A DNA stretch of 37,635 bases from Campylobacterota bacterium (GTDB taxonomy: Bacteria; Campylobacterota; Campylobacteria; Campylobacterales; JAJVLF01). The stretch lies in assembly GCA_029255845.1 (NCBI GenBank), contig JAJVLF010000016.1, forward strand, positions 1 to 37,635. Direction: 5' to 3'. A model generated the notes under the pieces. The model worked only from the letters and a program-made list of their open reading frames with translations. It did no database searches and was not told the DNA's origin. Below are positions 1 to 37,635 of this stretch, piece after piece. The number at the start of each line of letters is the position of its first letter. Position 1 is the stretch's first letter. A program made the translations under genes and the position numbers.

Positions 1-1
1 A

Positions 2-70
2 AGGAAGTGAAAGAGTGGTTTTTTGCTTCGTTTTCTAACAAGATTTAAGCAATCTTGCATAAAAAAATGA
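2..70. repeat. Left arm of window-flanking inverted repeat (partner 36983-37051); contains an internal imperfect hairpin caagatt/aatcttg
   Basis: Reverse complement of 36983-37051 matches 2-70 with about 2 mismatches over 69 bp (aggaagtgaaagagtggttttttgcttcgttttct...cttgcataaaaaaatga). Confidence 0.93.
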
Positions 71-73
71 TGA

Positions 74-89
74 TATGCATTTATGCATA
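74..89. repeat. Short palindrome tatgcat-tt-atgcata
   Basis: 7-bp perfect stem with 2-nt spacer read directly. Confidence 0.6.
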
Positions 90-162
90 CAAATGCTTGC
101 GAATAAAAATCTTAGTTCCATAGATGAAATTATAGGCTTAGCTTACTTATGATTAAGATAGA

Positions 163-192
163 GCATTCCACCTCAGAAGAGGCTGAAACGAG
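163..192 (+). repeat. REP-like palindromic element GCATTC-hairpin-GAAACGAG
   Basis: gcattccacctcagaagaggctgaaacgag: stem cctc/gagg around agaa, outer ttc/gaa with an internal mismatch; same frame (GCATTC...ACGAG) as 37542-37569. Confidence 0.5.
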
Positions 193-207
193 TGAAGATA
201 AATTATA

Positions 208-3200
208 TTATTTAAACTTTCTACTAACAGAAATATACAAAATAGGCAAATAAGTAAGATTTAACACAGTTCCCCAAAATAATCCAAAACCTAAGGATAT
301 AGTAAGAGGTTGAAATAATATGGCTTGTCCGTAAGGGAAAAATATCAATATTGAGAAGCCTATTAAGGTTGTAATGCTTGTTAGTAGTATGGGTCTTAGT
401 CTTAGTTTAGCTTGGTGGAAGACTTCTTCTATGTTTGTGGCTCTTTTTATGAACTCCATCATTATTATTCCGTCATTTATTACTACTCCACTTAAGCCTA
501 ATACTCCGATGGCAGAAAGCATTGAGAGTTTTACTCCCATTATTAGATGTCCTGCTATTACTCCTAATAGAGAAAAGGGGATTATTGATAGGACTATAAA
601 TGTTTGCTTGAAAGAATTAAACATATATAGCATTGATATTAGGATTAAGGTGAATGCTACTAAGACGGCGAATTTCATATCTCTTACTAGTTCTTGATTT
701 TTTTCTTTTTCACCTTTTAGGATTACTTTTATGCCTTTTTCTTTTATTTCTTCTAAATCTTTTTTGTATTTTTCTAGCACCTCAGATGCTGTGCTTTTAT
801 CGGAATCGACATTTGCATATAGATAGAAAATTCTTTCGCCTTTTGTTTTTATTATTTCTTCAAATGATTGGATGGTTTTAAAATTAACTACATCTTTTAG
901 ATTGACCATTCTCCCATCGTTTAATGGTATGTTTTGATACTTTAGGCTATCTAAGTTATTTTTAGCCATACTTTGAATTCTTACATCTAAAATGTCATTT
1001 TTTTCAAAAACTAGATTAACTTTTTTCGCTAGGTAGTAATTAGATAAAAATCTACCTATATCTGCCTCAGTTAAGCCTAAAGACTCTCCATAGGAATTTA
1101 AAGATATTTTAAGTTCATCAATCCCCATACTAGAGCTTATAAATGAGCTTCTTATTAAGTCATCGTTTTTCATTTTAGCATTTAAGGCATTTAATGTTTC
1201 TAGCATTATAGAGTTATCATTGGATGATAGTCCTATTTGTATGTCGCTTCTCACAGGTCCTGCTCTGTTTTGCACTATGTCTATGTATTCTAAATTGTAT
1301 TTGTTTTTGTAATCTTGTTTTTCTATGTATTTTTTAACTATTTTTGATAGCTTCCTTGAGCTAATGCTTCTTTTTCTTTCTCTGCTTGTTTCAAATAGAT
1401 TTAAACTAGGAATTATGTATAAATTTACAAAATCATCAGGTATTAAATCGTGAAGATTTATCTGGATATATATAGAATTTGGGCTTTGTTTTCTGCTTCT
1501 TGAGTTTGTTATTCTAAAACCAGCTGTTGAGTTTATCGTAGATATTCCCCATTTTTCTTTGTTTTTCATTATATCTTTTTCTATTTCTCTCATTATCTCA
1601 AATGATTCTTCTAGTTTCATATTTTTATTTGCTTTAATGCTTATATTTATATTCGATGAATCAAATTTAGGGAATAATTGAAAAGAAGTTTGCTTTAGCA
1701 TTAGCACCATTATAATGGGAGTAATGAAAATAGTAAAAATTAAAAATAACTTCTTTTTAGAAAATAAAAATCTCATCATCTTCAAATAAATCTCATTTGC
1801 CTTATTCCAAGAAAGACTCTTGCTTTTTGATGATAATATATGCTTTGAATGTAAAGGTAAAAACAAAAACACTTCCAATAAAGAAGCCAAAATAGTCATA
1901 GATACAGCGATAGGTATAAGCTGAATAAATTTACCCATAGTCCCTGATATCATCAAAGACGGCAAAAAAGCAAATATAGTAGTTATAGAGGCGACAGTGA
2001 TTGGTTTAATTAGCTCACTAACCCCATCTATAGCAGACTGTGTGGCGGATTTACCCTCTTCTATATATCTCTGTATATTCTCACTAATCACAATAGCATC
2101 ATCCACTATAATGCCCGTGGCTATCAAAAGACCGATTAAAGATATGAGATTAATAGAAAAATCAAATATATAAAAATATATTATAGTAAATAAAAATGCA
2201 ATAGGAATACCTAAAGTAATAATAATAGCCATTCTTATATTAATAAGCAAACTCATAGCCACAAAAAGCAATATGATACCTAAAGCTATACTAGAAGTAA
2301 CCATATTTAATCTTTGGGTTATTATGATAGACCTATCACTATATACCTCGTAATTAAGGTTTTCATTGGTGTTTTTTGATAGAGTTCTCTTGACTTCTTC
2401 TACTATATTCATAGCATTTGTATTTTCAGCTTGTACTATATTAATGCTTAGAGATGGTTTTAGATTATAGGTAAAAAGTCTTGACTTATCATTATGTCTT
2501 TTTTTTACTTCAGCCACATCTAGTAATCTAAATGTTTTATTTTGAATGTGGATTAATGTATTCGCAAAATCTTCTAAGTTTTTTTTGCCATTAGCAGTCG
2601 AAATATATACTTGCTTTCTATCTTCTATCTTGCCTATGGGGAAAATATAAGAAAGCTTTGAAATAGCAGAAAATAAACTATTATGAGATATATTTAAAGC
2701 CTCTATTTTTTTCTCATCTATATTTATTTCATAAAAAAACTCACTATCGCCTACTATATTTGCTTGGGCAATCCCTTTTATAGTAAGAAGTTTTTCTTGT
2801 AGCTTTTTGCTAGCTACTACTAAGTCTTCAGGACTAAGAATTTGTGAAGTAATAGCTACACTAATTAGGTTTTTAGAAAAAATAGCTGTCTTTATGATAG
2901 GGTCATTCATATCACTAGGAAAAGTAGGTTTTGCTAGATTAACCCCATCTTTAATGTCTTCTAAAACCCTATCTTTATCAGCATTTTTCTTAAGGTCTGC
3001 TCGTATAAGAAATCTTCCCGAAGTGATAGAGCTTGAAAGCTCCTTAATGCCATTAATATTTTTTATCTTATCTTCAATATTAGAAGCGATAGATAAATCT
3101 ATCATATCTATAGAAGCACCGCTATATCCACCACTAATAGTAATAGTATCAAGCTCAAAACTAGGAAAAATCTCTTTTGAAATCTTAAAACTAGAATACA

Positions 3201-3279
3201 GTCCTATGAGAATTAAAAGCAAAAATATACTATGATTTATCCTAGAATGATGAATAAAAAATAATATAGCTTTATGCAT
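208..3279 (-). CDS. RND-superfamily (AcrB/MMPL-like) efflux transporter
   Basis: 1023-aa ORF with two large periplasmic loops and two clusters of TM helices; motifs such as GIIVDDAIVISENIQRY and GVVINDGIIMMEFIKRA typical of AcrB-type pumps. Confidence 0.93.
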   Translation of the reverse strand: MHKAILFFIHHSRINHSIFLLLILIGLYSSFKISKEIFPSFELDTITISGGYSGASIDMIDLSIASNIEDKIKNINGIKELSSSITSGRFLIRADLKKNADKDRVLEDIKDGVNLAKPTFPSDMNDPIIKTAIFSKNLISVAITSQILSPEDLVVASKKLQEKLLTIKGIAQANIVGDSEFFYEINIDEKKIEALNISHNSLFSAISKLSYIFPIGKIEDRKQVYISTANGKKNLEDFANTLIHIQNKTFRLLDVAEVKKRHNDKSRLFTYNLKPSLSINIVQAENTNAMNIVEEVKRTLSKNTNENLNYEVYSDRSIIITQRLNMVTSSIALGIILLFVAMSLLINIRMAIIITLGIPIAFLFTIIYFYIFDFSINLISLIGLLIATGIIVDDAIVISENIQRYIEEGKSATQSAIDGVSELIKPITVASITTIFAFLPSLMISGTMGKFIQLIPIAVSMTILASLLEVFLFLPLHSKHILSSKSKSLSWNKANEIYLKMMRFLFSKKKLFLIFTIFITPIIMVLMLKQTSFQLFPKFDSSNINISIKANKNMKLEESFEIMREIEKDIMKNKEKWGISTINSTAGFRITNSRSRKQSPNSIYIQINLHDLIPDDFVNLYIIPSLNLFETSRERKRSISSRKLSKIVKKYIEKQDYKNKYNLEYIDIVQNRAGPVRSDIQIGLSSNDNSIMLETLNALNAKMKNDDLIRSSFISSSMGIDELKISLNSYGESLGLTEADIGRFLSNYYLAKKVNLVFEKNDILDVRIQSMAKNNLDSLKYQNIPLNDGRMVNLKDVVNFKTIQSFEEIIKTKGERIFYLYANVDSDKSTASEVLEKYKKDLEEIKEKGIKVILKGEKEKNQELVRDMKFAVLVAFTLILISMLYMFNSFKQTFIVLSIIPFSLLGVIAGHLIMGVKLSMLSAIGVLGLSGVVINDGIIMMEFIKRATNIEEVFHQAKLRLRPILLTSITTLIGFSILIFFPYGQAILFQPLTISLGFGLFWGTVLNLTYLPILYISVSRKFK

Positions 3280-3396
3280 TTATCTATTTCTACCTAAAAC
3301 CTTAACAACAATAAGAACACTCAAAGAGCCTACAATAAGCCCCATCACACTCCAAAGAACGATGATATTATCAATCTCACTAGATAAATCAAACAT
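3280..3396 (-). CDS. Small single-TM protein (38 aa, MFDLSSEIDNIIVLWSVMGLIVGSLSVLIVVKVLGRNR)
   Basis: ATG overlaps the ileS stop (aATGttTGA) and its TAA is immediately followed by the ATG of the RND gene; one clear hydrophobic segment. The 86-aa version in the ORF track runs into ileS out of frame and is probably over-extended. Confidence 0.55.
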   Translation of the reverse strand: MFDLSSEIDNIIVLWSVMGLIVGSLSVLIVVKVLGRNR

Positions 3397-6121
3397 TAAT
3401 AACCTTCTCACATCTCTCACATAAGCTGTCTTCTTTGGAAGCATTAAATTTCCAACATCTAGGACATTTTGAGCCACTTGCTTTATATATAGTAAATTTA
3501 GAGCCATTAACCTCAAATGTATTAATTTCTTTTTCTTCACTCTCTTTAACTAGATTAGATATTAAAAATAAATCTTCTTTATCTTCTTTATCTATGGACT
3601 TAAACAAATCAGGCTCAATTTTTAAATCTAATTCTAAAGTGCTTTTAATACTCTTATCTTTTTTCATCACATCTACTAATTCAGAGAATTTACTTCTAGC
3701 TTCAATTATATCTTTCGTGCTTAATTCACTCTCTATTTCTTTTAATTTAAAATGCTTACAATCAAAAATATCATTATTATTTTCTTTGATGGTAGAGCTA
3801 GCATTAGCTAAAATCTCATCCATAGTATAGGTCAAAATAGGAGCCAATAAATAAATCATAGACTTAGTGATGATAGACATAGCACTCATAGAGCTTAGTC
3901 TATTAAGACTATTTTTCTCATCACAATACAATCTATCTTTAGTTACATCAAGATATAAACCACTTAAATCATTAACTAGAAAATTATTTATTTTATTAAG
4001 CCCCTTAGCAAAGTCATAATTATCAAATGCCAAAGAAACCTCTTTAAAAGTTTGAGCAGATAATGATAAAAACCATTTATCAAATGTCTTCATATCATCA
4101 AAAGAAGAAATTTTCTCCAAATCATTCGTATTCGCTAATAAAAACCTAAATGTATTTCTAAGTTTTCTATATTGCTCTGCTATTTGCTTAACAATCTCAT
4201 TTGATATTCTTTGATCATTTTGATAATCACTCATAGCAACCCAAAGCCTTAGCACCTCACTACCAAACTCTTTACTTATTTTATCAGGGTCAATCACATT
4301 TCCCTCAGATTTACTCATTTTCCTACCCTTAGCATCCATAGTAAATCCGTGAGTAATCACATTTTTATAAGGAGCTATCTCTCTACTAGCAGAGCTAACC
4401 AATAAAGAGCTTTGAAACCACCCTCTGTGCTGGTCGCTTCCCTCTAAATACAAATCAGCAGGAAAATTACCCGCATCATATTCTCTTGATTCTAAAACAG
4501 CCGACCAAGTAGAGCCACTATCAAACCAAACATCTAAAATATCATTAACTTTCTCTAGCTGATCAGGCTTATGCGAACACCCTGGATATAAAAGCTCTTT
4601 AATCTCCATATCATACCAAGCATCTGCCCCGTGCATATCAAATATCATAGCCACATAATTTAAAACTTTCTCATCCAAAATAAGCTCTTTAGTAGCCTTA
4701 ACTCTAAAAAATGCAATAGGAACTCCCCATTCTCTCTGTCTTGAAATACACCAATCAGGTCTCCTTTCAAGCATAGATAAAAGCCTATTTTTCCCTGTTT
4801 GAGGATAAAATTTAACATTATCCAAATTACCAATAATCTTTTCTCTCAAAGTAGAGCCATCCTCAGCATAAGGCTTATCTAATGCAATAAAAAACTGCTT
4901 AGTAGCTCTAAAAATGATAGGCTTCTTAGTCCTCCAGCAATGAGGATAAGAATGAGTGAATTTATTATCAGAAATCAAAGCTTCACCTAAGTCCTCTAGC
5001 ACATCTTCATTACAAGTAAGCACATTTCTACCTAAGTATTTTTCTGTATCTTTAAAAAGATTATATTTATTAATATCCTCATCATAGCACCCTCTATCAT
5101 CAACAGGAACTATTACTTGCACATCATAACTCAAACAAATCCTATAATCATCTTCTCCGTGTCCTGGTGCATTATGAACAGCCCCCGTTCCATCTTCAAT
5201 GCTTACAAAATCATCAAGCATAATAAGAGAATCTCTACCATTTAAAGGATTAATAGCCTTAGTCTTTTCTAATTTTTCAGCAAGAATAGTTTCACCAATA
5301 TCCCCTTTAACTATCCCATCTTTTTTTAATTTATCAAACAACTCTCTAGCCACAATAAACCCATCAGTAGTAGAAATATATTCAATCTTCTCACTTAAAA
5401 CAATTCCTTGATTAGCAGGTAATGTCCAAGGAGTAGTAGTCCAAATAATAATACTCTCATCTCTATCTTGCAATTTAAAAGCCACATAAATAGAATGTGA
5501 CTCTTTATCTTTGTATTCAATCTCAGCCTCAGCCAAAGCAGTCTTAGCAGCCCAAGACCAATGAACTGGTTTGCTTCTTTCTACTAGCAACCCCTTACTA
5601 GCAATCCTACAAAGCTCTCTGTATATATTAGCCTCAAATTTTTTCTCTAATGTAAGATAAGGTTGATTAAAATCAGCAATAACCCCCACATTCTTAAAGC
5701 CTTGCTTTTGAATCTCAATAAACTTCAAAGCATGCTCCCTACAAAGCCCACGAAACTTAGACTTAGCCATTTCCTTTTTTTTAGCTCCACCAACTTTCTT
5801 CTCAACTTGATGCTCGATAGGAAGCCCATGACAATCCCACCCAGCAGTAAAATAAACCTTTTTACCTAAAAAATAATGATACTTAACAATAATATCCTTA
5901 ATAACCTTATTAAGCACATGCCCAATATGAATAGGTCCATTAGCATAAGGAGGACCATCGTGAAAAGTAAAACTCTCACTAGCCTCCTCTCTATTGGCTT
6001 TCATCTTCTCATAAACATTTTCATCATCCCATTGCTTATATTTTTTGGGTTCATTTTGAGGTAAGTTCCCTCTCATAGGGAATGAGGTTTTTGGTAATAA
6101 TAGAGTATCTTTATAATCCAT
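3389..6121 (-). CDS. ileS: Isoleucyl-tRNA synthetase
   Basis: 910 aa; HIGH-type motif (GPIHIGHVLNK), KMSKSEGN motif, C-terminal zinc-binding CPRCW...CERC. Confidence 0.98.
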   Translation of the reverse strand: MDYKDTLLLPKTSFPMRGNLPQNEPKKYKQWDDENVYEKMKANREEASESFTFHDGPPYANGPIHIGHVLNKVIKDIIVKYHYFLGKKVYFTAGWDCHGLPIEHQVEKKVGGAKKKEMAKSKFRGLCREHALKFIEIQKQGFKNVGVIADFNQPYLTLEKKFEANIYRELCRIASKGLLVERSKPVHWSWAAKTALAEAEIEYKDKESHSIYVAFKLQDRDESIIIWTTTPWTLPANQGIVLSEKIEYISTTDGFIVARELFDKLKKDGIVKGDIGETILAEKLEKTKAINPLNGRDSLIMLDDFVSIEDGTGAVHNAPGHGEDDYRICLSYDVQVIVPVDDRGCYDEDINKYNLFKDTEKYLGRNVLTCNEDVLEDLGEALISDNKFTHSYPHCWRTKKPIIFRATKQFFIALDKPYAEDGSTLREKIIGNLDNVKFYPQTGKNRLLSMLERRPDWCISRQREWGVPIAFFRVKATKELILDEKVLNYVAMIFDMHGADAWYDMEIKELLYPGCSHKPDQLEKVNDILDVWFDSGSTWSAVLESREYDAGNFPADLYLEGSDQHRGWFQSSLLVSSASREIAPYKNVITHGFTMDAKGRKMSKSEGNVIDPDKISKEFGSEVLRLWVAMSDYQNDQRISNEIVKQIAEQYRKLRNTFRFLLANTNDLEKISSFDDMKTFDKWFLSLSAQTFKEVSLAFDNYDFAKGLNKINNFLVNDLSGLYLDVTKDRLYCDEKNSLNRLSSMSAMSIITKSMIYLLAPILTYTMDEILANASSTIKENNNDIFDCKHFKLKEIESELSTKDIIEARSKFSELVDVMKKDKSIKSTLELDLKIEPDLFKSIDKEDKEDLFLISNLVKESEEKEINTFEVNGSKFTIYKASGSKCPRCWKFNASKEDSLCERCEKVINV

Positions 6122-6205
6122 TTGTTTCCTTGATGTTGTTATTTAGTGGGAATTATACAATAATATTATGAGAGTAGAAAAATAAAAATATATTTTTAGA
6201 AATGC

Positions 6206-7360
6206 TTATAAATAGAAATGTTTATATATCTCAATAATACTAATTTGTTTTTTCAATTTAAAAATATCACTTTCAATATCTTTAGTTTTTTTAGTATTTA
6301 AGATAACTATTACATCTTCTTTGGTTCTTATTCCATTTTTATGTAAGTCTTGTATTTTTTTTACTAAAGTATTATATTTATTAGATGATTGTTTGCTAAG
6401 CTTTATTTTTTTATCATAAATTTTTATTTGCCTAATGCTTTTATTATAAAAATTTTCTTCTTCTTTCTTTGATTGATTATATTGTAATTTTTGCAATAAA
6501 GCATTTATTTTTGATTGTTCTATATCTATAAATGTGGAAAAAATATCTACATTTGTAGAAGCCTCTAATGATATAGAATGACTACTACTTTCTTTTTTCC
6601 CATTATCTATATTGCCGTATTGCACATTTAGGCTTATTTTAGGCAGATATTTAGCTTTTGTTACGGATATATTTTTATTTAATATAGAGATTTTATTTTT
6701 TGCATTATGGATATTATTGTTTTTTATAAAGTCTTCTAATAAAGGCAATGCAAGATGTGGAATTTTTATTGATTTATAGTCTTTATCTGATAAATTATGA
6801 AACTTACTTAATATATTTTCTTTATTTAGCTTCAAATCATTAATTCTATTTTCTACATTATTTGCAGAGATTAGAGCATTGTCAAGCTCACTTATATCGA
6901 TAATCCCTTTTAAATATTTCTCTTGTTTTAGATTTTTTGTAATTTTAGAGTTTTCTAAAAGTTTTTCTTGTTTTAATATATCTAAATTAATTTTTCTTAA
7001 TTCTAAAACTAAAGAATACACATTATAAATTAAATTTCTTTTATTAGTTTCTATATCCAAGTAGGCAGATTTATGATTAATTTTCGCTATATCTATCCCT
7101 CTCCATATATTTCCTGATTTGAATATATCTTGATTGAAGCTAAGACCATAGCTTGCAATATCTGATGTCAGCTCGTCTTGAGTATTAGAAGAATTTCTAA
7201 TATATACTTTAATAGGTCTTATGACAGAGTAGATACTTTTATCTTTACTTGAATCTACTTGTTGTTTTCTAGCTTTAAAGATATTATTATATTTTTTGGA
7301 TAAAAGATTATCCCCATTAAGATATAAAAAAGAAATTATTAAAAAAAATACTCTAATCAC
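6206..7360 (-). CDS. TolC-family outer membrane efflux-like protein
   Basis: 384 aa with N-terminal hydrophobic segment, long coiled-coil helices and duplicated layout typical of OEP/TolC proteins. Confidence 0.7.
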   Translation of the reverse strand: MIRVFFLIISFLYLNGDNLLSKKYNNIFKARKQQVDSSKDKSIYSVIRPIKVYIRNSSNTQDELTSDIASYGLSFNQDIFKSGNIWRGIDIAKINHKSAYLDIETNKRNLIYNVYSLVLELRKINLDILKQEKLLENSKITKNLKQEKYLKGIIDISELDNALISANNVENRINDLKLNKENILSKFHNLSDKDYKSIKIPHLALPLLEDFIKNNNIHNAKNKISILNKNISVTKAKYLPKISLNVQYGNIDNGKKESSSHSISLEASTNVDIFSTFIDIEQSKINALLQKLQYNQSKKEEENFYNKSIRQIKIYDKKIKLSKQSSNKYNTLVKKIQDLHKNGIRTKEDVIVILNTKKTKDIESDIFKLKKQISIIEIYKHFYL

Positions 7361-7373
7361 TTATTTGCCTTTT

Positions 7374-9049
<1,676 letters not shown>

Positions 9050-9901
9050 TTATTTACCTTTTTTCGTTATTTGTTCTATTAAATTATCTATATGTATAGC
9101 AAAACCTGATGATATTATATTGTCATCCTTATATACCCCACCATTTGCAAGAATGATATTATCACTAAAAAACCTAAAAAACACAGAAGAATAATAAGTC
9201 ATTTCTGGATAATAAAACACCTCTATCACGACTTTTTCATAATTAGTATTTTTGATAGTATCTTTTATCTTTTCTAGTTCAGCCCTCACATCTTCGCTAT
9301 AAGCACTCAAATCATCCAAATCATCAACAGTATGGATATTGCATAATAATTCAATTTCTTTTATATTACTATTAAATAATTCATTATAGTTTTTATTTTT
9401 AATATCCTCAATAGATATATCATATTTTGAACAAATAATATTAATTATATTAATATTAGATATTTGCAAAACATAATCATCATTATATTTACTAAAAATA
9501 TCAAGCATAGTATTAATCAAATAAGGCAAATCAGAAGAGCCAAGAAATTCAGCCCCCACTTTATAAGACTCATAAGAAGGATAAGAAAACTCCACTTGAG
9601 CATAATACCATTTTTTATTATCAGTATTTTTATTAACACGATGAGATATAAGCCTCAAAGCATCCAAAGTAGAGTCTTTTTTTAAAGCTAAATTAGTATT
9701 AGCTTCATCTGCTATTTTAATAATTTTATTCCTACTATCACTACATTGATACTGATAATAAGAAAAATTAGGAAGAACTATCTCCTTAAACCCAATCTTA
9801 AATAAAATATCACTAGCATAATTCTCTAACTCCCTCTTTAAAAGAGCATTATCCTCAAAATACAATCTACTACCATTAGGAATATCATGTTCTAAAATCA
9901 T
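9050..9901 (-). CDS. hisZ: ATP phosphoribosyltransferase regulatory subunit (HisZ-like, HisRS paralogue)
   Basis: 283 aa resembling the class II aaRS-like HisZ; adjacent to purA. Confidence 0.75.
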   Translation of the reverse strand: MILEHDIPNGSRLYFEDNALLKRELENYASDILFKIGFKEIVLPNFSYYQYQCSDSRNKIIKIADEANTNLALKKDSTLDALRLISHRVNKNTDNKKWYYAQVEFSYPSYESYKVGAEFLGSSDLPYLINTMLDIFSKYNDDYVLQISNINIINIICSKYDISIEDIKNKNYNELFNSNIKEIELLCNIHTVDDLDDLSAYSEDVRAELEKIKDTIKNTNYEKVVIEVFYYPEMTYYSSVFFRFFSDNIILANGGVYKDDNIISSGFAIHIDNLIEQITKKGK

Positions 9902-9976
9902 TACGACCTTTGCTTGCTTTTGAGTTATTATATCAAATGTTTTTTAAGGAATTAGAAAAATGTAATAAAGGAAGGC

Positions 9977-11005
9977 TTAATATTTAAGTATATATCTCTT
10001 AAATGACTTATAAACCTCATCGCATTCTTTCATAATTTCATCACTAAGTTTAAAATCCATAGCCAGCAATGAATCATCTAATTGCCTTACAGATGTAGCT
10101 CCTATAATACTTGAAGCCACAAAATCAAATTGCAATGTCCATGCTATGGATAATGTGATTATGTTTATATTATGTTTTTTAGCTATTTCCATATATTGCT
10201 TTGTGGCACTTAGGCTATTTTTATTTAAAAATTTAATTCCAAATTTTCTTACTTTTTCGTTGGTGCTTTTTAAATATGAGGCATATCTTGCATTGTCTGG
10301 GTAGTCCGTTTCTGATTTGTATTTACCACTTAATATTCCTCCTGCTAATGGGGAGTATGGGAGTAGAGATACTTTTTCTTTTTCGCATACTTCTTTTATG
10401 CTTTCTATAAAGCTTTGCTCTAATAAGGAGAAATTGTTTTGTATTGATTCAAATCTTGGGTATTTATTGTGTTTTGCTTCGATGTTTGCTTTTGTTAAAC
10501 CGTAGGCTGTGTCATTTGATGTGCCTATGTATCTTATTTTGCCTTCTCTTACTAAATCTTCAAATGCTCTTAATGATTCTTCTATTGGGACTAATTGATC
10601 TGGCCAATGGACTTGATATAAATCTAAATAATCTGTTTTTAATCTTTTTAAGCTTCCTTCAAATGCTGTTTTTATGTGAAATGAATCTATGGCTGTTAAT
10701 CCGTATCTGCTAGGAGGAACAAACCATCCATTGGCTGCTCCTGCTACTTTTGAGGCTATTATTAGGCTTTCTCTTGGTTTTGTTTTCATCCAATCGCCTA
10801 CTATTTCTTCGGTTAAGCCCATATATTTGTTGCTTGGTGGGACGGGGTATATTTCGGCTGTGTCGTAAAAATTAATGCCTTTATCATATACATAATCTAA
10901 TATTTCAAATGCTTCTTGTTTATTGTTGTATGAGCCAAAAGTCATTGTTCCCATACATATTGGCGAGACTCTTAAGCCACTTGTTCCTATATATCTATGT
11001 TTCAT
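9977..11005 (-). CDS. Aldo/keto reductase
   Basis: 342 aa; GINFYDTAEIYP, LDLYQVHWPD, IRYIGTSN motifs. Confidence 0.95.
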   Translation of the reverse strand: MKHRYIGTSGLRVSPICMGTMTFGSYNNKQEAFEILDYVYDKGINFYDTAEIYPVPPSNKYMGLTEEIVGDWMKTKPRESLIIASKVAGAANGWFVPPSRYGLTAIDSFHIKTAFEGSLKRLKTDYLDLYQVHWPDQLVPIEESLRAFEDLVREGKIRYIGTSNDTAYGLTKANIEAKHNKYPRFESIQNNFSLLEQSFIESIKEVCEKEKVSLLPYSPLAGGILSGKYKSETDYPDNARYASYLKSTNEKVRKFGIKFLNKNSLSATKQYMEIAKKHNINIITLSIAWTLQFDFVASSIIGATSVRQLDDSLLAMDFKLSDEIMKECDEVYKSFKRYILKY

Positions 11006-11942
11006 TTATTGCCTTTAGGGAACCTCTATTGAAAACTTGATAACTTGCACAATGCAAACCACCATTTTGTCTTATTAAATATCTTGAATCTATTTGGATG
11101 ATTTTCTTATTTTTAAATACATTTTTAAATATTTCTAATGCTTCCATATCAAATGAGCAATAAAATTTAGGGACTAATATTATTTTGTTTAATTGAATAA
11201 AGTTTAAATAACTTGCTGGTAGTATTTTATTTAAAAAGTATTTTTTAGTCATCGGTAAGCCTATTATTTGAGATATTTTTTCATCTTTAGCGAATTTTAA
11301 AAGCTCGTCTTTCATGCATTTTAAATGCTTATTGTTTTTCATATATAGGATTATATCTTTATTTGCAAATCTTATCAAGTTATCAATATGTCCATCTGTG
11401 TCATCTCCTTTTAGATGGACTTGATTGAATAAGTATAGATTATTGATATTTAAAATATGCTTTAATTTATTTTTTATTTCACTCTCTTTTATATTATTTC
11501 TATTTAAAAAAAAAGTGTCTTTCATTCCAATTGCTATTTTTCCATTGGTTTCTATAGCTCCACCCTCTAGGGTGATATTATTTTTTTTAGATTTTATAAA
11601 GAGCTTTTTAGCGAGAGCATTATCTTTTTTATAGGGATATTTTTTGCCCCATCCATTGAATGAGAAATTAATATTTTTTTTATTTGTCTGGATAGGCATA
11701 ATATCTCTAGCCCATATATCATCATAGTCTTGATAACTTATTTTTATATTTTTATATTTTGAATACTTTTTTGTAAGAGAGTTTTTTTCTTTAGAGATTA
11801 GCCATATTTTTTGATGTTTTATGCTTTTTGAAATTATATCATTATATGTTTTGATAATTTTATTGTAGTATCCTTTAAAAGGAGAATGAATACTAGGAAT
11901 AATTAAAAGTAAATAATCTTGTTTAAACCAATCAGGCTTCAT
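10995..11942 (-). CDS. Agmatine deiminase / peptidylarginine deiminase family protein
   Basis: 315 aa; DDIWARDIMPIQ, GDDTDGHIDNLIRF, C-terminal GGLHCASYQ catalytic Cys motif. Confidence 0.9.
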   Translation of the reverse strand: MKPDWFKQDYLLLIIPSIHSPFKGYYNKIIKTYNDIISKSIKHQKIWLISKEKNSLTKKYSKYKNIKISYQDYDDIWARDIMPIQTNKKNINFSFNGWGKKYPYKKDNALAKKLFIKSKKNNITLEGGAIETNGKIAIGMKDTFFLNRNNIKESEIKNKLKHILNINNLYLFNQVHLKGDDTDGHIDNLIRFANKDIILYMKNNKHLKCMKDELLKFAKDEKISQIIGLPMTKKYFLNKILPASYLNFIQLNKIILVPKFYCSFDMEALEIFKNVFKNKKIIQIDSRYLIRQNGGLHCASYQVFNRGSLKAINET

Positions 11943-12287
11943 TTACATACAAAAAGCTACAGCAATGGCAAAACCACCATCGTGAGTTATACTAAGAGAG
12001 CTTGTTGTGAAATTGAATTGTTTTTTTATTTTTTTAGAAATTGTAAAAAAAGGAGCTCCTTTTTCATCTTTGTAAATAGATATATCTCTAAAACCTAGCT
12101 GAGAGCCTATTCCTACCTTTAAGGCTTTAGAGATTGCCTCTTTACTAGCATAAAAACCAGCGAGAGTTTCATCTTTTTTAATAAGAGATATTTCATTTTT
12201 AGAAAAAACTTTATTTAAAAATTTATCTTCATATTTATCTCTTATCTTAGAAATTCGTTTAATAGATACTATATCTATTCCTATCAT
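11943..12287 (-). CDS. acpS: Holo-[acyl-carrier-protein] synthase
   Basis: 114 aa; MIGIDIVSIKRI, FYASKEAISKAL, SITHDGGFAIAVAF motifs. Confidence 0.95.
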   Translation of the reverse strand: MIGIDIVSIKRISKIRDKYEDKFLNKVFSKNEISLIKKDETLAGFYASKEAISKALKVGIGSQLGFRDISIYKDEKGAPFFTISKKIKKQFNFTTSSLSITHDGGFAIAVAFCM

Positions 12288-12851
12288 TTATTGGATAATA
12301 AACTCAGTAAAAAATACATTAGTAATCATTCCATCGATTAAAGAGGCATTTATTTTAGATATAAGCTCATCTTTTAATCTATTTTTACCTTTAGATGTTG
12401 AAAGTTCTTGTTTTGTTCTTGAAGTCAGAGTATCTATAATAGTATCACTTAAGACTACTTTTTTCATCTCAAGCTCACCTATTACATTTTCAGTATCAAG
12501 CTCTAGGCTTATTTTTACTCTTAGATATCTTTTTCCTCTTTTTGTTATTAAATTAACGACAAATTTATCAAGCTCATAAATGGGACCTACTGTGATATAG
12601 CTAGTAGCTCTTCTTGCAGACCTTCTAGGAGGACCCCCTGCAGGTTGCTTTAAGCTAGTAGGAGCATCATCCATCATCGCCTGATCATCTCCTCCTCCTC
12701 CACTAGAAAGAAGCATTGCAATTACTCCTCCCACAATAATTAGGAATATTAAAACAACAGCAGCAATAATTATAATTATCTTATTGCCACCACCGCCACT
12801 AGGTTTTTTACTTCCTTCTTCTGGTGCCTCTATTTCTTCTTCATCTGCCAT
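12288..12851 (-). CDS. fliL: Flagellar basal body-associated protein FliL
   Basis: 187 aa; N-terminal low-complexity/TM, then YELDKFVVNL...RYLRVKISLELD FliL core; between metK and acpS. Confidence 0.9.
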   Translation of the reverse strand: MADEEEIEAPEEGSKKPSGGGGNKIIIIIAAVVLIFLIIVGGVIAMLLSSGGGGDDQAMMDDAPTSLKQPAGGPPRRSARRATSYITVGPIYELDKFVVNLITKRGKRYLRVKISLELDTENVIGELEMKKVVLSDTIIDTLTSRTKQELSTSKGKNRLKDELISKINASLIDGMITNVFFTEFIIQ

Positions 12852-12863
12852 AATTAACTCTTT

Positions 12864-14051
12864 TTATAATTTTTTAAACCAATCAAGCTCGTCTAATTTT
12901 TCCCATGGATAATCCTCTTGACCAACTTGACCTCTAGCAGCTACATCGGCATATAAGAAATTATCTTTATTAGGTTTGTCTAAATTAAATTGTTTTATAA
13001 TCCACATAGGAGTTAAGCTAAATTTTTCGCTTATTTTTGCAGAAAGCTCATCATCATTTATATTTGAAAATGTTCCCATAGTATCCACACATACAGAAAT
13101 AGGTTTTGCAACTCCTATAGCATAAGATATTTGAACTACTGCTTTTTTAGCTAAATTAGCAGCGACTATATGTTTAGCCAACCATCTAGCTGCATAAAGA
13201 GCAGATCTATCAACTTTTGTGTAATCTTTACTTGATTGAGCTCCTCCACCAATAGGAGAATATCCTCCAAAAGTATCAACAATAAGTTTTCTTCCTGTAA
13301 GCCCTGAGTCATGTAATGAGCTATGATTTGTATATTTTCCAGTAGGATTTATATGTAAAATACATTTATTTTTATCATAATAAGGTAAATTAGCATCATC
13401 AATTATCTTGCCAATAATTTCTTTAACTTTTTCTAATGGCATAGAATCAACTGAAGGAGCAGAAACTACAATAGTATGAATTGATTTAGGCTCACAATTT
13501 TCAAAATGAACTTTTAAATCATAATCAACAGAAACTTGAGTTTTTATATCAACTCCAAACTCATGAGGATTAGCTAAAGCATATTCATATACTTTATCAC
13601 TTAAAATCCTAGCATAAGTAATAGCTGAAGGCATTAAGTTTTTAGTCTCATTACAAGCAAAACCAAACATAATTCCTTGATCTCCTGCTCCTATTTCTCC
13701 AGTTTCTTGATCAACTCCTTGTCCTATTTCAGGGGATTGCTCATTTACATAAACTTCGATATTTAAATCATTTATATCCAAGCATTGAGAAGAAGTAAAA
13801 TAATCATTATTTTTATAGCCTATGCTAATTAAAGCATTTCTAACTAATTCTTTATATCTCTCATTACTTACTTTATGTTTTGATTTACATTCGCCACCAA
13901 TGACAATATTTTTACCAGCTAAAAAAACCTCTGTAGCAACTCTTGAATTTGAGTCGTTTATAATATACTCATCTACGATAAAATCTGCAATAATATCTGC
14001 ACATTTATCTGGATGACCAGCACTAACTACTTCTGAAGTGAATAAATACAT
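12864..14051 (-). CDS. metK: S-adenosylmethionine synthetase
   Basis: 395 aa; FTSEVVSAGHPDKCADIIAD, GAGDQGIMFGFA, GGGAQSSKDYTKVDRSA. Confidence 0.98.
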   Translation of the reverse strand: MYLFTSEVVSAGHPDKCADIIADFIVDEYIINDSNSRVATEVFLAGKNIVIGGECKSKHKVSNERYKELVRNALISIGYKNNDYFTSSQCLDINDLNIEVYVNEQSPEIGQGVDQETGEIGAGDQGIMFGFACNETKNLMPSAITYARILSDKVYEYALANPHEFGVDIKTQVSVDYDLKVHFENCEPKSIHTIVVSAPSVDSMPLEKVKEIIGKIIDDANLPYYDKNKCILHINPTGKYTNHSSLHDSGLTGRKLIVDTFGGYSPIGGGAQSSKDYTKVDRSALYAARWLAKHIVAANLAKKAVVQISYAIGVAKPISVCVDTMGTFSNINDDELSAKISEKFSLTPMWIIKQFNLDKPNKDNFLYADVAARGQVGQEDYPWEKLDELDWFKKL

Positions 14052-14087
14052 ATTGAACCTTTAATTCGGGAGGTATCCCTGTTATTT

Positions 14088-15098
14088 TTACGAGTTTGTA
14101 TGATATTCTTGGAACCAATTTATAAATTTATCTATGCCATATTCTATAGAAGTGCTAGGCTTATAATTAAAATCTTTTATTAAATCATCCACATTAGCAT
14201 AAGTCGCTTGGACATCGCCCATTTGCATAGGCATAAATTTAATATCAGCTTTTTTATCTAGCTTAGTCTCTATAGCTTTCACAAAATCCATTAACTTTAT
14301 TGGCGAATTTTGACCTATATTATAGATTTTATATTTAGGATTAGAATAATCACTCTCTATGCAACGAGATACTCCACCTACTATATCATCTATATAAGTA
14401 AAGTCCCTTTGCATATTGCCGTTATTATATACTTCTATTTGTTTATTTTCAAGTATATTTTTAGCAAAAATGTAAAGTGCCATATCAGGGCGACCCCAAG
14501 GACCATAAACAGTAAAAAATCTAAGACCTATAGTATTAATACCATAAAGATGAGTATAAGTATGAGCCATTAATTCATTTGATTTTTTAGTTGCTGCATA
14601 TAGACTAATAGGAGTATCTGTCTTATCGGTTGTAGAAAATGGATAATCACTATTTAGTCCATAGACACTAGAGCTACTAGCATATACTAAATGCTTTACA
14701 TTATTATGTCGCACAGCTTCTAAGATATTTGTAAATCCTATTATATTAGAAGATATATAGGCATTAGGGTTGGTTATAGAGTATCTTACTCCTGCTTGAG
14801 CTGCTAGATTACATACTACATCAAATTTTTCTTTTTTGAATATTTTAAAAAGTAGATCTTCATCTTCTAGGTTTGCTTTGTAAAAAGAGAAATTTTTATT
14901 ATTAATAGAGGTGATTTTTTTAGAATATTGAATTTTATCTTTTGTAATCCCTAGATTATTTAATCTATTATATTTTAAGTTTATATCATAATAATCATTA
15001 ATAGAATCAAGCCCTAGAACTGTATGATTGGCACTTAATAGTTTATTGCAAAGATGGTATCCTATAAATCCAGCACTTCCTGTTACGAGTATTTTCAT
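14088..15098 (-). CDS. NAD-dependent epimerase (UDP-glucuronate 4-epimerase-like)
   Basis: 336 aa; MKILVTGSAGFIGYHL Rossmann motif, YAATKKSNELMAHTY active site, LRFFTVYGPWGRPDMA. Confidence 0.93.
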   Translation of the reverse strand: MKILVTGSAGFIGYHLCNKLLSANHTVLGLDSINDYYDINLKYNRLNNLGITKDKIQYSKKITSINNKNFSFYKANLEDEDLLFKIFKKEKFDVVCNLAAQAGVRYSITNPNAYISSNIIGFTNILEAVRHNNVKHLVYASSSSVYGLNSDYPFSTTDKTDTPISLYAATKKSNELMAHTYTHLYGINTIGLRFFTVYGPWGRPDMALYIFAKNILENKQIEVYNNGNMQRDFTYIDDIVGGVSRCIESDYSNPKYKIYNIGQNSPIKLMDFVKAIETKLDKKADIKFMPMQMGDVQATYANVDDLIKDFNYKPSTSIEYGIDKFINWFQEYHTNS

Positions 15099-15112
15099 AT
15101 TTTCTTCTTAAT

Positions 15113-15130
15113 TTGGTATAAGTTTTGCTT
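15113..15130 (+). promoter_or_regulatory. Candidate sigma-54 promoter ttGGtataagttttGCtt upstream of flagellin
   Basis: Exact GG-N10-GC spacing (GG 15115-15116, GC 15127-15128) with TTGG...TTGCTT context, 54 nt upstream of the flagellin start codon. Confidence 0.75.
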
Positions 15131-15184
15131 CTAAGCTTTACTAGAATAAAACTAATGTATTTTATCAATTAAAGGTTAATATAG

Positions 15185-16786
15185 TTGTCATTTAGAATAA
15201 ATACAAATACTTCTGCACTTACAGCTCATGCTCAAGGTGTGTCTACTAATGGTAAGATGGAAAAATCTTTAAATAATCTTAGTAGCGGATATAGAATAAA
15301 TAAAGCAGCTGATGATGCTTCAGGTCTGGCTATCGCTGATTCACTTAGAAGTCAAGCTAAATCACTAAATCAAGCCATAAGAAATGCAAATGATGCTATA
15401 GGATTAATACAAATAGCAGATAAAGCTATGGATGAGCAAATAAAAATACTTGATACTATTAAAGTAAAAGCAATCCAATCTGCACAAGATGGACAAACAT
15501 CAAACTCAAGATCTGCTTTGCAAGCTGACATAGTTAGATTATTAGAAGAGCTTGATAATATTGCTACTACCACTACATACAATGGTTTAACTTTACTTGC
15601 AGGTGCTTTTACAAATAAAGAATTTCAAATTGGAGCATATTCTAATCAAACCATAAGAAGCTCAATTGGACCTACTGAGAGTAGCAAAATAGGAATTCAA
15701 AGATATGAAACAGGCTCTACCATTAAGTCAGCTAAAGAGGTTCAATTAAAATTCAAAGCAACTGAAGGAAATACCAATATAGACTTAGAGTCAGTAATAA
15801 TATCCACAGGTGGTTCTACGGGAATAGGAGTTTTAGCTAATACTATTAATAGAAATTCAAATGAGTTAAAAGTTAGAGCTTCGTGGAATTTAGTATCTAC
15901 TGGGAACAAACCAATAGATGGGGGAGACAGAAATGGAACTCCTGTTATTATTAAAGAATTAGAAATTAATAATGTTTCTATTGGAAATGTTACTATTACA
16001 GGAAATGACTCAAATGGAAATTTAGTTCAATCAATCAATTCTGTAAAAGATCAAACAGGAGTATTCGCATCAAGAGATGTTAGAGGTCATTTATCTTTAA
16101 CTAGTATAGATGGAAGAGGTATAAATATATCTGGAAGAGAAAATGTCTCTGCTATAGGAATAGATGATTTAAGTTTTCAAGGAAAAACTGATGCAGACCC
16201 AAAAGAAAAGCATGAAAATTACGGACGACTAACTCTTACAAGAATAGGAGATTCAAGAGATATTATTTTAAGTGGAGCAGGAACATCATTTAGTGATGTA
16301 GGTTTTGGCGAAGGACATGTAGCAGAAGCATCTGTGAGCTTAAGAAGTATTAGAGATAAATATACTGTTGATGAAGCATCTGCTATGGGGTTTTTTGATA
16401 ATAAAAATACTTTATTAAGAAAACAAGCAGAAGAATCGAAAACATTAAATCCTACGACAGGTGCCAAAGAGGGTGGTTTTGTTGCAGCAGGAGTTACATC
16501 TTTTCAAGGAGCTCAAGCAGTAATGGATATAGTAGATTCTGCTATCACGACTCTAGGAAGAGTGCGATCAGATATAGGTGCTGTGCAAAATCAATTAGAA
16601 GTTACTATAAACAATATTTCTATCACTAGAACAAATGTAACAATAGCAGAATCAACTATTAGAGATACAGATTATGCAGAAGAAACTTCAAACTTTAAAA
16701 AAGAAAGTATCATAGCACAAGCAGGAATTTATGCATTAAATCAAGCTAATTCCGTTCAACAAACTGTGCTAAAATTATTACAATAG
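15185..16786 (+). CDS. Flagellin
   Basis: 533 aa; N-terminal SFRINTNTSALTAH...LSSGYRINKAADDASGLAIADSLRSQ and C-terminal SIRDTDYAEETSNFKKESIIAQAGIYALNQAN...VLKLLQ; TTG start codon preceded by aaagg. Confidence 0.97.
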   Translation: MSFRINTNTSALTAHAQGVSTNGKMEKSLNNLSSGYRINKAADDASGLAIADSLRSQAKSLNQAIRNANDAIGLIQIADKAMDEQIKILDTIKVKAIQSAQDGQTSNSRSALQADIVRLLEELDNIATTTTYNGLTLLAGAFTNKEFQIGAYSNQTIRSSIGPTESSKIGIQRYETGSTIKSAKEVQLKFKATEGNTNIDLESVIISTGGSTGIGVLANTINRNSNELKVRASWNLVSTGNKPIDGGDRNGTPVIIKELEINNVSIGNVTITGNDSNGNLVQSINSVKDQTGVFASRDVRGHLSLTSIDGRGINISGRENVSAIGIDDLSFQGKTDADPKEKHENYGRLTLTRIGDSRDIILSGAGTSFSDVGFGEGHVAEASVSLRSIRDKYTVDEASAMGFFDNKNTLLRKQAEESKTLNPTTGAKEGGFVAAGVTSFQGAQAVMDIVDSAITTLGRVRSDIGAVQNQLEVTINNISITRTNVTIAESTIRDTDYAEETSNFKKESIIAQAGIYALNQANSVQQTVLKLLQ

Positions 16787-16885
16787 CTTCACTAAATAAT
16801 ATATACCCATCAAAGCTCTAAAAATACAAATAATTTAGATAGGACTAGAAGCTTTTCTAATAACAGAAATAATAATATTTTATGT

Positions 16886-16891
16886 TATAAT
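16886..16891 (+). promoter_or_regulatory. Candidate sigma-70 -10 box (tatgtTATAATatcg)
   Basis: TATAAT about 65 nt upstream of the probable start of the sensor kinase gene, in the flagellin-kinase intergenic gap. Confidence 0.4.
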
Positions 16892-16957
16892 ATCGCAATT
16901 TTGAGAAATAAAGCTCTCTAAATATGTAAAAATAAAGTGAAGAAGGACTGTTTGTTT

Positions 16958-19261
16958 ATGAAACAAATAATAATCTTATTGATATTTATTGTCAATATAA
17001 ATGCGAATAATCTAAATTATGTAAAAATATGTGTGGATCCAGATTGGATGCCTATGGAAAAGATTGATGAAAAAGGGAAGCATGTTGGTATTGTTGCTGA
17101 TATATTAAACCTTATAGAAGCCAAAACAAATTTTAAATTTATTTTAGTTCCTACTACTTCATGGGATGAATCTATCTCTTTTATAAAACAAAAAAAATGC
17201 GATGTCTTGCCTTTGGCTTCTGAGATTGAAGAGAGAAAAGAATGGATGAATTTTACTCCTGTCTATATGCAATATCCTGAAGCTTTGGTTATTAAATCAA
17301 GTGAAAGTAAAAAAACTTTAGAAGAAATAATAAAGCTACCATTAGGATTGACTAAAGGGTATGCTGCTATTACTTGGTTTAGAGATAAGTATCCAAATAT
17401 AAATATAATAGAAGTAGAAAATATGGATGATGCTTTTGCTAAATTAAGAAGTGGGGAAATATATAGCTATTCAGATACTCTTCCTATTGTAGGATATAAG
17501 CTTCAAGAAGAAGGTATTCTTGATTTAAAAATATCCTATATATTTGATAAAAAAGATTATAGCCTTGATGCAGGTATGGCAGTTAGAAAAGATAAAATTG
17601 AACTACATAGAGAATTAACAAAAGTTATCAATAACTTAAATGAGAAGAAGCTTGATGAGATTTTAGCAAAGTGGGTTAAAATTAATATGGAAGATGTTGT
17701 TGTTAATTATACTTTAATTTATCAAGTATTAGGTGGTATTTTTCTTATTGGGATAATAATTCTATATTGGAATTATAAATTAAGTTTATTAGTTAAAGTA
17801 AAAACAAAAGAAATTCAAGAATTTGCTAATACATTAGAAGATAAAGTCAAAGAAAAAACAAAAAAAATAAGACATCTTTTAGATAATGTAGGAGAAGGGT
17901 TTCTTACTTTAAATCAAGATTTTTTAATAAATCACGAGTATTCAAAAGAATGTGAAATAATATTAGGCGATAATATAGCACATAAGGATATATCTAAAAT
18001 AATTTTTAAAAATTTAACAGAAGCTGATACTTTTAAAAAAAATTTGAATATAGTACTAAAAGTAAAAAATAAAAATGCTCAAAAATCTGCATTAACCTTA
18101 CTTCCTGAAGAGATAACCATTAGAGAAAAAACATTAAGTGTTAAATATAAAATTATAGATAATAGCTTTATGTTGATACTCACAGATATATCTGAAAAAA
18201 AATCATTAGAGAATAAAATAAAGAATGATCAAAATATGCTAAAAATGACAGTAGCTATTATTACAGGTAATGATGTATTTTTTGATCTTAAAAATGACTT
18301 TGAGTATTTTATGAACAATATAAATATCTACATAGATGAAAATAAAACAGCCTTATATAATATAAACGAAATATATAGATTAATACATACTTTTAAAGGC
18401 TCATTCTTACAATTATTTATGGATAACACAGGATTACAGTTGCATAATGTAGAGTCTAAATTATCTGATGTCCTGCAAGGTGATAAACTTATAGATAATA
18501 AGCAATTATTATCATTATTGCAAGATATAAATTTTGCAACTTTTATGGATACAGATTTAGATAATATTATAAAAGTCCTAGGAAAAAGTTTTTTAGAAAA
18601 AAATAAATTCTTACTTGTTGAAAAGCAATCTTTGAAGAGTGTAGAAAATACATTTAATTCATTAGTAAGAAAACATAAAGAGCATGATTTTTCAGCTATT
18701 TTAGAGAGTATTAGAGCATTGTCCAAAAAAAGTGTGAAATCTTATTTGGATCCATATGTGAGATTGGCATTACAGATGTCTTACAAGGCAAATAAACCTA
18801 TTCATGAGTTTGAAGTTATAGGTGATGAAAATATTTTCTTGCCAAAGAAATTTAAAAATTTTATGAATTCTTTAGTCCATGTTTTTAGAAATACTATTGC
18901 TCATGGGATAGAAAATGAAGATATTAGAGATGATTTGGGTAAAAGTGAAAGAGGAGCTATATCTTGCTCTTTTTCTAAAGAGAAAGATGAGTTAAAAATT
19001 ATAATTGCTGATGATGGCTCTGGTATAGATGTAGATAAAATTAAAGAAAAAGCAGGAAATAGTAATATGTCTAACGAGGAAGCATATCCATTTATTTTTA
19101 AAGATAATTTTTCCACTAATGATGAAGTAGATGAGCTTTCAGGCAGAGGAGTAGGACTAAGTGCTGTTAAAAGTGAATTAGATTTATTGCATGGAAATGT
19201 TGAGGTTCATAGCGAATTAAATATTGGAACCAGGTTTATTTTTACTATTCCTACTACATAG
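16958..19261 (+). CDS. Transmembrane sensor kinase: periplasmic SBP_bac_3-like domain, TM, PAS-like region, HPt, CheA-type HATPase
   Basis: Signal peptide MKQIIILLIFIVNINA, PBPb-like VKICVDPDWMPMEKID, TM at YTLIYQVLGGIFLIGIIILYW, HPt IHTFKGSF, CheA-like FRNTIAHGIENEDIRDDLGKSERG and DDGSGID...SGRGVGLSAVKSEL. Start placed at ATG 16958 (RBS agaagga) rather than GTG 16937. Confidence 0.87.
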   Translation: MKQIIILLIFIVNINANNLNYVKICVDPDWMPMEKIDEKGKHVGIVADILNLIEAKTNFKFILVPTTSWDESISFIKQKKCDVLPLASEIEERKEWMNFTPVYMQYPEALVIKSSESKKTLEEIIKLPLGLTKGYAAITWFRDKYPNINIIEVENMDDAFAKLRSGEIYSYSDTLPIVGYKLQEEGILDLKISYIFDKKDYSLDAGMAVRKDKIELHRELTKVINNLNEKKLDEILAKWVKINMEDVVVNYTLIYQVLGGIFLIGIIILYWNYKLSLLVKVKTKEIQEFANTLEDKVKEKTKKIRHLLDNVGEGFLTLNQDFLINHEYSKECEIILGDNIAHKDISKIIFKNLTEADTFKKNLNIVLKVKNKNAQKSALTLLPEEITIREKTLSVKYKIIDNSFMLILTDISEKKSLENKIKNDQNMLKMTVAIITGNDVFFDLKNDFEYFMNNINIYIDENKTALYNINEIYRLIHTFKGSFLQLFMDNTGLQLHNVESKLSDVLQGDKLIDNKQLLSLLQDINFATFMDTDLDNIIKVLGKSFLEKNKFLLVEKQSLKSVENTFNSLVRKHKEHDFSAILESIRALSKKSVKSYLDPYVRLALQMSYKANKPIHEFEVIGDENIFLPKKFKNFMNSLVHVFRNTIAHGIENEDIRDDLGKSERGAISCSFSKEKDELKIIIADDGSGIDVDKIKEKAGNSNMSNEEAYPFIFKDNFSTNDEVDELSGRGVGLSAVKSELDLLHGNVEVHSELNIGTRFIFTIPTT

Positions 19262-19275
19262 AGAAGTTTAAACCT

Positions 19276-19296
19276 TTTTAGATATACTATCTAAAA
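19276..19296. repeat. AT-rich hairpin ttttagata-tac-tatctaaaa in the kinase-mqnD gap
   Basis: Perfect 9-bp stem, 3-nt loop; no clear U-tract, so the terminator role is uncertain. Confidence 0.5.
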
Positions 19297-19315
19297 CTAA
19301 AGGGAACCTCTAAAA

Positions 19316-20179
19316 TTGAAAACTATGGATATAGCACATTCTCCCGATGCTGATGATATTTTTATGTATTATGCTATTAAATTTGGGTGGATTAGCGATA
19401 AAAATTATTTGTTTAAAAATAAAGCTCTTGATATAGAGAGCTTGAATGAACAAAGCCTTTTAGGAACTTATGATATTTCTGCTATTAGCTTTGCTTTGTA
19501 TCCTTTTATCAAAGATGAATATGCTTTATTAAAAACCGCTAGTAGTTTTGGTAACGGATATGGTCCTAAGCTTATTCGTAAAAAAAATACTAAATTAAAA
19601 AAAAGTTTTTCTTTAGCCCTTAGTGGAAAATGGACTACTAATGCTTTGTTGGCTAAAATATATTATCCTAATGCTATTATAACTTATATGAATTTTTTAG
19701 ATATAGAAAATGCTATTAAAAATGATGAGGTTGATGCTGGTGTTTTAATTCATGAAAGCATTCTTACTTTTGGCGATGAATTTGTAGTAGAAAAAGAAAT
19801 TTTTGATATTTGGAAAGAATTAATCAATAAAGATATTCCTCTTCCCTTGGGAGGTATGGCTATTAGAAGAAGCATTCCATTACTAGATGCTATTAATTGC
19901 GAAGAAATGCTTACTAATGCTATAAAAGTCGGTGTTTCAAATCAAAAAATGCTTACAGATATGCTAACCCAAAGAAATTTGCTTAGGGTAGATGGTGAGC
20001 TTCTTGATAAATATCTAAATATGTATGCTAATAATCAATCTATCTGTATGGAAGATGATGAGATAAATAGTCTAAATGAGCTTTATTCTCTTGGATATAA
20101 GCATAAGATTTACCATGAAGAGATAGATATTAATAATTACTTTATTCCTAAGGAATATAAGGAATTACGATATTGTTAG
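19316..20179 (+). CDS. mqnD: 1,4-dihydroxy-6-naphthoate synthase (futalosine menaquinone pathway)
   Basis: AHSPDADDIFMYYAI and IPLPLGGMAIRR motifs; start is TTG 19316 or ATG 19325. Confidence 0.9.
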   Translation: MKTMDIAHSPDADDIFMYYAIKFGWISDKNYLFKNKALDIESLNEQSLLGTYDISAISFALYPFIKDEYALLKTASSFGNGYGPKLIRKKNTKLKKSFSLALSGKWTTNALLAKIYYPNAIITYMNFLDIENAIKNDEVDAGVLIHESILTFGDEFVVEKEIFDIWKELINKDIPLPLGGMAIRRSIPLLDAINCEEMLTNAIKVGVSNQKMLTDMLTQRNLLRVDGELLDKYLNMYANNQSICMEDDEINSLNELYSLGYKHKIYHEEIDINNYFIPKEYKELRYC

Positions 20180-20442
20180 AAGAAAAATTAATTACTTTGA
20201 GTGTTGATATGTTTAAGTTAATTTTACTTATTTCTATGCCTACTTTGCTTGTGAGTATGTTTGTAGGGCTTTTAATCTCTATATTTCAAGCTACTACTCA
20301 AATAAATGAAATGACTCTTACTTTTATTCCTAAGATATTATCTATTATGGTTGTTATGGTCGTAAGTATGCCTTGGATGTTAAGGCTTATGATTGAATAT
20401 ACGGAGAGTATCTTTCATATGATACCTAATTTTATATTTTGA
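20173..20442 (+). CDS. fliQ: Flagellar biosynthesis protein FliQ
   Basis: 89 aa, two TM helices, LLVSMFVGLLISIFQATTQINEMTLTFIPKI; TTG start overlapping mqnD end. Confidence 0.95.
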   Translation: MLEEKLITLSVDMFKLILLISMPTLLVSMFVGLLISIFQATTQINEMTLTFIPKILSIMVVMVVSMPWMLRLMIEYTESIFHMIPNFIF

Positions 20443-21263
20443 AACTTGATAATATAGTAGATACTCATGCACATATTTGGTCTCCTTTGTGCAGATATGA
20501 GCAAGGGGGAAGATATGTTCCTGATAAACATTTAGGCATTAATGAATATTTATCTATTTTAAATAAGCATAGAGTAAAATATGGAGTTTTAGTTCAGCCT
20601 AGCTTTTTAGGGCATGATAATTCTTATCTTATTCGCTCTTTAAGGGCTTATAGGAAAAGATTAAGAGGTGTAATAGTGTTTGATTTTTCTAATCCTCATT
20701 TAGAATCATTAAGAAAGCTATCTTCATTAGGAGTTGTGGGAGTTAGGTTTAATCTTAATGGTAAAGTTATGCCCGATATTGCTTCTATAAAATATGATGA
20801 GCTATTTAATTGCTTAAGAAAACTAGATTGGTTTATTCAAATAACAGCAAAAGAAGATGAATGGCTAAAAATAATGCCTAAACTATTACATAGAAATGTA
20901 AAAATAGTAGTAGATCATTTTGGAAAACCTGAGCGAAATATAGGAATTAATGGAGATGGTTTTAAGGCTATCATAGAAGCTACTAAAACTAAAAATGTAT
21001 GGATAAAATTCTCTGCTCCATATAGGTTTGGCTGTAATCAAGCTTCTTTATATGCGAATGAGCTTGTTAAAAAAGTAAGCAAAAGAAGAATATTATGGGG
21101 GAGTGATTATCCTTTTACAAGACATGATAAAGGAAGAAGTTATAAAGACTTTGTAGATATGCTTAATATTTGGTTTCCAGATAAAACATTACGAGATTAT
21201 GCCACTTATAAAAATGCTATAAGATTGTATAAATTTGATACATCAAGAAGTAATGTTGTATGA
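20439..21263 (+). CDS. Amidohydrolase family, TIM-barrel metal-dependent hydrolase
   Basis: 274 aa; VDTHAHIW, VDHFGKP, ILWGSDYPFTRH motifs; TTG start overlapping fliQ stop. Confidence 0.9.
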   Translation: MKLDNIVDTHAHIWSPLCRYEQGGRYVPDKHLGINEYLSILNKHRVKYGVLVQPSFLGHDNSYLIRSLRAYRKRLRGVIVFDFSNPHLESLRKLSSLGVVGVRFNLNGKVMPDIASIKYDELFNCLRKLDWFIQITAKEDEWLKIMPKLLHRNVKIVVDHFGKPERNIGINGDGFKAIIEATKTKNVWIKFSAPYRFGCNQASLYANELVKKVSKRRILWGSDYPFTRHDKGRSYKDFVDMLNIWFPDKTLRDYATYKNAIRLYKFDTSRSNVV

Positions 21264-22135
21264 TTAAAATCATTAGTGCTTTATTTGTTTTTATATCTTT
21301 TATTTATTCTGATAGCATAAAAAGGAATTATACTTTTATAGATGATGGCATTTATATTAATGATATATTGCCTAATGAAAAAAGAATTAAATTATTTGAT
21401 GTTAAAAATAATATATCAAGATTTAATATCAAGGCTTTTTCTTTAATGAAAAAATTAAAAGAAAATAATATTTCCATCCATAATATAAATAAAATTTCCA
21501 ATATTGTCTTTAATAGAAAGAATAATTTTGATGATACTATAATAAAAGACCTTTTAAAAAATAAATTTCTTAAAAAATACGAAGATATAGAAATAGAGAG
21601 CATTAATATAAGACCTCTAAAAAATATAAATATGGCGAATATGTTTGTTAGAGAAATTGTAATTGCACCTTATGCTTTAAATAGGAATAAAGGCTCTTTT
21701 AAGACTATATTTGATTTTGAAGATAAGCAAAAAACTATTTTTTATAATTTTAATATACTTGCTACTTTATCTGGAATAAAATTAACAAAAGATATTTCAA
21801 GAGAAGAGGTATTTAGTCCCTCCAATACAAAAAGCACAAGAGTTAATTTTTCTTCAACAACCAAACCATTAAATAAGCTACCACCATATACAGTAAGCTC
21901 AAAAAATTTGAGAAGAAATCATACTTTAACAGAATTTGACATTAAAAAAGAATATCTAGTTAGAAAAAATAGTCATTTAGAAGTGGAGCTTAGTCTTGAT
22001 GGAATAGAAATAACATCTTATTTTCAAGCTTTAGAAAATGGCTATATTAATCAAAATATTAAAATAAGAAATATAAGCTCTAAAAAAATAAGATTGGCTA
22101 AAGTGATAGGCAAATCTAAAGTTGCCCTAAGATGA
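21260..22135 (+). CDS. flgA: Flagellar basal body P-ring formation protein FlgA
   Basis: 291 aa; C-terminal SAF-like region (VRKNSHLEVELSLDGIEITSYFQALENGYINQNIKIRN); precedes ubiX-coaD. Confidence 0.8.
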   Translation: MIKIISALFVFISFIYSDSIKRNYTFIDDGIYINDILPNEKRIKLFDVKNNISRFNIKAFSLMKKLKENNISIHNINKISNIVFNRKNNFDDTIIKDLLKNKFLKKYEDIEIESINIRPLKNINMANMFVREIVIAPYALNRNKGSFKTIFDFEDKQKTIFYNFNILATLSGIKLTKDISREEVFSPSNTKSTRVNFSSTTKPLNKLPPYTVSSKNLRRNHTLTEFDIKKEYLVRKNSHLEVELSLDGIEITSYFQALENGYINQNIKIRNISSKKIRLAKVIGKSKVALR

Positions 22136-22653
22136 AGTTAATTATTGCAATTAGTGGTGCTAGTGGTGCTAGTTTGGCTCTTAAGTTTATTAAATATATT
22201 CCAAAAACAATCGAAAAACATATAGTTGTGAGCGATAGTGCAAAAGTTGTTTTAGAAAAAGAAGAAGGATTATTTCAATATGACAATGAAGATATATCCG
22301 CACCTATATCATCTGGTAGCTTTAGAGCTGATGCTATGATAATCCTTCCTTGTAGTATTAATACTTTATCTAAAATATCTGTGGGTATAGCTGATAATCT
22401 AATCACAAGGTCTGCCTCAGTGATGATTAAAGAAAAAAAGAAGTTAATATTAGGAGTGAGAGAAATGCCATTATCTAGTATCATCTTAGAAAATATGTTA
22501 AAATTATCGCAAAATAATTGCATTATAGCTCCTCCTATTATTGGATATTATTCTAATCCAAAAACTATTGATGATTTAGAAAAGTTCTTAATAGGGAAGT
22601 ATTTTGATATGATAGGAATTGATCATAATTTATTTAAAAGATGGGGAACATAA
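22132..22653 (+). CDS. ubiX: Flavin prenyltransferase UbiX
   Basis: IAISGASGASLALKF, PCSINTLSKISVGIADNLITRSASVMIKE, VREMPLS. Confidence 0.95.
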   Translation: MKLIIAISGASGASLALKFIKYIPKTIEKHIVVSDSAKVVLEKEEGLFQYDNEDISAPISSGSFRADAMIILPCSINTLSKISVGIADNLITRSASVMIKEKKKLILGVREMPLSSIILENMLKLSQNNCIIAPPIIGYYSNPKTIDDLEKFLIGKYFDMIGIDHNLFKRWGT

Positions 22654-22654
22654 A

Positions 22655-23119
22655 ATGAAAAAAGCAATATATCCAGGAAGCTTTGACCCTTTTACTTTAG
22701 GTCATTTTGATATTCTAAAAAGGTCATTAAAAATTTTTGATGAAATTACAATTTTAGTAAGCAAAAATAATGGTTATTTAGGGTATAATAAAAAATTAGA
22801 AGTAATAGAGAGATATATTAAAGGTATGCCTGTAAAGGTTCAGAAACTAGATAAAATGCTTGTTCAGATACTGCAAGATGATGGATATACCGCTTCGATT
22901 AGAGGAATAAGATCAATTAATGATTTTGATTATGAAAAAAGTATGTTTGCTGCTAATGTTAGCTTAGATGATGATTTTGAAAGTGTTTTTTTTATGTCAA
23001 AACCACAATTATCTCATATAAGCTCAAGCATAGTTAAAGAGATTATTGAATTTGATGGAGATATTTCAGCTTTTGTCGGTAAAGAAGCTAAAGAATTAAT
23101 TTTAAAAAGTAGGAATTAG
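22655..23119 (+). CDS. coaD: Phosphopantetheine adenylyltransferase
   Basis: MKKAIYPGSFDPFTLGHFDILKRS, SIRGIRSINDFDYE; start set at ATG 22655 rather than the over-extended 22619. Confidence 0.96.
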   Translation: MKKAIYPGSFDPFTLGHFDILKRSLKIFDEITILVSKNNGYLGYNKKLEVIERYIKGMPVKVQKLDKMLVQILQDDGYTASIRGIRSINDFDYEKSMFAANVSLDDDFESVFFMSKPQLSHISSSIVKEIIEFDGDISAFVGKEAKELILKSRN

Positions 23120-25546
23120 ATGTTTATAAAATTTTTAGGAGCCCATGGAGGCAAAGATCAAGGCCAAAACAATACTTGTATTCAAGTTCAAGAAAATACA
23201 TTAATTGATGCTGGCAATATACTTAACTCTCTAGGTTTTGATAGAGCATTAAATATAGATAGAATATTTCTTACTCACTCTCATATGGATCATATATCTG
23301 ATGTGCCATTTTTAATAGATGCTGTATTTACTAAAAGAAAAAAACCAATTGAAATATGGGGACTAAAAGAAACAATAGATGCTCTTAAAGATAGCATTTT
23401 TAATTGGAAAGTTTGGCCTGATTTTTCAAGCATACCATTAGTAGGGCAAGAAAATTCTGCCGTTACTTTTCATACATTAGATTATGGAGATACTATAGAA
23501 CTAGAAGAAGTTAATTTAACTAGCATAAAAGCAAATCATACAGTCCCTTGTAGTGGATATATAATAACACATAGAATGACAGGAGATGCTATTTTATTAT
23601 CAGGAGATACCTATAAGAATAATCTTTTATGGGATACGATAAACAATAATAAAAATATAAAAACTGCCATAGTAGATGTGTCTTTCCCATCGTATTGTTA
23701 TCAGCTAGGAATAGATAGCGGGCATTTTACTGCTAAAGCTTTTGAAGAAGATGTTTTAGAGCATTTAACAAGAAAAGATATTAATTTATGTATTTATCAT
23801 ACAAAACCTTCTCATTATGATGCCCTTATTGATGATTTAAATAATCTAAATATAGAACAAAAAGTAAATATTTTACATGATTCTTCAACTGTATATTTTA
23901 ATGGAAATATATCTCATAGTCTTAAAGAAAAAAGTTGTGAAACATCCTTAACAGAGCTTACTGAAAAACTTCACACTCTAAATGAAATAGGAATGTCTTT
24001 AAGTAAAAGAGGTAATATTAATGAATTAATAGAGAATATTGTAATTAAAACAAATTCTTTTATTGATGTAGATGGACTATCTTTATATTTTACTTCTGAA
24101 TGTGGAAAATATATTGAATTTCAGGTAATACAAACAAAGTCATTAAATATAAATATGAGAAATACTCAAAAAAATGTCAAGTGGAATAAAATACCTCTTT
24201 TAAATGTAGATGGAACTAGAAATCAAGATATGGCTGTTTGTGTAGCAGCTAATGAAAATAAAATCATCAATATTGATGATATTTATAATTGTGAAGATTA
24301 TAGCTTTATGGGTGCTAAAGAGATGGATAAAAAGAATAATTATCAATCTAAATCTATGATGATAATACCTATGGTGGGAAATAGTGGAAAAATTATAGGA
24401 GTTTTGCAATTAATCAATAGATTAGATAGCCATGGTGAAATTATTGGCTTTGATGCGGAAGATCAGCTTTTAGTGTCTTCTCTAGCTTCCCAAACTTCTA
24501 TAGTCTTAAGTAATAAAATGCTAATAGAAAAACTAGAAACTCTTTTTGATTCTTTTATACAAATAATAGGGAATGCAGTTGATGAGACAAGTGAATACAC
24601 AGGAGGACATGTAAGAAAAGTTTCTGGATTGGCCCTTATTTTAGCAAAATATATAGATGCAGATAAAAATGGCTTTTATAAAGATGTAAGTTTAACAGAA
24701 GATGAATTTAAAGAAATAGAAATAGCATCATGGATTCACGATATAGGAAAGATAACAGTCCCAGAGCATAAGCTCGATAAAGCAACAAAATTAGAAACTA
24801 CTTTTGATAGGATTGAATATGTTAAAGCAAAATTTGAAATAAGAAAAAGAGATTTAAAAATTAAATTACTAGAATATCAACTTAGAAACTCTGAGTTTAA
24901 AGAAAATAAACTTGATAAAATAATAGAGCATGAAGAAAAAACAAAAAAAGAAATTGATGAATTAGAAAAAAATATAAATTTTTTAGAAGTTAATAATGTA
25001 GGAAAAGAATTTATGCCTTTAAGTGTTATCCAAAATGTTATAGAAATGTCTCTGGAAAACTTAGATATCAATGGAAAACAAGAAAAACTCATCAATGCTG
25101 ATGAAGTAATGAATTTATCTATACAAGCAGGAACTCTTACTTTTAGAGAAAAAGAAATTGTTAAAAAACATGCTTTCGTAGGACGAGAATTATTGCAAAA
25201 ATTATCATTTCCTGATAACCTTAAAGATGCTGTTGATATTGCCTGTAATCATCATGAGTGCTTAAATGGGAAAGGATACCCTAGAGGTCTTACGGCAGAG
25301 CATTTAACTATAAAAGATAGAATTATGATTTTATCTGATATTTTTGAAGCATTAACATCAGCTGATAGACCTTATAAAGATGCTAAAGATTTAGCTGAAA
25401 CATTTAAAATATTAGGATTTATGGTTAAAGATGGTAATTTAGATGGTGATATGATTAAGTTTTTTGTAAAAAGTGGAGCTTGTAAAGAATTTTCTGATAC
25501 TTATTTAATGAGTTCTCAAATTACTGATTTTACATTAGATTTCTAA
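23120..25546 (+). CDS. Three-domain protein: metallo-beta-lactamase fold (cyclic-nucleotide PDE-like), GAF, HD-GYP
   Basis: LTHSHMDHISD metal motif and SGDTYKNN; central GAF-like region ending in IGVLQLINR; HDIGKITVPEH and HHECLNGKGYP HD-GYP motifs. Confidence 0.9.
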   Translation: MFIKFLGAHGGKDQGQNNTCIQVQENTLIDAGNILNSLGFDRALNIDRIFLTHSHMDHISDVPFLIDAVFTKRKKPIEIWGLKETIDALKDSIFNWKVWPDFSSIPLVGQENSAVTFHTLDYGDTIELEEVNLTSIKANHTVPCSGYIITHRMTGDAILLSGDTYKNNLLWDTINNNKNIKTAIVDVSFPSYCYQLGIDSGHFTAKAFEEDVLEHLTRKDINLCIYHTKPSHYDALIDDLNNLNIEQKVNILHDSSTVYFNGNISHSLKEKSCETSLTELTEKLHTLNEIGMSLSKRGNINELIENIVIKTNSFIDVDGLSLYFTSECGKYIEFQVIQTKSLNINMRNTQKNVKWNKIPLLNVDGTRNQDMAVCVAANENKIINIDDIYNCEDYSFMGAKEMDKKNNYQSKSMMIIPMVGNSGKIIGVLQLINRLDSHGEIIGFDAEDQLLVSSLASQTSIVLSNKMLIEKLETLFDSFIQIIGNAVDETSEYTGGHVRKVSGLALILAKYIDADKNGFYKDVSLTEDEFKEIEIASWIHDIGKITVPEHKLDKATKLETTFDRIEYVKAKFEIRKRDLKIKLLEYQLRNSEFKENKLDKIIEHEEKTKKEIDELEKNINFLEVNNVGKEFMPLSVIQNVIEMSLENLDINGKQEKLINADEVMNLSIQAGTLTFREKEIVKKHAFVGRELLQKLSFPDNLKDAVDIACNHHECLNGKGYPRGLTAEHLTIKDRIMILSDIFEALTSADRPYKDAKDLAETFKILGFMVKDGNLDGDMIKFFVKSGACKEFSDTYLMSSQITDFTLDF

Positions 25547-25553
25547 GCATTGA

Positions 25554-26354
25554 ATGAATTTTTCTTTAATAGAGAAATACCTCATAAGTTTTCTGCAAGA
25601 AGAAACATATAAAATAAATTTTAATGGTGGTATATTAGGACTTAGTGGAGGAATTGATTCTTCTTTGGTCGCAGTTTTAGCTAAAAAAGCATTTGGAGAT
25701 AATTTTCTTGCTGTAATGATGCCATCATCTTATTCAAGCGATGAGCATATAAAAGATGCAAAAGAATTATGCAAACAATTTAATATAAATTACACAATCA
25801 AACCAATAGATAATCTTTTAAATGCCTATAAAAATGAAATGGAAAATGACAAGCTAAGAATTGCCAATTTTTCAGCAAGAGCAAGAATGATTATTCTTTA
25901 TGATTTATCCCAAAAACATAAAAAACTAGTCCTAGGCACAAGCAACAAAAGCGAATTGCTCCTAGGATACAGCACAATTTTTGGAGATATAGCAAGTGCT
26001 ATAAACCCCATAGGAGATTTATACAAAACCGAAGTATTTGAGTTTTCAAGACATTTAAATATAAATAAAAATATAATAAATAAACCCCCATCAGCAGATT
26101 TATGGGAAAACCAAAGCGATGAAGAAGATTTAGGCTTTTCTTATAAAGAGATAGATATTTTCTTAAAAGCTATGATAGAAGAAGAGTTAAATGATAATGA
26201 GCTTATAAAAAAAGGATTCGATAAAAATATAATAAACTCCCTATCTTCAAGAGTTTACACCAATCAATTCAAAAGAGCTTTGCCACTTATCGCCAAAATA
26301 AGAGAAAAAACAATAGGAATTGATTTTTTAATGGCTAGAGATATTAAGAGATAG
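25554..26354 (+). CDS. nadE: NAD+ synthetase
   Basis: LGLSGGIDSSLVA, GTSNKSELLLGYSTIFGD, PPSADLWENQSDEEDLGFSY. Confidence 0.97.
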   Translation: MNFSLIEKYLISFLQEETYKINFNGGILGLSGGIDSSLVAVLAKKAFGDNFLAVMMPSSYSSDEHIKDAKELCKQFNINYTIKPIDNLLNAYKNEMENDKLRIANFSARARMIILYDLSQKHKKLVLGTSNKSELLLGYSTIFGDIASAINPIGDLYKTEVFEFSRHLNINKNIINKPPSADLWENQSDEEDLGFSYKEIDIFLKAMIEEELNDNELIKKGFDKNIINSLSSRVYTNQFKRALPLIAKIREKTIGIDFLMARDIKR

Positions 26355-26380
26355 TAGACTTCTTTCAAAACCTATCAATG

Positions 26381-26836
26381 CTATATGTTTAAAAAACTCA
26401 TAGGCACAAGAACTGAGTTCCTTTCTTTATAATAAGGATGAGGGATAACTAGATTTTTCGTTTTTATTTTTTGATTATTAAATTCTATAATATCTATATC
26501 TATAGTCCTTGGTGCATTTTTAAAGCTTCTTTTTCTTCCTAATCTTTTTTCAATCCTTAAAACTAAAGAAAGTAGATATTTAGCTTGTAAGTTTGTGCTT
26601 ATAAGTAATACTCCATTATGAAAATCTTTTTGTTTTATGTATCCAAAGGCAGGATTTATCATTATAGGGGATGTTTTATGGACTTTGATATTTGGATTAT
26701 TTTTAATATAGACTAAAAACTTTTTAAAGAATATCATAGTTCGCCCTATGTTTCCACCTATGCCTAGTATTGCTTTATTTTTTAAGTATTTAGTTTTATA
26801 ACTTTTTGGAAATAGATTATCAAATACTAGCTTCAT
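26381..26836 (-). CDS. folK: 2-amino-4-hydroxy-6-hydroxymethyldihydropteridine pyrophosphokinase
   Basis: GIGGNIGRT, FHNGVLLI, APRTIDIDIIEF, IPHPYYKERNSVLVP. Confidence 0.93.
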   Translation of the reverse strand: MKLVFDNLFPKSYKTKYLKNKAILGIGGNIGRTMIFFKKFLVYIKNNPNIKVHKTSPIMINPAFGYIKQKDFHNGVLLISTNLQAKYLLSLVLRIEKRLGRKRSFKNAPRTIDIDIIEFNNQKIKTKNLVIPHPYYKERNSVLVPMSFLNI

Positions 26837-27897
26837 TTTTTCTTATTTTGAGAATATACAAAACTTAAAACTTTAGCTAGCGGTTCCCATAATTCTTGAG
26901 GTATATTTTCTCCTATTTTGGTTAATTTATACAATGACCTTGCTAGTGGCTTGTCTTCCACTATTGGGACATTATGCTCTTTTGCTATTTCTTTAATTCT
27001 TTGGGCTAATAAATCTATTCCTTTCATTATTACTTTTGGTTGCTCATCTATGTTTATTTTGTATTTTACTGCCACAGCATAATGAGTTGGGTTTGTTATC
27101 ACTACATCACTTTCTTCTATATCTTTTAAGCTTCCATTTCTTAATATTTCTTGACCTCTTTGTCTTACTTTGTTTTTGATGGTAGGATCAACTGTTTGAT
27201 CTTTCATTTCTCTTGTGATTTCTTCATAGGTCATTTTATTATCATTAGCAAATTTATATTTAGTTATGGCAAAATCTACTATCGCAAAAACTAAAAGAAT
27301 AATCAATATAGCTATGATTAAAATTAAACTCTTATCTCTAAGCCATATTAATTGGTCAAAATAATGAAACATATTGACCTCAGGAAGCTCTTCTAAAAAC
27401 ATCATAATCAAAATAAAAGCAACAATTAAAACAATAAAACTTTTAGAAACCATAGTAGTTCCCATTACCACTGTATGCATAGAGAATATTCTTTTTAATC
27501 CAGCAATTGGGTTTATCTTACTAAACTTTGGTTTAATAGGCTCTACTGAAAATAAAAATCCAAATTGAGAAACTGAGCCTAATACACCAGCAACCATAAC
27601 AACCCCAGAAATAGGTAATATAATAAGTGCAAAACTTTTCATTAAAACTATCATAATAATAAATACTTCGTTCATAGTAAGCTCAGTGCCATACATACCT
27701 ACAAAATAATAATTTAAATCTTTAATATAGTCTAATATATATTCAAAAAATAAATAAACAGAAAGCATAGAGATAAATAATGAGATAAAGCCTGAAACAT
27801 CTTTAGAGTTAGGAACATTGCCTTTTTTTCGTAAATCGCTTAGTTTTTTCTCCGTGGCATCGAAGGTTTTTTCTGCACCATTTTGATCTTCAGCCAT
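26833..27897 (-). CDS. flhB: Flagellar biosynthesis protein FlhB
   Basis: 354 aa; 4 TM helices, VVITNPTHYAVAVKY (NPTH autocleavage site), C-terminal ENIPQELWEPLAKVLSFVY. Confidence 0.97.
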   Translation of the reverse strand: MAEDQNGAEKTFDATEKKLSDLRKKGNVPNSKDVSGFISLFISMLSVYLFFEYILDYIKDLNYYFVGMYGTELTMNEVFIIMIVLMKSFALIILPISGVVMVAGVLGSVSQFGFLFSVEPIKPKFSKINPIAGLKRIFSMHTVVMGTTMVSKSFIVLIVAFILIMMFLEELPEVNMFHYFDQLIWLRDKSLILIIAILIILLVFAIVDFAITKYKFANDNKMTYEEITREMKDQTVDPTIKNKVRQRGQEILRNGSLKDIEESDVVITNPTHYAVAVKYKINIDEQPKVIMKGIDLLAQRIKEIAKEHNVPIVEDKPLARSLYKLTKIGENIPQELWEPLAKVLSFVYSQNKKK

Positions 27898-27900
27898 AGA

Positions 27901-28575
27901 TTATTTGCATACTTGATTATGCTCCATCGTGAAATTTAAATCTTTGGAAATTGTGTATATTGTAAGCCTTATATGTTTATATGAATTTAGCTTCACATCT
28001 TTTAATTTGACAATTTGTTTATGTAGCGGTTTTATTTTATTTACTAAATTTATGGGCAATCTATCGGTTTTTTTGTAGAAAGTAAATTCAACTAAACATT
28101 CTTTGTAGTCAAATTTACCCGTATTTTGTAAATCTACATTAACAACCATATTATCAGAGTAGTCAAACCTTTGTATTTCAAGATTGTCAAGTTTGCTAGA
28201 CCTTGCTACAGAATCTATTGCATCTTTAGTTAAGCCCCCACCAGTTATCGCCACTATAAGTCCTGTAAATATAAAAATATATTGAACAGTTTTATATTTT
28301 CTTACAAGATAGGCAATCATAAAAAAAAATAATACCAAAATACCAACAAATGCATAACCTAAAATATCAGCTATAATATATGTTTCCCATAAATGATTAA
28401 TATGATAAGCTTTATCATAAGCCCCATCAATTCTATTTTCTATTTCAGGAACATCTATTCTATCTAATATATATTGCTCATCTATAGCTTTTAATTTTTT
28501 TAGAGCTAACTCTAGGGCTGTTGGTGGCTCTACTTTCTTTGCATGCCTACCAAAAAACTTTACGTTATCTGCCAT
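27901..28575 (-). CDS. DUF2393-like membrane protein
   Basis: 224 aa, two TM helices followed by a beta-rich domain (VVNVDLQNTGKFDYKECLVEFTFYK); assigned from recall of Campylobacterota proteins. Confidence 0.5.
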   Translation of the reverse strand: MADNVKFFGRHAKKVEPPTALELALKKLKAIDEQYILDRIDVPEIENRIDGAYDKAYHINHLWETYIIADILGYAFVGILVLFFFMIAYLVRKYKTVQYIFIFTGLIVAITGGGLTKDAIDSVARSSKLDNLEIQRFDYSDNMVVNVDLQNTGKFDYKECLVEFTFYKKTDRLPINLVNKIKPLHKQIVKLKDVKLNSYKHIRLTIYTISKDLNFTMEHNQVCK

Positions 28576-29227
28576 TTTTCTCTTCTATCCCACTTTTAGA
28601 AAATCTTTTTTTAAGCTCACCTTTAACTCTATCAAGAGATACATCTTTGGATTGCATAGCAACCATAATATGATATATCAAATCACTAGCTTCATATATA
28701 ATCTCTTTTTCATCATTATCTTTAATCGCACAAATAAACTCTCCACATTCTTCGGAAACTTTTTTTAAAATATGATTATCACCTTTATCAAATAAAAGTT
28801 TTGTATAAGATGTATCCCCTGATGAATGCTTCCTGTCTTTGATTATATTATCTAATTCATCTAAAACATCATAAGGACTTTTTTTATTAGTAGAAGTTTT
28901 TAATTCTTTGTTTTCTAAAATATCATTAAAAAAGCAACTAATCTCACCTGTATGACAAGCATTACCTTTTTGATGAACTATACCTACAATAGCATCTTTA
29001 TCGCAATCAAGATATAATTTTTGAATTTGCTGAGTGTGATTACTGCTCTCACCTTTTTTCCATATTCTTTTTTTACTTCGTGAGTAATAATGCATATATC
29101 CAGTATCAATGGAGAGCTTTAATGCCTCTTCATTCATATAAGCACACATTAAAATTTGTTTGGTTGTAAAATCCTGAGTGATTGCTGGAATAAGAGGGTT
29201 CTTATTCCAATCAATAGTTTCTATCAT
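28565..29227 (-). CDS. hisIE: Bifunctional phosphoribosyl-AMP cyclohydrolase / phosphoribosyl-ATP pyrophosphatase
   Basis: HisI motifs ILMCAYMNEEAL, YYSRSKKRIWKKGESSNH; HisE motif KVSEECGEFICAIKDND...EASDLIYHIMVAM. Confidence 0.97.
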   Translation of the reverse strand: MIETIDWNKNPLIPAITQDFTTKQILMCAYMNEEALKLSIDTGYMHYYSRSKKRIWKKGESSNHTQQIQKLYLDCDKDAIVGIVHQKGNACHTGEISCFFNDILENKELKTSTNKKSPYDVLDELDNIIKDRKHSSGDTSYTKLLFDKGDNHILKKVSEECGEFICAIKDNDEKEIIYEASDLIYHIMVAMQSKDVSLDRVKGELKKRFSKSGIEEKNGR

Positions 29228-29230
29228 AGT

Positions 29231-30334
29231 TTATTTTGCTATTGCAGTATCTCGTCTGGCATTTTTAGTATCTACCCATATATTAGGCACTGCTCCACCA
29301 GGTGTTAAAAATATCTTAGCATCTCTATTTACTTTTAATGCTTCATTAAATTTACCTTGCATTTCTATAGTTTTTAATGAAAGAATATTTCTCGATAAAC
29401 TTTTATCAATTAATTTATTAGCTTTTGCTTGAGCATCAGCCTTTATAGTAATAGCACTTGCGATACCTTGAGCATTAATCTTTTTAGCTTCAGCATCCCC
29501 TTGAGCTAATGCTGCTTTTTTTTCTGCTTCTTGTTTTGCTCTTTCTACTTCATATTTTACTCTTTGAGCTTCTTGTTTTGCTATTTGCACTCTTTCTATT
29601 TGTTCTTTTATTTTTTCAGGTAAAACTATTTCTCTTAATTGCACAGAAGATATTGTTACGGGTCTATTAGCTGAAGATTCTATTTTTTCTCTAACTTTAT
29701 CTTCTATTAAATGAGCAATCTCATTTCTTCTTTGAGGAAGTTCTTCTGCGGTCTGTGAGCCCACAACAGTTCTAACAATATCTCTAACAACAGGATTAAC
29801 AATCTTATCTTCCCAGCTAAGACCCCAAGTAGCAATAGTTTGAGGAGCAGAAGCAGGAACTAGCTGATACTGAACCGTAAGCTCAATAGAAACAGGCAAA
29901 CCTCTTTTATCCAAAACAGATATAGCAGGATTAACTCTAATACTCTCTTCTCTTCTATCGCTTAAAGCATTACTTAAGCTCTTATAATTAATAAGCCTAA
30001 CTTTAGTATCAACAACAATAACCTTTTGAACAAAAGGCATATAAAAATGAAATCCAGGTTCTAAAGGAATAGGGTCAAATTTACCAGTAGTAACTTTAAT
30101 CCCAACTTCACCTGCATTAATAACCACAAAAGGCTTAGCGACAATAAGTGCTATAATAAGACCAATAATAATTAAAGCCATATTAAAGCCCTTGCCTTGG
30201 GGCATTTTGAAATCAAACTCTACATTAGGGTTGTTATTTCTATTTCCTCCATTATTTTTATTTGAATTACCACTACTTTTCTTTGGATTATCTTCACTTT
30301 TTTTATTGAAATAATCTTTTATATCATCTGACAT
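29231..30334 (-). CDS. SPFH/prohibitin-family membrane protein
   Basis: 367 aa; N-terminal low-complexity, one TM, NAGEVGIKVTTGKF...LEPGFHFYMPF, coiled-coil AKQEAQRVKYEVERAKQEAEKKAALAQGDAEAKKI. Confidence 0.93.
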   Translation of the reverse strand: MSDDIKDYFNKKSEDNPKKSSGNSNKNNGGNRNNNPNVEFDFKMPQGKGFNMALIIIGLIIALIVAKPFVVINAGEVGIKVTTGKFDPIPLEPGFHFYMPFVQKVIVVDTKVRLINYKSLSNALSDRREESIRVNPAISVLDKRGLPVSIELTVQYQLVPASAPQTIATWGLSWEDKIVNPVVRDIVRTVVGSQTAEELPQRRNEIAHLIEDKVREKIESSANRPVTISSVQLREIVLPEKIKEQIERVQIAKQEAQRVKYEVERAKQEAEKKAALAQGDAEAKKINAQGIASAITIKADAQAKANKLIDKSLSRNILSLKTIEMQGKFNEALKVNRDAKIFLTPGGAVPNIWVDTKNARRDTAIAK

Positions 30335-30357
30335 TTTTTTCCTTTTTTAAATAAATT

Positions 30358-31272
30358 TTACACATAAGTTAAATATTTTTTATATTTCTCATCTCTACCA
30401 TAAACAATATCAAAATATTTCTCTTGAATTGTTTTAGTAATATCTCCTCTACCACCATTACCAATAGTTCTATTATCTATTTCTCTAATAGGGGTTACTT
30501 CAGCGGCCGTTCCTGTAAAAAATGACTCATCAGCCACATAAACCTCATCTCTAGTAATTCTTCTTCTCTCAAGAGGAATATCAAGTTCTTGACAAATCTC
30601 AATAATAGTCTTTTGAGTAATGCTACCAAGAGAGTTTTCATTAGGAGGAGTAATCACAATCCCATCTTTAACCATAAAAAAGCACTCCCCACTGCCCTCA
30701 GCCACAAAGCCCTCACCATCAAGCATAAGCCCTTCTTCGTATCCAGCCTCTAATGCCTCATATTTAGACATTTGAGAATTGACATAATTACCCACAATCT
30801 TAGCCTTACCAAAAGTAGATTTAATAGAATTACGAGCAAATGAAGATATTTTAACACGGATACCTTTTTCCATCCCTTCATCTCCAAGGTAAGAACCCCA
30901 ACCCCAAACAGCAATAGCCGTTCTAACAGGAGCCTTTCTAAAGTCAATCCCCATCACACCAGAACCTAAATATATAAGAGGTCTAATATATGTATTTTCA
31001 GTTAAGTTATTTTTTTGTAAAATAGAAACTTGAGCTTTTATCACTTCATCATAAGTAAAATTAGGTTTGATAGCAACCATCTTAGCAGACTCAAACAATC
31101 TTTTAGTATGATCTTCAAGCCTATATATAGCCAAACCATCTTTAGTCTTATAAGCTCTAGTCCCCTCAAAAGCACCATTTCCATAATGAAGAGTATGAGT
31201 TAAAATATGCACATTAGCATCATCCCATTTTACAAACTCCCCATCCATCCAAATATAATCTGTCTTATTCAA
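30358..31272 (-). CDS. ilvE: Branched-chain amino acid aminotransferase
   Basis: 304 aa; HTLHYGNGAFEGTRAY, EGLMLDGEGFVAEGSGECFFMVKDG, FFTGTAAEVTPIREID. Confidence 0.97.
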   Translation of the reverse strand: MNKTDYIWMDGEFVKWDDANVHILTHTLHYGNGAFEGTRAYKTKDGLAIYRLEDHTKRLFESAKMVAIKPNFTYDEVIKAQVSILQKNNLTENTYIRPLIYLGSGVMGIDFRKAPVRTAIAVWGWGSYLGDEGMEKGIRVKISSFARNSIKSTFGKAKIVGNYVNSQMSKYEALEAGYEEGLMLDGEGFVAEGSGECFFMVKDGIVITPPNENSLGSITQKTIIEICQELDIPLERRRITRDEVYVADESFFTGTAAEVTPIREIDNRTIGNGGRGDITKTIQEKYFDIVYGRDEKYKKYLTYV

Positions 31273-31357
31273 AACAAGCCTTTATATAATTTCCCTGTAT
31301 TTTAGCAATACTACATTAAGGGGACCTCTAAAAATGCAAAAAATATTATATTATATT

Positions 31358-31576
31358 TTACTGTCGAGATTTCTTCTTTTCTTCATATTCTTTCTTCTTT
31401 TCTAGCATTTTATTAAACCCAGTAAATTTTTGCCCTGAACCCATAGATTTTAAAACCCCAGCATCTGGATTTTTAGCACCCTCTATAACCATATAAGCTA
31501 CAACTATAATTACAAAAGATATAGCACTTAGGATGACTACTAATGTTAAGATGGTAGATTTTATATTATTTGCCAT
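31358..31576 (-). CDS. Small single-TM protein of unknown function (72 aa)
   Basis: One hydrophobic helix plus charged K/E-rich tail. Confidence 0.6.
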   Translation of the reverse strand: MANNIKSTILTLVVILSAISFVIIVVAYMVIEGAKNPDAGVLKSMGSGQKFTGFNKMLEKKKEYEEKKKSRQ

Positions 31577-31627
31577 TGTTATTTATCCTTTTTGTAAGCA
31601 AATCAATGTTGCTCTCATCAAATAATA

Positions 31628-32269
31628 TCACTCATTTTCAATAAAACTTAAATTTTCAGTAATAAAAAAGTAAAATATAAATTTTATTGGCTCTAGTATT
31701 AAAAAGCTAAGCAAACTACTTTCATGCTTATACCAATTTTTTAATATATCTTTATTATGGACAGATTTCACTCCCACATGAGTGCTTATATTATTTTTCT
31801 TAAATATTTTTTTAAATATATACAAGGCTCTTCTTGTGTGAAACTCATTAGTGATTAAAATTATTCTTTGCAATGGATTTTTTTTTAAATAGATTGCCAT
31901 ATCTATTGCTTCATCTATTGTGCTTGTGGCACCACCCTTAATACTCGGTATATAGTTTATATTTATATTTTCATACTCTATTATATCTTTAATATATTGA
32001 TTTCTTGTTTTTATTATATGGGGATATTTAGAGCTTCTATTTTTTGTTGTTGTTATGAATAGTTTATTTGCATACCCTTGCTTATAGGCACTCATTGCTC
32101 CTTCTGCTCTTGTGACTATATCTCCTGATAGGATTAATATAGCATCTGCATTTTTTTTAGCATTATCTACTATAAATATTTTTGGGTATGATGTTAGTAT
32201 ATTTTCTCTAAAAATAAATATTAACATTAATACTGCTAGTAATAATTTAGTTTTTTTATAGGTTTTCAT
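31628..32269 (-). CDS. DUF218/YdcF-ElyC-SanA-like protein
   Basis: NADAILILSGDIVTRAEGAMSAYKQGYANKLFIT...ITNEFHTRRALYIFKKIF; start set at ATG overlapping the LRR gene stop (TAATG). Confidence 0.8.
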   Translation of the reverse strand: MKTYKKTKLLLAVLMLIFIFRENILTSYPKIFIVDNAKKNADAILILSGDIVTRAEGAMSAYKQGYANKLFITTTKNRSSKYPHIIKTRNQYIKDIIEYENININYIPSIKGGATSTIDEAIDMAIYLKKNPLQRIILITNEFHTRRALYIFKKIFKKNNISTHVGVKSVHNKDILKNWYKHESSLLSFLILEPIKFIFYFFITENLSFIENE

Positions 32270-33261
32270 TATTTGGAATGGATAAAGCAATTAGGGTGAT
32301 GTTTGAAGAATGATTTTATTTGCTCTTCTCCTAGAGGATTACCTTCATAGCCAAAATTATTCAAATGCTCTAATTTAAGCAAACTATCCAAATTAGATAT
32401 TTGATTATTTCTACAATCAAGGGAAATTAGTTTATTTAATTTATTCATACCATCTATTTCTGTGATTTGATTATCAGAGCATAGTATCTTTACTATATTT
32501 TTTAAATGGTTCAGAGGATGTAAGCTTCTAACGAAGTTTTTAGAAAGACCTACCACTACTAATTCTTTTAGTCCTATCATAGGGTCTAAATTTGTTATTT
32601 TATTCATACCACAATATAATAATTTTAATTCTGATAAATTTTCAACTCCTTCTAAAGAGTCAATATGGTTCCATCTAAAATCTATTTGTTCTAATTTGGT
32701 GAGTTTTTGTAGGTTTTTTATACTTTCTATTTTATTATTTGAAGCATTTAGCCATATTAAATCTTTGAAATTTGAAATAGCCTCTATATTTTCTATGTGA
32801 TTATGTTCTATATTTAATAGCTGTAATTTTTTTAAATGAGATATTTTATCTATAGATTTTAACTGACAATTACTTAAAGATAAATCCTCTAAATCCTCTA
32901 ATAAAGAGAACCCATCTAGGTTTTTTAAATTAAAATAACTAGCAGAACACACTTTTTGTTTAATGATTAAGCTTAGAATATCTTCTGTGGGATTTATGAA
33001 TTTATCTAAAATTGTATTTTTGTTATTTAAGTGATTTGCTAGTTCTAAAACTGATGATTGAAAGTCTTCTAAGTTCCACCATGACTCATTAGAAAGATAT
33101 TTTTCTTTAAAGAAAAATTCTTCTACTTTTATTATTTTTTCTTTTGTATCTTCATCTACTTTATCTATAAGTTCTATTATTTCCATAATAAAAAATCTTA
33201 TAGAAAAGATTGCTTTATATTCTATACTTAGATTATTCCACCATATTTTTACATTACTCAT
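32269..33261 (-). CDS. Leucine-rich repeat protein (SDS22-like, 22-residue repeats)
   Basis: 330 aa with about 8-9 consecutive LxxLxxLxxxxNxIxxIxxLxx units (e.g. LKKLQLLNIEHNHIENIEAISN, LTKLEQIDFRWNHIDSLEGVEN); no signal peptide seen. Confidence 0.92.
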   Translation of the reverse strand: MSNVKIWWNNLSIEYKAIFSIRFFIMEIIELIDKVDEDTKEKIIKVEEFFFKEKYLSNESWWNLEDFQSSVLELANHLNNKNTILDKFINPTEDILSLIIKQKVCSASYFNLKNLDGFSLLEDLEDLSLSNCQLKSIDKISHLKKLQLLNIEHNHIENIEAISNFKDLIWLNASNNKIESIKNLQKLTKLEQIDFRWNHIDSLEGVENLSELKLLYCGMNKITNLDPMIGLKELVVVGLSKNFVRSLHPLNHLKNIVKILCSDNQITEIDGMNKLNKLISLDCRNNQISNLDSLLKLEHLNNFGYEGNPLGEEQIKSFFKHHPNCFIHSK

Positions 33262-33284
33262 AATTAATCCATTAATTTATAATT

Positions 33285-34067
33285 TTATTTATAGGGAGTT
33301 AAAAGAGCCCTAAATGTCATTTGGTTTAAGAAAAAGATAAAAGACATTAAAAAGCTAAAAAATATGAATAAAATAGAATTATAACTATCAGGAATAAATA
33401 ATTCAATCACTCCAGCTAAGGATAGTAAAAAGAAAGAAGCAAAAAATCCTTTAAAAGAAATAAGCATAAATTTATCTCTTGTTAAATCATTGATTGCTAA
33501 CAAGAAAGTATCATTTTTATACTCTTCATCTTTTCGTAAAAGCTTAGATATTTCATATATCCTTTTATCTGAATGAACAAAACCAGCAAAAGCTAATAAT
33601 GATAGCACTAAGTTTATTGCATACATATCATAAACTTCATAATAAATCGTCCAAAATTGCCAACAAACCAATGTAATCATCGCTAATATGCTTAAATAAC
33701 TTAAATATATATAATATGATACATTTCCTGGAATACAGCAAGTCGCATCTAAGCATTTTATTTCTTGACTTAGAATTAACTTAAATTTTTCATTAGTTAA
33801 TTTACCTACCATTTTAAGATAAAATAGAGAGTTTTTGATAAACCACATTGCCTGAATAAAAAGCATCCCAAATATAGCATAAGGAGTTTTTTGCACTATT
33901 GTCAAATCTTCAAAAATAATAAATACTATAAATACTGATGACATATTTAATAAAAATACAAAGAATATCTCTACATAATATGCAACAGATTTATCTAAAT
34001 CTGCTTGATTTGTCATCTCTTTTAGAGCATGGATACAATTTTTTGCGAAAAATAAAAATTTATTCAT
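33285..34067 (-). CDS. Multi-pass membrane protein of unknown function
   Basis: 260 aa with several hydrophobic segments; no family recognised. Confidence 0.7.
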   Translation of the reverse strand: MNKFLFFAKNCIHALKEMTNQADLDKSVAYYVEIFFVFLLNMSSVFIVFIIFEDLTIVQKTPYAIFGMLFIQAMWFIKNSLFYLKMVGKLTNEKFKLILSQEIKCLDATCCIPGNVSYYIYLSYLSILAMITLVCWQFWTIYYEVYDMYAINLVLSLLAFAGFVHSDKRIYEISKLLRKDEEYKNDTFLLAINDLTRDKFMLISFKGFFASFFLLSLAGVIELFIPDSYNSILFIFFSFLMSFIFFLNQMTFRALLTPYK

Positions 34068-34086
34068 AATATTTCCTAAGATAAAA

Positions 34087-34116
34087 ATTTTAAAGTCTAA
34101 AAATAGACTTTAAAAT
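34087..34116 (-). terminator. Intrinsic terminator downstream of petC
   Basis: 13-bp perfect stem attttaaagtcta-tttt-tagactttaaaat on minus strand, followed by a T-rich stretch (ttttatc). Confidence 0.75.
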
Positions 34117-34124
34117 ATCAATAT

Positions 34125-34988
34125 CTAATGAACCTCTCTCCATATCTTAAGTTTCCATACCCAAGCAACAACAGATAAAATTAAAGCAAAAGCTATAAAT
34201 CTAATTCCTAATGTTTCTCTTTCTTCTTTTTTAGGGTCTCCTGCTTTTTCAATAAAAGCAATAACTTTTTCTTGTGCTTTTTCACTAAGTCCTACACGAG
34301 GCATAGCTGTTCCATCAAGATGTTTCTGAGGGTCATTTATAAATTCAGCTAAATATTTGCCCCCTCTACTTAATATCATAGTAGATAAATCAGGAGGAAC
34401 AGTTCCCATATACTCCTCTATATCTTTATCTGGAGTTAGTGAAGTTATTGAAGAATATCTCACATCATGACATCTAGCACAAGCAGATACAAAAGCTTGT
34501 CTATTAGATACTTCTTTTGGTTCTAATGTCTTTAGATATGCATATATATCTGCAATAGCATCATTTCCTAACCAATCATAATTAGGCATAGGAAATACTT
34601 TTTCTTTTCCATCAAATTTATGTGCTAGCTTGCTAGCTTCAGTAGGATTTTTAACAAATGAAATAAAAAACTCTTTACTATAAAGAAAAGTAGCATCACT
34701 TAAGTCAGGTGGAACCACCCCATAAGCAGAGGCTGCTGTTTCATCATCCATTATGGGTGGCAAGCTATCAGAAGCTACCCCATGACAAGCATAGCAATTA
34801 TTAGCGAATAATTCTTTACCATTTTTCGCATTTTCACTTGGTGATTTATTATCTTTTAAATCTTTAAATTCAAAATCAGCAGGAGGAACGGCTGGGTGCA
34901 TTTGAGAATGAGCATAAGGCTCAACCCCAATATATATAGCAGCAACGACAACAACAACGGCAATTAAGGCTTTCCAATCGGTACTCAT
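34125..34988 (-). CDS. petC: Ubiquinol/menaquinol-cytochrome c reductase, diheme cytochrome c subunit
   Basis: 287 aa; two heme c motifs CYACH and CARCH, N- and C-terminal TM segments; follows petB. Confidence 0.9.
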   Translation of the reverse strand: MSTDWKALIAVVVVVAAIYIGVEPYAHSQMHPAVPPADFEFKDLKDNKSPSENAKNGKELFANNCYACHGVASDSLPPIMDDETAASAYGVVPPDLSDATFLYSKEFFISFVKNPTEASKLAHKFDGKEKVFPMPNYDWLGNDAIADIYAYLKTLEPKEVSNRQAFVSACARCHDVRYSSITSLTPDKDIEEYMGTVPPDLSTMILSRGGKYLAEFINDPQKHLDGTAMPRVGLSEKAQEKVIAFIEKAGDPKKEERETLGIRFIAFALILSVVAWVWKLKIWREVH

Positions 34989-36232
34989 TATTCTTCTCCT
35001 TTTGTTTTAGCATCTCTTCTAGTGATAGTTGGTAGCATAACAAATAATAATATAAACACAGAAGCAGCCACAAAACCAATATAGGCATTAGTTCCAGTAG
35101 GAGGGAGCTTACCATAAGTGGTTAAAATGACTAAATCAACAATTAATAAAATATACCATATTTTAAAAAGTGGTCTTTTATGAGCAGGTCTTATGCTTTT
35201 ATCTTTATCTAAAAACGGAATTAATAAAAATGCCACATTAGCAAAACCAAAAGCTATCAATCCTACATCAAATGCACTTATAGGACCTATATCAAAGAAG
35301 AACCCTCTCATTACCTCATAAGACCATAAAAAATACCACTCTGGATAAATATGAGGAGGTGTTTTCATATTATCAGCTGGGTCAAAATTAATAGGGTCTA
35401 ATGCAAAACTATAATGGAAGAATACTAAATAAAAGAAAAATACTAAAAATGTAGAAATAACCGCAAAATCTTTAGACAAAAATACAGGCCAAAAAGGAAC
35501 TACTTTAGCTTCTTTCACTTTCCCCGCCATATATTTTTCTGCTTCTTTGTCAAAATCGACTTCTTCACCATCTTGATTATTTACATGAGGCACTCTTAAA
35601 GAATAAAAATGCAAAACAATAATACCCATAATAACAACAGGAAGTAAGACAACATGAAGCATAAAAAATCTAGTCAAAGTAGCATCTGCTACAAAAAAAT
35701 TACCTCTAATCCACACAACAAGGCTATCTCCTATAATAGGAATCCCGCCAAATAAATTAGTAATTACCTGAGCAGCCCAATAGCTCATTTGTCCCCAAGG
35801 AAGCATATAGCCAGAAAATGCTTCTGCTGAAAATATAAAAAACAACAACATCCCAGAAATCCATATCATCTCTCTACCTGACTTATAAGAGCCATAATAA
35901 ATTCCAACAAACATATGAATATACATAATTAAAAATATAACAGAAGCACTTACCGCATGGACATTCCTAAAAAGCCACCCATAAGCAACTTCGTGCATTA
36001 TAGTGTAATTAACCGAGTCAAAAGCTAGATTAACATCTGGCTTGTAATACATCAATAAAACAATCCCACTAATAAATAGCACACTAAATAATGTAACAAG
36101 TAATGCACCCATAGCCCATAAAAAATTCACATTTTTAGGAACCCAGTATTCGGTCATCAGAACTTTTACGAGTTTTTTTACAGCAAGTCTTTCATCTAAC
36201 CAATCTATTAAATTATCTGTTTCTTTTACCAC
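34988..36232 (-). CDS. petB: Cytochrome b subunit of bc complex
   Basis: 414 aa; VHAVSASVIFLIMYIHMFVGIYYGSYK, GYMLPWGQMSYWAAQVITNL, PEWYFLWSYEVMRG. Confidence 0.96.
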   Translation of the reverse strand: MVKETDNLIDWLDERLAVKKLVKVLMTEYWVPKNVNFLWAMGALLVTLFSVLFISGIVLLMYYKPDVNLAFDSVNYTIMHEVAYGWLFRNVHAVSASVIFLIMYIHMFVGIYYGSYKSGREMIWISGMLLFFIFSAEAFSGYMLPWGQMSYWAAQVITNLFGGIPIIGDSLVVWIRGNFFVADATLTRFFMLHVVLLPVVIMGIIVLHFYSLRVPHVNNQDGEEVDFDKEAEKYMAGKVKEAKVVPFWPVFLSKDFAVISTFLVFFFYLVFFHYSFALDPINFDPADNMKTPPHIYPEWYFLWSYEVMRGFFFDIGPISAFDVGLIAFGFANVAFLLIPFLDKDKSIRPAHKRPLFKIWYILLIVDLVILTTYGKLPPTGTNAYIGFVAASVFILLFVMLPTITRRDAKTKGEE

Positions 36233-36241
36233 AATTTCTCC

Positions 36242-36745
36242 TTATGCTTTGCTTGTAAGCTTATTATATTCTTCGCCTTTTTCGCCAAGAGTTATTATAT
36301 TTCCATTTACCTTAAATGGTGGAATATCTAAAGGTCTTGGAGGAGGACCAAATGTCTGCATTCCATTACTATCAAACTCCCCCCCATGACATGCACATTT
36401 GAATTTTTTATTTTTTTCTATATAAGCAGGAATACATCCTAAATGAGTGCAAAGACCAATCATTACAGAATAAGTATTCCCTTCTATTGTAAATTCTCTT
36501 TTATCATCTTCAACTGATGATTTATTTTTATTTAAAATAAAAATAGGTTTTCCTCTCCACTCAACAACATAAAGCTTACCTGCCTTAGCTTTACTCATAT
36601 CAACAGTAGTAAAACCAGCAGACATCACACTAGGCAAAGGATCCCAGGCAGATTTAACCCCATATCCTACACTGGCACCACCCACTAAAGCAACACCACC
36701 TAATAACATCCCACTAAAGTCTCTTCTCTTTTTGTCAACACTCAT
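36242..36745 (-). CDS. petA: Rieske iron-sulfur subunit of bc complex
   Basis: TAT-like N-terminus (KKRRDFSGMLLGG) and CTHLGC...CACHGGEF cluster motifs; start set at internal MSVDKKRR (ORF track begins at 36775). Confidence 0.94.
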   Translation of the reverse strand: MSVDKKRRDFSGMLLGGVALVGGASVGYGVKSAWDPLPSVMSAGFTTVDMSKAKAGKLYVVEWRGKPIFILNKNKSSVEDDKREFTIEGNTYSVMIGLCTHLGCIPAYIEKNKKFKCACHGGEFDSNGMQTFGPPPRPLDIPPFKVNGNIITLGEKGEEYNKLTSKA

Positions 36746-36982
36746 AGACTCTCCTATTTTTATATTAAAAAACATTGAAATTATATTATCTTATCCTTGA
36801 TAAAATATTAAAATATATAACTTAAATTAAAAAATACTTTGAATATTATGCTTATTGATTAAATTTAAATTTGTGTTCTTAGAGGTTCCTTTAATTTTAA
36901 AGATTACTATAATTATAAGTTAGTGGAATGAAGCTAGATAAATAATATATAAAATCAATATTTTTATTTGCATTTTAAATAT

Positions 36983-37051
36983 TCATTTTTTTATGCAAGA
37001 TTGCTTAAATCTTGCTAGAAAACGAAGCAAAAAACCACTCTTTCGCTTCCT
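36983..37051. repeat. Right arm of window-flanking inverted repeat; contains perfect hairpin GCAAGATT-gctta-AATCTTGC (36995-37015)
   Basis: Reverse complement matches 2-70 with about 2 mismatches. Confidence 0.93.
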
Positions 37052-37121
37052 AGACCCCTTCGTGGCAAACCTTAATTATGTCCTAAAGCCTAAAAATTGC
37101 AAACTCGCTCAGTCACTCAAA

Positions 37122-37162
37122 TGTCCGATTTTCTGGACAGCTTTAAGACATATTCTTAAGCT
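37122..37162. repeat. Two adjacent hairpins: TGTCC..GGACA and AGCTT(T)AAGA..TCTTAAGCT
   Basis: Stems read directly at 37122-37126/37135-37139 and 37139-37148/37154-37162 (one bulged T). Confidence 0.5.
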
Positions 37163-37209
37163 TGTTTATAGGCAGAGGGCGGATAAGGATTTAATAGTTT
37201 AAAATACAG

Positions 37210-37231
37210 ACTACAAGCTAAGGCTTGTAGT
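37210..37231. repeat. REP-like hairpin ACTACAAGC-taag-GCTTGTAGT
   Basis: Perfect 9-bp stem with 4-nt loop, next to the transposase remnant. Confidence 0.65.
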
Positions 37232-37287
37232 ATGGAGTATGTAGGCTTTAGTGATGAAATTATATTTTATCGAAGTAGGGTAAGTTT

Positions 37288-37470
37288 TTAGTAAATAGTA
37301 AATCTCTGTCCCGCATTTTTTAAGATGTCTTCTTTTTGTAGATATTTTAAACTATTAAAAATTATATTTGTTGTTTCAACTCTTGTGAATATTGGTATCC
37401 AGTTTAATATAGTGCAAGTTATGAAGTGTGGTTGTGTTGGTTCTTGTATTTTGTATCTTGTTCTTCCCAT
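37288..37470 (-). pseudogene. Truncated Y1/IS200-like (REP-associated tyrosine) transposase N-terminus
   Basis: MGRTRYKIQEPTQPHFITCTILNWIPIFTRVETTNIIFNSLKYLQKEDILK resembles RAYT/Y1_Tnp N-termini; stops before any HUH motif or catalytic Tyr. Confidence 0.7.
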
Positions 37471-37541
37471 TTGGGATTATATTATAGTTTTCTTTATTGT
37501 TTTGGAGTTAGGGGTGTTTTTGTTTTACTTTTGTTTGTATG

Positions 37542-37569
37542 CATTCCAAAGCTGGAGCTTTGGAACGAG
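37542..37569 (+). repeat. REP-like element gcaTTCCAAAGCT-gg-AGCTTTGGAAcgag
   Basis: Perfect 10-bp inverted repeat (37544-37553/37556-37565) with GCA...CGAG flanks. Confidence 0.8.
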
Positions 37570-37635
37570 AGATATACCTAAAGTTAATAAAGATTTAGAA
37601 AAGTTATTTAATATAATGGGGTTTGTAATGCCAAA

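Follow-up and report, generated by a model that had tools for sequence, protein, structure and literature searches.

Close to the right-hand end of a Campylobacterota contig (JAJVLF010000016.1, the whole 37,635 nucleotides of which are referred to here as the window) lies a hairpin-rich block of DNA. The original prediction, made from the sequence alone, placed it at 36983-37232 beside a transposase remnant and considered that it could be a MITE-like element, a REP cluster or a structured RNA. The locus raises the question of what kind of element this is, how far it extends and whether it is peculiar to the genome in which it was found.

A dispersed repeat in the source genome

A BLAST search of the source genome with positions 36900-37300 returned 33 matches to the block (best non-self E 1.5e-127), approximately 13 of which cover nearly the full length with 80-90% identity. 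Alignment of the copies showed that the predicted interval marks a real block but is too short, the true extent of the repeat body being approximately 36953-37272 with 37273-37321 added in some copies. The body has a sharp end at the motif TTTTRTCG (37272), beyond which the copies carry differing tails, of at least two unrelated kinds, and its left end is a variable A/T palindrome (36953-37022). Truncated copies, alternative tails and mosaic flanks are numerous, and the ends of the window copy are themselves mosaic. The repeat is present at both ends of the contig, as the window copy and as a fragment at 2-70, which is to be expected where a repeat halts assembly. The left palindrome, AAGATTTTTATTTGCAT..ATGCAAATAAAAATCTT, was also found by itself (loci L026 and L030), indicating that two or more repeats make up the mosaic unit of this genome. 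Other repeat families of the same genome adjoin copies of the element, namely the hairpins GGAACCTCTATT..AATAGAGGTTCC, TAGGGTCAGGTAACGACCCACCACC and TTCCACCTT..AAGGTGGAA (flanks of L017, L024, L029 and L020).

An open frame of 69 aa is present at 36993-37202, as had been described. In each of the ten other copies compared, a stop interrupts the homologous frame after 12-50 codons, so that none keeps it; this bears out the earlier suspicion that the frame is a by-product of the repeat, and as it also lacks a Pfam match a protein-coding gene was rejected. The repeat is thus dispersed, shorter than 500 bp and without coding capacity, as is a MITE. A Pfam scan of the block and of the flanking frames gave no match even at E up to 1, so that the transposase remnant said to lie beside the block is not detectable in either.

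A core hairpin common to three phyla

Exact-pattern searches with the window sequence found nothing outside the source genome, such patterns being too specific. An alignment of 18 copies from the source genome (A4) contained 24 cells with double-sided changes compared with 8.4 +/- 2.1 after shuffling, most of the within-genome covariation being supplied by the hairpin at 37207-37234 of the A4 consensus fold. A covariance model of the body (R1) matched other Campylobacterales mostly by the central hairpin alone. In these matches the central hairpin sits within a larger element of the same layout, consisting of an A/T hairpin, an A-rich linker and a double-stem hairpin with the loop AACTCGCTTCGCTCAAACA. 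A pattern combining this loop with the 3' internal loop collected 89 stretches from Bacillota (Sporomusa, Pelosinus, Clostridium akagii, Peptoniphilus, Anaerococcus, Tepidibacter and others), Bacteroidota (Flammeovirga, Gramella and Bacteroidales) and Campylobacterota. The terminal hairpin of Flammeovirga, CTTCATTTTTT..AAAAAACGAAGCAAAAAA, resembles that of the window.

A second covariance model (R2) was built from an alignment (A7) of 33 hairpins from Bacillota, Bacteroidota and other Campylobacterota, none of which came from the source genome. Double-sided changes occur in 18 of the 25 pairs of A7 and in 193 cells (71.8 +/- 7.3 when shuffled), with a covariation score of 0.540 compared with 0.187 in the shuffles. 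Run on the source genome, R2 gave 13 matches, every one of which had already been found by BLAST or R1. The window copy was matched at full length (37072-37156, minus strand, 46.8 bits, E 1.5e-6), and the best copy in the genome scored 62.9 bits. In an alignment of 128 distinct R2 matches fitted to the model (A8), 22 of the 25 pairs show double-sided changes, with 917 such cells as against 313 +/- 16 after shuffling and no more than 331 in slid controls. The outer and inner stems covary across the family and the apical and internal loops are conserved, although the window copy has a degenerate apical loop. Compensatory changes among the copies, the signal on which the original prediction had proposed to decide, therefore lie well above both kinds of control. 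The core is common to Campylobacterota, Bacillota and Bacteroidota, and the membership of the window core in this cross-phylum family is well supported.

Fold and strand of the window copy

All four of the stem-loops first described are present in the window: GCAAGATT/AATCTTGC (36995-37002/37008-37015), TGTCC/GGACA (37122-37126/37135-37139), AGCTTTAAGA/TCTTAAGCT (37139-37148/37154-37162) and ACTACAAGC/GCTTGTAGT (37210-37218/37223-37231). The second and third, however, share bases with the conserved inner and outer stems and compete with these longer cross-phylum pairings; they are probably alternatives, and probably not the functional hairpins.

Both strands fold with better energy than their dinucleotide shuffles (z -2.87 and -2.80), and RNAalifold on the plus strand also finds covariation. 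The strand was assigned from mismatch balance, since a folded strand tolerates G.U pairs and the mirror-image A.C is not tolerated. With pairs predicted from both strands alike, the copies in the source genome contain 36 A.C and 8 G.T cells on the plus strand, equivalent to 36 G.U and 8 A.C on the minus strand. The cross-phylum set shows 26 G.T and 12 A.C cells on the minus strand, and the stems of the larger set from outside the source genome show 161 G.T and 13 A.C cells on the functional strand, many of the 161 stemming from one semi-conserved R.U pair. This test rests partly on alignments fitted to the model. Together with the R2 match, the balance shows that it is the minus strand of the window that folds, and the plus strand, originally taken as the structured one, was rejected. 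The resulting features are collected in Table 1.

Table 1. Features of the repeat in the window, listed with the evidence for each.
Feature	Position	Strand	Evidence or remarks
Repeat unit of near-full-length copies in the source genome	36953-37272	-	5' end 37272, 3' end near 36953; BLAST copies and alignment, R1 matches
Alternative end piece ('tail A')	37273-37321	-	In part of the copies; different tail in others
Lineage-specific 5' domain	37157-37272	-	Missing in Arcobacter-type relatives; alignments
9-bp hairpin with TTAG loop, terminator-like, then CTGTATTTTA	37210-37231	-	Strongest covariation within the genome
Conserved core hairpin, cross-phylum family	37072-37156	-	Full-length R2 match, 46.8 bits; covariation on A7 and A8
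Core outer stem, 5' arm	37140-37151	-	Pairs with 37078-37089; sequence and helix support in alignments
Core inner stem, 5' arm	37126-37132	-	Pairs with 37093-37099; covaries across phyla
Apical loop region, family consensus CTGTYTGAGCGNAGCGAGTT	37100-37125	-	Degenerate in the window copy
Core inner stem, 3' arm	37093-37099	-	Covaries across phyla
Core outer stem, 3' arm	37078-37089	-	Sequence and helix support in alignments
Terminator-like hairpin GAAGC..GCTTC, then GTTTTC	37024-37049	-	GAAGY/RCTTC variation in alignment
A/T-rich 3'-terminal hairpin	36983-37022	-	Relatives alike in position and composition (CTTCATTTTTT..AAAAAACGAAGCAAAAAA in Flammeovirga)
Outer arm of terminal palindrome, AAGATTTTTATTTGCAT type	36953-36982	-	Differs among copies
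Second, truncated repeat copy at left contig end	2-70	+	Plus-strand query matches minus; folded strand would be plus

Distribution and probable movement

R2 matches were found in at least 56 of 299 sampled Campylobacterales genomes and at least 11 of 198 Bacteroidota genomes, both figures being lower bounds on account of strict filters. Among genomes chosen as carriers of the element, the number of copies ranges from one in Pelosinus through 10-18 in several genomes and 44 in another to 111 in a Tepidibacter MAG and at least 150, the scoring cap, in Flammeovirga sp. OC4. The element is not confined to the source genome. Copies are arranged in inverted pairs and in tandem groups 300-450 bp apart without genes between them. 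A Sporomusa copy gave two plasmid matches and no match in a phage search; a plasmid search with the window element gave no match. On these results carriage by a phage or plasmid was set aside.

In Arcobacter-type genomes the unit is approximately 187 bp long, sharply bounded and present at different sites in different species. In two such species a copy is 98.9% identical with different neighbouring genes, whereas a nearby gene is only 91% identical, which indicates recent movement or conversion. The ends of the unit (GTGATGCTT../..AAAATGCTCAC) are inverted only in part, no target-site duplication was seen by eye at these copies, and no Y1 transposase genes flanked by intact copies of the element were found; one genome (G158) has eight R2 matches and no Y1 gene. 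From these sequences we infer that the dispersal of the element reflects mobility.

Several copies elsewhere lie in settings of their own. At L214 (G002:C37, 3113-11383) a reverse transcriptase and a variable-protein gene, which look like a diversity-generating retroelement, are enclosed by four copies, and a 130-aa gene has been duplicated along with a copy of the element. In Arcobacter-type genomes (L058, L059 and L162) a variable gene spot between two conserved genes, containing a toxin-antitoxin-like pair, a DUF2971-like gene or an unknown gene, has the element at the stop-codon junction. A further copy (L071, 3893-3975) lies approximately 0.4 kb from a 5S rRNA gene at a contig end.

Position relative to genes

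None of the R2 matches analysed lies inside a long ORF (ORFs were called with a simple script, and some of the genomes sampled are related to one another). In 70 of 95 cases the gene upstream runs in the same sense as the folded strand; where the element lies between two genes of equal sense, it is sense to them in 38 cases and antisense in 14. Both counts are sums over two groups. Among 26 Campylobacterales cores, 12 start 22-50 nt past a stop codon, and in Arcobacter-type genomes the element often begins 0-10 nt after the stop. There is thus a placement bias, with the element lying sense to and downstream of a gene.

The window copy is in an atypical place, upstream of petABC. It lies 174 bp upstream of petA, which is downstream of it on the minus strand, and it does not follow a stop codon but adjoins an ORF candidate of opposite sense that starts at approximately 37324 and runs off the contig. 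No orientation bias was found among the copies of the source genome, in which the element may simply be tolerated in gaps. Two terminator-like sites (a G+C-containing hairpin followed by a U-tract) are predicted between 36700 and 37635 as against 0.4 expected, both on the minus strand and both within the element. A promoter-like site lies on the minus strand just upstream of the element (37389-37361), seven such sites having been found where 5.0 are expected, which is not significant.

The neighbouring plus-strand frame (37324-37635) would encode 103 aa from its ATG, is hydrophobic and has no Pfam match; it may be the start of a real membrane protein or a product of chance. In frame with an ORF candidate, and separate from the element, lies a perfect palindrome, GCATTCCAAAGCTGGAGCTTTGGAACGAGAG (37536-37573). 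Matches of 32-37 nt to this palindrome in four other Campylobacterales families (L031, L032, L033 and L036) mark it as another widespread repeat.

Relation to known repeats

To our knowledge, known small mobile sequences are each confined to one genus or family. No family in Rfam 15 matches the element above threshold, a dianthovirus element being dismissed at 23.8 bits against a cut-off of 80, and a motif-based search of open papers found no paper on it. Bacterial MITEs and other small mobile sequences include ERIC/IRU, RU, Correia/NEMIS, RUP and QMITE (PMC2229807, PMC10969869). Like these, the element is of 100-500 bp, A/T-rich, intergenic, dispersed, without a transposase and able to fold as RNA, and for some MITEs a terminator function has likewise been proposed (SPRITE). 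In contrast to MITEs, convincing terminal inverted repeats were not seen, target duplications were not found by eye, and neither the scan of the window flanks nor that of Y1 genes pointed to a parent IS; moreover its core, with conserved sequence and structure, spans three phyla.

GTAG/CGTC REPs and BIMEs (PMC3733652) resemble the element in being intergenic palindromes in inverted or tandem clusters, plausibly transcribed and present in several phyla. REPs, however, are 20-40 bp long with a 4-nt tag and a RAYT transposase (GTAG), whereas the element measures 190-370 bp, its A7 consensus has no terminal tag and no RAYT is linked to it. A GTAG/CGTC REP was rejected on the first two grounds and a REP/RAYT system on the lack of linked Y1 genes. 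The part of the original prediction that survives is a dispersed repeat with covarying structure; the REP identity does not. Integron attC sites are also imperfect, strand-specific hairpins placed right after stop codons, but the consensus of the element lacks the RYYYAAC/GTTRRRY core pair (by inspection, GTTAARA is without a partner AAC), and as no genes separate the tandem copies integron-like cassette arrays were likewise rejected. Intrinsic terminators share with the element a hairpin and U-rich tail after a gene, on the sense strand; the element is much larger, with near-identical repeated copies and conserved internal and apical loops.

Also similar are bcr1 and the families of stem-loops published by Cozzuto et al. 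(PMC2267715), which are multi-copy, 70-300 bp long, structured and intergenic but were described species by species. Some of them, for example Clop-1 and Clot-1, might be members of the family, and the element may be hidden among these or other unnamed published families (PMC2267715, PMC8040213).

A mobile end for transcripts?

The reading that we prefer, with a probability of about 0.5, is that the element is a non-autonomous mobile RNA hairpin that serves as the structured 3' end of transcripts or as a terminator. A copy downstream of a gene would be transcribed as part of the 3' untranslated region, where the long imperfect hairpin, with its conserved asymmetric internal loop (GUUAAR opposite UA), GNA-type apical loop and U-rich tail containing the A/T hairpin, would end transcription and/or protect the 3' end of the mRNA. 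The element would spread as a non-autonomous mobile piece and accumulate in gene-free gaps, often in tandem or in inverted pairs. We infer transcription of the element and an effect on termination, which is plausible, or on mRNA protection. Against a role at 3' ends, most of the A/T stems would make weak intrinsic terminators of the classical type, a stem is not in every case followed immediately by the U-tract, and neither the position of the window copy nor the orientation of the copies in its genome conforms.

It is possible, though we lean away from it, that the element acts at the level of DNA, its folded single strand being acted on by a transposase or recombinase, in the manner of REP/RAYT and attC, with any effect of the RNA secondary. 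The near-identical, sharply bounded copies at different sites among Arcobacter-type species and the BIME-like inverted and tandem clusters are in agreement with this, and strand-specific tolerance of G.T fits single-stranded DNA equally well. However, no Y1 gene was found flanked by intact pairs of the element, the genome with eight R2 matches has no Y1 gene, the element has no GTAG/CGTC tag, and a strong sense bias downstream of genes is not required of a DNA substrate.

A stand-alone, trans-acting small RNA, or a binding platform for a single protein, whose position after genes merely marks tolerated sites of insertion, appears distinctly unlikely. The conserved internal loop and apical motif exceed the needs of a terminator and the promoter-like site upstream of the window copy would suit such a gene, but 150 or more copies in some genomes and copies in tandem would be unusual for one. 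A decayed and functionless lineage-specific MITE of an ordinary IS, its structure being palindromic remains, is very improbable: the truncated copies, alternative tails and mosaic flanks of the source genome would suit it, but the lack of transposase relics in the block and its flanks (Pfam) does not, and the R2 matches and the covariation of the 128 matches largely refute it, as decay cannot have produced the hundreds of compensatory changes and the conserved unpaired loop of a core that spans phyla.

A bolder reading, which we hold to be unlikely, is that at least three phyla contain a class of mobile RNA element as yet without a name, which a host protein of wide distribution both moves and employs as a signal for 3' ends. 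Such a protein would recognise, in folded RNA or single-stranded DNA, the GUUAAR/UA internal loop, which is repeated in the Arcobacter-type copies, and the GCGNAGC apical hairpin. The element would then work as a transcript end that is portable and spreads by itself.

Stem-loop repeats of this dispersed kind are usually curiosities of a single genus. The core described here, whose loops are conserved and whose stems show compensating changes, is present in anything from one to at least 150 copies per genome in three phyla and has no Rfam family. The R2 model opens its transcription, termination and mobility to tests in culturable Sporomusa, Flammeovirga and Arcobacter-type hosts. If the placement at gene ends reflects function, the element would be a spreading 3'-end signal that reshapes the ends of transcripts in many genomes.
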